This document shows positions 1 through 64,000 of a stretch of DNA of 64,000 nucleotides, piece after piece. The notes under the pieces were generated by a model. The model worked only from the letters and a program-made list of their open reading frames with translations, did no database searches and was not told where the DNA came from. The position numbers were made by a program, and so were the translations under genes. The DNA comes from Bacteroidota bacterium (GTDB taxonomy: Bacteria; Bacteroidota; Bacteroidia; CAIKAF01). How positions within the stretch are numbered: position 1 is the first letter of the stretch; the number at the start of each line of letters is the position of its first letter. Location: contig VGMT01000013.1 of the NCBI GenBank assembly GCA_016866335.1, forward strand, positions 1 to 64,000, in the 5' to 3' direction.

Positions 1-332
1 AATTTCCCGCCGGCATGCAGCACGGTCATAACCACTTCAAGGGCCGAACGCTTTTCTTTTGGGTGCATACCTGTCGGTATGCCACGCCCATCGTCCTTAA
101 CACGAATGGAATTTCCCTCTAAAATTTCAACATCCACCCACTTGGCATAGCCCGCCAAAGCTTCGTCAATCGAGTTGTCAACTACCTCATATACAAGATG
201 ATGCAAACCCTTTGGCCCTGTGTCGCCAATGTACATCGCGGGGCGTTTCCGCACGGCTTCCAATCCCTCAAGTACCTGAATATTTTCCGCACCGTACTGG
301 GCATTTTTCTTTGGTTCCAATTCTTCGCTCAT
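1..332 (-). CDS. gyrB: DNA gyrase subunit B, N-terminal part (cut by window edge)
   Basis: ATP-binding subunit of the type II topoisomerase that introduces negative supercoils. About 110 N-terminal residues are visible, reading off the left edge. They carry family hallmarks: [14 protein letters not shown] near residue 25, DNSIDEA with the catalytic Glu region, and DDGRGIP, the ATP-lid glycine motif. The start is the ATG at 330-332; the protein opens [18 protein letters not shown] promoter box lies 19 nt upstream (352-359). ParE is the main alternative, but the N-terminus looks like gyrB. Identity as a GHKL topoisomerase subunit is firm. Confidence 0.93.
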
Positions 333-351
333 AATTCAATCTTCATTTCCA

Positions 352-359
352 CAAATATA
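352..359 (-). promoter_or_regulatory. Candidate gyrB promoter, -7 box TATATTTG
   Basis: Minus-strand TATATTTG matches the Bacteroidota -7 consensus TAnnTTTG and lies 19 nt upstream of the gyrB ATG. No clear -33 TTTG was seen, so this is a consensus match only. Confidence 0.5.
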
Positions 360-482
360 CGCAATACCATGCCCTTAATATGGAGTTAAAGTCGGTTGAA
401 ATGCCTTATTTTTCAACAATTTTTGGGTGGTTTTTAACATTAAATGCGTTTCGTTGGCGCCAAGCACATGGCTTCGTTTTTT

Positions 483-632
483 TGGGGGGGCGGCAGCCGG
501 GCTTTCACCGGTAGTCCGCGCCCAATGCCGGGCCGATTCAGGCCCAAAAGGAGCTCCTGTGGTCGCTCTTTTGTGCGCTGTTCGGCAGCCGGCATTGGTC
601 TTGCGGGCAACCCGGTTCAATCCCTGCCGCAA
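483..632 (+). repeat. GC-rich hairpin element, copy A
   Basis: First of six related intergenic elements. It begins in a T/G run followed by GGGCGGCAGCCGGGCTTTC and ends TCAATCCCTGCCGC. The core GCTCC-TGTG-GTCGC is at 553-566. Arms CCAATGCCGG (522-531) and CCGGCATTGG (589-598) are perfectly complementary around the core, and outer GGCAG/CTGCC segments also pair. It fills most of the gap between the 3' end of the ketoacyl-synthase gene and gyrB. Short reading frames cross it but resemble no protein. It is much more GC-rich than the flanking spacer. Confidence 0.82.
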
Positions 633-687
633 CTCCTATTTCTTTTATCTTCTTAGCCCATCTTTCGGCCTTGGGTCCTTGGCAAAT

Positions 688-1740
688 CTATTTCACTGCC
701 TCCACCAAAAATGCCGTAGCTTGGCCTCCAAATCCTTGGCTGTTTACCAGAATTTTTTTCGCTCGTTTCGGGTTCAGTTCGTCTTGTGGGCCCACTTCTT
801 TTTTTCCTTCAGCCAAAAGCTGCCAGGCCCAATACAAGCTGACCAAATTTGAGGCTCCCAAAGCATGCCCTGTAAACCATTTGGTTCCCGTTACCCGAAC
901 CGCATTCGGTCCAAAAACCGCCTCAATCGCCTTTAGCTCTGCCCTATTCCCCTGGCCGGTTCCCGGCAAATGACCAAGAATCAAATCGGGCAAAAGCCCA
1001 GCACAAGCTTGCTTCATTGAACGTTGAAATGCCAATCCCTCCGGATGTATTCCGGCTGCGCTGCCTGCCTTTTCCATGGCCCAGCCCGAACCTAAAATCA
1101 GCAATCCTACAGGGGGTTTTTCACAACCCAACACCAAGCCAACCGCAGCCGAGCCCACCACGGTTCCCTCTCCATTTTCAGTTAAGGTAATTGGCCAAGG
1201 ACCCGCCTCGGCATGGGTGTTCAAAATCCCCGAACTTCGCAACATAGCCAGCGTTGCCTGATGTTCGGGCAGTTCCATTCCTACCACTGCCGCTTGGTCA
1301 ATAAATCCAGATTGCAGCCAAGCCATTGCATTGATCAAGGCCATGCCCGAGCTGCTGCAGGTTTGAGAAGCCGATATTCCGGCGTCTAAATCCAATTCGG
1401 CTGCCAGGGTGCTGGCATATACTCCATGGGTACTAAACGGACTGCTCCGAGCATCTGGGCTGGTATTTTGAAGCTGCTGAAACAAATAGGCTTCATCGCC
1501 CCTTGAACTGCCCGTAAAAACCGCTGCCCGCTCCGTTGTTATAAACCCGCGCAATTTCCCGGCTACATTTTTCAATATCCGAATGCCCGGCGGATGCTTA
1601 TCGACCGGATAGGTTTCTAGGTCAATCCCACGTCGCTGCCATTGATTTCCAGACCAAAAAAAGGGGGATTCCTGATTTGGTCCAGGCCACAATTCCTGCC
1701 CATCTGCCAATACGATGGCATGAACGTAAACAGGCCTCAT
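688..1740 (-). CDS. Beta-ketoacyl synthase-like protein at the end of the biotin operon
   Basis: Thiolase-fold protein of 350 residues related to FabF/FabB condensing enzymes. The nucleophile region is SQTCSSSG (Cys128) and the second active-site His is in TGHALGA (His292), preceded by the usual Lys (TKWF, Lys287). The first active-site His, normally HGTGT, is not in register: the sequence reads GHLPGTGQ, with Pro next to GTG and a His two residues earlier. The start overlaps the bioA stop by 4 bp, so it is co-transcribed with biotin genes. A role in supplying a pimeloyl precursor is inferred from position; a decarboxylating or non-condensing enzyme is possible. At 350 residues it is shorter than typical FabF (about 410). 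Confidence 0.8.
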   Translation of the reverse strand: MRPVYVHAIVLADGQELWPGPNQESPFFWSGNQWQRRGIDLETYPVDKHPPGIRILKNVAGKLRGFITTERAAVFTGSSRGDEAYLFQQLQNTSPDARSSPFSTHGVYASTLAAELDLDAGISASQTCSSSGMALINAMAWLQSGFIDQAAVVGMELPEHQATLAMLRSSGILNTHAEAGPWPITLTENGEGTVVGSAAVGLVLGCEKPPVGLLILGSGWAMEKAGSAAGIHPEGLAFQRSMKQACAGLLPDLILGHLPGTGQGNRAELKAIEAVFGPNAVRVTGTKWFTGHALGASNLVSLYWAWQLLAEGKKEVGPQDELNPKRAKKILVNSQGFGGQATAFLVEAVK

Positions 1741-3014
1741 TTATGCAGGTATTTTTTCAACATGTCGTCCATAAATCCATGCACCCGCTCCTGGGCTTCC
1801 GATCCAATGCACAAGGGGGGTACGCTGTACAGCACATTGCCCAGCGGCCTGAACAAAATTCCTGCCTTCAGGCCCTGAACGTACAATTCACGGCCAATGG
1901 AATCGGTATAAAAATACCCTGAATTCTTTCTGGGAAAATCCACAGCCAGAACCGAGCCACAACTGCGGGCCTGGGAGTCTTCAAACTGTTGCCTCCATTC
2001 TAAAGCGCGTTCCTGTTGGCTTTGAACCAAGGCATTGAAGTTTTTAATCCAGGTTGGGCTGCTCCATTCTTTTAGGGTTTCTAAGGCCAGAGCGCATGCC
2101 AAGGGGTTGGCTGTGTAGCTATGCCCATGGTAAAACCGTTTGCTGCGGTCGGCCTGTTCGGTAGCGTCCGCTATCTGGGGACTCATCAGTGTGGCTCCCA
2201 AAGGCATAAACCCTCCAGTTAAGGCCTTTGACATGCACAATATATCGGGCGTTATGAGTTGTTCTGAAGCCAAGGTCGTGCCCGTGCGGCCAAATCCTGT
2301 AAATACTTCGTCAGCAATCAATACGACGCCTTCTTGTTTTAGCAGTTCCAGAAGGGGTTTTAGGGTTTCTGCCGACTGCATGCGCATACCTCCGGCGCCC
2401 TGCAAAAGGGGTTCATACAAAAACGCCGCAGGCTTTTCTTGTTGTATGCGCCTACGAATGACTTCTAAATCGTAGCCCAGTTCGGGATTGTATTCCAAAA
2501 AATGCACTGGGGCCAACAAATCTGTGTAAGGCTTTACAAAAACATCTCTTTCTCCCGCCGACATGGCCCCCAAGGTGTCGCCATGGTAGCCCCCGGTAAA
2601 GGCCCAAAAGCAGGCTTTATCGCCCTGATTTTGCGCTTGGAAATGCCAGGCCAATTTCATGGCTACCTCAATGGCGGTGGATCCGTTGTCTGAGAAAAAG
2701 ACCGCTCCTGCAGGGCATCCTTTCAAAGCGACCAAGGCCTGCGACAATTCCATGGCTGGTGTATGAGTAATGCCACTAAACATAACATGAGCAAGGGTTT
2801 CAGACTGCCTTGCCAGGGCCCGAACCAAGGCCGGGTGTCCATGGCCGAATAGATTAACCCACCATGAGGCCGCGGCATCAATGTACTGTTTGCCTTGCTG
2901 ATCAAACAAAAACTCGCCCTGAGCCCGAACCACATACAGCATTTCTTTCGCATCGTCCGGATGGCTAAAGGGATGCCTTAGAAAAGCAGCATCGATGTGT
3001 TTCCAGTTTTCCAT
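1737..3014 (-). CDS. bioA: Adenosylmethionine-8-amino-7-oxononanoate aminotransferase
   Basis: PLP-dependent class III aminotransferase converting KAPA to DAPA in biotin synthesis, using S-adenosylmethionine as amino donor. The 425-residue protein has the cofactor-binding Asp in ADEVFTGFGRTG (Asp235), the Schiff-base lysine in MSKALTGGF (Lys263), and the early ASWWVNLFGHGHP segment typical of BioA. It lies 6 bp downstream of bioD and overlaps the ketoacyl-synthase gene by 4 bp. Confidence 0.96.
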   Translation of the reverse strand: MENWKHIDAAFLRHPFSHPDDAKEMLYVVRAQGEFLFDQQGKQYIDAAASWWVNLFGHGHPALVRALARQSETLAHVMFSGITHTPAMELSQALVALKGCPAGAVFFSDNGSTAIEVAMKLAWHFQAQNQGDKACFWAFTGGYHGDTLGAMSAGERDVFVKPYTDLLAPVHFLEYNPELGYDLEVIRRRIQQEKPAAFLYEPLLQGAGGMRMQSAETLKPLLELLKQEGVVLIADEVFTGFGRTGTTLASEQLITPDILCMSKALTGGFMPLGATLMSPQIADATEQADRSKRFYHGHSYTANPLACALALETLKEWSSPTWIKNFNALVQSQQERALEWRQQFEDSQARSCGSVLAVDFPRKNSGYFYTDSIGRELYVQGLKAGILFRPLGNVLYSVPPLCIGSEAQERVHGFMDDMLKKYLHK

Positions 3015-3020
3015 TTTCGT

Positions 3021-3650
3021 TTACAAAACGGGCAAAACATTTTTTAGTTCTTGGGCCCATGCAAGCAGGCCTTTGGGATAAGGCATTTCTAAATGGGGCA
3101 ACCGAGGCCAAATGGGCACATTTTCAGCAAACCGAGCAATAGCTTCGGCATTGTCTTCAAAGGCTCTACCGGTAAAAACCAAGCCGGCCACCTCTATTCC
3201 TTCTTGCTTTAAGCAGCGCAAAGAAAGTAAGGTGTGGTTTATGCTTCCTAAATAATCTGTACTAACCAAAACTACAGGAAGGCCAAATGAAACAATCAAA
3301 TCCAACATGGTTTCCGAGGAATTTAGGGGCACCAAAAGCCCCCCGGCTCCTTCTACAACTAAAGGGCCTTCCACCTTTGGAAAGGGTATTTCGGCAACCC
3401 GAATTTCTTGTCCCTGTAAGGTCGCTGCCCGGTGGGGAGACAAAGGAGCGTGAAATGCCTTTACCTCGGGCAGAAATCTAGATTCAGGCAGACCTGTTAA
3501 TTCCCGAACAACCTCTCGATCTAAGTCTTCGGGGGCTCCTGTTTGAATGGGCTTAAAATAATGAGCAGGGGTGGCCAGCATTAATCCTGCGCTCACAAAG
3601 GTTTTACCGACATTGGTGCCGATTCCGCTCACAAAATATCCTTTTTTCAT
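3021..3650 (-). CDS. bioD: Dethiobiotin synthetase
   Basis: Closes the ureido ring of dethiobiotin from DAPA, CO2 and ATP. The P-loop GIGTNVGKT lies at residues 9-17, and VEGAGGLLVPL is the conserved Mg/nucleotide segment. I place the start at the ATG at 3648-3650 rather than the in-frame codon 12 nt upstream, because it gives an ATGA overlap with the bioF stop and begins MKKGYFVSG, matching family N-termini. Length is 209 residues. Confidence 0.95.
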   Translation of the reverse strand: MKKGYFVSGIGTNVGKTFVSAGLMLATPAHYFKPIQTGAPEDLDREVVRELTGLPESRFLPEVKAFHAPLSPHRAATLQGQEIRVAEIPFPKVEGPLVVEGAGGLLVPLNSSETMLDLIVSFGLPVVLVSTDYLGSINHTLLSLRCLKQEGIEVAGLVFTGRAFEDNAEAIARFAENVPIWPRLPHLEMPYPKGLLAWAQELKNVLPVL

Positions 3651-4720
3651 GTTTCCAAGCACTTTTTTAGCATGTTCAATTCTTCAAGGGTATTGTGGGC
3701 ATGAACCATGAAACGGTAGCCCTCTTGGCCGGGTTCCACTGTTGGTGGACTTAAATATTTTAGGCCAAAATCGGCTTCCCAATCTGTTCTTATTTCTGTT
3801 TTGTAAAATTGAATCCAACCTGCTTTGTTTGGATTGCATGCAATTTCAAGATGCTGCAAATGGCTTTCAAGTTGAGTTTGGCCCTGTTGAATCCAGTGTT
3901 CCTCTTGCATCAGGGTGTAAACCTGAAGCGCAGAAAAAGGCTGAATGCCTGTGGAGTAAATAAAGGCTTTCCCGGTTCCCATTAGAAGTTCAATAAGGGA
4001 ATTGGAGCCCAAAATGGCTCCTCCGGCCGAACCCAATGCCTTGCCAAAGCCTAGAATACTGGCAAAAATCCAATGTTCCCGATCTCTTTTCTCGGCCCAA
4101 CCTTCTCCAGATTCCCCCATGCTACCTATGCTGTGGGCTTCATCTACAACCAATCTAAAACCGTGGCGTTCTTGCAGCGACCTGATTAAATTCAATGGAC
4201 TTACATCGCCCGACATGGAATACACCGATTCAATAGCAAGGTAAGTATTGCCGGCATGCGGTCGATTCAAAAGGTGTTCCAGCCTATTCCAATCGGCATG
4301 GTCAAAACCAAAAGAAGGGATTTGGCTTTGATGAATTGCCAACCGCATAGAGGCATGCACCGATTTGTCGTAAAGTATGCGGTCTGCCCGGTTGGGGATT
4401 GTTGCAAAAAACAAAGAATTGGCTTGAAAGGCCGATGAGACAAGTAGGGCTGCTTGCGCTCCTGTTCGTTGAGCCAAGGCACGTTCGCAACGGGCATACA
4501 GGCCTAAATTTCCCGAAATACTGCGGCTTCCCCCAGCACCCAGTGGAAGGTCTTCGGTTTTAAAACGGTCCAATAAATACTCCTTTAAATCAGCATTTTG
4601 AGCCAAACCCAAAACGTCGTTCGATTGAAAATCGGGAAAAAGATTGGACTCAGGCAGGTGTTTAAACCTTCCATTTTCTTTTGCTTCACGTATCCGAGAT
4701 TCTAAATCGGAATACCTCAT
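3647..4720 (-). CDS. bioF: 8-amino-7-oxononanoate synthase
   Basis: PLP-dependent alpha-oxoamine synthase joining pimeloyl-thioester and alanine to give KAPA. The 357-residue protein has VVDEAHSIG (Asp193), the Schiff-base lysine in GFGKALGSAGG (Lys227) and the GSRSISGN substrate loop. Its ATG shares the last base of the bioB stop (TAATG), implying translational coupling. It is slightly shorter than E. coli BioF (384 residues), with a trimmed N-terminus. Confidence 0.95.
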   Translation of the reverse strand: MRYSDLESRIREAKENGRFKHLPESNLFPDFQSNDVLGLAQNADLKEYLLDRFKTEDLPLGAGGSRSISGNLGLYARCERALAQRTGAQAALLVSSAFQANSLFFATIPNRADRILYDKSVHASMRLAIHQSQIPSFGFDHADWNRLEHLLNRPHAGNTYLAIESVYSMSGDVSPLNLIRSLQERHGFRLVVDEAHSIGSMGESGEGWAEKRDREHWIFASILGFGKALGSAGGAILGSNSLIELLMGTGKAFIYSTGIQPFSALQVYTLMQEEHWIQQGQTQLESHLQHLEIACNPNKAGWIQFYKTEIRTDWEADFGLKYLSPPTVEPGQEGYRFMVHAHNTLEELNMLKKCLET

Positions 4721-5742
4721 TAGGCAAGAACATGCTGGGCACCTGGCTGAGGCTTATGTGCCGGCCGGGGTTTTAAGCCCAACAGGGCAAACATGGCCGC
4801 ATCCGATTGGAATTCAGGATTGGGCGTAGTCAGCAATTTATCGCCGGTAAAAATGGAATTTGCTCCAGCCATAAAGCAAAGAGCTTGTTCTGCGACAGAC
4901 AGATCGGTTCGTCCTGCCGACAAGCGGACCATGCTTCCGGGCATCGCAATTCGAGCCACAGCAATGGTTCTGAGCATTTCCCAAAAAGGCAATTTTTCTT
5001 GGTCTTGCAAGGGAGTTCCTTTCACCGCCACCAAGGTATTGATGGGCACCGATTCTGGGTGTACTGGCAAGGTAGCCAGGGTGTGCAACAAACCGACCCG
5101 GTCTTTTGATTCTTCGCCCATTCCAACAATGCCTCCGCAGCATACATTCAATCCTGCGTCGCGCACATTTTCAAGGGTATTTAAACGGTCTTGGTAGGTT
5201 CGGGTGCCGATGACCTTATCGTAGTATTCGGGCGAGGTATCCAAATTATGGTTGTAGGAGTGCAGCCCCGCCTCTTTCAATCGGTCGGCTTGGTCTTTGG
5301 TAAGCATCCCCAGCGTGCAGCACACTTCCATGCCTAAGGCATTTACCTGCTTTACTGCATCAACAATTCGATCAAAATGAACGTTGTCTTTCACCTCTCG
5401 CCAAGCAGCGCCCATGCAAAACCGACTGCTGCCGGCTTCTTTGGCTTCCATGGCCGAGGTAATAATTTCAGCCACATTTACGAGAGGAGTTCCCTTCACG
5501 TCGGTTTGGTAGCGTGCGGCTTGGGGGCAATACGAACAATCTTCAGGGCAACCGCCTGTTTTCACACTCAACAGGGTACTCATTTGCACCTCTGCTCCAT
5601 CGTGCCAAGCGCGGTGAACCAAAGCGGCATCAAACACCAAATCCATAAGTGGTTTGTTGTATAAGGCCGAAATTTCTTCGCGTGTCCAGGTATTTCGTAT
5701 GGCATTCGATTGCCGAATAGCCGATTTCATGCTTTCGTTCAT
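4720..5742 (-). CDS. bioB: Biotin synthase
   Basis: Radical-SAM enzyme inserting sulfur into dethiobiotin. The cluster motif is C-x3-C-x2-C in [12 protein letters not shown] (Cys65, 69, 72), followed by family segments such as [10 protein letters not shown] and [10 protein letters not shown]. Length is 340 residues. Two starts fit: ATG at 5742, or the Met four codons later (5730). A TATCTTTG box ends 4 nt before the first ATG, so a transcript from it would be leaderless or would use the second Met. First gene of bioB-bioF-bioD-bioA-KAS. Confidence 0.96.
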
Positions 5743-5746
5743 AGTT

Positions 5747-5754
5747 CAAAGATA
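5747..5754 (-). promoter_or_regulatory. Candidate bioB promoter, -7 box TATCTTTG
   Basis: TATCTTTG on the minus strand, 4 nt before the bioB ATG and inside the 23-bp gap after the rhomboid gene. It could give the biotin genes transcription independent of mutL and the rhomboids. No convincing -33 box was seen. Confidence 0.45.
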
Positions 5755-5765
5755 TCCATTTTCAA

Positions 5766-6635
5766 TCAGCTGTTTTTGGAATATTTGTCCAACAATTGCC
5801 GTTCTTTCTTACTTAAGCTTGAAAGGCCCTTTCGGTGCACTTTATCGAGCAGTTCATCAAGACTGGCTTGGTGTTCTAGGCGCCGGTTTCGGTAAGCGTC
5901 ATCGCTTTCGGGTTTTCGAAACGAAACCTTCATGTATGGCTCAGCCCTGGAATTTGTATTGAAATAAAGCCACCGAAGCGGGTCATGACCAAGCCCTCGC
6001 CGCCATCCATACCAAAGGCCCACAGCAGCACCACCCAAATGGGCAAGAGTTCCGCCCAAATTTGAACTATTTCCCAGCATAAGCATATTGAGCACCAAAT
6101 ACCCCAGGGCTACAAATTTGAGTTTCACCTCACCAAAAAGAAACAACCGTACGGGTAAATTCGGATTCAATCTAGCCAGAGTCATCATCATTCCCATCAA
6201 TGCGCCACTGCTGCCCAAAAGGAATCCACTGCCAATATATCCTTGCATTCCAGGACTTTGCATAAGCAACAAGCTAAGCACATTCCCAGCAAGACCAGCA
6301 GCAATAAACAAAGGCCAAACACTGCGGTAATCAACCATCATCACGTACATTCTCCCAATAAAAAAAAGAAATAAGCCATTGAACAGAAAATGGAAGAAAC
6401 CCTCATGGGAAAAAACAGAAGTAAACAAGGTCCAGGGTTTCCAAACCAAAGCCCCAAGGTCGTACGGCATGGCAAGCAAACGAACCACCTCTGATTTAAG
6501 TGAAGTTTCCTCCGGTCCTTGCCACAAAATTCCTATAAAAGCAAGCAATTGAAATGCCAAAAACAAGCTAAGCTGCACCAACAGCAATTGGGCAATAGGA
6601 TCCTTTTTAATGTTTATTTCTTCGGTCTTAAACAT
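5766..6635 (-). CDS. Rhomboid family intramembrane serine protease with C-terminal tail
   Basis: Multi-pass membrane protein of 289 residues. The rhomboid catalytic serine is in GSSGAL (Ser143), the histidine partner in LAHLGG (His199), and the oxyanion HxxxN in HFLFNG (His82, Asn86). The region after about residue 230 is cytosolic, charged and helical (LDELLDKVHRKG...LSKKERQLLDKYSK), a tail seen in Bacteroidota rhomboids (DUF6576-like, from memory). It follows the second rhomboid gene by 2 bp. The substrate is unknown. Confidence 0.88.
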   Translation of the reverse strand: MFKTEEINIKKDPIAQLLLVQLSLFLAFQLLAFIGILWQGPEETSLKSEVVRLLAMPYDLGALVWKPWTLFTSVFSHEGFFHFLFNGLFLFFIGRMYVMMVDYRSVWPLFIAAGLAGNVLSLLLMQSPGMQGYIGSGFLLGSSGALMGMMMTLARLNPNLPVRLFLFGEVKLKFVALGYLVLNMLMLGNSSNLGGTLAHLGGAAVGLWYGWRRGLGHDPLRWLYFNTNSRAEPYMKVSFRKPESDDAYRNRRLEHQASLDELLDKVHRKGLSSLSKKERQLLDKYSKNS

Positions 6636-6637
6636 GA

Positions 6638-7282
6638 TTAAAACCTTCGATTATTTCGTTTGAATCGGTAAATATTGAGGAACAGCCAGCCCGAAAGGAC
6701 TCCCCCCAAATGGGCGAAATGAGCTACATCTCCGCCGCCTGTGAGCCCAGAGAACAGATCAATTAAAATCAAGCCAGCCATCAGGTATTTGGCCTTGACA
6801 GGTATGAAGAAATAGAGGTAAATATGTTGGTTCGGAAAGTAGTATGCATAGGTAAAAAGAATCCCATAAATGGCTCCGCTGGCTCCTACCATAGGAACAG
6901 GATCGCTCAATTGAGCGCAAGTAATGATCAAATGAATTATACCGGCCCCAATCCCGCTAACCAGGTACAAAGAGAGAAAGCGTTTCGAGCCCATGATGTT
7001 TTCGATGGCTGCACCGAACATCCATAGGGCGAACATATTAAATATCAAATGAAACAAAGAAGATGGGTCGTGCAAAAACATGTAGGTTACCAACTGATGG
7101 GGGTAAAACTCCCTAAAACCGCCCAAAAAAGAAGGGTATTGCAACGCCATATAGTTCATCATCCAGTCTTGAATAATGGGAATGGTACTAAAGGCAAAAA
7201 ACAAGTAAACGATACCGTTTAAGATAATCAGGTTCTTAATTACGGGAGGCAAAATTGAAAATCCGCGCGGCGCTTGATACAT
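6638..7282 (-). CDS. Rhomboid family intramembrane serine protease
   Basis: Membrane protease of 214 residues from the chosen start. The motif GASGAIYG gives the catalytic serine (Ser135), FAHLGG the histidine (His191), and HLIFN the oxyanion-hole His/Asn. The ATG at 7280-7282 (MYQAPRGF) is preferred over one 63 nt upstream: it has a TATCTTTG box 4 nt before it, and the extra N-terminus is not family-like. It forms a tandem pair with the next rhomboid gene, which differs enough to suggest an old duplication. Confidence 0.88.
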   Translation of the reverse strand: MYQAPRGFSILPPVIKNLIILNGIVYLFFAFSTIPIIQDWMMNYMALQYPSFLGGFREFYPHQLVTYMFLHDPSSLFHLIFNMFALWMFGAAIENIMGSKRFLSLYLVSGIGAGIIHLIITCAQLSDPVPMVGASGAIYGILFTYAYYFPNQHIYLYFFIPVKAKYLMAGLILIDLFSGLTGGGDVAHFAHLGGVLSGWLFLNIYRFKRNNRRF

Positions 7283-7286
7283 AGAA

Positions 7287-7294
7287 CAAAGATA
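7287..7294 (-). promoter_or_regulatory. Candidate rhomboid promoter, -7 box TATCTTTG
   Basis: Minus-strand TATCTTTG 4 nt upstream of the MYQAPRGF start. It supports that start choice and predicts a leaderless transcript. Confidence 0.42.
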
Positions 7295-7352
7295 AAGGAA
7301 AGAGCCAATTTTAGGCCTAAAAAGGCCTAAAACCTGTTTATACAAACTCAGG

Positions 7353-9149
7353 CTAACGCGAGAACAAATCGACCAAATCCTGTTCGTTGAATTTCACAGC
7401 AATGGGTTTCCCATGTAAGGAGACCCAGGGCATGTTGCAATCCAGTAAATTACGGATTAAGGTTTCAGCCTCGAGGCCATTCAGCAGCACTCCAGACCGA
7501 ATGGCCATATTTCCTGCCATTTTTCGGTACAGTTGATGCACCCTTTCTTCGCCCATTTGGGCAGAATTATGCTTAAACTCCTCTAAAAACCGATCAATCA
7601 AGTTAGGTAATGCATGTCCAACCGCCTCGGGTGGAAATCCGCGCACAAGAATAGACCCCGGCCCAAACACCTCGGCATCAAACCCCAAATTTCTTAGGTA
7701 TGGCAGCATCTCTTCCATTAAGGGCATATCGGCCGGCCGAACGTTTATGGTTTCAGGGAACAAGGCCATTTGGGTGGGTGCTTTACCTTGTGAGGCTCTG
7801 GCAGTAAACGTTTCATACAAAATGCGTTCATGCGCTCTATGCTGATCAACCAAAAGCAGCTGCCCCTTCCACCTTAAAACCAAATAGGTATTGAGCAGCT
7901 GAAAGCACCGAAATGGCTCGGCCGCCACTTCTTCTTCGGGCAACAACCTAGGTGCATCTGTTGGACTGGGTTGGGCCTCAAAAAAGCGTTTCCAATCTTG
8001 ATTCTGAGTTCTTGGGCCTTCCGTATGAAAAGGATTGTAATTGGGATTTACCTTAACCTCGGGCATTTTAATTTCTCCTGGCCTGGGCAATTCATGTCCA
8101 GCAAAAGCCACTTCTTGGTCAAAATCAATTGCTGGAGCAACATGGTATTTTCCGAGCGATCGGCGCACGGCCGATTTTAAAATGGAATAAATGGTTCTTT
8201 CATCTTCAAATTTCACTTCCGTCTTTGTGGGGTGTATATTAACATCCAACCTAGAAGGATCTACGCGCATAATGATGAAATATCCGGGATGAACATCGGC
8301 GGGTACCATATCAGAAAAAGAATCGCGAATGGCATGGTGAAAAGCCGGACTTTTTATAAATCTACCGTTCACAAACAGGTATTGTTCACCCCTGGTTTTT
8401 CGGGAAAATTCAGGCTTTACAATGAATCCATTCAATTCTACCACCGAGGTTTCTTCGTGCAGTGGCACAAGTTTTTCGGCATATCCCGTACCGAACAGCT
8501 GAACAATGCGTTGCTTAAAGGTTCCCCTACTTAGCTTAAAAAGCAATTGTTGGTTGTTCACTAGAGAAAAACCCAATTCTGGGTGAATCAGTGCAACCCG
8601 AAAAAACTCCTCTATGATGTGGCTTAATTCAACTTTTTCAGATTTTAAAAATTTTCGCCTTGCGGGTATGGTGAAAAACAGGTTTTTGATTGTAAAGCAG
8701 CTTCCACGAACATCTGGGGCGGCTGATTGCTCAAGCAATCTAGAGTTTTCCATAACCAACTTAACTCCATTAAATCCTTCGCGCGAAGTTTCAAGTTCAA
8801 CTTTTGCCACAGCAGCGATGCTGGCCAAAGCCTCACCGCGAAAACCTTTTGTATGCAAATCGAACAGATCGGCGGCACTGTGAATTTTTGAAGTAGCGTG
8901 GCGCTCGAATGCCAACCGAGCATCCCATTCTGACATTCCCGTGCCGTTGTCTCTAACCTTTATCATGGATAACCCCCCTTCTGACAGGGTGAGTTCAATA
9001 CTATCTGCGCCTGCATCTACAGCGTTTTCAAGCAGTTCTTTTACGATGCTTGCCGGCCGCTGCACAACCTCGCCTGCGGCTATTTGGTTGGCCACATCGT
9101 CGGGCAGCACACGAATCAATTGTTCTTTGGCTTCTATTTCATCCTTCAT
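7353..9149 (-). CDS. mutL: DNA mismatch repair protein MutL
   Basis: Couples MutS mismatch recognition to strand excision. The GHKL ATPase domain shows NQIAAGEVV, DNGTGM and TKGFRGEALASI. The C-terminal dimerisation domain contains DQHRAHERILYE, close to the MutL endonuclease motif DQHA(X)2E(X)4E, with Arg in place of Ala, so nicking activity is plausible. The start at 9147-9149 (MKDEIEAKE) is chosen over an in-frame codon 42 nt upstream because of a TACCTTTG box 7 nt before it. Length is 598 residues. Confidence 0.95.
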   Translation of the reverse strand: MKDEIEAKEQLIRVLPDDVANQIAAGEVVQRPASIVKELLENAVDAGADSIELTLSEGGLSMIKVRDNGTGMSEWDARLAFERHATSKIHSAADLFDLHTKGFRGEALASIAAVAKVELETSREGFNGVKLVMENSRLLEQSAAPDVRGSCFTIKNLFFTIPARRKFLKSEKVELSHIIEEFFRVALIHPELGFSLVNNQQLLFKLSRGTFKQRIVQLFGTGYAEKLVPLHEETSVVELNGFIVKPEFSRKTRGEQYLFVNGRFIKSPAFHHAIRDSFSDMVPADVHPGYFIIMRVDPSRLDVNIHPTKTEVKFEDERTIYSILKSAVRRSLGKYHVAPAIDFDQEVAFAGHELPRPGEIKMPEVKVNPNYNPFHTEGPRTQNQDWKRFFEAQPSPTDAPRLLPEEEVAAEPFRCFQLLNTYLVLRWKGQLLLVDQHRAHERILYETFTARASQGKAPTQMALFPETINVRPADMPLMEEMLPYLRNLGFDAEVFGPGSILVRGFPPEAVGHALPNLIDRFLEEFKHNSAQMGEERVHQLYRKMAGNMAIRSGVLLNGLEAETLIRNLLDCNMPWVSLHGKPIAVKFNEQDLVDLFSR

Positions 9150-9156
9150 ACCATGG

Positions 9157-9164
9157 CAAAGGTA
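9157..9164 (-). promoter_or_regulatory. Candidate mutL promoter, -7 box TACCTTTG
   Basis: TAnnTTTG match on the minus strand, 7 nt before the mutL ATG and in the 105-bp gap after the small membrane gene. Confidence 0.45.
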
Positions 9165-9254
9165 CAGATTTCTATTCCCTTGTTGTTTCAAAGCTAAGCA
9201 ACAAAGGGCAAGGCTGCTGCTCTTTTTTCGGTTTAATTTAGGCCCGATTTGGTT

Positions 9255-9440
9255 TTACACTGAACCTAAGGTTTGCAGCAATTCCATTAAGCCAAAAGCC
9301 ATACCTGAAATAATCAGGGCGTAGGTTAGCATGCGTAAAAAAGTACCCATGCCTGCCGGCTCTCTCCGCCTAAATTGCTGAAAGTCAATTTTTCTGCCTG
9401 TCGAGGTTGTTTTTGGGCTATGTTTGGGCTCTTTTCTCAT
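9255..9440 (-). CDS. Small single-pass membrane protein, 61 residues
   Basis: Begins one base after the dapB stop (MRKEPKHSPK). The N-terminal half is basic and hydrophilic; residues about 36-55 form one hydrophobic segment (LRMLTYALIISGMAFGLMEL). This suggests a cytoplasm-in bitopic membrane protein. The tight spacing and the clear charge/hydrophobic layout argue that it is a real gene of the parA-parB-dapB run. I recognise no family. An alternative start 15 nt upstream would overlap dapB. Confidence 0.6.
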   Translation of the reverse strand: MRKEPKHSPKTTSTGRKIDFQQFRRREPAGMGTFLRMLTYALIISGMAFGLMELLQTLGSV

Positions 9441-9441
9441 A

Positions 9442-10188
9442 TTATTCAAAGGCATACATATCTTCTACCCCATACCAACCTTGTTTTCCATAAAGCCAAC
9501 GGGCTGCACGTAAAGCGCCCAAGGCAAAGCCATCTCGGCTGTGCGCCAAATGCCTCAATTCAAGCTGATCTATGTCGGAGTGCCAGGCAACGGAATGAAA
9601 GCCTTTAACCTCATCTTGCCGTTTTGCTGTAATTGGAACCAGGCCTTTTGTTTCTTTACTAAGGTACAATTCCCAGCCTGTATAGGCTGGATTTTGCTCT
9701 ACAATTCCATTGGCTGTAGTTACGGCCGTGCCACTTGGAGCATCTTTTTTCTGGGTATGGTGAATTTCGGTCAATCGAACAGCATATTCTGGAAAGCTGC
9801 CCATCCATTTTGCCAACTTTTTGTTTAGAGCGAAAAACATATGAACTCCCACACTAAAATTGGAACCGACCAAAATGCTTCCGCTGTTTTTTTGGCAAGC
9901 CTCTTTCACCTCAGCTTCATTATTTGCCCAGCCGGTGCTGCCACAAACGGTTGGAATCCCAAGTTTAATCAAACTTAATAGGTTTTCTGCTGCCGATTCA
10001 GGTGAGGTAAATTCAATGGCAATTTGTGCTCCTGATTGCAACAGAGTTTCGCGGTGTTGCAACCAATCTCGCCCGCCCACAAAAACCACCTCACAGAAAG
10101 CCAAAGGAGCTAAGGACTCTATGGTTTTTCCCATTTTTCCGTACCCAATTAAGGCAATTTTAAGGGGATTATTTAGTTGGTTTTCCAT
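9442..10188 (-). CDS. dapB: 4-hydroxy-tetrahydrodipicolinate reductase
   Basis: NAD(P)H-dependent step of lysine and diaminopimelate synthesis. The Rossmann motif is GYGKMGKTIE, and the catalytic segment is HHTQKKDAPSGTA with the conserved His and Lys. The ATG at 10186-10188 (MENQLNNPLKIALIGYG) is chosen over one 69 nt upstream, which adds a non-homologous extension inside the preceding gene. With this start the gene overlaps the DUF5683 gene by 16 bp. Length is 248 residues. Confidence 0.95.
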   Translation of the reverse strand: MENQLNNPLKIALIGYGKMGKTIESLAPLAFCEVVFVGGRDWLQHRETLLQSGAQIAIEFTSPESAAENLLSLIKLGIPTVCGSTGWANNEAEVKEACQKNSGSILVGSNFSVGVHMFFALNKKLAKWMGSFPEYAVRLTEIHHTQKKDAPSGTAVTTANGIVEQNPAYTGWELYLSKETKGLVPITAKRQDEVKGFHSVAWHSDIDQLELRHLAHSRDGFALGALRAARWLYGKQGWYGVEDMYAFE

Positions 10189-10739
10189 TGCAAGGTTAAG
10201 GTTAAGGTTAGTCCAGGTTGAAAGCCTTGTAGAGGAGCAGGCGCAGAGGGTTGCCATTGGAAAGACAAGTCATCGCTTACATCAAAATGAAAAAGGTGTC
10301 CGTCAACGGTGGCATCCACAACGTTTAAAACATAGCCTACCAAACCCAAAACCGCCGCAAAATCACGATTTCGTTGAAATAAGTCCCTTTCTGCTTTGAG
10401 TGCGGTGGCGCTGTATCCATCGAATTCGGGTTGGGGGATTTCATTGATGCGGTTTCGGTAGGCATCGCGAAAGCGAATAAATTGGCTCTGATTGTCGGCC
10501 ACGAAATAAATGCTAACACCCAGACCGGCCCAAACGATTGGCGCCTTCCAGTATTTCCGGTTATAAATCTGCCCAGCTCCGGGAACCACCATAGAAAGCA
10601 CAGAGGCCAAGGCTGGTTTATGGTTTTGTCGGTACCTTTCACGCTTTTCCAATCGGATTGAATCTGTATTTTGGCCGAAAGCAAGGCCAAATACAGATAT
10701 AAAAAGGATTAGTAAAAAAAGCCGTTGGGGTTTTATCAT
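10173..10739 (-). CDS. DUF5683 membrane-associated protein
   Basis: Protein of 188 residues with a signal peptide ending ...GLAFGQ, then a basic region and the conserved hydrophobic block ASVLSMVVPGAGQIYNRKYW typical of DUF5683. The C-terminus reads LTLTLTL, encoded by three AAGGTT-type hexamers (about 10192-10212). Position between parB and dapB is common in Bacteroidota. Function is unknown; envelope localisation is inferred. Confidence 0.82.
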   Translation of the reverse strand: MIKPQRLFLLILFISVFGLAFGQNTDSIRLEKRERYRQNHKPALASVLSMVVPGAGQIYNRKYWKAPIVWAGLGVSIYFVADNQSQFIRFRDAYRNRINEIPQPEFDGYSATALKAERDLFQRNRDFAAVLGLVGYVLNVVDATVDGHLFHFDVSDDLSFQWQPSAPAPLQGFQPGLTLTLTLQWKTN

Positions 10740-11602
10740 GATAGGCGATCCAGCAGGTTCTTTAATTCCTGCTCAGAACTAAATCGAATGCTTAGGCTAC
10801 CATTGCCTTTTGGAGATAGAGAAACCTGAGCTTTTGCTTTTCCGGCCCAAGTTCCCAGTGGCTGAGCATAGGTTTTGGACTTATTTTTACTGGGCTGAGG
10901 TTTGCCTGTTGCTGATTTAACTAGGGCTTCGGTAGCGCGAACAGATAAATTTTGTTTTTGGACCTGCCTATAAATTTCGAGTTGCAGGGATGCCGGACTA
11001 ACATTAATCAAGGTTCTAGCATGGCCCATTTCGATATTGCCTTCGATTATGCCTGCCTGTATTTCTTCGGGCAGTTTTAGAAGCCGAACGTAATTTGAAA
11101 TGGTTTCCCGTTTTTTTGAAATCCTATCTGCCAATTGGTCTTGGGTCAGGTTGCAATCTTCCATTAAGCGTTGATAGCTAAATGCCAATTCAATGGCATT
11201 CAAATCGGCACGATGCAGGTTTTCTACCAAAGCCAACTCCAACATATCGGCATCTTCTGATGCGCGAATAAATGCAGGAATTGTTTTAAATCCAATCAAT
11301 TGAGAAGCTCTGAAACGACGCTCACCCGAAATCAACTGGTATTTGCCCTCGTTTAAGGTTCGCACTGTGATGGGCTGAACTATTCCCAGCAATTTGATCG
11401 AATTGGCTAAATCATTTAGGGCTTCGGCTTCAAAATGGTTTCTGGGTTGCCATGGGTTCACTTCAATGGAGTCCAAATCTACCAAGGCAATGGTTCCGAC
11501 GGCAGGTACAGGTTTTTGCATATCAGCAAGGATACCTGAGACTTCTCTAGCGGCCAATAAGGCCCCCAAACCTTTACCTAACCCTGATTTACGTTGCGCC
11601 AT
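10736..11602 (-). CDS. parB: Chromosome partitioning protein ParB
   Basis: CTP-dependent DNA clamp that loads at parS and works with ParA in origin segregation. The basic start RKSGLGKGLGALL is a ParB hallmark. The ParB/Srx nuclease-like domain contains ISGERRFRASQ, followed by a helix-turn-helix (TQDQLADRISKKRETISNYVRLLKLP) and a C-terminal dimerisation region. Length is 288 residues. It overlaps the DUF5683 start by 4 bp and follows parA by 5 bp. Confidence 0.95.
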   Translation of the reverse strand: MAQRKSGLGKGLGALLAAREVSGILADMQKPVPAVGTIALVDLDSIEVNPWQPRNHFEAEALNDLANSIKLLGIVQPITVRTLNEGKYQLISGERRFRASQLIGFKTIPAFIRASEDADMLELALVENLHRADLNAIELAFSYQRLMEDCNLTQDQLADRISKKRETISNYVRLLKLPEEIQAGIIEGNIEMGHARTLINVSPASLQLEIYRQVQKQNLSVRATEALVKSATGKPQPSKNKSKTYAQPLGTWAGKAKAQVSLSPKGNGSLSIRFSSEQELKNLLDRLS

Positions 11603-11607
11603 ACCAA

Positions 11608-12399
11608 TTAAATAACGGATGCCGAGGGCTTCACGCCTGGATTCTTTTGAAGTAGTTCCCGGGCTAAATCCAGGTAATTTTGGGCTCCCCTTGACTCTGC
11701 ATCATACATGATAACTGTTTCTCCAAAGCTTGGCGCTTCGCCTAAGGTAGTATTGCGCGCAATGATGGTTTCAAAAACCATTTCTTGAAAATGGGTACGG
11801 ACATCTTCTACCACTTGATTTGACAGACGAAGACGTTTGTCGAACATGGTAAGCAGAATTCCCTCAACATTTAAATTTTCATTTAAATTCGATTGAACAA
11901 TGCGAATGGTATTCAGCAATTTACCCAAACCCTCCAAGGCAAAATACTCGCATTGAACCGGTATCAATACCGAATCTGAGGCGGTTAGTGCATTTACCGT
12001 TATTAAGCCCAAAGAAGGGGAACAATCGATTACGATAAAATCATACTGATCTCGAACTGCATTCAACACTTGTTTCATGCGCTGTTCGCGTCGTTCTACG
12101 TTAATCAATTCAATTTCGGCGCCTACCAAATCGATGTGGGCAGGCAATATGAACAAATTGGGTGTTGATGTGGCCAAAATGCACTGAGCTGGGTCTTGTT
12201 GGTTAAGGATGCATTCATAAATGCTATTCTCAACCTGATTTGGGTCTATTCCAACACCCGAGGTGGCGTTTGCCTGTGGGTCGGCATCTACAATCAACGT
12301 GCGGAACTCCAAAACAGCCAATCCGGCGGCCAAATTTATCGAAGTCGTTGTTTTACCAACTCCACCCTTTTGATTTGCTATTGAAATGATTTTTGCCAT
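11608..12399 (-). CDS. parA: Chromosome partitioning ATPase ParA
   Basis: Deviant Walker-A ATPase driving origin segregation with ParB. MAKIISIANQKGGVGKTTT carries the signature lysine before the P-loop; Walker A' is in IDCSPSLG. The 263-residue length matches chromosomal Soj/ParA. A TAATTTTG box lies 22 nt upstream of the ATG. First gene of parA-parB-DUF5683-dapB. Confidence 0.96.
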   Translation of the reverse strand: MAKIISIANQKGGVGKTTTSINLAAGLAVLEFRTLIVDADPQANATSGVGIDPNQVENSIYECILNQQDPAQCILATSTPNLFILPAHIDLVGAEIELINVERREQRMKQVLNAVRDQYDFIVIDCSPSLGLITVNALTASDSVLIPVQCEYFALEGLGKLLNTIRIVQSNLNENLNVEGILLTMFDKRLRLSNQVVEDVRTHFQEMVFETIIARNTTLGEAPSFGETVIMYDAESRGAQNYLDLARELLQKNPGVKPSASVI

Positions 12400-12421
12400 A
12401 AGAGCGATTGCTACGCTTTTA

Positions 12422-12429
12422 CAAAATTA
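12422..12429 (-). promoter_or_regulatory. Candidate parA promoter, -7 box TAATTTTG
   Basis: Minus-strand TAATTTTG matches TAnnTTTG, 22 nt upstream of the parA ATG in the divergent spacer shared with the DoxX-like gene. Confidence 0.45.
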
Positions 12430-12554
12430 GCATTTTTTAGCCGCATCAAACATTAATTGCGTAGCCTAAGGTCCAATTTTAGCATTCACCTGAACGGCCT
12501 GGGCGGTTTCATTTTTTTTCAACGAGATTTTCATTGATTTAGTACCTTGGACTC

Positions 12555-12989
12555 ATGAAAATTACCTGGATTTTTTTGATGGTGTTTCCACACATTATTC
12601 TGAGCATTGTGTTTACCCAATCTGGTTTTGATAAATTGTTTGATTGGAATGGGAACCTGACCTGGATTCGATCGCATTTTGCCAAAAGTCCTCTTGGGCC
12701 TTTTAGCAAATTTCTGTTGGTTGTGCTTAGCCTTCTTGAAACCCTTGGCGGCGTTTTGGGCCTACTTGGGTCTTGCTTGATCTTATTCACCGGTTTTCAA
12801 GAGCTTGCGACTGCATTCCTAGAAATGAGTTTGGTGCTTTTAGCCTGTGCTTTAATAGGGTTGATGGTTGGGCAACGCATGGCCAAAGACTACGCCGGGG
12901 CTGCCAACCTTACAGGGTATTGTATTTTATTGACTCTTAGCTTTTTAATGCTCTTTTACCCAACCAATGCTGATTTAACAATTTGGTAA
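12555..12989 (+). CDS. DoxX-like integral membrane protein
   Basis: Four predicted membrane helices in 144 residues. The N-terminal pattern of a helix followed by QSGFDKLFDWNGNLTWIRSHF and a later LLETLGGVLGLLG resembles the DoxX/DoxD family. The gene diverges from parA. A TACCTTGG box (12543-12550), one mismatch from TAnnTTTG, ends 4 nt before the ATG. Function is unknown; quinone-related redox roles are suggested for some relatives. Confidence 0.7.
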   Translation: MKITWIFLMVFPHIILSIVFTQSGFDKLFDWNGNLTWIRSHFAKSPLGPFSKFLLVVLSLLETLGGVLGLLGSCLILFTGFQELATAFLEMSLVLLACALIGLMVGQRMAKDYAGAANLTGYCILLTLSFLMLFYPTNADLTIW

Positions 12990-13049
12990 CATTGGCGGTC
13001 CGAATGCTTGTTTTTCTTAACACACCTTTGTAAGGCAACATCAATAGGT

Positions 13050-14195
13050 ATGCCTAAACGCAGTAAAGAAATGCTAGTAAGGGGCGGAATCCATAGGCCT
13101 TTCCTACAATTTGTACTAAGAGAACGTGAATTTTTACTCATTCTTTTGGTCGGATTTACCTTATCGGGACTTTTTTACGACGTTCACTCCATTGCCATGT
13201 GGTTGGGATTTATGTTTGCGGGATATGCTGCCGTAGCAAACGACAGCATTCAAACCCTTGGCACTTTTATTGTGAGCAACAGCCGGGTTGCTTGGTGGAA
13301 ATTATGGATTTATGTGTCCCTTATTTTGGTGGTTGTTTTGGTAACCGGATGGTTTCTTTATGATGGGGACGTTACGTGGCAAAAACTGTACAACCCCCAG
13401 GCCTATCCTGATTTGCCTCAACACAGCCAATACCCACAACCTTCCTCGTTTTCATTTATTCAATTAGCGGCTCCTTTGGTCTTGCTCATTTTGACCCGAA
13501 TGCGCATGCCTGTATCCACTACTTTCCTTCTTTTAAGCTGTTTTTCCAGTAGTTCAAAAGGGATTACCGATGTTTTGGGAAGCAGCTTATCGGGTTACGC
13601 CATTGCTTTCATTTTATCCCTTTTAATTTGGATAGGAGGTTATAATTTAATCCGGAAATTTTTCAAACAACGGAAATCGGCTACGTTTTGGATTCCCTTG
13701 CAATGGGGTATCAGCGGGGTTTTATGGGGTGTTTGGCTGATGCAAGATGCAGCCAACATTGCCGTTTACTTGCCAAGGCAGATTGATGCACTTGAACTAA
13801 CCGCTGTTTTGGGCTTGTTGGTATTGGGCTTAGCCATTTTAATGCGGCAACGGGGAGATAAAATTCAAGATATTGTGAACGAAAAAAGTCGAATTGAGGA
13901 TATTCGGGCGGCTACCCTGATTGACTTTTCGTATGCAGGAATGCTTATTTACAAAATGTTTGTAAGTCCCGTTCCTTTAAGTACAACCTGGGTTTTTCTG
14001 GGTATAATTGGCGGCCGAGAGATTGCCATTTCAATCATGAGGAAGAAATCTGGAACGGCGCACAAACGGAAAGCGATTGGTATGATTATAAAGGACATCA
14101 GTTACGCCGTTTTTGGTCTGTTGGTTTCTTTAGCAATGGCTGTTGCCGTTAATGATACATTGAGAAAGGAAATGGAGGCCTTGATGTCCTTCTAA
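13050..14195 (+). CDS. PiT-like transporter homologue (divergent inorganic phosphate transporter fold)
   Basis: Integral membrane protein of about 381 residues with two halves that look like an inverted duplication. The first half has VANDSIQTLGT and MPVSTT; the second has PLSTTWVFLG and GGREIA. These resemble the GANDVANSxGT and P(I/V)STT signatures of the PiT/SLC20 phosphate and CysP sulfate permeases. A large central loop separates the halves. The ATG at 13050 (MPKRSKEM) is preferred over one 42 nt upstream. Substrate is unknown. Confidence 0.65.
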   Translation: MPKRSKEMLVRGGIHRPFLQFVLREREFLLILLVGFTLSGLFYDVHSIAMWLGFMFAGYAAVANDSIQTLGTFIVSNSRVAWWKLWIYVSLILVVVLVTGWFLYDGDVTWQKLYNPQAYPDLPQHSQYPQPSSFSFIQLAAPLVLLILTRMRMPVSTTFLLLSCFSSSSKGITDVLGSSLSGYAIAFILSLLIWIGGYNLIRKFFKQRKSATFWIPLQWGISGVLWGVWLMQDAANIAVYLPRQIDALELTAVLGLLVLGLAILMRQRGDKIQDIVNEKSRIEDIRAATLIDFSYAGMLIYKMFVSPVPLSTTWVFLGIIGGREIAISIMRKKSGTAHKRKAIGMIIKDISYAVFGLLVSLAMAVAVNDTLRKEMEALMSF

Positions 14196-14223
14196 GAAAG
14201 AAGACTTTTTATTCCCTCCTAAC

Positions 14224-14247
14224 GGATTGCCTGTGCTTCGGCAATCC
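14224..14247 (+). terminator. Possible hairpin after the PiT-like gene
   Basis: GGATTGCC (14224-14231) and GGCAATCC (14240-14247) form a perfect 8-bp stem with an 8-nt loop, 28 bp after the stop codon. There is no T tract after it, so intrinsic termination is uncertain. Confidence 0.35.
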
Positions 14248-14269
14248 TGTATTAAATCAGAAAAAAATC

Positions 14270-14277
14270 TAACTTTG
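14270..14277 (+). promoter_or_regulatory. Candidate tRNA-Leu promoter, -7 box TAACTTTG
   Basis: TAACTTTG matches the Bacteroidota -7 box and ends 8 nt before the first base of tRNA-Leu, the spacing expected for a start at or just before the mature 5' end. Confidence 0.55.
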
Positions 14278-14285
14278 TGGCCCTT

Positions 14286-14367
14286 GCCCGGGTGGTGAAA
14301 TTGGCAGACACGCACGCTTGAGGGGCGTGTGTCGCAAGACGTGCAGGTTCAAGTCCTGTCCCGGGCA
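14286..14367 (+). tRNA. tRNA-Leu (anticodon GAG)
   Basis: Acceptor strands GCCCGGG and CCCGGGC pair perfectly. The D arm is TGGTGAAATTGGCAGAC, the anticodon stem is CACGC/GCGTG around loop TTGAGGG (anticodon GAG), there is a class II variable arm, and the T arm contains GGTTCAAGTCC. The discriminator is A, and CCA is not encoded. This is the only tRNA in the window. Hairpin element B follows about 85 bp downstream. Confidence 0.95.
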
Positions 14368-14452
14368 CTTCCCCTTCCTTTTCTGCTGTTTACTTAATGC
14401 CATTTTCAAATTGCACCATGAAGCAATGATAACGGCAGTTCTTTATGCGTGA

Positions 14453-14606
14453 CAGCTGCGGTGGGGATGGACAAGGGTAGCACGCAAAGCCTGAGCGGCG
14501 GACTGCGCCAGGCGAAGGGGGCGACCTTGGGAGCCACCCGAAGACGGCTGCAGGCCCCCGCTCGGGCTGCGGACTACCCAAGGACAGCCCCAAAACCGCC
14601 CAAAAA
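14453..14606 (-). repeat. GC-rich hairpin element, copy B
   Basis: Read on the minus strand, it starts TTTTTTGGGCGGTTTTGGGG and ends ATCCCCACCGCA. The core GCTCC-CAAG-GTCGC occupies 14521-14534. Arms GGGTAG (14475-14480) and CTACCC (14574-14579) pair, followed inward by CCTGAGCGG against CCGCTCGGG (one mismatch). The arm sequence is unrelated to that of the other copies. It lies between tRNA-Leu and the 3' end of bshC. Confidence 0.8.
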
Positions 14607-14680
14607 ATCAATCCTTTATATCAAGTTCTAAGTCGAATTGTTTTGCCCATTAACCAGCTGAAATCTGCCCGTATCTTTGT

Positions 14681-16282
14681 TTAAAATTCAAGCACAACAA
14701 CCTGATTTTGAAGGGGATTTGAATGAGACAGCAAATCTTGAAAACGCTGTTCAACCTGAGGACCGAGAAACCAGGGGTGCTGAATGCGCTCCTGAAGAAT
14801 TCCCCTAGGTTGAACCCAATCAAAAAGCTGTTCAATTTTAAGCAGGCTTTCTTGTTCCCTTTTTTTCAAGGACCTTAAACGCTTGGAATTAAGAGCCTTC
14901 ATTTCATTATTTAAGACCTTGTATTTGGCCAAGACAGCCTTAAAAAGGCTTGGATCATCCGCGGCAAAAATTTGGGCCCATTTTAATCCCTCTGAATTTA
15001 GAACTTCATTCCAAGGGTCGTTCTCATGGGCATCTACCTTGCTTCGGATCCACTTTTGGAATATTTTTTCCTTTTTTCCGAACAAATCCATCGGATTTAA
15101 ATTCAGTTTATTCAAGATTTTGACTTCATGTTTGCCGAGCAATAAAAAGCTTTCCCTGGGTACCAAAACAGGGAAAGGAAGGTGAATACTGCGAAACATT
15201 CCAGAGAACTGCATCCAATATCTAATTTCAGCGGCGCCGCCAATGTAAGCTATGTTTGGCAATATAAACTCCTGGTAAATTGAGCGTCCGGTTACATTGG
15301 TTGAAAAAAGCTGAGGCTCCTTTGCCATATGGGATTTAAGTTCCGAGGGACTCCAGGTGGTTTTTGATTGGTGGGAAACAAAATTGGGGCCCTGTTTTTC
15401 TATTCTTTCTCGGCCCGATGCGGAGTGAAAGAAGAATAGATTGGGCATGGGTTTAACCTGCGGTGAAAACCCTGCTGATTCTTGCTCGTGGGTTGTACTA
15501 AGAAGGCTGCTGTACCAGAGCTTCTGCTCCAATAAGGTTGACATGTAGGCCCAGGCGCAGGTTTTCAGGGTGGAATCTTGTTGGTCTAAGATGATCAAAC
15601 CCGACCCCTTTGTCCATTTTGCAATCAAACGGCGGAATGCCCTACCTAGAGGTATGCCAGGCTGATAGGCAGATTTTAACTCATGAAATGCATCAGACCA
15701 AACGGCCCCTTCGGGTAAAAAAAGGCGCAACTGATCCCAAAAATCAGGCATCTCGGGGCAACAATAATCCCCGACGGGCCCTCGGTTGTCTAAAATCGGA
15801 ATGGTCCAGGGTTTATTTTCCCAATAAAAACTGCTTACCTCGGCCAGATCATGGTCATCTGAGTTCATCCAAAAAACGGGGACGACTTGAATGGACGGAT
15901 TTTGTTCATTTAGCTGTCGGGCTAAGGTAACCACCGAGGCTATTTTATAAAGCAAGAAAAGGGGTCCTGCCCCAAATCCCAATTGATGTCCGGTAGTAAC
16001 ACAAAGAGCGTTATGTTTGGCTAATTTTTCGATGCTTTCTTCCACCGATGTATCGGGGACATCGCACAAAGCATATTGATTAAGAAGGGCTTGAACCAAA
16101 ATAGTTCTTCGGCTATCGGGAAAAAAAGACAGGCGTTCTTGGCCCCAAGCCTTAAAATCAACTTCATCGGGATAGGCATTTATCCAATTTAAATTGGGTA
16201 AATCTTTATTCATATAGGAATGAAAAAGGCTGCTTCCAATTCCCGCCTGCTTAAAAGTAAGGTTCGTGAGGTGGCTAAACAT
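14681..16282 (-). CDS. bshC: Putative bacillithiol biosynthesis cysteine-adding enzyme BshC
   Basis: Last step of bacillithiol synthesis, adding cysteine to glucosaminyl-malate. The 533-residue protein has the BshC hallmarks VTTGHQLGFGAGPLFLLYKI (around residue 94) and VPVFWMNSDDHDLAEV, then a C-terminal helical region with a coiled coil (NEMKALNSKRLRSLKKREQE). It lies 21 bp after rimO but has its own TACCTTTG box 4 nt before the ATG, overlapping the rimO stop region. Implies a low-molecular-weight thiol system in this organism. Confidence 0.93.
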   Translation of the reverse strand: MFSHLTNLTFKQAGIGSSLFHSYMNKDLPNLNWINAYPDEVDFKAWGQERLSFFPDSRRTILVQALLNQYALCDVPDTSVEESIEKLAKHNALCVTTGHQLGFGAGPLFLLYKIASVVTLARQLNEQNPSIQVVPVFWMNSDDHDLAEVSSFYWENKPWTIPILDNRGPVGDYCCPEMPDFWDQLRLFLPEGAVWSDAFHELKSAYQPGIPLGRAFRRLIAKWTKGSGLIILDQQDSTLKTCAWAYMSTLLEQKLWYSSLLSTTHEQESAGFSPQVKPMPNLFFFHSASGRERIEKQGPNFVSHQSKTTWSPSELKSHMAKEPQLFSTNVTGRSIYQEFILPNIAYIGGAAEIRYWMQFSGMFRSIHLPFPVLVPRESFLLLGKHEVKILNKLNLNPMDLFGKKEKIFQKWIRSKVDAHENDPWNEVLNSEGLKWAQIFAADDPSLFKAVLAKYKVLNNEMKALNSKRLRSLKKREQESLLKIEQLFDWVQPRGILQERIQHPWFLGPQVEQRFQDLLSHSNPLQNQVVVLEF

Positions 16283-16286
16283 GAAA

Positions 16287-16294
16287 CAAAGGTA
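16287..16294 (-). promoter_or_regulatory. Candidate bshC promoter, -7 box TACCTTTG
   Basis: Minus-strand TACCTTTG 4 nt upstream of the bshC ATG, within the 21-bp gap after rimO. A start site here would make a leaderless mRNA. Confidence 0.45.
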
Positions 16295-16303
16295 TGTCCA
16301 AGT

Positions 16304-17623
16304 TTAGAATTCTTGAAGATTCAAGGTTCCGAACAGGTCAAAATCATCGGAATCAACAATTCGAACCTGAACAAAATCCCCGATTCTCAAGTATCCTTCT
16401 GAAGCTGGAATCAAGACCTCGCAATCGACATCTGGGCTATCGGCTTCGGTTCTACCAATGTAGTAATCGCTTTCTTTTTTATCGATGAGCACCTTTAGGA
16501 CGCGGCCAATTTTTTCGGATTGAATTTGAGCTGAAATTTCTTGTTGAATTCGCATAAGGGTGGCCGCGCGTTCCTCTTTTACCTCAGTAGGCACATTGTC
16601 TACCAAAGAAAAGGCATGGGTATTTTCTTCGTGGGAATAGGTGAAAACACCGAGGCGGTCAAAGCGTTGTTGTTGAACAAAGGCGCACAATTCCTCAAAA
16701 TCAGCGTCGGTTTCTCCTGGATATCCAACAATCATGGTTGTTCGAATGGTAATGCCTGGCAGCCTTTCACGCAGGGTTGACAGGAGCTGTTCGGTTTTAT
16801 CTCTGCTTGTTCCCCTTCGCATGGATTTCAGCATGGCATCGGATGCATGTTGAAGAGGGATATCCAAATACGAGCAAATATTGGGGTGCAGCTGAATAGC
16901 ATCCAGAACGTCGAGTGGGAATCCTGCGGGAAAAGCATAATGAAGCCGAACCCATTCAATGCCTTCAACATCGGCAAGGCGGGTCATTAAATCGGCCAGG
17001 TTTCGTTTGCCATACAAATCCAAGCCATAATAGGTCGAATCTTGCGCAATAAGGAGTAATTCTTTGGTGCCATTTGCGGCCAAGGCATTTGCTTGGGCCA
17101 CCAACCCTTCAATTGAGGTTGACTTGTGTTTACCCCGCATTAAAGGAATGGCACAGAAAGAACAAGGTCGATCGCAGCCTTCTGAAATTTTGAGGTAAGC
17201 GTAATGAGAAGGAGTGGTAAGCAACCGTTCGCCTACCAATTCCTGCCGGTAATTCGCCTTCAGGGTTTTTAACAACCGGGGTAAGTCTCGGGTGCCAAAC
17301 CAGGCGTCAACCTCGGGAATTTCAGAAGCCAAATCACCTGAATACCTTTCTGACAAGCAACCTGTTACGTACACCTTATCCACCAACTTATCTTCTTTGG
17401 CTTGGCAGTAGCGTAAAATGGTTTGAATGGATTCCTCTTTTGCCTTATCAATAAACCCACAGGTATTGATGACCACAACCTCAGATGCGGCAGCGGAATC
17501 GTGTTCGGTTGCAATTCCGTTGGCCTTCAACTGCCCCATCAAAACTTCTGAGTCGTAGATGTTTTTGGAACAACCGAGTGTAACCACATTTACCTTCGTT
17601 GGTTTTCGTGTTTTCGCTTTCAC
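16304..17623 (-). CDS. rimO: Ribosomal protein S12 methylthiotransferase RimO
   Basis: Radical-SAM methylthiotransferase modifying an aspartate of ribosomal protein S12. The N-terminal UPF0004 domain has VTLGCSKNIYDSE; the SAM domain has SEGCDRPCSFCAIP (C-x3-C-x2-C); the TRAM domain closes the C-terminus (IDKKESDYYIGRTEADSPDVD). The SKN segment after the first Cys and the close of TRAM separate it from MiaB and MtaB. Length 439; overlaps ftsY by 4 bp. Confidence 0.95.
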   Translation of the reverse strand: MKAKTRKPTKVNVVTLGCSKNIYDSEVLMGQLKANGIATEHDSAAASEVVVINTCGFIDKAKEESIQTILRYCQAKEDKLVDKVYVTGCLSERYSGDLASEIPEVDAWFGTRDLPRLLKTLKANYRQELVGERLLTTPSHYAYLKISEGCDRPCSFCAIPLMRGKHKSTSIEGLVAQANALAANGTKELLLIAQDSTYYGLDLYGKRNLADLMTRLADVEGIEWVRLHYAFPAGFPLDVLDAIQLHPNICSYLDIPLQHASDAMLKSMRRGTSRDKTEQLLSTLRERLPGITIRTTMIVGYPGETDADFEELCAFVQQQRFDRLGVFTYSHEENTHAFSLVDNVPTEVKEERAATLMRIQQEISAQIQSEKIGRVLKVLIDKKESDYYIGRTEADSPDVDCEVLIPASEGYLRIGDFVQVRIVDSDDFDLFGTLNLQEF

Positions 17624-18582
17624 AATCCGTTGGTTTCGTGAAACAAAGCGTCAACAAAAGCGACTTTATCGAAGAGTTGCAAATCTTCCATTCCCTCGCC
17701 TACCCCAATGAACCTTACGGGAATGTTCATTTGGTCAGAAATGCCAATCACTACTCCCCCCTTAGCCGTGCCATCAAGTTTGGTGATGGCCAAGGCGGTG
17801 ATTTGGGTTACTTCAGAAAACTCCTTGGCCTGAAAAAAGGCATTCTGACCGGTAGAACCATCTAAAACCAACAGCACTTCGTGGGGTGCATTTTCTACCA
17901 CCTTTGACATGACCGCTTTGACTTTTGCGAGCTCATTCATTAGGTTTTTTTTATTGTGCAATCTTCCTGCCGTATCGATAATAACCACGTCAGAATTTCG
18001 GGCCAGTGCGGCATTTAAGGTATCGAATGCGACCGATGCCGGGTCGGCATTCATGCCTTTATCAATTACTTCAACGCCCGTTCTTTGGCCCCAAATTTTC
18101 AATTGATCCACGGCGGCAGCACGAAAGGTATCGGCGGCACCCAACAAAACCGATTTGCCCTGCTGTTTAAATTGCCAGGCCAACTTTCCAATGCTGGTGG
18201 TTTTTCCCACTCCGTTAACCCCAACCACCATAATAACATGGGGTTTTCTATGTTCGGGAATTCCCATGTTTATTTTCAGCGCTTCGTTGTCGCGCATCAA
18301 ACGGCCAATTTCTTCCTTTAAAATAAGTTGAAGTTCTTCAGAGCCCAAGTACTTATTTTGCGACACCCGTTTTTCTATGGCCGCAATAATTTTGGTGGTG
18401 GTTGCAACACCTACATCTGATGATAGCAAAGTCTCCTCTAAGGCATCCAAAACTTCGTCGTCAACTTGGGATTTTCCCAACAAAGACCGTTTAAGTTTGC
18501 CAAGAAATCCTTCGCGCGTTTTTTCTAACCCTTGGTTAAGGGTTTCCGTTTTCTTTTTGCCAAAAAAATCAAATATGCCCAT
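17620..18582 (-). CDS. ftsY: Signal recognition particle receptor FtsY
   Basis: SRP GTPase docking ribosome-nascent chains at the membrane. The NG domain shows GVNGVGKTTSIGKLA (G1), DTFRAAAVDQL, DTAGRLHNKKNLM (G3) and TKLDGTAKGG (G4). The short, lysine-rich N-terminus (FFGKKKTETLNQGLEKTREGF) is the Bacteroidota type without a long acidic A domain. Length 320. Cluster order rpmG-DUF4295-ftsY-rimO. Confidence 0.96.
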   Translation of the reverse strand: MGIFDFFGKKKTETLNQGLEKTREGFLGKLKRSLLGKSQVDDEVLDALEETLLSSDVGVATTTKIIAAIEKRVSQNKYLGSEELQLILKEEIGRLMRDNEALKINMGIPEHRKPHVIMVVGVNGVGKTTSIGKLAWQFKQQGKSVLLGAADTFRAAAVDQLKIWGQRTGVEVIDKGMNADPASVAFDTLNAALARNSDVVIIDTAGRLHNKKNLMNELAKVKAVMSKVVENAPHEVLLVLDGSTGQNAFFQAKEFSEVTQITALAITKLDGTAKGGVVIGISDQMNIPVRFIGVGEGMEDLQLFDKVAFVDALFHETNGL

Positions 18583-18588
18583 ATAAAC

Positions 18589-18619
18589 AAAAAAAGCTCC
18601 CTAAATAGAAGCTTTTAAA
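18589..18619 (-). terminator. Possible weak terminator between the DUF4295 gene and ftsY
   Basis: On the minus strand AAAAGCT, an 11-nt loop, then AGCTTTTTTT. The stem is AT-rich and ends in a T run, so it could reduce read-through from rpmG-DUF4295 into ftsY. Confidence 0.4.
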
Positions 18620-18639
18620 AATAGATTGGAAAGAACAAG

Positions 18640-18798
18640 TTAATTGCTCTTCAAAAAATCGTTGATGTTGTCTTTGTGGATTATCTCCTCTTTGAACTGG
18701 TAACCTTGACCTCCGCGGGTGCTTTTTACCATTTTAATCACTTTGGTAAAGTCTTTTCCTTTACCGGTTTGAAGTGTTGCTACTGTTTTCTTTGCCAT
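18640..18798 (-). CDS. DUF4295 protein, 52 residues
   Basis: Small basic protein starting MAKKTVATLQTGKGKDFTKV and ending NDFLKSN, a close match to the DUF4295 family found next to ribosomal protein L33 in Bacteroidota. It lies 12 bp after rpmG and 57 bp before ftsY. Size, charge and conserved context suggest a ribosome-associated role, which is inference. Confidence 0.85.
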   Translation of the reverse strand: MAKKTVATLQTGKGKDFTKVIKMVKSTRGGQGYQFKEEIIHKDNINDFLKSN

Positions 18799-18810
18799 GA
18801 GAAGTACAAA

Positions 18811-18993
18811 TTACTTGATTTCTTTATGAACGGTCACCTTTCTAAGGATGGAATTGAATTTCTTCATTTCCAACCTGTCGGGGGTGTTTTTCTTATTCTT
18901 GGTGGTAATGTACCTAGAAGTGCCAGGTTGACCACTTGTTTTGTGTTCTGTACACTCTAAAATTACTTGAACACGGTTGCCTTTCTTTGCCAT
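18811..18993 (-). CDS. rpmG: 50S ribosomal protein L33
   Basis: Protein of 60 residues, [18 protein letters not shown]..., typical L33. There is one Cys in the zinc-ribbon position and no second CxxC pair, so it looks like the C-minus, zinc-independent form. rpmB (L28), which often precedes it in Bacteroidota, is absent; the upstream neighbour is an unrelated membrane gene. Confidence 0.95.
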
Positions 18994-19069
18994 TTCAATG
19001 CAGATTTCTACTAATGGAGTGCGAAGATAGGTAAATTTCCATTTGTTTCAAGCGTATGGATGAAATATT

Positions 19070-20377
19070 TTATTTTTTGAAGAGAGGATGAGCCACCGCG
19101 GCTGCAATTCCTTTAATGCTGGCAAAATTCAAAGGGAATTCCAAAAAGACGTGCAAAAAACTTAATAAAAACAGGGCTTTCAGACCGGTTTTATAGCTGA
19201 TACCATAGAGAAGCAGTGAAGCCAACCAAACCAAAACAATGGCAATCAATGCTTTTTTGGGCATTTTATGCCATTGGATCAGGGAAGTTTTGCTAAACCA
19301 ATTAAGGTAATGATAGGTGTAGGCGAAGGCAATAAACCTCATCAACCCAATTCCCAGGGTGGATTGAAAAACAGCCACATCTGCCGAAGCCTGGTCGGCC
19401 AAGCTTAGGCCTCCGAACCAATTCAGAAACTGTCTATTGACTTCATAAAACGAGCTACGATAACTTTCTATGGTGTAAGGGGAAAGTTGACCAAGCTGTA
19501 GGTTGGGGAACCAAATGAAGGGTAAAATTCCGCAGATCAACAGCAAGCATACCGCTAACCAACCTGGCTTGCTTTTTGACTTTAAGGCTCCAAAAGCCAT
19601 AAATAATCCTGTAAATAAAAAGACATGAACAAGGGTAGGCAAAAAAACTGCGATAAATAGGGCGAATTGGGTTAGCCTTCCGGTAAATGAAATTTCAGGG
19701 GATTTTCCGTACGAAATGACCACATCTTGAGCATTTGCAACCGAACAGTTCGGGGGCGGATTCAACCCAAATCCGGACTTTACAAAAGAATATCCAACGG
19801 GATTTAGCCCTTCAAATCCCCGCCGAAAAAGCGCCGCATACTCTGTCTCTACACTTCCATTTTCGCGCTGCACCTGCATTCCCGATACCAAAAAATAAGG
19901 ATTCTCTTTCCATTCTATGGTACTTGCCACTACTTCTCCCTCAATTTGAACAACGGTTTCAGGGCGTTCAATTTGAAACAAAACCAACACCAAACCCGTA
20001 ATTGCCACCGCGCCTACCCGCTGGAATTTCGATTTGACAAAAACAAAGACAAAGGCCAACAAAAGGCTTCCAAGAATAATGTTCCCTCCCCAGCCGCTCA
20101 AGCTTAAGGTATTGATATTAGGAAACCATTCTGCACCAAAAGCACTCCAAACCAATAAGGCTCCCAAAACCACAATGCTTGGAAGAAAAATACGGGCGGC
20201 GGGTTCATCGGCAAGAAAATAATTGCGTTTGTGCAACCAACCTATTTCGGTTAGGTAGTGCAAGGGCCCTAAAACGGCATACGAGAATAAAAACAATTCA
20301 AAGGGCAGTACATAGGCCAAGCCCAAACTTAATGCCATCAGGCCTATGTTAAGCCAATCTATTGTTTTGGTATTCAT
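19070..20377 (-). CDS. Polytopic membrane protein of unknown function
   Basis: Protein of 435 residues with several transmembrane helices in each half. A soluble segment at about 140-225 contains two cysteines and beta-like sequence (VQIEGEVVASTIEW, GLNPPPNCSVANAQD). Conserved-looking polar spots inside helices are LGPLHYLTEIGWLHKR near the N-terminus, AYTYHYLNWFSK and FLHVFLEFPLN near the C-terminus; the repeated His/Glu could be catalytic or metal-binding. I recognise no family. Single gene on the minus strand. Confidence 0.6.
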   Translation of the reverse strand: MNTKTIDWLNIGLMALSLGLAYVLPFELFLFSYAVLGPLHYLTEIGWLHKRNYFLADEPAARIFLPSIVVLGALLVWSAFGAEWFPNINTLSLSGWGGNIILGSLLLAFVFVFVKSKFQRVGAVAITGLVLVLFQIERPETVVQIEGEVVASTIEWKENPYFLVSGMQVQRENGSVETEYAALFRRGFEGLNPVGYSFVKSGFGLNPPPNCSVANAQDVVISYGKSPEISFTGRLTQFALFIAVFLPTLVHVFLFTGLFMAFGALKSKSKPGWLAVCLLLICGILPFIWFPNLQLGQLSPYTIESYRSSFYEVNRQFLNWFGGLSLADQASADVAVFQSTLGIGLMRFIAFAYTYHYLNWFSKTSLIQWHKMPKKALIAIVLVWLASLLLYGISYKTGLKALFLLSFLHVFLEFPLNFASIKGIAAAVAHPLFKK

Positions 20378-20387
20378 AGAATTGAAT

Positions 20388-21377
20388 TTAACCGAAGGTA
20401 GGTAAGCCTGGATTGTTGTTTAAAATTGATTCCAGCGCCGCTATTGCCTCTGAATTCAATTTTTCGGTATGTTGAAGGGTTGCCAGGTTTTCACTTAACT
20501 GTTCAGGTTTGGTTGCCCCCAAAATAACGGTACTCACATTTTGATTTTTTAGGCACCAAGCAATGGCAAGTTGGGGCAGGCTCATTTGTAGTTCAGAAGC
20601 TAATTCCCCGATTTTTTTAACCTTCTGAATTTTAGCCTCGGCCGATTCTCCAGTCAGCATGTCTTTTAGCCATTGCATATCTGCCAAGTCGGTTCTTGTT
20701 CCTCCGGGCGCGCCCTGGTTGTATTTTCCGGTTAACAATCCACTTGCCAAAGGCGACCAAATGGTGGTACCCATTCCAAGGCGGGAATACAAATTACGGT
20801 ACTCACGCTCTACCCTTTCCCGATGAAACATATTGTATTGGGGCTGTTCCATGGTTGGCGGTATCAAATGATGCTGCCGGGCGATGGCATGGGCTTCCAC
20901 TATATCGGCGGCTTCCCATTCGCTGCTACCCCAATACAGTATTTTCCCTTGACGAACCAAGGTATCCATGGTATAAACCGTTTCTTCTATGGGCGTATTT
21001 TTGTCAGATCTATGGCAAAAATACAGGTCTAGATATTCTACCTGAAGACGTTTTAAAGCTGCATGACAGGCTTCTGTTACATGCTTCCGATTTAAACCGG
21101 TTTGGTTAGGATGGCTGCCCCCCCAGTATACTTTTGAGGAAACCACAAACCGATCTCTCCCCCATCCCGATTGCTTTAAAATTCGGCCCATTACTTCTTC
21201 CGACTTTCCATGGGCATACACCTCGGCATTGTCGAAAAAGTTGACTCCCAAATCAAAAGCCTGATGCATCAGTTTTTTGGCCGTTTCATCTGAAATTTGA
21301 TGACCAAACGTAACCCAACTGCCAAACGATAGGGCAGAAACCTGCAATCCTGATTTTCCTAATCTGCGGTATTCCAT
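20388..21377 (-). CDS. Aldo/keto reductase (Kv-beta / YghZ-like)
   Basis: TIM-barrel NADPH oxidoreductase. Catalytic tetrad positions are visible in FFDNAEVYAHG (Asp, Tyr), VSSKVYWGG (Lys) and YFCHRSD (His). Segments such as GSSEWEAADI and WSPLASGLLTGKYN match the voltage-gated K+ channel beta-subunit-like group. The ATG at 21375-21377 is preferred to the TTG two codons earlier; a TACTTTTG box ends 3 nt before it. Length 329. Substrate unknown. Confidence 0.9.
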   Translation of the reverse strand: MEYRRLGKSGLQVSALSFGSWVTFGHQISDETAKKLMHQAFDLGVNFFDNAEVYAHGKSEEVMGRILKQSGWGRDRFVVSSKVYWGGSHPNQTGLNRKHVTEACHAALKRLQVEYLDLYFCHRSDKNTPIEETVYTMDTLVRQGKILYWGSSEWEAADIVEAHAIARQHHLIPPTMEQPQYNMFHRERVEREYRNLYSRLGMGTTIWSPLASGLLTGKYNQGAPGGTRTDLADMQWLKDMLTGESAEAKIQKVKKIGELASELQMSLPQLAIAWCLKNQNVSTVILGATKPEQLSENLATLQHTEKLNSEAIAALESILNNNPGLPTFG

Positions 21378-21380
21378 ACT

Positions 21381-21388
21381 CAAAAGTA
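21381..21388 (-). promoter_or_regulatory. Candidate aldo/keto reductase promoter, -7 box TACTTTTG
   Basis: TAnnTTTG match on the minus strand, 3 nt from the ATG; predicts a leaderless transcript. Confidence 0.42.
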
Positions 21389-21475
21389 AGAAGGTTTTTA
21401 GGTTTTACTCTATTGAAAAAACAAAGGATGTCGGAACCAAGGTCCAGCAACTCTGCGCTTCTACCTTCAGAAATG

Positions 21476-21483
21476 TATCTTTG
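21476..21483 (+). promoter_or_regulatory. Candidate ompH promoter, -7 box TATCTTTG
   Basis: TATCTTTG 16 nt upstream of the OmpH ATG, in the divergent spacer with the aldo/keto reductase. Confidence 0.5.
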
Positions 21484-21499
21484 ATGAAAATTTTACAAC

Positions 21500-22108
21500 A
21501 TGAAGTCCATCCAAACCTATTTAAACATTGCCTTAGGCATTGCCGTAGCTGTTTTGTTTTTCTTGCATTTTAAAGGCGCAGAAGGCAATGGCAAGGCCAT
21601 TGGCGCCTCGTTGACCGACTCTTTATCAAACCCCGGTCAAGGCCTTAAAATAGCTTACGTAAATGGAGACAGCATGATGTCTAGCTACGGCCTAATGAAA
21701 GACCTTGAAGCAAAATTCATTCAAGATAATATGGTCAGGGAGTCCAAACTAAAATCTGCCCAAACCAAACTTGAGCAGCAATACCGGAATTATCAAAACG
21801 AGGTTAGCACCCTAACGGCTCGTGAGAGGGGCAAAAAAGAAGAACAACTTCAGTTGGCCCAACAACAATTGATGGCCGATCAGCAAGAACTTAGCCAAAA
21901 TGCCGCCATGCAAGAAGCCGAAATGTACGAGCAGATTCAAGACAGCCTTCAAGCATTTTTCAAGGAATTTGGAAAGGAGTTGGGGGTTGATTATGTCTTG
22001 GCCACTCAAAAAGGCTCTGGAATTCTGTTTACAAATCCTTCATTGGATGTTACCGGCCCTGCTATCGAAAGGTTAAACCAACGCTACCAAGCCGGAAAAG
22101 CGAAGTAA
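21500..22108 (+). CDS. OmpH/Skp family periplasmic chaperone-like protein
   Basis: Protein of 202 residues. Residues about 8-24 form one hydrophobic signal or anchor segment. The body begins with the OmpH-like strand KIAYVNGDSMMSSYGLMKDLE, continues as a long Gln/Glu/Lys-rich coiled coil (residues 70-150), and ends in the family's closing strand (DYVLATQKGSGILFTNPSLDVT). It probably binds unfolded outer-membrane proteins. The following peptidase gene starts at its stop codon. Confidence 0.85.
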   Translation: MKSIQTYLNIALGIAVAVLFFLHFKGAEGNGKAIGASLTDSLSNPGQGLKIAYVNGDSMMSSYGLMKDLEAKFIQDNMVRESKLKSAQTKLEQQYRNYQNEVSTLTARERGKKEEQLQLAQQQLMADQQELSQNAAMQEAEMYEQIQDSLQAFFKEFGKELGVDYVLATQKGSGILFTNPSLDVTGPAIERLNQRYQAGKAK

Positions 22109-23979
22109 TGCGTATGGCCATCGTCCCCTTGCCCTGTTCTCTTTTACGCTTTCCCCTTTTGATTTTAGCCCTTTTTACCTATTTAATGGGGGCATCTTCA
22201 GGGTTGAATTCTCCTCCATCTTATTGGCAACTTGAAGTTCATTATTCCATGTCGGTGATGCTTGATACCTCCGATCACAAATTAACTGGATCGCAGAAGC
22301 TTAGCATAAAAAACACCTCGCCCGATACCCTAAACGAGCTGTTTTATCATTTGTACTACAATGCATTTCAACCGGGTTCGGCCATGGATGTGCGCAGCCG
22401 TAGTTTGCCCGATCCCGACCGAAGGGTTGGCAGCCGTATTCAAGGCTTAAGCCCTGAACAAATGGGTTACCAACGCATTATTTCGGTAAGCCAAGAACGG
22501 AGCCCAATAAAATCCTTCTCCGTTGTAGGCACCATAATGCACCTTCCGTTAAGCAAACCGCTTTTACCCGGTGAAGAAACCCAAATTGAACTGCAATTTG
22601 AGGCGCAGATTCCGGTTCAAATTCGCAGAACAGGCAGGCACAACGCCGAGGGCATCGATTTTTCAATGACCCAATGGTATCCGAAACTTGCAGTGTACGA
22701 TGCCAACGGCTGGAATACTGACCCTTACGTGGCCCGTGAGTTTTATGGGAATTTTGGAACCTTTGAGGTGAACTTGAAAGTTCCTCAAAACCAGGTTGTG
22801 GCAGCCACCGGACTCCTTTTAAATCCGGAGGAAGTAGGCCATGGGTATTCTTCCATTTCAAAGCCTTCCAAAGGCTGGTTGACCTATAAATTCAAGGCAG
22901 AAAATGTACATGATTTTGCTTGGGCCGCCGACCCCGACTACAAGCACGACACCCTTCGTGTACCAAATGGTCCTTTGCTCAGATTTTTCTATCAATCCGA
23001 TTCGACCTATGCGAATTGGCAGGCCTTAAAACCATATTGCCAGCAATTGTTTGAACGCATGTCGGCAACTTTTGGCCCCTACCCTTATCCCGTTTTCAGC
23101 TTTGTTCAAGGCGGCGACGGTGGCATGGAATATCCTATGCTTACCTTGATTACTGCCCGCGGAAACTTAGATGGTTTGATTTCTGTTTCGTTCCACGAGG
23201 CCATCCACAATTGGTTTTACGGACTTTGGGGGTTTGATGAAGGAAAATACCCCTGGATGGACGAAGGGTTTACCCAATATGCCACAGAATATATGATGCA
23301 TGCCATCCGTAAAGACGAACACCCTAGAAAATCCATTTTAGAAACCTACAAAATGCTGCTCGCTACGCCAAACAGGCAACCCCTAAGTACGCATGCGGAT
23401 TGGTATTCTACCAACAGAGCCTACAGTTTATCTTCGTACATCGGCGGAGCTGCATTTTTAGAACATCTTACTTATTTATTGGGAGAAGAACGCATGCCCC
23501 AATTTTGGAGAGATTTTTACCGAGATTGGAAATTCAAGCATCCAAATCCCGAAAACCTAATTAGAACTGCCGAAAAAGTAGGCGGCATGGAATTGGATTG
23601 GTTTTACAGGGAGTTCATTTATTCCACCCATACCATAGACTATGCTGTGGATTCTGTTTGGAAATCAGGCAATGGAATTAAAATCAGGCTAGAAAACAAA
23701 GGGAGTTTTCCTATGCCCCTGCGCCTACGAATTGGTTTGAAAGACGGGAATGCTCAAAACATCTTGATTCCACTTGATGTTCAGCGGCTGAAATCCATTC
23801 TTGACCCAGAACTCAGAACCCTTAGTACATCTGCCCCGCTAAAGGATTGGGTATGGGTAGAATCTACCTACACGTTTGAGCTTCCTATTGGTTTTCAGAA
23901 TGTTCAGTCTATAACCATTGACCCCGATGGATATTTGGCCGACATAGACCTTGAAAACAACGTTAAAATTCTGCCTTGA
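22108..23979 (+). CDS. M1 family metallopeptidase
   Basis: Zinc aminopeptidase-like protein of 623 residues with a signal peptide. The HExxH zinc motif is SFHEAIHNWFYG, with the third ligand in WMDEGFTQYATEY; the exopeptidase segment GGMEYPML stands for the usual GAMEN. The N-terminal region is beta-rich (LTGSQKLSIKNTSPDTLNELFYHLYYNAF). No T9SS domain is evident at the end. Likely periplasmic or surface peptide hydrolysis. The ATG overlaps the OmpH stop by one base. Confidence 0.9.
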   Translation: MRMAIVPLPCSLLRFPLLILALFTYLMGASSGLNSPPSYWQLEVHYSMSVMLDTSDHKLTGSQKLSIKNTSPDTLNELFYHLYYNAFQPGSAMDVRSRSLPDPDRRVGSRIQGLSPEQMGYQRIISVSQERSPIKSFSVVGTIMHLPLSKPLLPGEETQIELQFEAQIPVQIRRTGRHNAEGIDFSMTQWYPKLAVYDANGWNTDPYVAREFYGNFGTFEVNLKVPQNQVVAATGLLLNPEEVGHGYSSISKPSKGWLTYKFKAENVHDFAWAADPDYKHDTLRVPNGPLLRFFYQSDSTYANWQALKPYCQQLFERMSATFGPYPYPVFSFVQGGDGGMEYPMLTLITARGNLDGLISVSFHEAIHNWFYGLWGFDEGKYPWMDEGFTQYATEYMMHAIRKDEHPRKSILETYKMLLATPNRQPLSTHADWYSTNRAYSLSSYIGGAAFLEHLTYLLGEERMPQFWRDFYRDWKFKHPNPENLIRTAEKVGGMELDWFYREFIYSTHTIDYAVDSVWKSGNGIKIRLENKGSFPMPLRLRIGLKDGNAQNILIPLDVQRLKSILDPELRTLSTSAPLKDWVWVESTYTFELPIGFQNVQSITIDPDGYLADIDLENNVKILP

Positions 23980-23994
23980 ACCAAGCTTTACTGC

Positions 23995-24002
23995 TACCTT
24001 TG
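23995..24002 (+). promoter_or_regulatory. Candidate ccmE promoter, -7 box TACCTTTG with upstream TTG
   Basis: TACCTTTG 18 nt before the ccmE ATG. A TTG at 23976-23978, 16 nt upstream of the box, could serve as the -33 element, making this one of the better promoter candidates here. Confidence 0.55.
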
Positions 24003-24020
24003 ATGCATAGGTAAACCGGT

Positions 24021-24413
24021 ATGAAAAAAATCCACATCGTTTTAATTCTTATCGTGGCAGCTGCCATTGGTGTTGTTATGGTTGCCCTGGGCAATTCTGA
24101 TTCGTATGCATCTTTTGCCCAAGCCATTGAAAACCCCTCAAGAACCTATCACGTAGCAGGCAAATTAGAGTTAAACGAACCCATGGTGTACGACCCCCAC
24201 ACCGAGGCCAATCTATTTACCTTTACCATGGTTGACAACGACGGAAAAAAATGCAGGGTTGCCCTACACAAACCCCGCCCCCAAGATTTTGAACGGTCTG
24301 AACAAATTGTGGTCATAGGTCAAATGGAAAACGATGTTTTTCAAGCAAAAGACATTTTAACAAAATGCCCCTCTAAATACAACGACGCCCCCACCCAAAC
24401 TGTGGAATTGTGA
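24021..24413 (+). CDS. ccmE: Cytochrome c maturation haem chaperone CcmE, Cys-type
   Basis: Membrane-anchored OB-fold haem chaperone of 130 residues: one N-terminal helix, then beta strands (YHVAGKLELNEPMVY, VVIGQMENDVFQAKDIL). At the haem-attachment site the usual HxxxY is replaced by CPSKY, a C-x3-Y motif known from variant CcmE proteins, for example in Desulfovibrio. Overlaps ccmF by 4 bp (GTGA). No other ccm gene is in the window. Confidence 0.9.
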   Translation: MKKIHIVLILIVAAAIGVVMVALGNSDSYASFAQAIENPSRTYHVAGKLELNEPMVYDPHTEANLFTFTMVDNDGKKCRVALHKPRPQDFERSEQIVVIGQMENDVFQAKDILTKCPSKYNDAPTQTVEL

Positions 24414-27004
24414 ACAGCTCTGATTTTTTAAACGAACAGCTTTGGCCCGGGCAACTGGGGAACGTTCTTATCCTCCTTGCCCTTTGCTCGGCCGTTTTCG
24501 GTGCCATTGCTCATTTCAGGTCAACCATTTACAATCTAGATTCAACCTGGAAAACCTGGGGCAGAATCGCCATGCTGGTTCATAGCAGCTCCGTTTTTGG
24601 CATCGTTGCCCTGCTCTTTGGCATTATGCTGACCCGGCAGTTCGAGTATTACTATGTTTGGAAGCACACCAATACTGCCTTGCCTCAATCGTACATTTTT
24701 GCTGCATTTTGGGAAGGACAAGAGGGCTCATTTTTGCTTTGGGCCTTTTGGCATGCGGTTATAGGATTGGTTTTTCTGCACAAGGCTTTCCGTTCGAATT
24801 CTGGGGTAATTGCGACCCTGCTTTTGGTTCAAGGGTTTTTAATGACCATGCTGCTTGGCCGAATTGTTTATTTGCCTGATTTGGGCATCGATTTCAACAT
24901 CGGCTCCTTCCCATTTGGTTTAACTAGGGAACATCCAACCCTAATGAACGCTCCATTTACAAAGCTGCCAGATTACTTATTGAATCTGGACGGCCGGGGC
25001 TTAAATCCAGCCCTTCAAAACTACTGGATGACCATTCACCCCCCTACCCTTTTTCTGGGTTTTGCTCTTACCACCATTCCTTTTGGATTTGTTATCCAGG
25101 CTTTAATTCGTCGAGATTTTAGCTCTTGGTTCCGAAATGCCTTGCCTTGGGCCTTTTTGGGAGTTGGTGTTTTGGGTGCCGGCATTCTAATGGGTGGCGC
25201 CTGGGCCTACGAAGCCCTAAGTTTTGGTGGTTTTTGGGTTTGGGATCCCGTTGAAAATGCTTCGCTTGTTCCTTGGCTGCTGTTGACCGCCGGCGCGCAC
25301 ATGCTGCTGATACCCAAAAAAACCAAAATCGTGCTGACCCTGGCCTTTGTATTCTTAATACTAGGTTTTATTACGGTTTTGTATTCTACCTTCCTAACCC
25401 GCAGTGGCGTTCTGGGCGATGCCTCTGTGCATTCGTTCACCGATTTAGGATTGACCGGGCAACTTCTTCTGTTCTTGTTTTTCTTTATGGCTCTTCCTGT
25501 GTACCTGGTTTTACCAAAACGGCAACGTTTTGTGTATCTGATTGCCTCCATCACCTTGCTCGCTTTTGGTTTTAGTAGCCAATTTTCGTCCATTTCAAAT
25601 GCCTTGTGGACCTTGTTTGGTTTGCTTTCGTTTGGTTTGGGAATTTTCAGTTTAAACCAGCGAATCAATCCAAATACCCCTAGCTTAGAAGAAAACGTTT
25701 GGTCGCGCGACTTCTGGATGCTAATGGGAGCTCTTGTTCTAACGGTTTCGGCCCTTCACCTTACTGTTGAAACCTCCAAACCGGTCATTAATAAACTTAC
25801 GGGAACGTCTATGGCCGTGGGCGACGTGGCCGCCTACAACGCGGTGCAATGGTGGTTCGGTTTGCTTCTGTCCATTGGAATGGGCGTTGTGCTCTATTTG
25901 ATGTACGGCAAAAAAACAGTTCAGGGCCTAGCCAAAGAACTCGGCAGAGTTGCTTTGGTCGCGGTAGCCCTTACCTTGGTTAGCTTCTCTTTGTACCCCA
26001 ACATGAAAGTGATGCCCGATGCGCTTCTTTTGTTGGGCGGCTGGTTTGCCTTGGCCTCAGGTTTCTTGTTTGTGGCCAAATTCATCAAAAAACACCCCTT
26101 GGCAGCGGGTGGCGGTTTGGCCCACGCTGGTTTTGGGCTGCTGATGGTTGGCATTGTAATTAGCATGGGCCAACAACAAAACGTGTCGAAAAACCAAAAC
26201 GAAATCAACCTGAAGGCATTAAACGAGGAGTTTTCAAACAACGAACACGTTATGCTGATGAAAGGCGATTCGGTACGCATGGCCAACTATACTTTGGTAT
26301 TTGCCAACGATACCTTGAACGGCTCGTTCGCCGAATACCAAATAGATTACTATTCCCATTCGGATGGGAAAAACGAAAAGAAGTTTAGCCTAAACCCCCG
26401 AATTATTTTAAGCCCCAGCATGGGGAACGTGGCCGAACCCGCCACCCGCCACTTTGTAACCCACGACGTGTTTACGCATATTTCCTATGTGGACCTGGAA
26501 AACCTAAAGCGAAAATCGGCAGGAATCGCTGCCCCAGAATACGAAGAACCCCAGCATTTTGAACTGAAAATTGGCGATACCGTTTATTCCTCAAACGCTT
26601 ACATTGTGGTTGAAGGAATCGCCTCAGATCCCAGAAATGCTCAAAGCGAAACCGACCCCAACAACCTGAATCTTAACTTATACCCCACCTTCACCGTTCG
26701 CGACCTGCAAGGAAACATCGATACCGTAAAACCCGCCTTTTTAATTCAAGGCCTCTCCCTGCAAACCATTCCCGACACTGCAAAAGGCAACGGATTGGTG
26801 ATAGAAGTTAAAAAAATAAATCCAAAAACCTCAACCATCGAGGTGGAAATGCAACGCAAAAAATACCAAAATCAAGATGATTTTATCATTATGAAAGCGG
26901 TGATATTTCCTTGGATTAAATTGCTGTGGGCCGGTTGCTTTTTGATTGCGATTGGCAGCCTAATGGCCGTAGCTGAACGCTTCAATAAAAATGGGCAGGC
27001 TTAG
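24410..27004 (+). CDS. ccmF: Cytochrome c haem lyase subunit CcmF
   Basis: Polytopic membrane protein of 864 residues that receives haem from CcmE and attaches it to apocytochrome c. The tryptophan-rich WWD region is GGFWVWDPVENASLVPWLL, with flanking conserved histidines (MTIHPPTLFLG). A large soluble domain after about residue 590 (NVSKNQNEINLKAL...) makes it longer than proteobacterial CcmF (about 650). The GTG start overlaps the ccmE stop. A final helix is near residue 840. Confidence 0.94.
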   Translation: MNSSDFLNEQLWPGQLGNVLILLALCSAVFGAIAHFRSTIYNLDSTWKTWGRIAMLVHSSSVFGIVALLFGIMLTRQFEYYYVWKHTNTALPQSYIFAAFWEGQEGSFLLWAFWHAVIGLVFLHKAFRSNSGVIATLLLVQGFLMTMLLGRIVYLPDLGIDFNIGSFPFGLTREHPTLMNAPFTKLPDYLLNLDGRGLNPALQNYWMTIHPPTLFLGFALTTIPFGFVIQALIRRDFSSWFRNALPWAFLGVGVLGAGILMGGAWAYEALSFGGFWVWDPVENASLVPWLLLTAGAHMLLIPKKTKIVLTLAFVFLILGFITVLYSTFLTRSGVLGDASVHSFTDLGLTGQLLLFLFFFMALPVYLVLPKRQRFVYLIASITLLAFGFSSQFSSISNALWTLFGLLSFGLGIFSLNQRINPNTPSLEENVWSRDFWMLMGALVLTVSALHLTVETSKPVINKLTGTSMAVGDVAAYNAVQWWFGLLLSIGMGVVLYLMYGKKTVQGLAKELGRVALVAVALTLVSFSLYPNMKVMPDALLLLGGWFALASGFLFVAKFIKKHPLAAGGGLAHAGFGLLMVGIVISMGQQQNVSKNQNEINLKALNEEFSNNEHVMLMKGDSVRMANYTLVFANDTLNGSFAEYQIDYYSHSDGKNEKKFSLNPRIILSPSMGNVAEPATRHFVTHDVFTHISYVDLENLKRKSAGIAAPEYEEPQHFELKIGDTVYSSNAYIVVEGIASDPRNAQSETDPNNLNLNLYPTFTVRDLQGNIDTVKPAFLIQGLSLQTIPDTAKGNGLVIEVKKINPKTSTIEVEMQRKKYQNQDDFIIMKAVIFPWIKLLWAGCFLIAIGSLMAVAERFNKNGQA

Positions 27005-27767
27005 TTTCATCGGAACCGGAAACCTCTCTTGGCATTTAAGTCAGGCCCTTTTTCAAGCAGGCCATACCGTGGTAGAATTTTGTGGACGCCAACCCGAAAA
27101 AACCCAAGTTTACGCCGCCCGTGTCGATGCTCAGCCCATTGACCACCCCTCCCTGATGGATTCCAACTTGGATTTCATCTTTATCTGCGTTTCCGATTCG
27201 GCCATTGCTGAAGTTAGCTCCCAATTGAATCCAAGCAAGGCAATTCTGGTGCATTGTTCTGGAAGTACACCCCTAAACCACCTAAATGGAGAAAAAACAG
27301 GAGTTTTCTACCCTTTGCAGTCCTTCCGCACCGAAACGGTAGTCCGCTGGAGGGAGCTGAATATTTTGCTGGAAGGAAACACCCTTGAAACCACCGAAGC
27401 CTTGTTCAACCTTGCTTCATGCCTTGGCGCTTCTACCCAAGCCACCACCGAAACAGATCGGCAGCGCATCCATTTGGCGGGTGTGTTGGCCTCTAATTTC
27501 GTGAACCTTCTTTGGCAAAAAGCACAAGAACTCTGCATGCAATCGGGCATGGACCCAGAACTGCTGCACCCTTTAATGGAAGAAACCCTGAACAAAGCTG
27601 TGCAAATGGGTTGCACAGAAGCCCAAACCGGCCCTGCTTTGCGCCGCGACAACCAAACCTTGTTGCTGCACGAAACCATGTTGAACATGCAGCCCCCCTG
27701 GGACGAAGTGTACCGAATTCTGAGCCAAGAAATTGCCAAACGACACCCGCTGCATTCCCAAAGCTAA
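26991..27767 (+). CDS. Rossmann-fold DUF2520 protein
   Basis: Protein of 258 residues: an N-terminal NAD(P)-binding fold beginning LSFIGTGNLSWHLSQAL, with VHCSGSTPLNHL and GVFYPLQSF in the domain, then a helical DUF2520 domain from about residue 130 (HLAGVLASNFVNLLWQKAQEL). The family resembles ProC-type reductases. Substrate unknown. Overlaps the end of ccmF by 14 bp. Confidence 0.85.
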   Translation: MGRLSFIGTGNLSWHLSQALFQAGHTVVEFCGRQPEKTQVYAARVDAQPIDHPSLMDSNLDFIFICVSDSAIAEVSSQLNPSKAILVHCSGSTPLNHLNGEKTGVFYPLQSFRTETVVRWRELNILLEGNTLETTEALFNLASCLGASTQATTETDRQRIHLAGVLASNFVNLLWQKAQELCMQSGMDPELLHPLMEETLNKAVQMGCTEAQTGPALRRDNQTLLLHETMLNMQPPWDEVYRILSQEIAKRHPLHSQS

Positions 27768-27777
27768 ATCCAACCCA

Positions 27778-29190
27778 ATGGGCAACATTGAATTAGAAAA
27801 CGGGAATGAGGAATCCCAAAACCCGTACCTACCCTTACTTCAAGCCCAGCAGAAGTATTTCAGGCAACAATGCAGCAAACCCCTTCAAAGCCGCAAAGCG
27901 GTGTTGCAAAAATTCGCTTCGCTGCTAAAAGAAAAGGAATCGGATTTGTTTGAGGCAATTCATTCCGACTTCCATAAATCGGCCTTTGAAACGTACGCCG
28001 CCGAACTGGGATTCCTTCAGCATGAAATTGCTTTCGCCTTAAAGCACTTAGATACCTGGGCAAAACCCAAACGGGTGGCCCATGGTTTGATCAATTTTCC
28101 CGGCCGAAGCTATGTGCTTTCTCAACCCCTGGGCTCTGCCCTAATCATAGGAGCCTGGAATTATCCGTACCAAGTTACTCTGTTGCCCGCCATTTCTGCC
28201 TTGGCCGCCGGCAATACGGTGCTAATAAAACCCAGCGAATTGGCCCCGGCAACCGCAGCAGCCATGAAGCAGCTCATCAATACGAACTTCCCGGCCGAAT
28301 TAATCCACGTGGTTGAAGGGGGAGCCACAGAAACACAGCAATTGGTTGATTTACCCTGGAATTCCATCTTTTTTACCGGCAGCACCCGGGTAGGCCGTGA
28401 AATTTACCAACGGGCGGCCAAAAACCTGACTCCCGTTACATTGGAATTGGGAGGAAAAAGCCCCGCCTTCGTTTTAAAAGACGCGAACCTAAAGGATGCA
28501 GCCAAAAAAATAGCCTGGGCAAAATGCCTGAACGCCGGGCAAACCTGCGTGGCTCCCGATTTTGTGTGGGTTGAAGCTGAGGTTCGTTCAGCGTTTATAG
28601 AAGAACTTTGCCAAGCCTTCGAAGCCTACCCGACAGCCCCAGACCAGGCCAACGACCATTACGTTAAAATAATTTCAAAGCGGCACACCGAGCGCATGGC
28701 TTCGCTTTTGGACCCCAAGCAGGTTGTTTTTGGCGGTCAAATTGATGTAGATCAGCGGTTTGTGGCGCCCACCCTGCTGCATCCGGTAGCCTGGGAAGAC
28801 CCGGTAATGCAGGAAGAAATTTTCGGGCCTTTGCTGCCCATTATGGAATTTGAAAATTTAGAAGCGGCGTTAAATCAGGCTCTGCAGCAGCCTTCGCCCT
28901 TGGCTTGCTATGTTTTTTCGACCGATTCAAGGCGCATTCGGCAAATTCTAGACACCCTTCCCTTTGGCGGCGGCTGCGTCAACGATTGCTTGATGCACCT
29001 GGCCAATCCGCGGCTTCCCTTCGGCGGAGTGGGCCACAGCGGCAGCGGGCGCTACCATGGCGAGGCCGGTTTCCGCACCTTTTCGCACGAAAAAAGCATC
29101 GTCGAAAAATTCGGTTGGTTCGACGCGCCGGTCCGCTATCCGCCGTACTTACCGTGGAAATGGAAGGTGCTGCGCCGGCTTCTTCCTTGA
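27778..29190 (+). CDS. Aldehyde dehydrogenase, class 3-like
   Basis: NAD(P)-dependent oxidation of aldehydes to acids. Catalytic Glu is in LELGGKSP and catalytic Cys in NAGQTCVAPD; GSALIIGAWNYPYQ and LPFGGVGHSGSGRYHG are typical of the fatty-aldehyde/class 3 group. The start ATG at 27778 (MGNIELENG) is chosen over one 45 nt upstream that overlaps the preceding gene. Length 470. The last 250 bp are visibly more GC-rich at third positions than the start, just before hairpin element C1. Confidence 0.93.
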   Translation: MGNIELENGNEESQNPYLPLLQAQQKYFRQQCSKPLQSRKAVLQKFASLLKEKESDLFEAIHSDFHKSAFETYAAELGFLQHEIAFALKHLDTWAKPKRVAHGLINFPGRSYVLSQPLGSALIIGAWNYPYQVTLLPAISALAAGNTVLIKPSELAPATAAAMKQLINTNFPAELIHVVEGGATETQQLVDLPWNSIFFTGSTRVGREIYQRAAKNLTPVTLELGGKSPAFVLKDANLKDAAKKIAWAKCLNAGQTCVAPDFVWVEAEVRSAFIEELCQAFEAYPTAPDQANDHYVKIISKRHTERMASLLDPKQVVFGGQIDVDQRFVAPTLLHPVAWEDPVMQEEIFGPLLPIMEFENLEAALNQALQQPSPLACYVFSTDSRRIRQILDTLPFGGGCVNDCLMHLANPRLPFGGVGHSGSGRYHGEAGFRTFSHEKSIVEKFGWFDAPVRYPPYLPWKWKVLRRLLP

Positions 29191-29199
29191 TTTTTTTTT

Positions 29200-29341
29200 G
29201 GGGCGCCAATTCCCGCTTTCGCCTGTAGTCAAGTTGCCCAAACCTGCCCGGCCATGGGCTGCGGTGGCTCCTAAAGTCGCCTCCTCGCCCAGGCCGGGCT
29301 GGGTTTGGCCTGCCTTGCCTGCCGGCTCAATCGGGGGCGCG
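29200..29341 (+). repeat. GC-rich hairpin element, copy C1
   Basis: Begins 10 bp after the aldehyde dehydrogenase stop with a T run and GGGGCGCCAATTCCCGCTTTC, and ends TCAATCGGGGGCGCG. The core GCTCC-TAAA-GTCGC is at 29267-29280. Arms 29236-29258 (GCCCAAACCTGCCCGGCC...) and 29288-29309 (...GGCCGGGCTGGGTTTGGC) pair with a few mismatches. With C2 it forms a second subtype (GGGCGCC ends, CCCGCTTTC instead of CGGGCTTTC). Confidence 0.85.
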
Positions 29342-29446
29342 ACTCAGGCTAGAAGCCATTCAGCATGAATTTTTGGGAATTGTTGCCTGAAGGGTACCCA
29401 AAAACACATTCATAAATTTAATTTCATTTAGGCTTACACCGCCGCC
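29342..29446. other. Spacer between inverted elements C1 and C2
   Basis: AT-richer 105-bp segment bounded by the facing GGGGGCGCG/CGCGCCCCC ends of C1 and C2. It contains a GGGTACCC palindrome but no credible gene or promoter. Confidence 0.5.
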
Positions 29447-29591
29447 CGCGCCCCCGATTGAACCGGCAGGCATGCCCGTTCAGAGCTAGGGAAACCCCGG
29501 CGAGGAGGCGACGCGAGGAGCCACCGCAGACGGCTGGTTTCCCAGCTCTGAACTGGCATGCCTAAAGGTGAAAGCGGGAATAGGCGCCCAA
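29447..29591 (-). repeat. GC-rich hairpin element, copy C2
   Basis: Minus-strand copy facing C1. Read on the minus strand, it starts GGGCGCCTATTCCCGCTTTC and ends TTCAATCGGGGGCGCG. The core GCTCC-TCGC-GTCGC lies at 29508-29521. Its arms (29468-29496 and 29536-29563) are complementary over 28 positions with one mismatch and one single-base bulge, the best stem of the six copies, yet unrelated in sequence to the C1 arms. It ends 33 bp before the rsmE start. Confidence 0.86.
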
Positions 29592-29624
29592 CTTAATCCC
29601 CAAAAATTAAGCGTACTTTTGGGC

Positions 29625-30350
29625 ATGCATCCGGTGTTTTTTGGGCAGGTGAATCAGAATCGGGCCGAACTTTCGCTGCCCGATCGGCAGCATGCTGGCC
29701 GTGTGCTGAGGCTTAGGGCCGGTCAGCTGATTGTGCTTTGCAATGGCCGCGGACAGGCTTGGGAAGCCGAACTGCTGCCTCAGTTTGCCCAAACCGGGGA
29801 ACTGAAAATTCAGCGCGAACTGCCTCCGCAATCCCAACCCGGACTTTGGCTGGGAATAGGAATGCTGCACAAAGCCGACCGCATGGAATGGCTGGCAGAA
29901 AAAGCGGTTGAACTTGGTATTCAAGGACTTATACCACTGCGCAGCGAGCGTGCACAGGCCTACCGATTTAACCAAGAACGCCTACAAAAAATAATGGAAG
30001 CCGGCATGAAGCAGTCGCAGCGGTTTTGGCTGCCCAAGCTGCTGCCGCCCATGAGCATTGCTGAACTTTGCCAACAAGAATGGCCTGCCCACCGCCGATT
30101 TGCTTACTGCAGCGAAGCCAAACAGCAGCCTGAAGAGTGGCCCGAGGCAGCCGCCGAAGGCATAGGACTGATTGGTCCGGAAGGCGATTTTAGCCCAGCA
30201 GAAATAGATTTACTGCTTCAAAACAACTTTAAACCACTAACGCTGAGCGCCTTTCGACTTCGCAGCGAAACGGCGGCACTAACCATGCTCTGCAAATGGA
30301 ACCAGGCCGAAGGGCTGGACCGTGTTGGCATGCAAAACCCCTTGCTATGA
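29625..30350 (+). CDS. rsmE: 16S rRNA m3U1498 methyltransferase RsmE
   Basis: SPOUT-class methyltransferase acting on 16S rRNA U1498. It has an N-terminal PUA-like domain (QHAGRVLRLRAGQLIVLCNGRG) and a C-terminal trefoil knot with GLIGPEGDFSPAEI and LRSETAALTML. The start ATG at 29625 (MHPVFFGQ) is preferred; an upstream in-frame ATG at 29568 lies inside hairpin element C2 and adds 19 unrelated residues. Length 241; its stop overlaps the dgt start (ATGA). Confidence 0.93.
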   Translation: MHPVFFGQVNQNRAELSLPDRQHAGRVLRLRAGQLIVLCNGRGQAWEAELLPQFAQTGELKIQRELPPQSQPGLWLGIGMLHKADRMEWLAEKAVELGIQGLIPLRSERAQAYRFNQERLQKIMEAGMKQSQRFWLPKLLPPMSIAELCQQEWPAHRRFAYCSEAKQQPEEWPEAAAEGIGLIGPEGDFSPAEIDLLLQNNFKPLTLSAFRLRSETAALTMLCKWNQAEGLDRVGMQNPLL

Positions 30351-31645
30351 ACTCTTTTTTTAACCCGGAACGGCCCGGAAAATTGCCATCTACATCCTCA
30401 ACCCAGCAACGCATGGAATTTGAGGTAGATTACGACCGAATTGTGTTTTCAAGCCCCTTTCGTTCACTTCAAAACAAAACCCAAGTGGTTCCGCTGCCCG
30501 AACATGATTTTGTGCATACGCGCCTTACACACAGTTTAGAGGTGTCGAGCGTGGCGCGAAGCCTAGGCCGTCAGGCCGCCTTTGCCCTGCAGCAAAATGG
30601 AATTGAAATTGGTTCCAACCCTTCGGAATGGGGTGCCATTGCCGCGGCCGCAGCCCTGGCGCACGACATTGGCAATCCGCCATTTGGGCATGCCGGAGAA
30701 CTCGCTTTGAGCGAATGGTTTCAGCGCAACAGCTTGCCGGATGTAAGCCCAGAAGAATCGGCCGACCTGCAAAGTTTTGAAGGAAACGCCCAAGGCTTTA
30801 GACTTTTAACCCAACGAAAGGACCTGAAACCCACCTTTGCCACCTTGGGTGCTTTTACCAAGTATCCCTGCCCTTCGCTGTTTGAAGGGCGAGATTCCCG
30901 GAAAAAAAGCCAGAAAAAATTCGGGTATTTTCAATCGGAAAAGGCTATTTTTCAAGAAATGGCCGATGCCCTTGAACTACAGCGGCATGCAGGTTCTACC
31001 GAAGCCCGAATGAGGCATCCGCTCTGCTGGCTTGTGGAAGCAGCCGATGATATCTGTTACTTAATTATTGATTTGGAAGATGCCGTGCGCATGGGTTTGG
31101 TTGGAATTGGACAAATGGTGGAATTGCTGGAGCCCTTGTTGCCCGAAACCGATAGTTTGAACGAATCGTTTCAAAAACGAAGCCTAGACGAAAAAGCAGG
31201 TTTGCTGAGGGCCATGGCCATTCGGGAACTGATAGTTCAGTTTACCCAGGCTTATGTTCATCATTTTGAGGACTTAAAATCGGGCAGTTTGGACAGTTCG
31301 TTGGACAAATTGGTAGAAAAATCTGGGGCGTTGGCTCATTTGTCTTCTTTTTCGGCAAGGCATATTTACCAAAGCGAACGGGTTTTGGAATTGCAGGCCG
31401 CAGGGTTTGAGCTGCTGCCCAAACTAACCGGAATGTTTATGGAAGCTGCTTTGGATCAAAGGCAGGGACGAAAAAGCAGTTCCGGTCGATTGCTCAACCT
31501 TTCGCGCATGTTGCCCTTTCAAGTGCAGGCCGAAGACAGCAATTACACTCTAGCTCGGCAGGTTTTAGATTGCATATCGGGATTTTCAGACCGAAAGGCC
31601 ATGGACGTGTACCAACGGATTTCGGGGATTCGGATGGGGTATTGA
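30347..31645 (+). CDS. dgt: Deoxyguanosinetriphosphate triphosphohydrolase
   Basis: HD-domain dNTP triphosphohydrolase, converting dGTP (and perhaps other dNTPs) to deoxynucleoside and triphosphate. HD residues are in HTRLTHSLEVSSVAR and LAHDIGNPPFGHAGE, with a later WLVEAADDICYLIIDLEDA. Length 432 with the ATG at 30347, which overlaps the rsmE stop. Confidence 0.93.
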   Translation: MNSFFNPERPGKLPSTSSTQQRMEFEVDYDRIVFSSPFRSLQNKTQVVPLPEHDFVHTRLTHSLEVSSVARSLGRQAAFALQQNGIEIGSNPSEWGAIAAAAALAHDIGNPPFGHAGELALSEWFQRNSLPDVSPEESADLQSFEGNAQGFRLLTQRKDLKPTFATLGAFTKYPCPSLFEGRDSRKKSQKKFGYFQSEKAIFQEMADALELQRHAGSTEARMRHPLCWLVEAADDICYLIIDLEDAVRMGLVGIGQMVELLEPLLPETDSLNESFQKRSLDEKAGLLRAMAIRELIVQFTQAYVHHFEDLKSGSLDSSLDKLVEKSGALAHLSSFSARHIYQSERVLELQAAGFELLPKLTGMFMEAALDQRQGRKSSSGRLLNLSRMLPFQVQAEDSNYTLARQVLDCISGFSDRKAMDVYQRISGIRMGY

Positions 31646-31672
31646 GGGGGTGATTGAAACCAATTCCAATCC

Positions 31673-32452
31673 TCAAGGAACCACAACCTGAACCTCGGCC
31701 ATTCCCATGTTAAAGTAGGCATCAAAAACCAGAAGGCGCAAATGGTAATTGCCTGGGGCAGCCGCCGAGGGAATGCTCAGGTTGCTTAAGTTCAAAACGC
31801 CGGTAGCTGGGTCGTACAAAGAAAGCGAACTGCCCAATTGAACAGCATTGTAGTCGGCAACATCAAACTCTTCTTGGCTGCTTAATTTTTCTAAAACAAC
31901 CTCTACCCTATTCAATTCACCTGCTGCGGTTCCATCTGAAAGCACGTCGCTCACGTTGGCCAAAACAACAAAGGGCGAAGCCAGGTTGGCATTGGCTTGG
32001 GGTGATTGAACGGCCACAACAGGAGCAATTGTATCGGTTTCGTCTTTTAAAATCAAGGGGAAATATGATAAAGATTCGTTGCCGTTTTTATCTAAGCAAT
32101 ACACTGTAAAATGGTAAGGACCAGGCAGGTATCCTTTGGGAATGGGAACGTAAAAATCAATGGCATCGGAAGTTCCAGAAATGGAGCCAATTATTAAGGA
32201 ATCCCATTTGGCCAGAGCATCTTGAGGCTTCCCATGGTTGTGCCCATCGTGGTTGCTGTGAATATCTATTTTGAATTGATTCAAGGCCACGTTGTCCGAA
32301 AATTGAATCACAACATGAATGGAATCCCCCATGAACTTACTGGTATAGATTTCGTCGTTTGGGAACTGTATGGACGGCGGCATATCGTCAACGCTGCAAG
32401 CGAAGAAATTGACACTAAGCAAGGCGGCTAGAAAAAAACCCGGTGTTTTCAT
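31673..32452 (-). CDS. His-rich DUF4625 lipoprotein
   Basis: Lipoprotein of 259 residues with a lipobox (NFFACS, Cys near residue 19), then a DUF4625 domain with FKIDIHSNHDGHNHG, rich in histidines suited to metal binding. A second Ig-like repeat follows (APVVAVQSPQANANLASPF). The start overlaps the TonB-receptor stop by 4 bp, so the two are one transport unit. A metal (zinc or copper) role is inferred from histidines and partner. Confidence 0.8.
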   Translation of the reverse strand: MKTPGFFLAALLSVNFFACSVDDMPPSIQFPNDEIYTSKFMGDSIHVVIQFSDNVALNQFKIDIHSNHDGHNHGKPQDALAKWDSLIIGSISGTSDAIDFYVPIPKGYLPGPYHFTVYCLDKNGNESLSYFPLILKDETDTIAPVVAVQSPQANANLASPFVVLANVSDVLSDGTAAGELNRVEVVLEKLSSQEEFDVADYNAVQLGSSLSLYDPATGVLNLSNLSIPSAAAPGNYHLRLLVFDAYFNMGMAEVQVVVP

Positions 32453-34851
32453 GGCGATTTTAATTTGTGATGTGGTTGTAGAAATGTAAAAATAGCAGAA
32501 AGTTGAAGGTTTCGGCCCGGTTCGGGAATGTTAATAAATCGGTATCGGTTTTGGTGCACAAAATAACGTTGGTCCAACAGGTTTTGAACTTCAACACTTA
32601 ACCTAAGCTCAAGGGTTTTATACCTTAAGGTTGCACCAGCAGCCAATCCGCCAATGGCATAGCCAGGCGTTTTTTTTTCGTTGCGCGCTATGGCCTCTTG
32701 AGGTGCAGCCAACAATACCGTGGCGCGAACATAGGGGTGCTCTATCCAGCTTAAATCTGGGAAGTGATGCTCGAATTCGGTTTGCAGATTTACCGGAGGA
32801 ATAAAAGGCAGGGGATATCCATTGCTTACATTAAACCCAAAAACCCCATCGGCCACCAGCTTTAAATTCCAGCGGCTGTTCCAATGAACATCCAACATGC
32901 ATTCGGCTCCGGTTTGCAGCGCCTGGGCCTGAGCATATCGATACAATTGCCCCGCCTCCGGGAGTGGAGAGAAAGTCCCAGTGGGCTCTAAAAATATATA
33001 CCGATCGAAGTAATAGAAAAAGGGCGATGCGGTAAAATGAACCTTTCTATTTTGAAATTCGTAGCTAAAATCCAACTGAATACCCCGTTCTGAATTCAAG
33101 CTGCTGTCGCCCATTTCATGCCTAAAAGTTCCATGGTGAATCCCATTGGCTGCCAATTCAGGAACGGTTGGTAAGCGGAAACTGCTGCCCAAATTCCACC
33201 GAACCAAAGCGCGTTGACTTATTTCACGGGTAAGACCAGCCGAGGCACTCCAATTTGCATAGGTCCTGCTCATTCCTAAATTCATTTTCAGGGTATCGGT
33301 GGGCTGCAAAGCCATGTTGTACACTACTTGGTTGAATTCCGGAACTGTTTGAAATGCTGCATCGCCCCGAAGTCCAAAATGAGCATGCCATTGCCCTGAA
33401 AAACTGCGCTTAAGCTGAGCCCACAAACCAGCCTGGGCTGTGCGAAAATTGGGCAGCAAATACCGAAATCCCTGAACAAGATTCTCTTGCCATTGCCCAT
33501 TGCTGCCCGCTACCAAATGCCAATTTTCTATGGAACGTGAGTACCGAATATTGTATGAAAAGGTACTCAACTCAAATCCATGCTCTATAAACTGGTGTTC
33601 TGGAAAATAAACGGAATGGGCTTGAGGGTCTGAGAATTCCCGCCGGATGTTTCTCTGGAAACCCAAATCGGTTTCAAGCCATGCATTCCCCAATTTTATT
33701 CTCTGGTTGTAAATAACCTTGTGGTGTTGAATCTGCTGAAACGGGAAATCAATGTCGCTCAAATTGGCGTCATCGGAAAGCGTGTATGCGGTTGGAATCC
33801 CATAGGCCCCCGAAAAGAAACCCATTTGCTGATCCACCAAACTGTACGTCAAGAGTCCATACCCATTGCGACCAGAATGCCCAACGGAAGCCGAATAATA
33901 CCGGTCCCGACCGGCTGTATTTTTCAGCTTCCCTCCTTCAATTGGCAGAAGAAATCCATTGTACAAAAAAGAATCTGCCGGAACCCGGTAATCTTGATAA
34001 TCTTGCCTGCTGTGCCGAACAGCAAAAAACCAATGGGTGTTAAGACGGGTTTTTAACCCATAGCTTTGAGCATGCAAGCCATTTACCGTTCTGTATTGCT
34101 GCGTAATTTGGGCCTGGGTTGATGAAGGAGAATTCCAATCTGGCGGTCGAAACAGCAAAACACCACCAACGGCATCTGAACCATAGGCCAAAACCGAAGG
34201 GCCTTTTATCAATTCGGCATGTTCAACCGCAAAACCATCTATTTCAAGACCATGGTCCCAGCCCCATTGTTGCCCCTCTTGCTTTATGCCTCGATCAACC
34301 ACCGCCACCCGGTTAAAGCTGAACCCTCGAATTATGGGCTTGGCTATTCCGGTTCCCGTACCCATGGCATTCATTCCTGGCAATCCATCCAACTGTTGAA
34401 CCAAGGTCTGCCCTGAATGCGATTGCAGATATTCGGTGGTAGCAAATTCTATTTTTAAGGGGGACTCCCGACTTGGTTCATTGAAAATACCATCTTCCAA
34501 AACAAATTCTTTCAGGTGATGTTGGGTCAAGGCTAAAACCACATCAAAAACAACCTCTTTTCCGCATTGGTGCCGAAACTCCAATCTGGAAGAAGAATAC
34601 CCAGAAGCAGCCACATGAAGGTGATAATTGCCGGGAGATATCTTTTCAAATCGCAGAAATCCAAGAGAATCCGTTAAGCCCGGTATATGAAGTTCATGCA
34701 ACTCCACTTCAACCAAAGGCAGGGGTTTGTGGGCTTCGTCCCAAACCCTAATTTGAACCGAACACCCATTTTGAGCCCCTAGGTTTTGTAAAAAATAGAA
34801 AACCAAACCCCAAAAAACAAGGAGACTCAAAAAACAAAACCCTTTTTTCAC
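32449..34851 (-). CDS. TonB-dependent outer-membrane receptor
   Basis: Protein of 800 residues with a signal peptide, a carboxypeptidase-regulatory-like domain (about 30-115), a plug (QTLVQQLDGLPGMNAMGTGTGIAKPIIRGFS) and a 22-strand-type barrel ending in an aromatic residue region. The plug segment RGIKQEGQQWGWDHGLEID is reminiscent of metal receptors such as ZnuD. The start is GTG at 34849-34851; a TAATTTTG box lies 30 nt upstream. Coupled to the His-rich DUF4625 lipoprotein, suggesting metal import. SusC-like glycan import is less likely as no SusD is present. Confidence 0.88.
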   Translation of the reverse strand: MKKGFCFLSLLVFWGLVFYFLQNLGAQNGCSVQIRVWDEAHKPLPLVEVELHELHIPGLTDSLGFLRFEKISPGNYHLHVAASGYSSSRLEFRHQCGKEVVFDVVLALTQHHLKEFVLEDGIFNEPSRESPLKIEFATTEYLQSHSGQTLVQQLDGLPGMNAMGTGTGIAKPIIRGFSFNRVAVVDRGIKQEGQQWGWDHGLEIDGFAVEHAELIKGPSVLAYGSDAVGGVLLFRPPDWNSPSSTQAQITQQYRTVNGLHAQSYGLKTRLNTHWFFAVRHSRQDYQDYRVPADSFLYNGFLLPIEGGKLKNTAGRDRYYSASVGHSGRNGYGLLTYSLVDQQMGFFSGAYGIPTAYTLSDDANLSDIDFPFQQIQHHKVIYNQRIKLGNAWLETDLGFQRNIRREFSDPQAHSVYFPEHQFIEHGFELSTFSYNIRYSRSIENWHLVAGSNGQWQENLVQGFRYLLPNFRTAQAGLWAQLKRSFSGQWHAHFGLRGDAAFQTVPEFNQVVYNMALQPTDTLKMNLGMSRTYANWSASAGLTREISQRALVRWNLGSSFRLPTVPELAANGIHHGTFRHEMGDSSLNSERGIQLDFSYEFQNRKVHFTASPFFYYFDRYIFLEPTGTFSPLPEAGQLYRYAQAQALQTGAECMLDVHWNSRWNLKLVADGVFGFNVSNGYPLPFIPPVNLQTEFEHHFPDLSWIEHPYVRATVLLAAPQEAIARNEKKTPGYAIGGLAAGATLRYKTLELRLSVEVQNLLDQRYFVHQNRYRFINIPEPGRNLQLSAIFTFLQPHHKLKSP

Positions 34852-34881
34852 ATTGTCGATGTTGCCTCAATTGGAACTCTG

Positions 34882-34889
34882 CAAAATTA
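34882..34889 (-). promoter_or_regulatory. Candidate TonB-receptor promoter, -7 box TAATTTTG
   Basis: Minus-strand TAATTTTG in the 52-bp gap after wbqC, 30 nt before the GTG start. No Fur- or Zur-like palindrome was recognised beside it. Confidence 0.42.
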
Positions 34890-34903
34890 AGGAAATTGCA
34901 ACT

Positions 34904-35503
34904 TTATTGCAAATCTTGTTGGAAATCTTGAGCCCAAAATCCGAACTCTGGCCCTAAATTAAACAACAAATCAAAGGTTGAGGCTTCGGGAACAAACCCA
35001 ATCAAATCATCAAACATTTGCCGATACCGAACACCTATGGGCAGCCCTGCAGATTCAATGAGGGGAAAACGGGCATCGAAATCGGGCACAGTTAAAATTT
35101 CAATGTTCAAACCCAACCGTTTTTGGGCCCATTTCATTAGAGTTTGGTTAAGCAGGTACAAGGGTTTTGGCTGAGCATGCCAAATTTCCATAAATTCAGG
35201 AAACAGCTCATCAAAATAGGGCGTTCTGGAATAATTTGTAGTCAAAGCCATAGGCAAATCGCGCATGCTTGGTTGGGTCCAATCCAAGGCGATGCCCGCA
35301 ACCGACCTTCCTTTGTTCCTTCCGCCTAGCAAACTCAAGGAATACGATTTAGGCCCTTGGGCGGTTGTTAAAATACAACGGCGCTGCACCGAACGGTAAT
35401 CAAAAGGAACTTCAGAATCAATCCGAAGCGTTGAAAAACCGGCAGCCTGAATCCACCAATCGGCAGAGGGCATAAAAACGGGCGAACAATACCCTATCGG
35501 CAT
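34904..35503 (-). CDS. WbqC family protein
   Basis: Protein of 199 residues starting MPIGYCSPVFMPSADWWIQAAG, with the family segments QRRCILTTAQGPKSYSLSLLGG and NYSRTPYFDELFPEF. WbqC-like proteins occur in polysaccharide loci and, in Bacteroidota, next to lepB. Here it starts immediately after the lepB stop. Biochemical role unknown. Confidence 0.85.
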   Translation of the reverse strand: MPIGYCSPVFMPSADWWIQAAGFSTLRIDSEVPFDYRSVQRRCILTTAQGPKSYSLSLLGGRNKGRSVAGIALDWTQPSMRDLPMALTTNYSRTPYFDELFPEFMEIWHAQPKPLYLLNQTLMKWAQKRLGLNIEILTVPDFDARFPLIESAGLPIGVRYRQMFDDLIGFVPEASTFDLLFNLGPEFGFWAQDFQQDLQ

Positions 35504-37108
35504 CTAATTGGGTATATAAAAAAGACGGTCGGTTCTAAGCTGCTTGAAAATACTGCCTGAACGATCCCCATCTAAAGAAAAAACAACAATCCACGGCGTT
35601 CCTTTTATGTGGTCCTCTGGAACTGGCCCCCAAAAGCGGCTGTCTAAAGACCCGTGTCGGTTGTCGCCCATAGCCCAATAGTAGTTCTGTTCAAAGGTGT
35701 ATTTGCTGGCTTTTTGCCCATCAATATAGACTACTCCTTCTCGAACTTCTACATTCTTTTGTTCATAGGCCCGAATGATTCGCTGGTACAATACCAAATT
35801 TTCTTTGGTCAATTCTATGCTCATTCCTTTGGCAGGAATCACAAAAGCAGCCATTTGATCAACAGAATTGTTCACCGATATATGATTGGGCCAAATTTGA
35901 AAATTGTGTTCAGGAGCATAAACCATTTGAACAACACTGTCGATGCTGGGCAAACCACGTAAATAGGCCACTTGCTTTTGATTTAGGTTTAATAAATAGA
36001 AACCGACCCCATTTGAATCAGTATAGGTTCGGAATCCCATTGCGTCGTCGTTGGAAAAGTAGAACGCCCTTAATTCGGTTTTCACCATTTCAGTTAATGC
36101 CTGTTTGGTGTACACCTTGTGGTGGTGAACAAGCATTTCAGGATTTTTTTGTGGTTTTCCATTAATGAAAATCTGACCTTGCCGAATTTCAAACCGATCG
36201 CCAGGCCCGCCAACACACCGTTTTACAAAATTCTCGCACTTGTCTATGGGCATATGCATTACCTTATATTCCGACAAAAAGGCTTCTCTAGACTGGCTCA
36301 AAAGCAATTCAAAGTCACTCTCCGAAAGGGTACTCGGATCAATACGCCTTTGGCTCAATTCCTGCCCAGCAATCATATAAATCTGGTCATAATAACTAAA
36401 CGCTTTCAAAACGGGATCAACCACCATCGTATCGTTTACCGGAAAATTAAACACAATGATGTCTCCACTTTTTGGCGAAGTCCAACCCGGCAAACGCCAG
36501 TCTGGTCCTTTCCACCATTCTAAAAAGGAAGGGGTTGTGGCTGTAAACGGCAAGGAGTTATGAACAAATGGAAAGGTCAGCGGCGTTAACGGCACCTGCG
36601 CCCCATACGACATTTTACTGACCACCAGAAAATCTCCGGTCATCATTTCGTCTTCCATCGATGCCGAAGGAATGCGAAATGGTTCGGCCAAGTAGGTTTT
36701 TATGATGGTGGCTACCACTACTGCGAACAAGATGCTTTCTACCCAATCTCTCACGGTATTTGGCATTCGAGGGGGTTGATTTTCTGTTCCAAAATAGGCT
36801 TCCTTCTTGGCTACCTGAGGAATGTAATAAGGGTACAGTAAGCAGTATTTCCATAACCTTTGGCTATCAAATATTCCAAAACTCCGAAAAAAGGCCACCG
36901 CGTAGGCGAAGAACACAATCAGGTTTAGGCCGGGAGCCAACAAGCCTATGGACCAATACCAAGGCCGCCCTACCCTTTTGCTGAGTAACACGTAATTGTA
37001 CATCGGAACCAAGGCCTTCCAACCTCCGTCGCCGGTTTTATTGAACATTAAATAAAGCCCGTAATGAACAGGTATCAGTGTCAGGGCAAAAAAGCTGAAA
37101 AATCCCAT
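35504..37108 (-). CDS. lepB: Signal peptidase I
   Basis: Cleaves signal peptides from exported proteins. It has an N-terminal membrane module of about 110 residues (two to three helices), then the S26 domain with the catalytic serine in PSASMEDEM and the lysine in VKRCVGGPGD, and the closing motif MGDNRHGSLDSRFWG. Length 534 reflects Bacteroidota-type insertions between catalytic boxes. Follows nfeD by 21 bp. Confidence 0.95.
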   Translation of the reverse strand: MGFFSFFALTLIPVHYGLYLMFNKTGDGGWKALVPMYNYVLLSKRVGRPWYWSIGLLAPGLNLIVFFAYAVAFFRSFGIFDSQRLWKYCLLYPYYIPQVAKKEAYFGTENQPPRMPNTVRDWVESILFAVVVATIIKTYLAEPFRIPSASMEDEMMTGDFLVVSKMSYGAQVPLTPLTFPFVHNSLPFTATTPSFLEWWKGPDWRLPGWTSPKSGDIIVFNFPVNDTMVVDPVLKAFSYYDQIYMIAGQELSQRRIDPSTLSESDFELLLSQSREAFLSEYKVMHMPIDKCENFVKRCVGGPGDRFEIRQGQIFINGKPQKNPEMLVHHHKVYTKQALTEMVKTELRAFYFSNDDAMGFRTYTDSNGVGFYLLNLNQKQVAYLRGLPSIDSVVQMVYAPEHNFQIWPNHISVNNSVDQMAAFVIPAKGMSIELTKENLVLYQRIIRAYEQKNVEVREGVVYIDGQKASKYTFEQNYYWAMGDNRHGSLDSRFWGPVPEDHIKGTPWIVVFSLDGDRSGSIFKQLRTDRLFYIPN

Positions 37109-37129
37109 AGTGCTAAAATTAGGCGCAAG

Positions 37130-38497
37130 TTACGTGTCTGATTTGACAGCCGATGCGGGTTTAACCAATAAAATGTTGTTTTCCTGTTGAACCACCTGAA
37201 CAGCTTGCCCCCTTTCTATCCAACCACTTACAGATCTAGCCTCCCAATCTTTACCATCCAAATCAACCATACCTCCGGGGCGTAGCGGGCCCATGGCTAT
37301 TCCCATCTTCCCATTCAAACTTGAGTCAAGGGGTTGCGAACTGCGAAAGCCATCCCTACTTTTCAGTTCCGACACCACCGCAACCCCTCTAAAAAAGTTC
37401 GATTTCGGCAAGGTTTTTAAGGCCAGCAGTGCCAATCCTAAACTACCCAGCAAGGCCAATACAACCACCCACATGGAACGGATCAACCCATTGGGGTCTG
37501 GAGCCGATATACCCCAACCCGGCTCGGCCGGAAGATTGGCCGTAATGGATAAAACCAAAGAAAGCAACATCAACAATGCTCCCGCAATACCCGCAACCCC
37601 GAACCCAGGAATAACAAAAATTTCAAGCCCCAAAAGCAACAGTCCGGCCAAAAACAATAGAATTTCCCAATACATCGCCATGCCTTCCAAATAATTGGGG
37701 ATAAAAAACAACAGAGCCGCAATCAATGCGGCCAACCCCGGAAAACCAACACCCGGCGATTGCAGTTCAAAAAATATACCCAATAAAATAACCGCAAGCA
37801 ATATACCACTCACTTCAGGCCGTAAAAAAAACAATACCAAACTCCGCGCCCCTCCGGTTTCAAATTCCTTTTGCTCACTGTTTTCTAAGCCCTTGTCCCT
37901 AAGCAATTCCTGCAAACTCGAATACGTCCCGTCGCTAAAACCGAGATTCAAGGCCTCTGATGAGGTTAGGCTAACCACCTTTCCCGAATCATTCACTCCA
38001 GGCACAACGATACTTCCATCCACCATCGCCTCGGCAATGCTTGGATTTCGGCCTCGTTGCAAGGCTGTTTCCCGCATTTTTGCCCGCATAAACGACTGGT
38101 ACTTTTCATCTACTTTTTCTCCGTCTGAGCCAACCACCGTGGCGGCCCCAATGGTAGCTCCCGGCTTCATATAAATTTTTGTACAGGCAATCGAAATAAA
38201 AGCACCCGCTGAGGCGGCGTTGTTTTCTATGTACACCCAAACAGGAATGGCTGAATTCAATAAAGCAGTTCGAATATCATCGGCGGCATCTACCGCTCCC
38301 CCATAGGTATCCATCTCAATCAATATCAAATCTGCATTCCATTCTTTGGCTTCCTCTAAACCATCTAATACTATTTTGCGCACCGGCTGAGCTATTTCTT
38401 GCTTTATTGGCAAACGGTAAATGCGCTGATAGGTCTGAGCGAATAATTGACCGAATCCCATCCAGCCAAGCAGCAGAATTAATATACACCTAAGCAT
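37130..38497 (-). CDS. NfeD family membrane-bound serine protease
   Basis: Protein of 455 residues: a signal peptide; a ClpP-like protease domain with the serine in NNAASAGAFISIA and the GGAVDAADDI loop; a C-terminal membrane block of about four helices (235-350); and an OB-fold NfeD domain (GKMGIAMGPLRPGGMVDLDGKDW). Likely membrane quality control with a partner such as SPFH proteins (not seen here). Overlaps suhB by 8 bp. Confidence 0.9.
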   Translation of the reverse strand: MLRCILILLLGWMGFGQLFAQTYQRIYRLPIKQEIAQPVRKIVLDGLEEAKEWNADLILIEMDTYGGAVDAADDIRTALLNSAIPVWVYIENNAASAGAFISIACTKIYMKPGATIGAATVVGSDGEKVDEKYQSFMRAKMRETALQRGRNPSIAEAMVDGSIVVPGVNDSGKVVSLTSSEALNLGFSDGTYSSLQELLRDKGLENSEQKEFETGGARSLVLFFLRPEVSGILLAVILLGIFFELQSPGVGFPGLAALIAALLFFIPNYLEGMAMYWEILLFLAGLLLLGLEIFVIPGFGVAGIAGALLMLLSLVLSITANLPAEPGWGISAPDPNGLIRSMWVVVLALLGSLGLALLALKTLPKSNFFRGVAVVSELKSRDGFRSSQPLDSSLNGKMGIAMGPLRPGGMVDLDGKDWEARSVSGWIERGQAVQVVQQENNILLVKPASAVKSDT

Positions 38498-39293
38498 GGT
38501 CGATTGAATTTAACAGTTTCAGCATTTCCCGTTGAATGGGTTCTGATGAAGAGGCTACAATAGAGGTGCCAAGCAACCAATTCTGATCGCCCAAATGGCT
38601 GCAAACCACTCCGCCAGCCTCTTTAACAATCAATGCCCCTGCAGCTACATCCCAAGGTTTTAAGCCAAACTCGTAAAACGCCTCGTACCTTCCATCGGCT
38701 ACATGCACCAAATCCAACGTAGCGCTCCCAAACCGACGCAAGCCCCGTGTTTTCTGCATGAATTTAGGAATGAGCTCACCTATATAGGTTGCCCTTTCAA
38801 ATTGATTGACTGGAAATCCTGTTGCAATCAAGGCATCTTCAAATTCTGTGCACCTTGACGTTACTAACCGCTGCCCCTGACAATAAGCCCCCTTCCCAAC
38901 CTGTGCCTCATACAATATACCCGGTTCAACATTATGAACAAAACCCGCCACAATCTCTCCACCTTCAACCAGCGCCACACTAATGGCATAATGAGGAATT
39001 CCATGTATAAAATTGGTGGTACCATCCAAGGGGTCCACCAGCCAATACGATGTGGTTGCTATGCCGTCTTTCCCTCCTTCTTCTCCCCAAAATCCAATTT
39101 TCCCATCCAACTCCAACAACCCTTTCCGCAATTGACTTTCTGCGTCCCTATCTACATACGAAACCAAGTCGTGAAGACCTTTTCGCTCTACATTGCCCGA
39201 ATCAAACATCCTAAATGCATCAAAAAGGAAATCTGCAACCTCGTTTATGGTCAAACGAACTCCTTCCCAAAAAGCCTCCGGACGATTTACCAT
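38490..39293 (-). CDS. Inositol monophosphatase family protein
   Basis: Li-sensitive Mg-dependent phosphatase fold. WLVDPLDGTTNFIHGIPHYAIS is the metal-binding DxDGT box; GEEGG supplies the upstream acidic pair, and KPWDVAAGALIVKEAGG the third ligand. Length 267. SuhB-like, but the true substrate (myo-inositol-1-P, NADP or PAP) cannot be read from sequence. Overlaps both neighbours. Confidence 0.92.
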   Translation of the reverse strand: MVNRPEAFWEGVRLTINEVADFLFDAFRMFDSGNVERKGLHDLVSYVDRDAESQLRKGLLELDGKIGFWGEEGGKDGIATTSYWLVDPLDGTTNFIHGIPHYAISVALVEGGEIVAGFVHNVEPGILYEAQVGKGAYCQGQRLVTSRCTEFEDALIATGFPVNQFERATYIGELIPKFMQKTRGLRRFGSATLDLVHVADGRYEAFYEFGLKPWDVAAGALIVKEAGGVVCSHLGDQNWLLGTSIVASSSEPIQREMLKLLNSIDHA

Positions 39294-40585
39294 TTCAACA
39301 GGCTAGATTCCCATTTTTTAGCCATGAATACCCCCAAAGCACCCAAGGTAATCAAGGCAAAAGCGATCAATTCGGCTTGAGTCAAGTTCATACCCAGCAT
39401 TTTGAACTCGGCATTCACTCTAATTTGCTCTATCAACAAGCGCTCAATACCGTTCAGCATTAAATACATGAAGAACATTTGCCCCGCCACCTTAAACCGA
39501 TTTCGAAACAGCCACAAACCGATAAATAGCAAAGAGCCCATTAGAATTTCATACAGCATGGTCGGAAAAACAGGCAAGGGCAAACGTTTGCAATAGGTCA
39601 TGTGCGGCGCACAATTTTCAATGTCGATGCCTTGCCGATTTACGTTGTGCGGAAAATCAAAAGCAAACATCCAATCCGGCAAAAAAGCCAAGGCCTCAGG
39701 CTTGGGAAAATAGGCATGGTCAACACCCTCAGGGGTTTCCGAATCAAAGTAATAATAGTACCCCGTTGACGCCAAATCGGCCTTAAATTGTTCGGCCGGC
39801 ACCAAGGTGTACTTGCGTGCTTCATCAATCCTATACGCTGAATTTACAATTCCCCAATCTCCATCACCCGACAACAAACACCCCATGCGCCCCACCGCAT
39901 AGGCCAATATCAAACCCGGTGCAACAGCGTCGGCCAAATGAATTAAGGCGAATTTGCGCTTGCGGGCAATGTACCAAACACCGAAAAAGCCTCCAATCAA
40001 TCCCCCATAAAAGGTTAAGCCTGAAGTAGAAAAAAATGTGCCTATGGGATCTCTGAAAAAGTCGGCAGGATATTCCAAATTATGAAACACTTTAGCCCCT
40101 AAAATCCCAAAAATAGCCGCATACATGGTAATTTGGCCCACCATTTCATGCGGCCGAAGTTGGGTAATTTTTTCCTCTGGAACAGGAAGTTGTTTTCGCT
40201 TTACCTCCCTATACCTTAACCAAACAAAAACAGCCCCTACCGCCAAGCCTGCTGGCCAATTTCCCTCGAACGACAATATATATCCCTGGGGATTTGCCTT
40301 AAACAATTCAGCTTGGGTAACGAATCCAACCAATTTAAATCCAATAAAGAAGCCCGTTAAACCCTGCAATACCAAATCCAAGGCATTGGGACCCTCTCCG
40401 ATTCTTTGTTTTATCGGAAATGCCTTGACTAAGCCTTGTTGTTCTTTCCGTTTCAGTTCTTGGCCTAACACCCATGCAGCAGCCAAAAAAGCCAAAGCCA
40501 CCATCGCTCCAAACGACGGGGGAAATTCCAACGAAAAATGGGTTCCGAATAGGTAATTCAATACGTAGTTTAGCGTTGGAAACAT
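39287..40585 (-). CDS. lgt: Prolipoprotein diacylglyceryl transferase
   Basis: Transfers diacylglycerol to the lipobox Cys of lipoproteins. The seven-helix protein has the Lgt signature YAVGRMGCLLSGDGDWG (canonical RIGNFxNGE), GLTFYGGLIGGF and the C-terminal EQIRVNAEF. Length 432 is long owing to a large insertion between the signature and the last helices (about residues 250-335), typical of Bacteroidota Lgt. Confidence 0.9.
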   Translation of the reverse strand: MFPTLNYVLNYLFGTHFSLEFPPSFGAMVALAFLAAAWVLGQELKRKEQQGLVKAFPIKQRIGEGPNALDLVLQGLTGFFIGFKLVGFVTQAELFKANPQGYILSFEGNWPAGLAVGAVFVWLRYREVKRKQLPVPEEKITQLRPHEMVGQITMYAAIFGILGAKVFHNLEYPADFFRDPIGTFFSTSGLTFYGGLIGGFFGVWYIARKRKFALIHLADAVAPGLILAYAVGRMGCLLSGDGDWGIVNSAYRIDEARKYTLVPAEQFKADLASTGYYYYFDSETPEGVDHAYFPKPEALAFLPDWMFAFDFPHNVNRQGIDIENCAPHMTYCKRLPLPVFPTMLYEILMGSLLFIGLWLFRNRFKVAGQMFFMYLMLNGIERLLIEQIRVNAEFKMLGMNLTQAELIAFALITLGALGVFMAKKWESSLLKW

Positions 40586-40596
40586 ACTTGGATTTA

Positions 40597-41925
40597 TTAA
40601 GCCGTTACGGGTTTATTATCAATTACAAAATGTACATCAATTTCCATATGTCCCGATTGGGCATCCACTTTTAACAAGCGAATGTCTTGAAAACTGTGGC
40701 TGTACAACGGATCGTAGGGGGCCCTTACCCGAACATAATTTTCGGTATAGCCCAGCATGCTCCCATCGCTCTCGCTACCCTCCCACAATACCCTTCGAAT
40801 ACGACCTTCTTGTTTTGAATAAAAGCGGCTTCGCATTAAATCAGACTCCTGCCTTAACCGGTGGTTTCGCTTTTTTCGCTCGGCTACAGCCACCTTTCCA
40901 TCCAAACGCAAGGCCGTGGTGTTTTCACGCTCGCTGTAGGTAAATACATGCAAATAATCCACAGGCAATCCCTGCAAATAGTTCAAGGTATCCTGAAATA
41001 AGGCATCAGTTTCGCCTGGAAATCCAACTATAACATCAACCCCAATACAGGCCTCAGGCATTAAGGACTTTATTAAATTCACCCGCTCAGTATACAATTC
41101 GGTTCTGTAACGCCGCCGCATCCGTTCTAATATCACATCGCTTCCCGACTGCAATGGCAAATGAAAATGAGGCACAAACCGTTGGCTCTGAGCCAAAAAC
41201 TCAATCAAATTTCGGGTAAGCAAATTCGGTTCTATGCTTGATATCCTGTACCGAACATCCAAGTCCAATCCATCCAACTGCCTAACCAAATCCTCAAAAT
41301 GCTCCCCCGTGGTTTTTCCAAAATCACCAATATTAACCCCAGTCAATACCAATTCTTTCACACCCTGTTTTGCGGCCTCTTCGGCTTGAAGTAAAATCTC
41401 TGATATGGCGGGATTCCGACTCCTGCCCCTAGCCAAAGGTATGGTACAAAAGGCACAGAAATAATCGCAACCATCTTGAACTTTTAAAAAGGTACGGGTT
41501 CGGTCTCCAAAAGAAAAGGAAGACACAAAATCACGCGTTTCTTTTATGTGGCTACGCTCAATTTTAGGCTTCGAGAAATGGGATTCCTCCAAAATAGAAA
41601 CATACCGCTCTACCTCAAATTTCTCTTTGGCCCCAACAATTTTACTAACCCCAGGTATTTTTTCAATTTCTTGAGGTTTTAATTGAGCATAACAGCCAAT
41701 CACAACCACCTTCGCTTCCGGATTCACCTGCAGGGCTTCTTCAACTACTTTCCTGCATTTTCGGTCTGCATGCTCGGTAACCGAACAGCTGTTAATTACA
41801 TATAAGTCCGCCGAAGTTTGAAAATCCACACGCTCCACACCTGCCTCGGCAAGCTTTCTCGCCAAGGTTGATGTCTCGGCAAAATTTAACTTGCAGCCCA
41901 AGGTGTAATATGCCGCGGTTTTCAT
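40597..41925 (-). CDS. mtaB: tRNA t6A37 methylthiotransferase MtaB
   Basis: Radical-SAM enzyme adding methylthio to t6A37 of tRNA. The UPF0004 domain opens TAAYYTLGCKLNFAET, with the CKxN motif diagnostic of MtaB; the SAM cluster is in QDGCDYFCAFCTIP; a C-terminal TRAM-like domain follows. The ATG at 41925 is preferred to the GTG two codons earlier, since a TACCTTTG box overlaps the latter. Length 442. Confidence 0.94.
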   Translation of the reverse strand: MKTAAYYTLGCKLNFAETSTLARKLAEAGVERVDFQTSADLYVINSCSVTEHADRKCRKVVEEALQVNPEAKVVVIGCYAQLKPQEIEKIPGVSKIVGAKEKFEVERYVSILEESHFSKPKIERSHIKETRDFVSSFSFGDRTRTFLKVQDGCDYFCAFCTIPLARGRSRNPAISEILLQAEEAAKQGVKELVLTGVNIGDFGKTTGEHFEDLVRQLDGLDLDVRYRISSIEPNLLTRNLIEFLAQSQRFVPHFHLPLQSGSDVILERMRRRYRTELYTERVNLIKSLMPEACIGVDVIVGFPGETDALFQDTLNYLQGLPVDYLHVFTYSERENTTALRLDGKVAVAERKKRNHRLRQESDLMRSRFYSKQEGRIRRVLWEGSESDGSMLGYTENYVRVRAPYDPLYSHSFQDIRLLKVDAQSGHMEIDVHFVIDNKPVTA

Positions 41926-41930
41926 GCCCA

Positions 41931-41938
41931 CAAAGGTA
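41931..41938 (-). promoter_or_regulatory. Candidate mtaB promoter, -7 box TACCTTTG
   Basis: Minus-strand TACCTTTG 5 nt before the mtaB ATG, in the short gap after the alpha/beta hydrolase. Confidence 0.42.
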
Positions 41939-41951
41939 AGGCTTTATACTC

Positions 41952-42680
41952 TTACAGCTCAAATTGTTTGGAAATATAACCTTGCACTTCTTCTTGAGCC
42001 TGCCAAGGCAACATATGCCCTTTACCATCAATGCAAAGGCTATGCGCTCCAACCTCCGATACCTCCGCTCGCAGCATGCTCGGCTCCAGCAGGGCGTCTG
42101 CCGAACCATAAATGTAATGCACCTTTGCTGCCCATTTTTTAACGGTGGCTTTTTGGCAGCTGCGTTCCTTTAATCCGTTTAAGACGCGTTGTATTACCAA
42201 GGGATTCAATCCTTTCATTTGCCTCTTCATCAACCTTCCCTCGGGCCTTTTTAGCCATTGTGGCTCTGGCTGAAATAAAGTTTGAACAAACATCCGAAAA
42301 TATGCCTCTGGGTTTTTACCCAACATCGCTATGGCCTGCTCTCTATTCTGTTTTCTTTGCTCCGTATCGGCTGCTGCATACGAATTTACCAACACCACTC
42401 CCTTTACCTGAGATGAATACCGGCTCAAATACTCTAGGGCCACATACCCTCCCATGCTATGACCAACCAACAAAAAAGGCCCCTGAAAATCACCTAGGTA
42501 CGAATTCAACCAGGCGGCATACCCCACTAGGCTAAAGTCAAATTCAGCAGGTTGTTGATTAACTCCAAATCCCGGCAAATCTGGACATAAGGCCTGGCTA
42601 AAAGCTTCATGGCACTTCCAACCCTGCCACATCAACGATGATTCATTTAAACCATGAATCAATACAGGCACCACGTTCAA
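41952..42680 (-). CDS. Alpha/beta hydrolase
   Basis: Serine hydrolase of about 242 residues: nucleophile elbow VGHSMGGYVA, oxyanion strand PVLIHGLNESSLMW, acid in YGSADALLEP, and catalytic His in GKGHMLPWQ. I place the start at the TTG (42678-42680) just after the upstream stop; GTG at 42674 or 42671, or an ATG at 42734 overlapping the previous gene, are alternatives. It resembles MenH/BioH-type esterases, and since no bioH is near the biotin operon it is a candidate, but only by fold. Confidence 0.8.
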   Translation of the reverse strand: MNVVPVLIHGLNESSLMWQGWKCHEAFSQALCPDLPGFGVNQQPAEFDFSLVGYAAWLNSYLGDFQGPFLLVGHSMGGYVALEYLSRYSSQVKGVVLVNSYAAADTEQRKQNREQAIAMLGKNPEAYFRMFVQTLFQPEPQWLKRPEGRLMKRQMKGLNPLVIQRVLNGLKERSCQKATVKKWAAKVHYIYGSADALLEPSMLRAEVSEVGAHSLCIDGKGHMLPWQAQEEVQGYISKQFEL

Positions 42681-42682
42681 TG

Positions 42683-45145
42683 CTATTGCTTTACGAAGGA
42701 AACCGTACCCAGGCCCGGTGTTGAATCCATCCACCGAATCAAATACCGCCCGGCCGGTATTCCATCAAGCGGTATATATCCAGGAACCGCTTTCATTTTT
42801 CCAGCCTGCAACCGCTGCCCTTGCATGCTTACTATTTCAAATGAACTTCCAGGCGCTACCCCGTCAATCCATAATTTCTGGCTTGCAGGATTTGGCCAAC
42901 ATTTTACCTGAACCTTTGCCATAGAAATACTAGAAACAGGAGCTTCTAAGGTTCCCGATAAAATTCCTCTTCCATGCGAAAACACAAACAGCCGCCCATC
43001 GCTACGCATCCGAAGTTGGTGTATGCTAACCATGGGTATTTGATTTTCTGCCTGCCAATGTTGCCCACCATCTACCGTGTAATACAACCCATAATCGGTT
43101 GCCGCAAACAAAACCTGCTCGCTCCACGGACTAACCTCTATACTGTTCACCGGCAATCCCGAGGGGAAATCTCCAGTTATATTTGTCCAAATAGGACTTG
43201 CATTGGCCTGAGTCACTTTCCACATCATTGGGCCTGAACTGTAGGTGCTAAAACCTATAAACAAGGAGTGGGTATCGATAGGCGAAGCTTTAATGCAACT
43301 CATAAATTTCCCAGACATCGTGCTGGGAATGGTTCCAGAAAGGTTGTCCTCATCGCCCGCTACCGAGCCAAAGGCATCCAATACCCGATAAAATTTTCCT
43401 GTCCCTCCAAAATAAACCGAAGGATATACCTCATTGGTAACACCAATGGCATATAAATTCGCAATGGGTGAGGTTATCGGAAACCACAATGAGCCTCTGC
43501 TTATGGTCATCCAAGCCCGAAAACGCGTTACAAAATACAGCTGGTCTCCATCCAAAGTATTCCCTTCAAAAGGTGAAATAAACCAGGTGTTTTCGTCCAC
43601 ATTGTCATCGAAATCAGCATCTAAACCATTCAAAATATATTCGAAATCAGGAAATTGTTCGTGCATATTGTCCGACCTCAGCAAATGGCCATTCTGCCAT
43701 GACACGTAACCTACGTTGTTTATTTGCTGATGCTTAAAGGCAAAACCTCCATCTCCGCCAAACAACTTTTTGGTTCCTCCAAAAACCTGCTGACCTTGGT
43801 GGGTTCCATTGTCTTGGGTTCCCCCTATATAGGTTTGACCTGTTGGCCAATACGTTCCAGCATAAAACTGTGTAATTCGATACCCTTCATTCAACGATTG
43901 TACATAGGCAGTATTAACTTGCTGAAAAGTGTACCTGTACAATCCTCCATCATTGTAGGCCACAAAAACATTGTTTTGCCCTGGTAAAAAAGTAAATCCA
44001 TGGTAATCTGCATGGCTGTCGGGCAACTCATCCCAGGTTGTTCCTCCATCGGTACTAAAACCTGAAGTTACCGACCCCACCAATACCCGCAAAGGATTTT
44101 GAGGGTCTACTTCTAAAGCCAAACAATACCAGGGAAAATAAAATCGAATGCCAAAACCCGAGGGGTTTCCTCTTAGTGTCCAGCTTCCACCCGCATCGGT
44201 TGTTCTATATACTCCAATTACGTCGTCTCCATTCGTATTCTCTAAAATGGCATACCATACAGAACTGTCAGATGCTGCCACAGCCAATTCAATCCGGTTA
44301 AAATTGGGAGGCAAGCCAGACGAACTCATTACAAAACTCCCAGAAGTGCCGGTGTAAGATCGATACACTCCTTGTCCATGTACTCCAATGCAAACCGTCC
44401 CCGAGGGTAAAACATGCAAATCGGTAACGTTCGAATTCCCAAAAACCTGCTCGTACTGCTGTCCCTGATTTGTGAATCTCCATACCCCCCCCGTTGCCGT
44501 TGCCACATAAAATGTACCTGAATCTACCGGAGAAAAGGCAATGCGCCAAGAATACAAAAATGGAGAGGCCCCTGTACCCGGTATGAGCTGAAAAGATTGG
44601 GCGTCGTCCCAGCTTTCAAAAATACCCGCTCCTGGAATCCCTGCCGAGTTTCCAGCAGGCTCACCCGAACAATACACCCAGTGGTTGGAGTTAAAGGGGT
44701 CTTGAGCCATGCCCGTTACAGATAGATTCGTAGCATCGTCTTGAACCGGACTCCAAGAAAATCCAGAACTATTGCTTTCCCAAATTCCTCCGCTAATACC
44801 AGCAGCCAAGTACCTTGAACTATCTCGAACATCTATGCAAAAAGCCCGAGTCCTTCCTCCTACATTTCCCGGCCCCAATTCAAATAGGTTTTCTAAAATC
44901 CCCCCCGCCTTTGCACTTCGAGCTTGCAGTGCACTCTGCCGAGCCAATCGTATTTTTTCAAGGTCTTCAAAGCCTCCGGTAAATCCCCGCATTTCGCGCC
45001 ATTGACTCAACCAACCCGGATTCATCGGCTCTCCCTTGGGCTTTTCTGGCTTTGAATGCCTCCCTTTGGTAAATACATGGGGCAGCAATATCAAAACACC
45101 CATCAATAAGGCCAACCGAAGTCCTATGGTTTCTTTCTTCTTCAT
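42683..45145 (-). CDS. Secreted BNR/sortilin-like repeat protein with T9SS C-terminal signal
   Basis: Protein of 820 residues with an N-terminal hydrophobic signal. The body holds repeated beta-propeller blades with motifs such as YRTTDAGGSWTLRG, DGGTTWDELPD and YTVDGGQHWQAEN, like BNR/sortilin repeats. The end is a type A T9SS sorting domain (VKCWPNPASQKLWIDG...GRYLIRWMD). Probably cell-surface or secreted. The start is the ATG at 45145; a TTG two codons upstream is less likely. A TATCTTTG box lies 3 nt before it. Confidence 0.88.
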   Translation of the reverse strand: MKKKETIGLRLALLMGVLILLPHVFTKGRHSKPEKPKGEPMNPGWLSQWREMRGFTGGFEDLEKIRLARQSALQARSAKAGGILENLFELGPGNVGGRTRAFCIDVRDSSRYLAAGISGGIWESNSSGFSWSPVQDDATNLSVTGMAQDPFNSNHWVYCSGEPAGNSAGIPGAGIFESWDDAQSFQLIPGTGASPFLYSWRIAFSPVDSGTFYVATATGGVWRFTNQGQQYEQVFGNSNVTDLHVLPSGTVCIGVHGQGVYRSYTGTSGSFVMSSSGLPPNFNRIELAVAASDSSVWYAILENTNGDDVIGVYRTTDAGGSWTLRGNPSGFGIRFYFPWYCLALEVDPQNPLRVLVGSVTSGFSTDGGTTWDELPDSHADYHGFTFLPGQNNVFVAYNDGGLYRYTFQQVNTAYVQSLNEGYRITQFYAGTYWPTGQTYIGGTQDNGTHQGQQVFGGTKKLFGGDGGFAFKHQQINNVGYVSWQNGHLLRSDNMHEQFPDFEYILNGLDADFDDNVDENTWFISPFEGNTLDGDQLYFVTRFRAWMTISRGSLWFPITSPIANLYAIGVTNEVYPSVYFGGTGKFYRVLDAFGSVAGDEDNLSGTIPSTMSGKFMSCIKASPIDTHSLFIGFSTYSSGPMMWKVTQANASPIWTNITGDFPSGLPVNSIEVSPWSEQVLFAATDYGLYYTVDGGQHWQAENQIPMVSIHQLRMRSDGRLFVFSHGRGILSGTLEAPVSSISMAKVQVKCWPNPASQKLWIDGVAPGSSFEIVSMQGQRLQAGKMKAVPGYIPLDGIPAGRYLIRWMDSTPGLGTVSFVKQ

Positions 45146-45148
45146 GCT

Positions 45149-45156
45149 CAAAGATA
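45149..45156 (-). promoter_or_regulatory. Candidate promoter of the BNR protein, -7 box TATCTTTG
   Basis: TAnnTTTG match 3 nt before the ATG on the minus strand; predicts a leaderless transcript that could continue into the hydrolase and mtaB genes. Confidence 0.42.
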
Positions 45157-45343
45157 CAATCCCATCTTTACTTTAATTCAAATCCGTCAAAGCCAGCCCT
45201 CAATTTATCCCTCTTTTTCATTTCCTTTTTTACCATTGATTGCTATCAAGCCTTTTCTTGTGCTTACTTTTTTAATTTTACGTATCTATGCCCCAGCCAT
45301 ATAGCTTAACTTTACTTTACCTGTACCTTTATTATAACTTCAA

Positions 45344-46576
45344 ATGGCCTCTGAAAAAACCCAAACCTGGTTGCTTATTTTGGTAGCTTCCCTCGGATAT
45401 TTTGTTGATATATACGACCTTATACTTTTTCAAGTTGTAAAAGAAGCCAGCCTAATCGACCTTGGTATAACCGATGAACTGCTCCGAAAATCGCATAAAA
45501 TTGCGCTGTTCAACTGGCAAATGTCGGGCATGCTTGTCGGTGGATTAATTTGGGGCATTTTGGGCGACAAACTAGGTAGGCTAAAAACCCTATTTGGCAG
45601 CATTCTATTGTACAGCTTAGCCAACATTGCCAACGCTTATGTTTGGGACATACCCTCGTATGCCGCTGTACGCTTTTTGGCTGGCCTAGGCCTTGCGGGT
45701 GAACTCGGCGCCGGAATTACCCTGATTAGTGAGGTAATGCACAAAGACAAACGCGGCTATGGCACCATGATTATGGTTACCTTCGGGGCCCTCGGAGCCG
45801 TTTTCGCTTACCTGGTAGCCGAAAGCTTCAGCAGCTGGAAATCCGCCTATTGGGTGGGGGGAATTATGGGGTTGGCATTGCTCGCATTACGCCTCGGCAC
45901 TATGGAAAGCAAGTTGTTTAATGCCATAAAACACGAAAAAAACCGAGGCAACTTCTTCCTACTTTTTAAGTCAAAATCCCGGCTCTTTACCTATTTGGCT
46001 TGCATTGGAATGGGTTTGCCCGTTTGGTACGTGGTCGGAGTTTTGATTGCTCTCATTGATTCCCATTTTTCAAAAGCGCTTCATTTTCCTTTCCCTATCC
46101 AGGTCGGAAAGGCTATTATGTTCGTTTACATCGGTCTCTCGGTGGGCGATTTGTTGGCGGGATTGCTCTCGCAATGGTTTAAAACAAGGCTTAAAGTGGT
46201 GCTGGCTTACCTTATTTTCTCTGCACTTATGTCGGCTTTGTACCTGAGCGGTTACTTCGCCCAGCACTCGAATTTGATTTACGGAATTAGCTTGTTGCTG
46301 GGCATTAGTACCGGCTATTGGGCTTTGTTCGTTACGGTTTCGGCCGAGCAATTTGGCACCAACATTCGCTCCACGGTTGCCAATACGGTTCCCAATTTTG
46401 TTCGCGGGGCAGTTGTTCCAATCACCTTGCTTTTTAAATATTTGGCCGAAATACCTCAGCTCGGACCCATCGGCAGTGCAAGCATTGTGGGGCTAATTTG
46501 CATTGGAATCGCCATCATCAGTACGCTATACCTGAAGGAATCTTTCGGCAAGGACCTCAATTTCAGTGAAAATTAA
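45344..46576 (+). CDS. Major facilitator superfamily transporter
   Basis: Twelve-helix permease of 410 residues. The MFS loop 2-3 signature is GDKLGRLKTL, and the helix-4 region is AAVRFLAGLGLAGELGAGI, which recalls sugar or metabolite:H+ symporters. Substrate unknown. Preceded by TACCTTTA, one mismatch from a -7 box. Hairpin element D starts 10 bp after the stop. Confidence 0.88.
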   Translation: MASEKTQTWLLILVASLGYFVDIYDLILFQVVKEASLIDLGITDELLRKSHKIALFNWQMSGMLVGGLIWGILGDKLGRLKTLFGSILLYSLANIANAYVWDIPSYAAVRFLAGLGLAGELGAGITLISEVMHKDKRGYGTMIMVTFGALGAVFAYLVAESFSSWKSAYWVGGIMGLALLALRLGTMESKLFNAIKHEKNRGNFFLLFKSKSRLFTYLACIGMGLPVWYVVGVLIALIDSHFSKALHFPFPIQVGKAIMFVYIGLSVGDLLAGLLSQWFKTRLKVVLAYLIFSALMSALYLSGYFAQHSNLIYGISLLLGISTGYWALFVTVSAEQFGTNIRSTVANTVPNFVRGAVVPITLLFKYLAEIPQLGPIGSASIVGLICIGIAIISTLYLKESFGKDLNFSEN

Positions 46577-46586
46577 GTTGGTTTTT

Positions 46587-46732
46587 GGGCGGTTGCGGGC
46601 TTTCAGCACTTGTCCGCAGCCCTAAAGGGGGCAAAGCTGGGCTAAAAGTAGCTCCTAAAGTCGCTCTTTTTTCCCTGCTTTGCCTGCCCTTTAGGTCTTT
46701 GCGGGCAAGTTGCTTCAATCCCTACCGCAAGC
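46587..46732 (+). repeat. GC-rich hairpin element, copy D
   Basis: Starts TTTTTGGGCGGTTGCGGGC and ends TCAATCCCTACCGCAAGCC, with core GCTCC-TAAA-GTCGC at 46651-46664. Arms CCTAAAGGGGGCAAAGC (46621-46637) and GCTTTGCCTGCCCTTTAGG (46677-46695) pair apart from a 2-nt insertion. It lies between the convergent ends of the MFS gene and mvk. Confidence 0.84.
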
Positions 46733-46745
46733 CTAATTTCAAGAA

Positions 46746-47696
46746 TTAAAATCGGTGAATGATTTTTAATTCATGTTCATGCAATTCCGCCTGAGCTTTG
46801 TCTAAATCTTCGGCAAAACCCAACAAATAGCCACCGCCGCCGCTTCCACACAACTTTAAATAATACGATTGAGTGTCTAAGCCCTTTTTCCAAACCTTTC
46901 TAAATCTTCTGGGAATCATTGGATTCAAATAACTCAAGGCCAATGCCGACAATTCTTTAAGGTTCTCAAACATCTCCTGAGCTTCCCCCTTCAAAAACGC
47001 CTTTATACAATTATCGCTAAAAGGAATTATTTCTTGTTTTACCACAGCCAAAAACCCTTCTTCTTTGCATTTATCTAAAAACAGGTTGACCAAGGGTTGG
47101 GTATTTCCAGGCTTTCCGGTATTCAACAAGAAAATGCCTGCCTTCCCAGTCAATTTGCTTTCAGGCAAACCCACTTTGTTTATGTTGTCTTTAGACTCAA
47201 TCAACATGGGTTGACGCAAATAACAAATAAGGGGATCCATTCCGCTGCTTTTTCCATGAAAAAAGCTTTCCATTCTAGCCAAACTCTCTTTCAACCTGAC
47301 CGTATCTTTTCCCGACAAAACGGCCGAATTCGATATTTTCTCTAGGGCATAGCGGTCGTACACTGCGGCAACCAAGGCCCCCGAACTTCCAACACCAAAC
47401 CCTTGAGGAATCGATGAATCAAACACCAGACCTGCCTCAATATCTCGCTCAAAGGTTTCAATATCCAAAACAAAAGGGAGTTTCTGAAACTCAATCAATT
47501 CCGAAAGATGGGCAGCGTATTTTTTTAAACTTTGATTGGATTTTTTCGCTTCAATTTCATTTAAAAAACTTGGTTCGAACGTCAACCTACCTGCAAATTC
47601 ATCAAAAGGAATACTCAAAGCCATGGCATTGTGAATTACCCCATATTCGCCAAACAGCAAAATTTTTGAATTAAAATCGGCTAAGGGTTCGCTCAT
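46746..47696 (-). CDS. Mevalonate kinase (GHMP kinase)
   Basis: GHMP-family kinase of 316 residues: motif 1 KILLFGEYGVIHN, motif 2 GFGVGSSGALVAAVYD, motif 3 LCGSGGGGYLLGF. By position beside the mevalonate decarboxylase it is most likely mevalonate kinase; phosphomevalonate kinase is the alternative. Acts in isoprenoid precursor synthesis. Overlaps mvaD by 4 bp. Confidence 0.82.
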   Translation of the reverse strand: MSEPLADFNSKILLFGEYGVIHNAMALSIPFDEFAGRLTFEPSFLNEIEAKKSNQSLKKYAAHLSELIEFQKLPFVLDIETFERDIEAGLVFDSSIPQGFGVGSSGALVAAVYDRYALEKISNSAVLSGKDTVRLKESLARMESFFHGKSSGMDPLICYLRQPMLIESKDNINKVGLPESKLTGKAGIFLLNTGKPGNTQPLVNLFLDKCKEEGFLAVVKQEIIPFSDNCIKAFLKGEAQEMFENLKELSALALSYLNPMIPRRFRKVWKKGLDTQSYYLKLCGSGGGGYLLGFAEDLDKAQAELHEHELKIIHRF

Positions 47697-48730
47697 TCTT
47701 TTGAATTTAGTTCTACAGGACCTGTACCCATGGAATCAATCAGATTTTTACCCAGACAAAAATCCTGAGTTAGGTTGTCTATTAGCGTCTTGACTCTATT
47801 TTCGATGGTTGCTGGATATAGTAGGTGAATATTAGGACCTGCATCGAGCGTGAAACAAACGGGCAAGCCTGTTTGTTTACGAAAAGCCCTAATTTCTTCA
47901 ATCACGGCAATGGTGTTGGGCCTCATCAATAAATAATTAGAAGCAGAGGTCATCATCATGGCATGCAACGATAAGGCTTCTGCCTCTGTCAATTCAACAA
48001 ACCCCTCTGCATCGCCTTCTTTAAGAATAGATAAAAGCCGTTGGGTGTGGGCTTCAGCTTGAAGAAATCTTCGCTCAGAAAACCAGTGGTCAACCATAAG
48101 GCCATGGCCAATTGTGCTGCTAACCTTTTTCTCGGCTTGATCCACCAGCAATATGGCATCCTTCATTCCCTTAAATACAGAATGAACTTGAAATGGAAGC
48201 GGGGCTCCTTCTTCTAAGCTGCTGTTTAATCCTTCGGCTTTTCCCCAACTAACAAAGCCCCCGAACAACGACCGGCAAGCACTTCCACTTCCTAACCGTG
48301 CCCAGGAAGAGGCTATTTGAAAAAAATTAAGTGGACGTTCCTGTTCCCTGAATTTAAATTCCAAATCGAGAAGGCAAAGCGCCAAGGCAGCCATTCCTGA
48401 GGCCGAAGAAGCGATACCCGCAGAATGAGGAAAAGTATTTGAAGAAGAAATACGCAAGGAATGTTCCTTCCAAAAACGGCAATCGTCTCCCAACAAATGC
48501 AACAATGTCCAAATTTTGGTTTCGAAGCTTTCCTTCCTTTCTCCATCCAAATAGAAATGCACTTCGGTACCCTTTCCACTCAAAGGCAAGACCTCGACTT
48601 TGGTTTGGGTGCATGCGGCCTCAAGGCTTAAAGAAATGGATGAATTGCAGGGAAGTTGAATTCCGTATTTTCCCCAATACTTTACAATGGCAATGTTTGA
48701 CGGGGCCTGCCAAAACGAAACCAAACTCAT
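47693..48730 (-). CDS. mvaD: Diphosphomevalonate decarboxylase
   Basis: Produces isopentenyl diphosphate from mevalonate diphosphate with ATP. APSNIAIVKYWGKYG is the enzyme's signature, and SNTFPHSAGIASSASGMAAL the GHMP phosphate loop with the catalytic Ser/Asp environment; TLDAGPNIHLLY lies near the C-terminus. Length 345. The pathway (rather than MEP) is typical of Flavobacteriia. The start overlaps the biotinyl carrier stop by 4 bp. Confidence 0.94.
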   Translation of the reverse strand: MSLVSFWQAPSNIAIVKYWGKYGIQLPCNSSISLSLEAACTQTKVEVLPLSGKGTEVHFYLDGERKESFETKIWTLLHLLGDDCRFWKEHSLRISSSNTFPHSAGIASSASGMAALALCLLDLEFKFREQERPLNFFQIASSWARLGSGSACRSLFGGFVSWGKAEGLNSSLEEGAPLPFQVHSVFKGMKDAILLVDQAEKKVSSTIGHGLMVDHWFSERRFLQAEAHTQRLLSILKEGDAEGFVELTEAEALSLHAMMMTSASNYLLMRPNTIAVIEEIRAFRKQTGLPVCFTLDAGPNIHLLYPATIENRVKTLIDNLTQDFCLGKNLIDSMGTGPVELNSKE

Positions 48731-49236
48731 CCAAAAAGGATTAAAGGTTGGTTTTTCTCTACTGCCTGCCCCTGAACAACTTTAATTTCAGACACCAGCA
48801 AATCTCCAGGAGCTTTTAGTACGTTTTCCATTTTCATGGCCTCTAAAATGAGCAACGGATCCCCTTTCCGAACCAAATCTCCAGTTTTAACAGGAATAGA
48901 CAAAACCAGTCCAGGCATGGGCGACTTAAGGTCGGTTGCCTTTTTGCCCGCTGGGTCTGGCAAGCCCAAAGCCAACAACTGCAAATCCTGTGCATCCTGC
49001 ACCCGCAATTCAATCCTATGGTGTTGAATTAAAAGGACCACAGTCCTTAAACGAAAGTCAACCTCGATTATGGATGCGCGTATCCGCTCTCCTTTTATTT
49101 CAACATAAAAACCATGAAATGAATCGCCTTCAACCTTAATATTACCCGAAAAGCCAGGTGCATTCCAACCATCAAGGGAAGAACCCTCCACCTGAAAAAC
49201 CTTGTCTAGGGTCGATATGCTAAAGTTTCCAGACAT
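48727..49236 (-). CDS. Biotinyl carrier domain protein
   Basis: Protein of 169 residues whose C-terminal 70 form a biotinyl domain: SPMPGLVLSIPVKTGDLV, with the biotinylated lysine in LEAMKMENVL. The N-terminal half is a separate beta-rich domain. It looks like the carrier of an acyl-CoA carboxylase, but the carboxylase and carboxyltransferase genes are not nearby; instead it is 4 bp coupled to mvaD. Start ATG 49236 (MSGNFSIS) is preferred over one 27 nt upstream. Confidence 0.85.
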   Translation of the reverse strand: MSGNFSISTLDKVFQVEGSSLDGWNAPGFSGNIKVEGDSFHGFYVEIKGERIRASIIEVDFRLRTVVLLIQHHRIELRVQDAQDLQLLALGLPDPAGKKATDLKSPMPGLVLSIPVKTGDLVRKGDPLLILEAMKMENVLKAPGDLLVSEIKVVQGQAVEKNQPLILFG

Positions 49237-49252
49237 GTTCAATTGATTTGGG

Positions 49253-49260
49253 CAAAGGTA
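49253..49260 (-). promoter_or_regulatory. Candidate promoter of the biotinyl carrier-mvaD-mvk operon, -7 box TACCTTTG
   Basis: TACCTTTG on the minus strand 16 nt upstream of the carrier ATG. Confidence 0.48.
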
Positions 49261-49393
49261 CATAGATTCACGTAGTTTTTTGTTGGTTTTAACGTAATCT
49301 CAAAAAGGCTTTTCTTAGCAGCGCTCAGGTAAGCGATTTCAACCCTTCAGCCCAGTGTTTTGTACTACCTTCGTTCTCGGTTTCCAAATAGAT

Positions 49394-50560
49394 ATGCCTA
49401 AAAAATACCCTGAACTTTCCCTTCACCCCTCTAAAGTTGCTTCCATACAACGAAAGCACCATTGGGTTTTTTCTGGTGCCTTAAAAAAAATACCCGAAGG
49501 CATTCAACCCGGCGAATGGATTTACCTTGAGGCCCAAGGAAAAATCGTCGCTTCAGGGTTTTTCAATCCTGGCTCAATAGCCGCTCGAATTGTTGCCTTT
49601 GAAAAAAGGGAGCCTTCCGTTGATTTGTTTAAAGAAAAGATTGAAAGCAGCATCCTACTTCGAAAACAGCTGGGTTCAAACCTTCTTAAAAACACCGATG
49701 CCTTTCGACTTTTTCATGGAGAGGGCGATGGATTGCCTGGCCTAATTATTGATTCTTACAACGGGCATTTGGTTGTTCAATCTCACCATGAAGGCATTGA
49801 TTTGTACAAAAAGGAAATTGCATCTGCCATTCTGGAGCTGCTGAATCCTGAGACCGTGTTTTGGAGACAACCCTATCTCAAAGAGCAAGGAAATGGGGAA
49901 TGGATCTTAGGAGAGAAATCAAGAACTGAAATCCAAGAAAACGGATTAAAAATGACCGTAGATTGGGTAAAGGGCCAAAAAACAGGACTCTTTTTGGACC
50001 AACGCGATAATAGGGCTCTGCTTGCTAAAATAGCAAACAAAAAGAGTGTTCTTAATTGTTTTTGTTATGAGGGGGGGTTTAGTCTTTCTGCCATTCAGGG
50101 CGGAGCCAAACAGGTGGTGTCGGTCGATATTTCTGACCGTGCCATTGAGGCTACCTTAAACAACGTGCAATTAAATTTTCCAAAGGCGAAGCATCTGGCC
50201 CATTGCGCCGATGTTATGGATTACCTGAAGCAAGTTGAATCTGGTTTTGATTTGATTGTACTTGATCCTCCTGCCTTTGCCAAAGGATTAAAATCTAGGC
50301 ACAAAGCCATTCAAGCCTACCGGCGGTTAAATGGTTTGGGAATGAAGGCGCTTAAAAAACCGGGCTTTCTTATGACCTATTCTTGTTCGGCCGTGGTCGA
50401 TGAAGGCATGTTTATACAGGCCGTTTTTGCAGCAGCACTCGATGTCCAAGTTTCGGTTCAAATTCTTCAAAAACTAGGACAGCCTTCAGACCACCCAACA
50501 AATTTGTTTCACCAAGAAACTTCATACCTGAAGGGACTGCTTTTATACGTTAAACCTTGA
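49394..50560 (+). CDS. RlmI-like class I rRNA methyltransferase
   Basis: Protein of 388 residues. It has an N-terminal PUA domain (HHWVFSGALKKIPEGIQPGEWIYL), an EEHEP-like middle segment (FRLFHGEGDGLPGLIID) and a C-terminal SAM domain with NCFCYEGGFSLSAIQGG and the base-flipping motif VLDPPAFAKG. Likely 23S rRNA m5C methylation (RlmI in E. coli acts at C1962), though the position cannot be read. ATG 49394 (MPKKYPEL) is chosen over one 39 nt upstream. Stop overlaps the MATE start (TTGA). Confidence 0.88.
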   Translation: MPKKYPELSLHPSKVASIQRKHHWVFSGALKKIPEGIQPGEWIYLEAQGKIVASGFFNPGSIAARIVAFEKREPSVDLFKEKIESSILLRKQLGSNLLKNTDAFRLFHGEGDGLPGLIIDSYNGHLVVQSHHEGIDLYKKEIASAILELLNPETVFWRQPYLKEQGNGEWILGEKSRTEIQENGLKMTVDWVKGQKTGLFLDQRDNRALLAKIANKKSVLNCFCYEGGFSLSAIQGGAKQVVSVDISDRAIEATLNNVQLNFPKAKHLAHCADVMDYLKQVESGFDLIVLDPPAFAKGLKSRHKAIQAYRRLNGLGMKALKKPGFLMTYSCSAVVDEGMFIQAVFAAALDVQVSVQILQKLGQPSDHPTNLFHQETSYLKGLLLYVKP

Positions 50561-51894
50561 AATTAAATTACCTGGTTCGGGTTTCAAAATTGGCATTCCC
50601 CATTTTTGCAGGCTTGCTTTCAAACACCTTAGTTGGAGTTGCCGATACTGCCTTTTTAGGACAAATAGGACCTGTAGAACAAAGCGCAGCCGGCTACGGA
50701 AGTTTATTCTATTTGGTCGCCTTTATTGTTGCTTATGGGTTCTCCATTGGATTGCAAATTCAAATAGCTCAGGCTTTTGGGGCTAAGAAAACCGATAGCA
50801 TTCCTCTGTTTTTCCTTTTGGGTATTATGGGTGTTTTTACCTACAGTTTGATTTTTTGTGGAACCGTTCTAGGGTTTGGAGAATCCATTTTAAGGCTCAT
50901 GCTTTCAAACGGTGAATTGGTTAAGCAAACCATGGATTTTCTTGATGTTCGCGTTTGGGGTAGCCTGTGGCATTTCCCCATGCTGACCTTTTATGCCTTG
51001 CTGGTAGGAACCGAAAACTCCAAACCCATTGGATTTATCTATTTTGGAGCTGCGGCCCTAAATATTCTATTCGATTACCTTCTCATCTTCGGCAACTTTG
51101 GATTTCCTGCTCTAGGTATGCAAGGTGCAGCTTACGCTACCATTTTAGCCGAATTGCTTGGCTTTTTGGCTTTTATCGTTGTAGCTTTTGGGCAAAAAAC
51201 CTCTTATTTTCACCTGAAAAAACCAAATTGGCTTAGTTTAAAACCCCTATTGAACCAATTAACCTTAACCTCAGGCCCCTTGATTTTGCAAAATCTGGTC
51301 TCTATGGTTTCTTGGTTTGGTTTTTTTACCCTTGTCGAAAAAACAGGACTTCAGAACTTTCAATGGAGCGTAATCATGCGCAGCATTTATGGACCTTATA
51401 TGATGGTTGGCTTGGGCATCGGCGCTGCAGCAAATTCGCTAACCGGTCAATTTTGGGGCGAAAAAAAACAAAGGGAAATTTGGCCCTTACTAACATCTGC
51501 AGCCCTTTTGGCCTTTTTAAGTTCAAGCATGATTGGTTCTACCCTTTTTATTTTTGGCGATGGCATTGCTTGTCTGTTTACTCAAGATTCAGATTTGCTG
51601 GCCTTGGCCCCCTCTACATTTCCAGTGTTGTTTTTAGGGCTGGTTTTGTTTTCTGTTTGCCAAACCTTTTTTAATGGATTGTCGGGCATGGGAAAAACCA
51701 AACAGGCCCTGCTGGTTGAACTTGGAGCCGTAACCGTATATTTGGGATATACTGTGGCAGCCATCAATTGCATTTTACCGCATCGAATTGACATTATTTG
51801 GATGGCCGAAGGTGTCTATATGGTGGCATTGGGCGCAGGTTCTATATGGCTATTGTCTTATTGGTTAAAACCCTATGCCTTTTCAAATAAATAG
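50557..51894 (+). CDS. MATE family efflux transporter
   Basis: Twelve-helix Na+/H+-driven multidrug exporter of 445 residues. The opening LAFPIFAGLLSNTLVGVADTAFLGQIG carries the MATE helix-1/2 pattern (DTAF-G), and the second half repeats it (LTSGPLILQNLVSMVSW). The TTG start overlaps the previous stop. Closest in look to DinF/NorM-like members. Confidence 0.9.
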   Translation: MKLNYLVRVSKLAFPIFAGLLSNTLVGVADTAFLGQIGPVEQSAAGYGSLFYLVAFIVAYGFSIGLQIQIAQAFGAKKTDSIPLFFLLGIMGVFTYSLIFCGTVLGFGESILRLMLSNGELVKQTMDFLDVRVWGSLWHFPMLTFYALLVGTENSKPIGFIYFGAAALNILFDYLLIFGNFGFPALGMQGAAYATILAELLGFLAFIVVAFGQKTSYFHLKKPNWLSLKPLLNQLTLTSGPLILQNLVSMVSWFGFFTLVEKTGLQNFQWSVIMRSIYGPYMMVGLGIGAAANSLTGQFWGEKKQREIWPLLTSAALLAFLSSSMIGSTLFIFGDGIACLFTQDSDLLALAPSTFPVLFLGLVLFSVCQTFFNGLSGMGKTKQALLVELGAVTVYLGYTVAAINCILPHRIDIIWMAEGVYMVALGAGSIWLLSYWLKPYAFSNK

Positions 51895-53104
51895 CATCGT
51901 CTGCACTCCCTTTTGGGTTTTTGGTTTTTGGCTGATTGCCTTAGGCCAACTAAAGGCTCAAGATTTGATTGTTCTAAGGTCTGGGGAACAATTAAATGTC
52001 CAAATTTTAGGTATTACCAAAGACGCCATTGCCTTTCGGCACCCAAATGTACCCGCTGACTCCATCAGCGCCTTGCCAATAGTAGCGTTGCAGCAAATTC
52101 AATATGCCAATGGCCTGGAACAGCATTTCTTTTTGCCCGACGAGGATCAAAAGAAAATAAGGCGCATTCAAAATCCTAGCCCAACCAAAGAAATGTTAAT
52201 GGATACCTTGGTATTGCGTGATGGGTACGTTGAACCTGGAAAAGTGCTTTTGCGCCGAAGATTTTCGATAGATATCGCAAAGCAGTTGGGAAAAATGGCA
52301 GAAACCATTCCTTTGTCTAAAGTGCACGCTATCCTCTATGCAGGGGCCATAGAAGAGCAAATTTGGCCCCTTTATTCGGCAGGAAATCCATTTTTATTAG
52401 GCCAAGACTACGATTACCTGCCTCCCCATTTTTTGGCCTTGCAATCGGGTATCGGCCTTCCCGTAGGTGCCTACGCCGATACCGATAATCAAAATCCAAA
52501 TTCAGGGTTTGCTACCGCTGGAATTCAGCTTTCTTTTTCTGTTTTTTTTCGCCTATATAATGGTTGGGGCTTGTACTTGAATGGCCAACGAAGCTCCAAT
52601 CCCTACAACAATGGCGGGCTTAGGCAAAAATTGTCTGATCTGCTCGAAGCGATAGGCTTTTCAGCAAATGGCCCAGTACGGCAAACGGATTGGATACACC
52701 ATACTCTGCTCATTGGGCCTTCGTACTACCTGCATCGCGGGCGGTGGATGGGCAACCTAAACCTTGGCTTCGGATGCATGTTCACGGAGGCACCCTTAAA
52801 CCAAATTGAAGGAAATTTAAACGGCACACCTGTTCAACTTTTATTTATTCGAGAATCAAAACCAAGCCCAACCTTTTCAGTTGGCATGGATTTACGCTAC
52901 TTTTTTCACCCAAGCATGCAGGGAATGGCATCGCTTCAATTTACCGCTGCCGACATCAGGCTGGGCTCTACCCAAGAACGGGTTAGCGGGCAAAGCCCCT
53001 CCCTTCCACCTGCCACGGGCGTTTACACCACTCAAAACACCAACGCACCCTTAAATTTGCTTTCGTTTCAGCTGGGCTTGCTCTTTGCTCTTCCATTGCC
53101 CTGA
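51875..53104 (+). CDS. Secreted or outer-membrane protein of unknown function
   Basis: Protein of 409 residues with a signal peptide ending near LGQLKAQ. The N-terminal region (30-150) has two similar blocks (DLIVLRSGEQLNVQIL, DTLVLRDGYVEPGKVLL) that resemble a repeated small beta domain. The C-terminal half has alternating beta-strand character with aromatic residues (LSFSVFFRLYNGWGLYLNG, FSVGMDLRYFF), as in outer-membrane barrels. I recognise no family. Overlaps the MATE gene by 20 bp. Confidence 0.62.
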   Translation: MPFQINSIVCTPFWVFGFWLIALGQLKAQDLIVLRSGEQLNVQILGITKDAIAFRHPNVPADSISALPIVALQQIQYANGLEQHFFLPDEDQKKIRRIQNPSPTKEMLMDTLVLRDGYVEPGKVLLRRRFSIDIAKQLGKMAETIPLSKVHAILYAGAIEEQIWPLYSAGNPFLLGQDYDYLPPHFLALQSGIGLPVGAYADTDNQNPNSGFATAGIQLSFSVFFRLYNGWGLYLNGQRSSNPYNNGGLRQKLSDLLEAIGFSANGPVRQTDWIHHTLLIGPSYYLHRGRWMGNLNLGFGCMFTEAPLNQIEGNLNGTPVQLLFIRESKPSPTFSVGMDLRYFFHPSMQGMASLQFTAADIRLGSTQERVSGQSPSLPPATGVYTTQNTNAPLNLLSFQLGLLFALPLP

Positions 53105-53187
53105 GGGGACATGCTTTTATTAACATAATTTACAAAAAATAGGGGCGAACCGGAAAAAACACATTTAGTTTTATCTACAACTAACTA

Positions 53188-53195
53188 TACATTTG
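53188..53195 (+). promoter_or_regulatory. Candidate YceI promoter, -7 box TACATTTG
   Basis: TACATTTG 16 nt before the ATG in an AT-rich spacer; a TTTA near 53164 sits at about -33 spacing. Confidence 0.5.
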
Positions 53196-53211
53196 TTCCA
53201 AATTTTAAAAA

Positions 53212-53901
53212 ATGAAAACAATCCATCTTTTTTCTTTTGTCGCCCTAGTTTCTGGGGGATTTTTCGCTTGCGGTTCAGGCTCTAATTCAACCGATGCTCA
53301 GGGTGCTGCTGCTAGCGATTCTACGGCCAAGGTTTACACCGTTGATGTCGCTTCAGCCAAATTGGGTTGGACCGGTTCAAAATTGGTAGGCGGTTCGCAT
53401 ACCGGCTTTATCTCATTGTCGGAAGGCAGCCTTGAAGTTGCCAATGGAAATGTTGTTGCAGGAAATTTCACCGTAGATATGAACACCATTGCAAACACCG
53501 ATTTGACAGATGCTGAAACCAACGGAAAATTGGTGGGCCACCTAAAAGCTTCTGATTTCTTTAATGTTGATACCTTCAAAACGGCTACGTTTGTGATTTC
53601 GAAAGTGGAAGCGGCTACCGATTCGTTGGGCAACAGCCATAGCATTTCTGGTGATTTAACCATCAAAGGTCAAACACGCAACATAACTTTCCCTGCAAAG
53701 GTGAGCATCAACAATGGCATGTTGAACCTAATGGCCGCTTTCTCTATCAACCGCACAGATTGGGGTATTCAATATGGAAGTGGAACATTCTTTAAAAATT
53801 TGGGCGACAATGTAATCAACGACAATATTGATTTCACGCTAAACTTAACTGCGAATGCACCCGCCGAGGCGCCCGTAGCGGCTGCCGAGGAGGCCCACTA
53901 A
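53212..53901 (+). CDS. YceI family lipoprotein
   Basis: Protein of 229 residues: a lipobox GGFFACGSG (Cys near residue 20), a Ser/Ala-rich linker, then a YceI lipocalin-like barrel with LTIKGQTRNITFPAKVSI and the closing DWGIQYGS. Likely binds isoprenoid-quinone or other lipids in the envelope. A strong hairpin terminator follows 19 bp after the stop. Confidence 0.9.
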   Translation: MKTIHLFSFVALVSGGFFACGSGSNSTDAQGAAASDSTAKVYTVDVASAKLGWTGSKLVGGSHTGFISLSEGSLEVANGNVVAGNFTVDMNTIANTDLTDAETNGKLVGHLKASDFFNVDTFKTATFVISKVEAATDSLGNSHSISGDLTIKGQTRNITFPAKVSINNGMLNLMAAFSINRTDWGIQYGSGTFFKNLGDNVINDNIDFTLNLTANAPAEAPVAAAEEAH

Positions 53902-53920
53902 ATTGAATTGTCAAGCAATG

Positions 53921-53954
53921 AAAAAGGGGTTGCAAACGCAACCCCTTTTTTTTT
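53921..53954 (+). terminator. Rho-independent terminator after the YceI gene
   Basis: GGGGTTGC (53926-53933), loop AAAC, GCAACCCC (53938-53945), with an A run before and a 9-nt T run after it; A/T extension lengthens the stem. Confidence 0.85.
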
Positions 53955-54065
53955 CGGTTGGTCAAACCGATTTTCCTCCCAAAGACCATGCACACCCGAA
54001 CATTTTAATATCCATCTGCAATATCAAACGCTGCCCAGTCCGAATGTGCAGGGTCATTGGAAAAA

Positions 54066-54108
54066 AGGGAAGAAGGCCCCGTGCAAATGCAACGGGGCTC
54101 TTCTTTTA
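54066..54108 (-). terminator. Bidirectional-looking terminator after ssb
   Basis: GCCCCGT-GC, loop AAAT, GC-AACGGGGC, flanked by AGAAG/CTTCT so the stem is long; T-rich tails on both strands. It ends 15 bp before the ssb stop, so it mainly serves ssb. Confidence 0.75.
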
Positions 54109-54123
54109 GTCCCCCACCCTAAC

Positions 54124-54537
54124 CTACTTTTTAGTAGAGGTTGCTTGTTCAACAAGCAATTCGTCTGGAATTTCCATAGGCGTATCTACCGGCTGAACCT
54201 TTTTATTTGTCAGCAAGATTTCTCGAGCTAGAATATCGGTGTACCAGCGGCTTTCCCCCTGGGTATCGGTGTAGTTCGAATACCGCAGCTGTCCCTCAAT
54301 GGCAACGGCATCGCCCTTTTTAAGTTTCAACTTTAAACCGGCTATCTCGGCAACCTTTCCGAACATAACAATGGAATGCCATTGTACATTTTCTTTTGAT
54401 TCGCCTGAAGCAGTGGTGTAGGTATCCGAGGTGGCCATCCTGAATTTTACCAAGGTTCCTCCGTTTTCTAAGGTTTTTACCTCTGGATCCATTCCAAGAT
54501 TTCCAAGAAGTCGAACTGAATTTTTAATGTTGTTCAT
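54124..54537 (-). CDS. ssb: Single-stranded DNA-binding protein
   Basis: OB-fold protein of 137 residues starting NNIKNSVRLLGNLGMDPEV, with VQWHSIVMFGKVAEIA and AIEGQLRYSNYTDTQGESRWYTDI. The C-terminal tail is short and basic (TSTKK) rather than the acidic DDDIPF tip of housekeeping SSB, so binding of partner proteins may differ; a second ssb may exist elsewhere. An elaborate palindromic site lies 44-91 bp upstream. Confidence 0.92.
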   Translation of the reverse strand: MNNIKNSVRLLGNLGMDPEVKTLENGGTLVKFRMATSDTYTTASGESKENVQWHSIVMFGKVAEIAGLKLKLKKGDAVAIEGQLRYSNYTDTQGESRWYTDILAREILLTNKKVQPVDTPMEIPDELLVEQATSTKK

Positions 54538-54580
54538 GTTTCAAAGTTTAGTACAGCACAAAGTTCAGGTAGAGGGGTAT

Positions 54581-54628
54581 AATTATCCGTTTGGTAAACG
54601 TTTAATAAACGTTTAAAAACGGATAATT
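54581..54628. promoter_or_regulatory. Nested palindromic site upstream of ssb
   Basis: AATTATCCGTTT (54581-54592) and AAACGGATAATT (54617-54628) form a perfect 12-bp inverted repeat. Between them are two copies of the 10-bp palindrome TAAACGTTTA at 54595-54604 and 54606-54615, 11 bp apart, so they face the same side of the helix. It lies 44-91 bp before the ssb ATG and has operator-like symmetry. A replication or iteron role is possible but unsupported. Confidence 0.7.
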
Positions 54629-54759
54629 TCCAGAACCCTTATCAGCAAAGGGATAGCCGAGGACAGATTTCATCAAGGAAATTGAAAAATGCAAACGGGT
54701 AATTCCAAAAACCACCATTCAGCCCTTGGTGAAATGGGAAGGGTTAAATCTAAAAGTAG

Positions 54760-54906
54760 GCCCGCGGCAGGGATTGAGTAAGGTAGCCCGGCAGGTTTGC
54801 TGACAGGGCACCGCCAGCCGCGCATGCGACCTTGGGAGCCCGCGCAAGGCGGCTGGGGCCGTGGCAGCAAACGGCGGCCTACCTACGAAAGCCCGGCTGC
54901 CGCCCA
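54760..54906 (-). repeat. GC-rich hairpin element, copy E
   Basis: Read on the minus strand, it starts TTTGGGCGGCAGCCGGGCTT, nearly as copy A, and ends TCAATCCCTGCCGC. The core GCTCC-CAAG-GTCGC is at 54826-54839. Outer arms 54778-54802 and 54865-54886 pair over about 20 bp (CAGCAAAC.../...GTTTGCTG). An inner stem CCAGCCGC (54814-54821) with GCGGCTGG (54849-54856) encloses the core. Unlike most copies it lies in a divergent spacer between ssb and a peptidase gene. Confidence 0.84.
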
Positions 54907-54979
54907 AATTCAACCTGTACAACCTGAATTTTAAAGCAAGATAGATGAAGATGTGTGCAGAAAATTCCCAATTTTTCGA

Positions 54980-54987
54980 TAGGTTTG
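54980..54987 (+). promoter_or_regulatory. Candidate M1 peptidase promoter, -7 box TAGGTTTG
   Basis: TAGGTTTG ends 4 nt before the ATG at 54992, predicting a leaderless transcript. Confidence 0.42.
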
Positions 54988-54991
54988 AAGT

Positions 54992-56836
54992 ATGCGCCCC
55001 GCCTTTTTGAATGCGAATTTGATAATGTGCTGCCTGCACATGCTACTGACAAGCGCCCTTTCTGGTCAAACATCGAAAGCTACGGGGAGTACCGACCTTG
55101 GATTTTGGCGTTTTAAATTGGAATTGAACCCAGATTCTGGAACGATTCAGGGGCGGGTTGAAACGCATTTTTTGGCAGAAGCCGATGAAAATCACCTTTC
55201 GTTTGACTTTTCAAGTTCCATGCAGGTAGACAGTATTTGGATGAATTCAATTGCTGTAAACTTTATGCAATTGCCTGGAGATGAACTGCGCATTTTTTCG
55301 CCATTGTTCCAGGGGCAAGCGTATGTTTCTGTTGTTTTTTACCATGGAAAACCCATTCAAGGAAATGGATTGGGAGGTTTTTACGCTGCTAAGCGCCAGG
55401 GCGTAGCCGAGGTTTGGACATTGTCTCAGCCTTTTGCAGCAAAAGATTGGTGGCCAACAAAAAACACCTTGTCTGACAAGGTAGATTCGTTGGAAATGGA
55501 ATTCTTGTACGACCCGGGTTTTCAGGTTGCGGCTCCAGGAATATTAACAGAATCAAGTCCAGGCAAATCGATTTGGAAACACCGCCACCCTATTCCTGCC
55601 TATTTGGTAGCCTTTGCCTTAACAAATTACGACACAAGTTCAATGGCTATTCCTGCCTGCTCTGATACCCTTTTGTTTTCGGTGTATCGATTTCCTGAAG
55701 GAAATGCGAACCCCCTTGCCCAGGGTGAAATGGTGAAAGGGGCTCTTGACCTTTTTTGCTCATGGCTTGGCCCCTACCCTTATGCAGATGAAAAGTACGG
55801 GCATGCCCAGTTTTCCAGGGGCGGCGGAATGGAACACCCCACCTTTAGTTTTATGGGAAGTTTTGGACTTGAACTTACCTTGCACGAACTGGTGCACCAT
55901 TGGTTTGGAAATATGGTTACCTGCGGCAGTTGGGCCGACATTTGGCTGAACGAAGGTTTTGCCACTTATTTATCGGGCATGGGTATTGAAGAAATGAATC
56001 TACCCCAATGGCTAAGTTGGAAACAAACAAATCGAGCGGCGGTTTGGGAATTGCCCGATGAGGGGGCCGTTTTTGTTGAAGATTCCCTAAATGTAGCCCG
56101 AATTTTTTCTTCGCGCTGGTCGTATAAAAAGGCGGCCCTTGTTTTGCATCAGTTAAGGCTGTGGCTTGGCGACTCGGTTTTTAAAGATGGGCTAAAGCAC
56201 TATTTAAATCGACCTGATTTGAAATGGAAATTTAGCCGAACCAAGGATTTTAAGGTAAGCATGGAAGCGGTTTCAGGATTAAATTTGGCTAACTTTTTTG
56301 AAGGATGGATTGTGCACCCCGGCCTACCGGTTCTTGAAATTCAAGTACAGGCTTTAAGTCCAAGAACACTTCAACTGAGCATTAAACAGACCTCAAACCA
56401 ACCTAATTCAACCCCCACTCCAAGTTGGATTTCGCTTTCCTTTAGAAATGGGAATACCGAAAAAAGGGTTGAGTTTATGCTGCAAAGGAATGAATTGGAT
56501 AGCCTAATGGAATTTGATTTCGTTCCAATTGAGGCCGTCCTTGACCCCGATGCAAATATGTTGGCCCGCGTGGCCGCCTTTGAATTTGCACCCTTTAGCG
56601 TAATTGGGGGTAGCCTTTTTCCGAATCCCGGTACATTTCCGGTGCTTATGTGCAGTAGCCCCCCAAAGCAATTGCTTGTATTGGACCAAGGAGGCCGGCA
56701 AGTACAGCTTTTAAAAAACCCATCCTGCGGCCTTCCTTTGGAATTGAAGCCAGATTTACCCAGCGGATTGTACCTTTTTGAATTTGATTTTCAGGGGCTG
56801 ATTTACCATCAGAAATACATACATGTGCAACAATAA
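54992..56836 (+). CDS. Secreted M1 family aminopeptidase with T9SS C-terminal signal
   Basis: Protein of 614 residues with an N-terminal signal (HMLLTSALSGQT). The N-terminal beta domain is followed by the gluzincin domain with GGGMEHPTF, HELVHHWFGNMV (HExxH) and the downstream Glu in WLNEGFATYLSG. The last 80 residues form a type A T9SS sorting domain (GGSLFPNPGTFPVL...SGLYLFEFDFQG...YIHVQQ). Probably surface-displayed or released, cutting peptides for nutrition. It is a distant paralogue of the M1 gene at 22108. Confidence 0.9.
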   Translation: MRPAFLNANLIMCCLHMLLTSALSGQTSKATGSTDLGFWRFKLELNPDSGTIQGRVETHFLAEADENHLSFDFSSSMQVDSIWMNSIAVNFMQLPGDELRIFSPLFQGQAYVSVVFYHGKPIQGNGLGGFYAAKRQGVAEVWTLSQPFAAKDWWPTKNTLSDKVDSLEMEFLYDPGFQVAAPGILTESSPGKSIWKHRHPIPAYLVAFALTNYDTSSMAIPACSDTLLFSVYRFPEGNANPLAQGEMVKGALDLFCSWLGPYPYADEKYGHAQFSRGGGMEHPTFSFMGSFGLELTLHELVHHWFGNMVTCGSWADIWLNEGFATYLSGMGIEEMNLPQWLSWKQTNRAAVWELPDEGAVFVEDSLNVARIFSSRWSYKKAALVLHQLRLWLGDSVFKDGLKHYLNRPDLKWKFSRTKDFKVSMEAVSGLNLANFFEGWIVHPGLPVLEIQVQALSPRTLQLSIKQTSNQPNSTPTPSWISLSFRNGNTEKRVEFMLQRNELDSLMEFDFVPIEAVLDPDANMLARVAAFEFAPFSVIGGSLFPNPGTFPVLMCSSPPKQLLVLDQGGRQVQLLKNPSCGLPLELKPDLPSGLYLFEFDFQGLIYHQKYIHVQQ

Positions 56837-56893
56837 AACAGAATTGGCTGTCTATTTGGTAGAATAACTTACTTTTACCCCTTAAGTATCAAA

Positions 56894-59467
56894 GTGAAAA
56901 CAGCATTCCGATTGTTGGTAATCCTTGTTTCTTTGGCCAGTCAGGCTTGGGGACAAACAAGTGTGTTTTCGACCAACTGCGATGTTTTGGGTGGCTGGAC
57001 CAATACGGGCCGAAGGTATCCATCGAACCAAACCGGCTATAATTTTCAGGCAGTTGTTCCGGTGGTTCCCCTAAATGATTATACCCCTGGACCGGGAGGT
57101 GGGGTGTTTTACACCGAGGGAAATAGCTTTTATCAACAAGCAGGAGCACAGCATTACATATTATACCAACTTGAATCACCCTCGATTAATTTGACGGGAT
57201 ACAACGATACCCGGCTCGAATTTTTCATGCAATTGCGGTCTGAAACTGGGAACTGGGATGGAGGGTATATCGAGTGGAGTACGAATGGGGGCAGCAGTTG
57301 GATATTGCTAAATCAGCAAATTTGCCCAAATACTGCCTACGATGGGAATATGAGTTTAAATCCCTCATCGACCCCTTATTATTTTTTACTGCACCCCGCT
57401 TGGTTTAATTTCAGAACCGTTTGGACCCGGGTTTTGGTAGATGTTTCGGCCTTCGATAACCTGCCAAATTGCAAAGTTCGTTTCACCTTTCACAGCGATG
57501 AAGCAGCCAACGACCGGGGCTGGGCCCTCGATGACATTTCCATTGTTAGTGTAGCCCGAATTGAGGTCCATGGAAATGGAATAAATATACCGCCCATCGT
57601 AAATGTGCCGAATTTGGCCGACAACACAAACTTTGGTCAAACCAGCATCGGAAATCCAATAACAAAAACCTTTTGGATTGTAAATCCTGGCGAAAGTCCC
57701 CTAACCCTTACGGGGAATCCCCCCGTGACGGTTACTGGTAATGGGTTTTCGGTGCTAAGCCAGCCCACGCCAACGGTGGTTCCTGCCGGAGATTCTGTTT
57801 CTTTTCAGGTTCAATTTAATCCGACTCAATTTGGCTTGGTTAATGGTCAGGTTTTTATTGCCCATTCTGATTCATACAGTGTATGCAGCCCTATAAACCC
57901 ATTTCGGTTTAATATTCGTGGCGATGTAATCAATACTCCTCCCAGCCTACCCAATCCACCTTCCGATACCTTTGTTTGCATAAACTCGGGGCCAATTCAA
58001 CTTTCATTTTTGGTTCAAGACCCAGAACAGCCCGCAGCGAGTTTAACCCTTAGTGGCAGTTCATCGAACCTCGGTTTGGTTCCCTTGGCCAATTTGGTGT
58101 TTGGGGGCGTAGGGGTCAACCGAACGCTAACCATTACGCCCGTGGCAGGTCAAACAGGAAGTTCTACCATTACCATCACCGTAAACGACAATCAGCAAGC
58201 CAACAATACCAGTGTGTATACCTTTATTGTTACGGTAGGCGACACCTTGGCGCCCACTGCTTTATGTCAACCCATTACGGTGAATTTAAATTCAAACAAC
58301 CAGGCGAGTTTAACCACCCAAATGCTTGATGCGGGTAGTTTTGACGATTGCGGCATTCAATCTTTGGCCTTAAATCTATATTCACTGGATTGCAGCCATG
58401 TTCCGCAAACACCGGTGGTTTTAACAGCCACGGATTTTGTAGGGCAAACCCATAGCTGTACCGCTTCGGTTACCGTGGTTCCGGTACCAATGGCTCATGT
58501 AGTTAATACTTCGGGATTCCCTTCAGGGAATGAAATCAGTTGTGCGGGGGCCAACGATGGATTTATTCAACTGCAAACCAGCGGTGGCTGCCCACCATAC
58601 CAATACAACTGGATTCAAATTCCAGGCAACAATGGAGCCAATGCCAATGGGCTTTTGGCAGGGACGTATTTGGTTTTGGTTTCGGATGCAGTAGGACAAT
58701 TGGACAGTATATTGGTTACCTTGACTGAACCCTCAGCCATGGTTGATGCTAGTACATTTACCCATCCACGTTGTGCCGGCGATGCCAATGGTAGTATTTC
58801 GTTGCAGGCTCAAGGTGGAGGCCCCAATTACTCCTTTTCTGTAGGTCCAGTTTTAACCTATTTGCCACCTAGTACAACCAATTATACCATAACCGATATT
58901 AATGGTTGCATCTTAAATGGAAGTATCGTATTGACTGCGCCCAGTCCTATCGAAATATTGGCAGATCCAAAGTCATTTGCTTTGAATTGCGGAGAAAGTG
59001 TCGAACTAAATTTCACGGTGAATGGCGGAAATGGAGACTTTAGGTTTGATTGGAATCCCGCCCAAATCGTTTCTTGTTCCGATTGCTACAATCCAATCAT
59101 AAACCCCACAGACAACACCCAGCTTTCGTTGGTGGTTCGAGATTCGCTGGGCTGCGAAAATTCAACCGCCTTTTTGCTCGAAATCGCTTGCGCTGTGTAT
59201 GTTCCAAATACATTTACACCCAACGGTGATGGACTAAATGAAATTTTTAAAGTTGTTGCTGGTGGCGCCAAAGACTTCTCTTTAATCATTCATGACCGTT
59301 GGGGCAACCAGGTTTTTGCTTCAGACGACCTTCAAAAAGGTTGGAATGGCCGAGCCGCCGATGGCACTCCATACATGCCAGGAATTTATGCTTATCAGTT
59401 GATTTTAACCCTTCCCGGTGCGCACAAGCAAGAGGAAAGGTATGGGTTTGTGCATTTGGCCAGGTAA
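56894..59467 (+). CDS. Large surface protein with SprB repeats and T9SS type B C-terminal domain
   Basis: Protein of 857 residues: GTG start, signal peptide to about AWGQT, a jelly-roll region (LEFFMQLRSETGNWDGGYIE), a choice-of-anchor-D-like domain near 245-330 (FWIVNPGESPLTLTG...FNPTQFGLVNGQVF), cadherin-like beta domains, two SprB-like repeats (CPPYQYNW...GTYLVLVSDAVGQ; CAGDANGSISLQAQGG), and the gliding-motility C-terminal domain (YVPNTFTPNGDGLNEIF...GIYAYQLIL). Likely adhesin exported by the type IX system. Confidence 0.9.
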   Translation: MKTAFRLLVILVSLASQAWGQTSVFSTNCDVLGGWTNTGRRYPSNQTGYNFQAVVPVVPLNDYTPGPGGGVFYTEGNSFYQQAGAQHYILYQLESPSINLTGYNDTRLEFFMQLRSETGNWDGGYIEWSTNGGSSWILLNQQICPNTAYDGNMSLNPSSTPYYFLLHPAWFNFRTVWTRVLVDVSAFDNLPNCKVRFTFHSDEAANDRGWALDDISIVSVARIEVHGNGINIPPIVNVPNLADNTNFGQTSIGNPITKTFWIVNPGESPLTLTGNPPVTVTGNGFSVLSQPTPTVVPAGDSVSFQVQFNPTQFGLVNGQVFIAHSDSYSVCSPINPFRFNIRGDVINTPPSLPNPPSDTFVCINSGPIQLSFLVQDPEQPAASLTLSGSSSNLGLVPLANLVFGGVGVNRTLTITPVAGQTGSSTITITVNDNQQANNTSVYTFIVTVGDTLAPTALCQPITVNLNSNNQASLTTQMLDAGSFDDCGIQSLALNLYSLDCSHVPQTPVVLTATDFVGQTHSCTASVTVVPVPMAHVVNTSGFPSGNEISCAGANDGFIQLQTSGGCPPYQYNWIQIPGNNGANANGLLAGTYLVLVSDAVGQLDSILVTLTEPSAMVDASTFTHPRCAGDANGSISLQAQGGGPNYSFSVGPVLTYLPPSTTNYTITDINGCILNGSIVLTAPSPIEILADPKSFALNCGESVELNFTVNGGNGDFRFDWNPAQIVSCSDCYNPIINPTDNTQLSLVVRDSLGCENSTAFLLEIACAVYVPNTFTPNGDGLNEIFKVVAGGAKDFSLIIHDRWGNQVFASDDLQKGWNGRAADGTPYMPGIYAYQLILTLPGAHKQEERYGFVHLAR

Positions 59468-59609
59468 AAAATCGCCCCAATGCCTAGAGCATTTTCGAGC
59501 TGATTTCCGCGCTTACACACCCAGTCCCAAATTTATTCTTAGTAAAATCATTGGCTGTAGAAGGGCTTATGAAGAAACGCGGATGTCAGTAGTTACCCGA
59601 GGCTAGGTT

Positions 59610-59822
59610 TTTAGCCACGAATGCACGAATGGGTGTGGCTGTGGCTTTAGCCGCCCATGCAGGAATAGATGGGGCTATGCTTTTTGCGGCTTGGTTTTTA
59701 GCCACGAATGCACGAATGGGTATGGCTGTGGCTTTGGTCACTCATGTAGGAATAGATGGGGCTATGCTTTTTGCGGCTTGGTTTTTAGCCACGAATGCAC
59801 GAATGGGTGTGGTATTTGGTTA
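59610..59822 (+). repeat. 87-bp tandem repeat array (2.4 copies)
   Basis: The motif GCCACGAATGCACGAATG begins at 59614, 59701 and 59788, an exact 87-bp period (29 codons). An open frame crosses the repeats (AGIDGAMLFAAWFLATNARM repeated), but a gene is unlikely: there is no promoter or upstream continuity. Faces the inverted array to the right. Confidence 0.82.
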
Positions 59823-59824
59823 GC

Positions 59825-60010
59825 CCCGAAAACGCAACATTCGTGCATTCGTGGCTAAGTTATCTGCGGCTTACCTTCCTTGCGCCAGTGTCGCCCTGAA
59901 AACGCAACATTCGTGCATTCGTGGCTAAGCTACACGCGGCTTAAGATCCTTGCGCCAGTGTCGCCCCGAAAATACAACATTCGTGCATTCGTGGCTAAGT
60001 TATCTGCGGC
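59825..60010 (-). repeat. 70-bp tandem repeat array (2.7 copies), inverted relative to the left array
   Basis: CATTCGTGCATTCGTGGC, the complement of the left-array motif, begins at 59838, 59908 and 59978, a 70-bp period. The unit also contains TTGCGCCAGTGTCGCC. The array reaches the stop codon of the beta-barrel gene at 60011. Apart from the 18-bp motif and a TTTGCGGCTT/CTGCGGCTT tail, the two arrays differ. Confidence 0.82.
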
Positions 60011-60736
60011 TTAAAACAAAATTCCCAGGGTTGCATGAATGGTGTTTAGGCGGGTGCTACCTTGGTTGTTCCAAGCATCGCCCACCATAAATGGAAAAGC
60101 GTTCGCAGATAGAATAGAAGTAAGACCCCCACTGTATCCCACCTGAAATGAAACCGCAGTGCTTTCATGAAAATAATACAACAGGCCAGCATCACCTTGA
60201 ATTCCAACCCAAGCGATATTTAAATAGCTGTTTGCATTGCTTTCAATTCCTGTAGCGGGCGGTTCTTGACGGTTTACGGTGGAACTAAGCAGAAAATGAG
60301 AGGTAAGGCCTGCTCGAAAAACCAGTGCCCATGAATTTGCGATGCGCCCAGTTTTCATGGTTAGTCCAAAGGGAACCTGCAAGTATTGTGCAGAAAATCG
60401 GTTGTTGGAAAGCATAGGACTTGCGGTGGTTGAGTCGTATTGAATTCCGAAGGCCCGAAACTCGTGAAATACACCCGAATGCAAAAGTACATTGGGGGTA
60501 ATTCCAAATTCTGCATTCAACCCATAGGCAAATCCTGGACGCATGCCCATGTCTGAAAATCCTGCCTGATCGTTTTCGGTCCATTGGAATAATCCTTTGG
60601 CCTGAAAGCCAGCATGGAAAATCCGACGTCTGGGTTCAGGATTGTTTTCAGTAGTTTGAGCCAAAATAGGCAAGGAAGCCCAAAGGCATATCAGGAAAAG
60701 TGTACTTTTGATTTCAAAGATGCCTGCTGCTTTCAT
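60011..60736 (-). CDS. Predicted outer-membrane beta-barrel protein
   Basis: Protein of 241 residues with a signal peptide (MKAAGIFEIKSTLFLICLWA...ILAQ) and alternating amphipathic strands (GLFQWTENDQAGFSDMG, FGLTMKTGRIANSWALVFRAG, VSFQVGYSGGL), ending in F, as barrels do. Function unknown. The ATG at 60734-60736 overlaps the gldB ATG (60735-60737) on the other strand, so its promoter must lie inside gldB. An upstream frame extension exists but lacks a signal sequence. Confidence 0.72.
   Translation of the reverse strand: MKAAGIFEIKSTLFLICLWASLPILAQTTENNPEPRRRIFHAGFQAKGLFQWTENDQAGFSDMGMRPGFAYGLNAEFGITPNVLLHSGVFHEFRAFGIQYDSTTASPMLSNNRFSAQYLQVPFGLTMKTGRIANSWALVFRAGLTSHFLLSSTVNRQEPPATGIESNANSYLNIAWVGIQGDAGLLYYFHESTAVSFQVGYSGGLTSILSANAFPFMVGDAWNNQGSTRLNTIHATLGILF
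60703..60710 (+). promoter_or_regulatory. Candidate gldB promoter, -7 box TACTTTTG
   Basis: TACTTTTG 24 nt upstream of the gldB ATG, located inside the signal-peptide codons of the opposing beta-barrel gene. Confidence 0.5.
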
Positions 60737-61748
60737 GATTAAAAATAACCTTAGATTTCTATCAATATTACTCCTTTTTTTGTTTGCTCGGTGCGGAGGT
60801 TCAGGACCAGACCTTGAACAAATACCATTCGACCCGGGCTTTGACCGTATTTTACTTGAAAAATATTCCAATCCAAACGAGTTAGATTCGGCCTTAACGC
60901 ATTTATCTGAGCGTCATCCCGACTTTTTCCCATTGTATGGAGGACCTGTTTTGGGGCTTTTTCAAGATGCAGATAGCATCCCGCCTCTGTTAATTTGGTC
61001 GAAATATTATTTTAACCCACAAGTTACCGCCTTGCGCGATTCTGTAAATGCCTTATTTGGCGACTTTTCTAAGGAAGAAAAAGAAATTAAACAAAGTCTT
61101 CAATATTACGCTTATTATTTCCCGCAAAAAAAAATACCTGGGGTGTTCTTTTTCTTAGGTGGCTTTAACTATACCGTGGTTTCTATGGAAGAAAAAGTAG
61201 GTATAGCTCCGGACCAATATTTAGGACCTGCTTCTGAATATTACAGTCATTTACCTGACTATTTGAGGAGAAAGAAAGACCGAGCCTATTTACCAACCGA
61301 TGTGTTGAAAGGTTGGCTAGAATCAGAAGTAATGGCCGATTCATCTGCCATGCCCAACACATTATTAGACCATATCCTGCAATTCGGAAAAGTACTTTCC
61401 GTTGCCAAACGGTGTTTTCCTAAGGTTGCAGATACCATTTTGACTGGATTTTCGCAGCAGCAGCTTGATTTTTGTCTGGAAAACGAATTTTTAATGTGGA
61501 GCAGCTTGGTGCAAGATCAAAAATTGTACACCAAAGACCCAAGAGTTATATCAAAGTTTATGAATGAGGCTCCGTTCTCACCAGGCATGCCGGCCGAGTC
61601 GCCAGGCAAGGCAGCGGTATGGCTTGGATGGCGAATTGTTGAGTCCTTTTTAGAACGAAATCCGACCGAATTCTCAAACTTATTTTCAATGCGATGGACA
61701 CCAGAGGCTGTTCTCCAAAAATCCGGCTACAATCCTAAAAAACCATGA
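60735..61748 (+). CDS. gldB: Gliding motility lipoprotein GldB
   Basis: Lipoprotein of 337 residues with lipobox LFLFARCGGSG (Cys near residue 19). It matches GldB by the DFFPLYGGPVLGLF segment, YYFPQKKIPGVFFFLGGFNY, IAPDQYLGPASEYY and the adjacent gldC; function is needed for gliding and linked to the GldA/B/D set. The ATG at 60735 (MIKNNLRF) gives a proper signal; a start 27 nt upstream is less likely. Overlaps gldC by 4 bp (ATGA). Confidence 0.93.
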   Translation: MIKNNLRFLSILLLFLFARCGGSGPDLEQIPFDPGFDRILLEKYSNPNELDSALTHLSERHPDFFPLYGGPVLGLFQDADSIPPLLIWSKYYFNPQVTALRDSVNALFGDFSKEEKEIKQSLQYYAYYFPQKKIPGVFFFLGGFNYTVVSMEEKVGIAPDQYLGPASEYYSHLPDYLRRKKDRAYLPTDVLKGWLESEVMADSSAMPNTLLDHILQFGKVLSVAKRCFPKVADTILTGFSQQQLDFCLENEFLMWSSLVQDQKLYTKDPRVISKFMNEAPFSPGMPAESPGKAAVWLGWRIVESFLERNPTEFSNLFSMRWTPEAVLQKSGYNPKKP

Positions 61749-62098
61749 CAAAGTCAAGAATAGAACACGAATCGGAAATACGTTTAAAAGTGGGTCTTGA
61801 TGCCCATAGAAACCCCATAAAGTTAAGTTGGACTGCTGAAGAGGGGGGAATTGAACCCGACAGGGAGGTAAAAGCCTTTTTCCTGACAGCTTGGGATAAA
61901 AAAGAAAACAACAGCATGCGCATGGACCTTTGGACTACCGACTTTATGGTTGAAGAAATGCAAACCCTAATTTTTCAGCATTTGATGTCGTTGGCTGATG
62001 TGGTGGATAGAAGTACGGGAGACGAAAAGTCAGCTGAGTCTTTGCGGAGTTTTGCTTCAGAATTAATGCAGCAAATGCAGTCCAAAGAACTTGAATAA
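61745..62098 (+). CDS. gldC: Gliding motility protein GldC
   Basis: Cytoplasmic protein of 117 residues starting MTKSRIEHESEIRLKVGLDA, with HRNPIKLSWTAEEGG and VKAFFLTAWDKKENNSMRMDLWT, matching GldC. Translationally coupled to gldB. In Flavobacterium, GldC boosts motility but is not strictly essential. A C-terminal helix is predicted. Confidence 0.93.
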   Translation: MTKSRIEHESEIRLKVGLDAHRNPIKLSWTAEEGGIEPDREVKAFFLTAWDKKENNSMRMDLWTTDFMVEEMQTLIFQHLMSLADVVDRSTGDEKSAESLRSFASELMQQMQSKELE

Positions 62099-62141
62099 GA
62101 GCGCTGTTTTCATTTCTATCTTCCTGAATTAACATGGCAAT

Positions 62142-63676
62142 TTGAAAGCACATCTTTCATATTTACGGAAAACCTTCCAAGGAAATCCCAAGCTGAACGA
62201 CTTAAAATCCGGTTTGCTTGTGGCCTTAATGGCCTTGCCCCTAAGCCTTGAAATCGCCAAAGCCAGCGGATTTCCGCCGGCATTAGGCATCGTTTCGGCT
62301 ATTGTTGGGGGCTTGTTTACCGGTATTGCCGGCGGTTCTGCCATCACCATTAAGGGCCCTGCCGCTGGTCTTATTACCATCGTTTCAGCTGCTTTGCCGG
62401 CTTTCGATAATTCACTTGGAACTTTGCGGCCATTTTATGCATCAAAGCTGTTTTTCAATTTGTACTTGGCCGTTTGAAACTTGGGGCATTAAGCAGCGTT
62501 TTCCCAAACTCTGTGGTGCATGGCATGTTGGCTTCTATTGGCTTGATAATTATTGCCAAGCAAATACCTGTGTTGTTGGGCGACGACCCTCGGCTTTACG
62601 CTGGAAAAAGTCCAATCCCTATGTTTTTAGAAATTCCTGCGTACTTCAAAGAAGCCAATCCTACCATTGCAGGTATAGGACTGGTTTCCTTGGTTCTTTT
62701 GTTCATTTTAAGCAATGTTCGCGGGAAACTATTTAAAACCATCCCGCCAGCCTTAATTGTAATTACGGCAACCATTGGTCTAAGCATCTTAACACCCAGG
62801 CCCCTAGTTTTGCCTTAGTACAGATTGGAGATTGGACTTCGCTGTTGCAGCTTAAGCCTGATTTTTCTAAGATCGGAACCCTTGTGTTTTGGAAGTTTGT
62901 ACTCTTATTCCTATTTGTAAGCTCACTCGAATCGCTGCTAACCGTAAAAGCCTTTGACAACGTAAAAACGGGAGCCGCAAAGGCCAACAGCAACAAAGAC
63001 CTAGAGGCCTAGGGGATTGGCAATTTTATTTTAGGCCTTACAGGTGGCCTTCCCATCATTTCGGAAGTAGTTCGTACCACCGCTAACGTCGGTTTTGGAG
63101 GAAAAACAGCCTGGGCCAATTTTTTTCATGGCTTTTCTGCTTATTTTCATGGTAATCTTGATTCCCGTCATTGAATGGATTCCAAATGCCGCTCTAGCCG
63201 CTTTGTTGATTTTTGCCGGTTTTAGGCTGACTTCACCCAAACAGTATTTTCATAGATACCAAATAGGCAAAGAACAACTTGCTTTATTTTTAGTAACCAT
63301 TGTGGTTACCTTGGCCAGCGACTTGCTGATGGGAGTTCTTGCGGGTATAATTCTAAAGTTTGTCCTGCATTTATTTCAGGGAGTAAAACCCGCTCAGTTT
63401 TTTCAAACCCACGTTCAAGTAGCCCCTAACAACAAACAAAACCTGTTGATACTTGGGCCCTGCGTATTTAGCTCTATTTTATTTTATCAAAGAGTGTTTA
63501 ACCAGGCTAAAACCGCTGGTATCGGGCAATTAGACTTTAGCCTATGCCCCTTTATTGACCATTCCTTTATGAGTTTCCTTCAACAATACCAAGCTGAATC
63601 TGGATTGGAGCTGAAAGGGCTCACAGAATTAAAGCCGTTTTCAAAGCATCCCTTGGCCGCGCGACGTCTGGATTAA
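62142..63676 (+). pseudogene. SulP family anion transporter, degraded
   Basis: Remnant of a SulP/SLC26 permease in three frames. Frame 1 (62142-62473) gives PLSLEIAKASGFPPALGIV and GGSAITIKGPAAGLITIV. A frameshift near 62470 leads to GRLKLGALSSVFPNSVVHGM. A second near 62800 leads to LVQIGDWTSLLQLKPDFSKIG and FVSSLESLLTVKAFDNV. A TAG at about 63010 interrupts NKDLEA-GIGNFILGL, and a third shift near 63125 (after WANFFHG) leads to MVILIPVIEWIPNAALAALL and a STAS-like tail. Three frameshifts plus a nonsense codon argue for real decay, not one sequencing error. Starts soon after gldC. Confidence 0.88.
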
Positions 63677-63936
63677 AATTAACACAATTGCCTTTCCCCC
63701 TTTTCACAACACGCTAAGGGTGCTTCCTTTTTTAAAATAAATCGGATGCTCAGACCAATGCCAAGCAACCCCAACTGCAAGGTTCACCATCTGTAGCAAC
63801 CTCCACAAAATCGGTTTCAATGGTGTTTCTAAAAGCCAAACCCTACTGCTGAGCCTCAAATAAATCATCAAAATTCAAGCCTCAAAATCCCAAATTCGCC
63901 ACCAAAACGCCTACTTTTATTGAAATATTCGTTCCC
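63677..63936. other. Spacer with no recognised feature
   Basis: 260 bp between the SulP pseudogene and the next gene. No ORF of family-like sequence, no TAnnTTTG box, and no copy of the GC-rich hairpin element was seen. It may hold further decayed sequence. Confidence 0.5.
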
Positions 63937-64000
63937 ATGAAAAAATGGTTCTTGCTGTTTTGCGGCTTCCCTTCCTTGACCCTCTTGGCTCAAAATGTGG
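63937..64000 (+). CDS. Start of an exported protein (cut by window edge)
   Basis: ATG at 63937 opens MKKWFLLFCGFPSLTLLAQNV, a clear signal peptide with cleavage expected after LLAQ. Only 21 residues are visible, so the product cannot be named. TACTTTTA, one mismatch from the -7 box, lies 21 nt upstream. Confidence 0.65.
   Translation, partial: MKKWFLLFCGFPSLTLLAQNV

Follow-up and report, generated by a model that had tools for sequence, protein, structure and literature searches.

Does the elaborate palindrome that lies upstream of a short ssb gene in this Bacteroidota genome act as a regulatory site and, if so, for which gene and which function? In the window (the whole stretch of 64,000 nucleotides that was analysed), ssb occupies positions 54124–54537 of the minus strand. 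A perfect 12-bp inverted repeat stands ahead of it, with arms AATTATCCGTTT (54581–54592) and AAACGGATAATT (54617–54628) separated by a 24-bp spacer, in which two perfect TAAACGTTTA palindromes (54595–54604 and 54606–54615) follow each other with a period of 11 bp. These elements are exact and far beyond chance: 0.05 copies of TAAACGTTTA are expected in the window, and none of 100 shuffles contained two or more. The first-pass annotation of this DNA had reported the geometry, its improbability and a distance of 44–91 bp to ssb. All these points were confirmed, the coordinates of the inverted repeat exactly; given the position and strand of ssb, the distance is correct relative to its start codon.

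Coupling of the array to a promoter

On the minus strand, the sequence, the shuffles and the match to a motif model (R1, below) delimit an operator array (54581–54628), in which outer inverted arms TTATCCGTT and AACGGATAA flank two AAACGTTT units with an 11-bp period. The array is thus made of 10–11-bp units, (A)AACGNNTA, the last of which lies 22 nt ahead of a -7 box of the Bacteroidota type, whose consensus is TAnnTTTG (PMC9723704). In the window, this promoter-proximal unit, AACGGATAA (54583–54591, minus strand), is found at the place of a -33 box, and exactly 22 nt separate its ACGGAT from the TTTG of the -7-type box GAACTTTG (54559–54566, minus strand). The TTTG -33 box itself is absent from the array promoters, the array unit sitting there instead. 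More generally, copies that face a gene show a last unit (AACGGATAA or close), 16–17 nt and then A(C/A)CTTTG. Before an amidase gene of the window genome (G000) and of G001, the copies have TACCTTGC, in agreement with the SM5 box TAnnTTGY (PMC9723704). The distance between unit and -7 box is near constant in all 22 of the genus promoters listed.

A promoter role of the array is therefore well supported, and the fixed position of a unit at -33 suggests an activator; the array would activate rather than repress. It had been proposed that the site controls either ssb or the divergent gene. The first part holds, as the -7 box is oriented toward ssb only; control of the divergent gene was rejected, no -7 box being found at the fixed distance on the opposite side. 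The palindrome was also rejected as a hairpin or terminator, because its place is ahead of the -7 box and the form found across the phylum is not palindromic. Nor does the idea of a small iteron set fit this site: iterons are repeats at a replication origin or rep gene, whereas the setting here is chromosomal and the distance to the -7 box is fixed.

Conservation across the phylum

For the wider search, 20 short SSBs served as queries against genome contigs and led to 80 named loci in several orders (Flavobacteriaceae, Chitinophagaceae, Cyclobacteriaceae, Sphingobacteriaceae and Bacteroidales). The pattern NCG[AG]NT-N22-TTTG[CT] was found upstream of short ssb in 57 of the 80, a few of which (L254, L276) look like chance matches; dinucleotide shuffles of the same loci gave 1.2 matches on average and 4 at most. 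Although the gap was allowed to vary from 20 to 24, it was 22 in 57 out of 57 matching loci. The distances from one CG to another are almost only 10 (79 observed vs. 11 expected), 11, 20, 21, 30, 31 and 41 bp, which supports the earlier proposal that the units lie on one face of the helix. The consensus of the named loci is TTTnnAAACGnnTACAnACGnTTACAAACGAAAnTAAnTnnTTnnnAACCGAnT-N22-TTTGC, and its units are direct repeats. The pair of palindromes, which had been taken for the basic element, finds no support in this role: elsewhere in the phylum the repeats are direct and without palindrome, and before comEA of the window genome a single 23-bp inverted pair is present. On these sequence comparisons, the palindrome in the window is a lineage-specific (genus) form of the direct-repeat array.

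We then built a sequence-only model (R1) from 49 of the named loci. It recovers the site in the window (54555–54624, minus strand; 18.2 bits, E = 8e-4 in 420 kb), as well as the ssb promoters of G002 (E = 4e-8) and G005 (E = 3.5e-7). Applied to 39 ssb loci of relatives, R1 finds an array ahead of almost every short ssb gene (30 genomes), G008 and G038 being short-ssb genomes without a detectable one, and at none of the 10 tail-bearing or other ssb-like loci, including the other ssb of the window genome. With R1 and the strict pattern together, 14 named genomes have essentially one strong site each, always at short ssb. Fulvivirga has two strong R1 sites, both before short ssb genes; in Fulvivirga imtechensis (L333, L335) there are two short SSB genes, each with its own array. 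A second strong array in G031 (L394:2694-2787, on G031:C8) is located within a long intergenic region; a G-rich hairpin and a palindromic repeat come after it, and it faces no gene. No array was found in Vaginella, which we take to be a member of the family of Riemerella. Upstream of ssb, the array is thus a conserved, promoter-coupled, helically phased operator.

A short SSB and the genus-level targets

The product of ssb in the window is a second SSB, a paralogue of 137 aa that ends in ...QATSTKK and lacks the DDLPF acidic tip present in the other SSB of many relatives. It resembles SsbB of Bacillus subtilis, the competence SSB, which is also a second SSB without acidic C-terminal tip; the promoter architecture differs between the two, and the role in uptake of the SSB described here is putative. 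In about nine named loci (L223, L224, L228, L230, L244, L253, L255, L267, L275), recQ follows the short ssb on the same strand.

The genus comparison covered six genomes, including G001, G002, G005 and the window genome, a 2.45-Mb draft in 62 contigs for which the genome-wide picture comes from pattern searches. In all six, the array precedes ssb at the same spacing, with one base of play; every close relative has retained the site. In all six it also stands before a gene for a ComEA-like helix-hairpin-helix (HHH) membrane protein of 280–320 aa. Identification as ComEA comes from a match of the G005 orthologue to TIGR01259 (E = 4e-7, below the family cut-off), and the protein of the window genome weakly matches a DprA SAM domain. 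The comEA array has been retained despite a protein identity of only ~35% between the window genome and G002 or G005; in the window genome it is reduced to the minimal 23-bp inverted pair, TTATCCGTT-N5-AACGGCTAT. Two further targets were found. A secreted protein that combines Amidase_2 and CUB domains with a weak T9SS tail has the array in the four genomes looked at, and a protein of 145–149 aa adjoining ligA has it in all six (L103:5167-5613, plus strand; L123, L191, L192, L193, L196). The latter has no Pfam or NCBIfam match and, from its promoter, is a candidate new competence gene. The comEA and 149-aa genes start a few nt past TTTG, so that their mRNAs may be leaderless.

The first-pass annotation had also suggested that presence before other replication or repair genes would define a regulon, and the array does stand before other DNA-processing genes. 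By contrast, comEC and dprA, whose membership would be expected of a competence regulon, have no array within 1.5 kb in the six genomes; behind dprA of the window genome there is an antisense-facing copy only. Outside the genus, no target other than ssb was found in 14 scanned genomes, and comEA has no array there.

A probable competence regulon versus a response to DNA damage

The best explanation, which we hold to be rather probable, is that the array is an activator-type promoter element of a natural-competence regulon. Directly behind it lie a competence-type SSB without acidic tip and, in six out of six genus genomes, a DNA-uptake gene of the comEA (HHH) type; it is this pair under one site, the hallmark of such a regulon, that makes a competence role likely. 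As comEC and dprA of the genus are without array, the regulon would be partial, and outside the genus, where only ssb has the array, the link to competence is carried solely by the SSB type. The lack of an array in Vaginella and the ~10 copies of the window genome that face no gene or a convergent 3' end also tell against this explanation. We infer that competence would be the condition and that one common regulator would act. A DNA-binding protein would occupy successive 10–11-bp units, one per helix turn and on one DNA face. The last unit falls at -33, and the protein would recruit sigma-A RNA polymerase to the -7 box 22 nt further on and switch on the short tail-less SSB, which would guard incoming single-stranded DNA. 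In the genus, the same switch would also serve comEA for DNA uptake, the secreted peptidoglycan amidase and the 149-aa protein.

In a transposon screen of Riemerella anatipestifer, transformation required, among others, a periplasmic HHH protein, ComEC, DprA, ComF and RecA, and mutation of an N-acetylmuramoyl-L-alanine amidase strongly lowered it (PMC8459023); the comparison with the HHH protein and amidase of the genus is one of protein type, not of orthology. That paper gives no regulatory motif (the word "promoter" occurs 0 times), and our literature search found no paper on how transformation genes of Bacteroidota are switched on.

Competence boxes of other bacteria include the ComK box, the CRP-S site and the pneumococcal ComE/cin box. 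They share with the array the presence of one site type before a single-strand-protecting SSB and DNA-uptake genes, but their sequences differ, and the array is long, helically phased and fused to a TAnnTTTG -7 box, and does not include comEC or dprA. Sites of the OmpR/PhoB family are tandem 11-bp direct repeats, with head-to-tail units of about one helix turn that overlap the -35 region as here; their sequence is unlike that of the array.

The array could instead be the repressor or activator site of repair genes (ssb, recQ, uvrC, an Lhr-type helicase and the gene beside ligA) in an SOS-like DNA-damage regulon, a reading that we regard as unlikely. The recQ genes behind short ssb at the nine or so loci mentioned above would agree with it, as would TTATCCGTTTTAAAAACGGATAA, a perfect palindrome immediately ahead of recQ in G002 and G005 (L133:5181-5203, L134:7493-7515), but a -7 box at the fixed distance is missing there. 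In the window genome and G001, the interval between uvrC and the adjacent gene holds a copy, but its promoter is directed away from uvrC, which was therefore rejected as a target. A copy ahead of an Lhr-like helicase gene in G001 fits a damage response, whereas neither comEA nor the gene of a cell-wall amidase serves repair. Moreover, known LexA boxes are single palindromes, unlike the phased direct-repeat array found across the phylum.

Additional copies of the array

In the window genome as a whole, TAAACGTTTA occurs 17 times, vs. 9 for a reversed control, and several occurrences form 11-bp pairs. The common element around these copies is TTATCCGTTTG-(TAAACGTTTA)n-..AAACGGATAA, where n ranges from 1 to 3; since n varies among copies, the unit is a helix-turn repeat of variable number. 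About 10 further copies in the window genome mostly face no gene or the 3' end of a convergent gene. In the window genome and G001, leader-type copies consist of the array, a -7 box and then a short G-rich hairpin leader (GGGGGGCCGTTTTCCCCC...CGAATCGGTAGC), which in most cases extends into a convergent gene at its 3' end. They were located in the former at L104 ~5250-5324, L105 ~5330-5364, L106 ~5285, L110 ~2452 and L111 ~4941 and in the latter in L115–L121, with three in tandem in L121, in each case with no same-direction gene nearby. Either small-RNA genes or promoter repeats that have spread could account for these copies. In G001, one leader-type copy lies immediately before the Lhr-like helicase gene (L127:608-3234) and another ahead of a possible defence operon that encodes a McrB-like ATPase (L116:1525-5146). 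A GC-rich dispersed repeat (CCGCGGCAGGGATTGA...GGCGGCTGGGGCCG...) occupies positions 54759–54905 of the window, between ssb and the next gene, and pieces of it are also present in L106, L111 and L138.

Such copies raise the question of whether the element is mainly a dispersed repeat (REP or MITE-like) with an incidental promoter, the ssb copy being one insertion. The ~10 extra copies in the window genome and ~20 in G001, some of which have common flanks and a leader with a G-rich hairpin, others being in tandem or close to contig ends, would be expected from such a repeat. However, the copies before ssb are orthologues throughout the phylum whose flanks are not conserved and whose spacing to the -7 box is exact, the single-copy comEA and 149-aa genes keep the array in six genomes, and neither shared flanks nor random placement apply to the ssb, comEA, 149-aa and amidase copies. 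For the ssb copy, insertion is thus largely refuted, and we give the dispersed-repeat explanation as a whole little credence. The same copies bear on the test proposed in the first-pass annotation, according to which a functional site should be kept in close relatives and not be scattered at random in the genome. The outcome is mixed: close relatives all retain it, but the window genome also contains scattered extra copies, most of which keep this promoter geometry. Such dispersed copies seem to have arisen by secondary spread of the promoter.

In G002 and G005, the array and its promoter recur ahead of RHS-type cassettes, which include small putative lipoprotein or immunity genes (four copies in L403, G002:C2:1-12000, and two in L404, G005:C12:360000-372500). 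In other bacteria, competence and toxins are jointly controlled; the RHS-cassette arrays recall such joint control, which might by analogy exist here too.

Candidate binding proteins

If the array is a competence-type promoter, which protein would bind it? One candidate is a protein of 117–125 aa with a treble-clef zinc motif, whose gene is divergent from short ssb in ~22 named loci according to gene-neighbour clustering (e.g. L290:5485-5850, minus strand; alignment A3; copy of the window genome at G000:C41:14482). It is DUF2116-like in 17 of 20 members, by weak matches (best E = 9e-6). The protein was found in 29 of the 30 genomes with short SSB vs. 2 of the 10 without it (4 of 10 counting weak partial matches), an association with Fisher P values of 5e-6 and 3e-4, respectively, that ignore shared descent. 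It is present in every relative with a detected array. Its confidently predicted structure (pLDDT 91) comprises a zinc ribbon, a long helix and a small beta domain, and a structure search with this model found no solved structure at E < 0.001. In the window genome, no array precedes the treble-clef gene, and autoregulation there was rejected on this ground. This candidate regulator could equally be a co-regulated partner. We propose only tentatively, partly from a predicted model, that it might be the binder and a new family of Bacteroidota competence activators that would oligomerise along the helically phased units.

Alternatively, the same competence-type promoter could be bound by a LytTR response regulator of the ComE/BrsR/HdrR type. 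LytTR regulators control competence and bacteriocins in Streptococcus mutans, and each of their sites places 9-bp direct repeats, 12 bp apart, directly ahead of the promoter, as in ACCGCTTAT for BrsR (PMC6193735). The array resembles the HdrR and BrsR sites (PMC6193735) in having direct repeats ~21 bp apart directly upstream of a promoter, its units also being 20/21 bp apart and reading ACCGANTA or AACGTTTAT. A LytTR site is, however, defined as two 9-bp repeats with 11–13 bp between them, and here the 20/21-bp spacing comes with intermediate units every 10–11 bp, which are not part of such sites. In addition, no LytTR domain was found in two genomes with the array, G031 and G007 (both 99% complete). 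A LytTR regulator is therefore disfavoured as the binder, and we judge it very improbable.

The view that no specific protein is needed, 10-bp-phased A-tracts aiding the polymerase through intrinsic curvature or as an UP-element, draws on the AAA runs phased at 10–11 bp beside the promoter but is hardly plausible, as the best conserved unit columns include C and G (C29, C50 and G51 invariant, G30 at least 90%) and the A runs in the window are mostly of three bases.

Significance for Bacteroidota

Natural transformation is already known in a few Bacteroidota. The array speaks for a mode of controlling DNA uptake that had not been described before and, since it combines a phylum-wide promoter signature with a named set of targets, makes the binding protein, the conditions and the competent species directly testable. 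Its signature would provide a simple bioinformatic marker.
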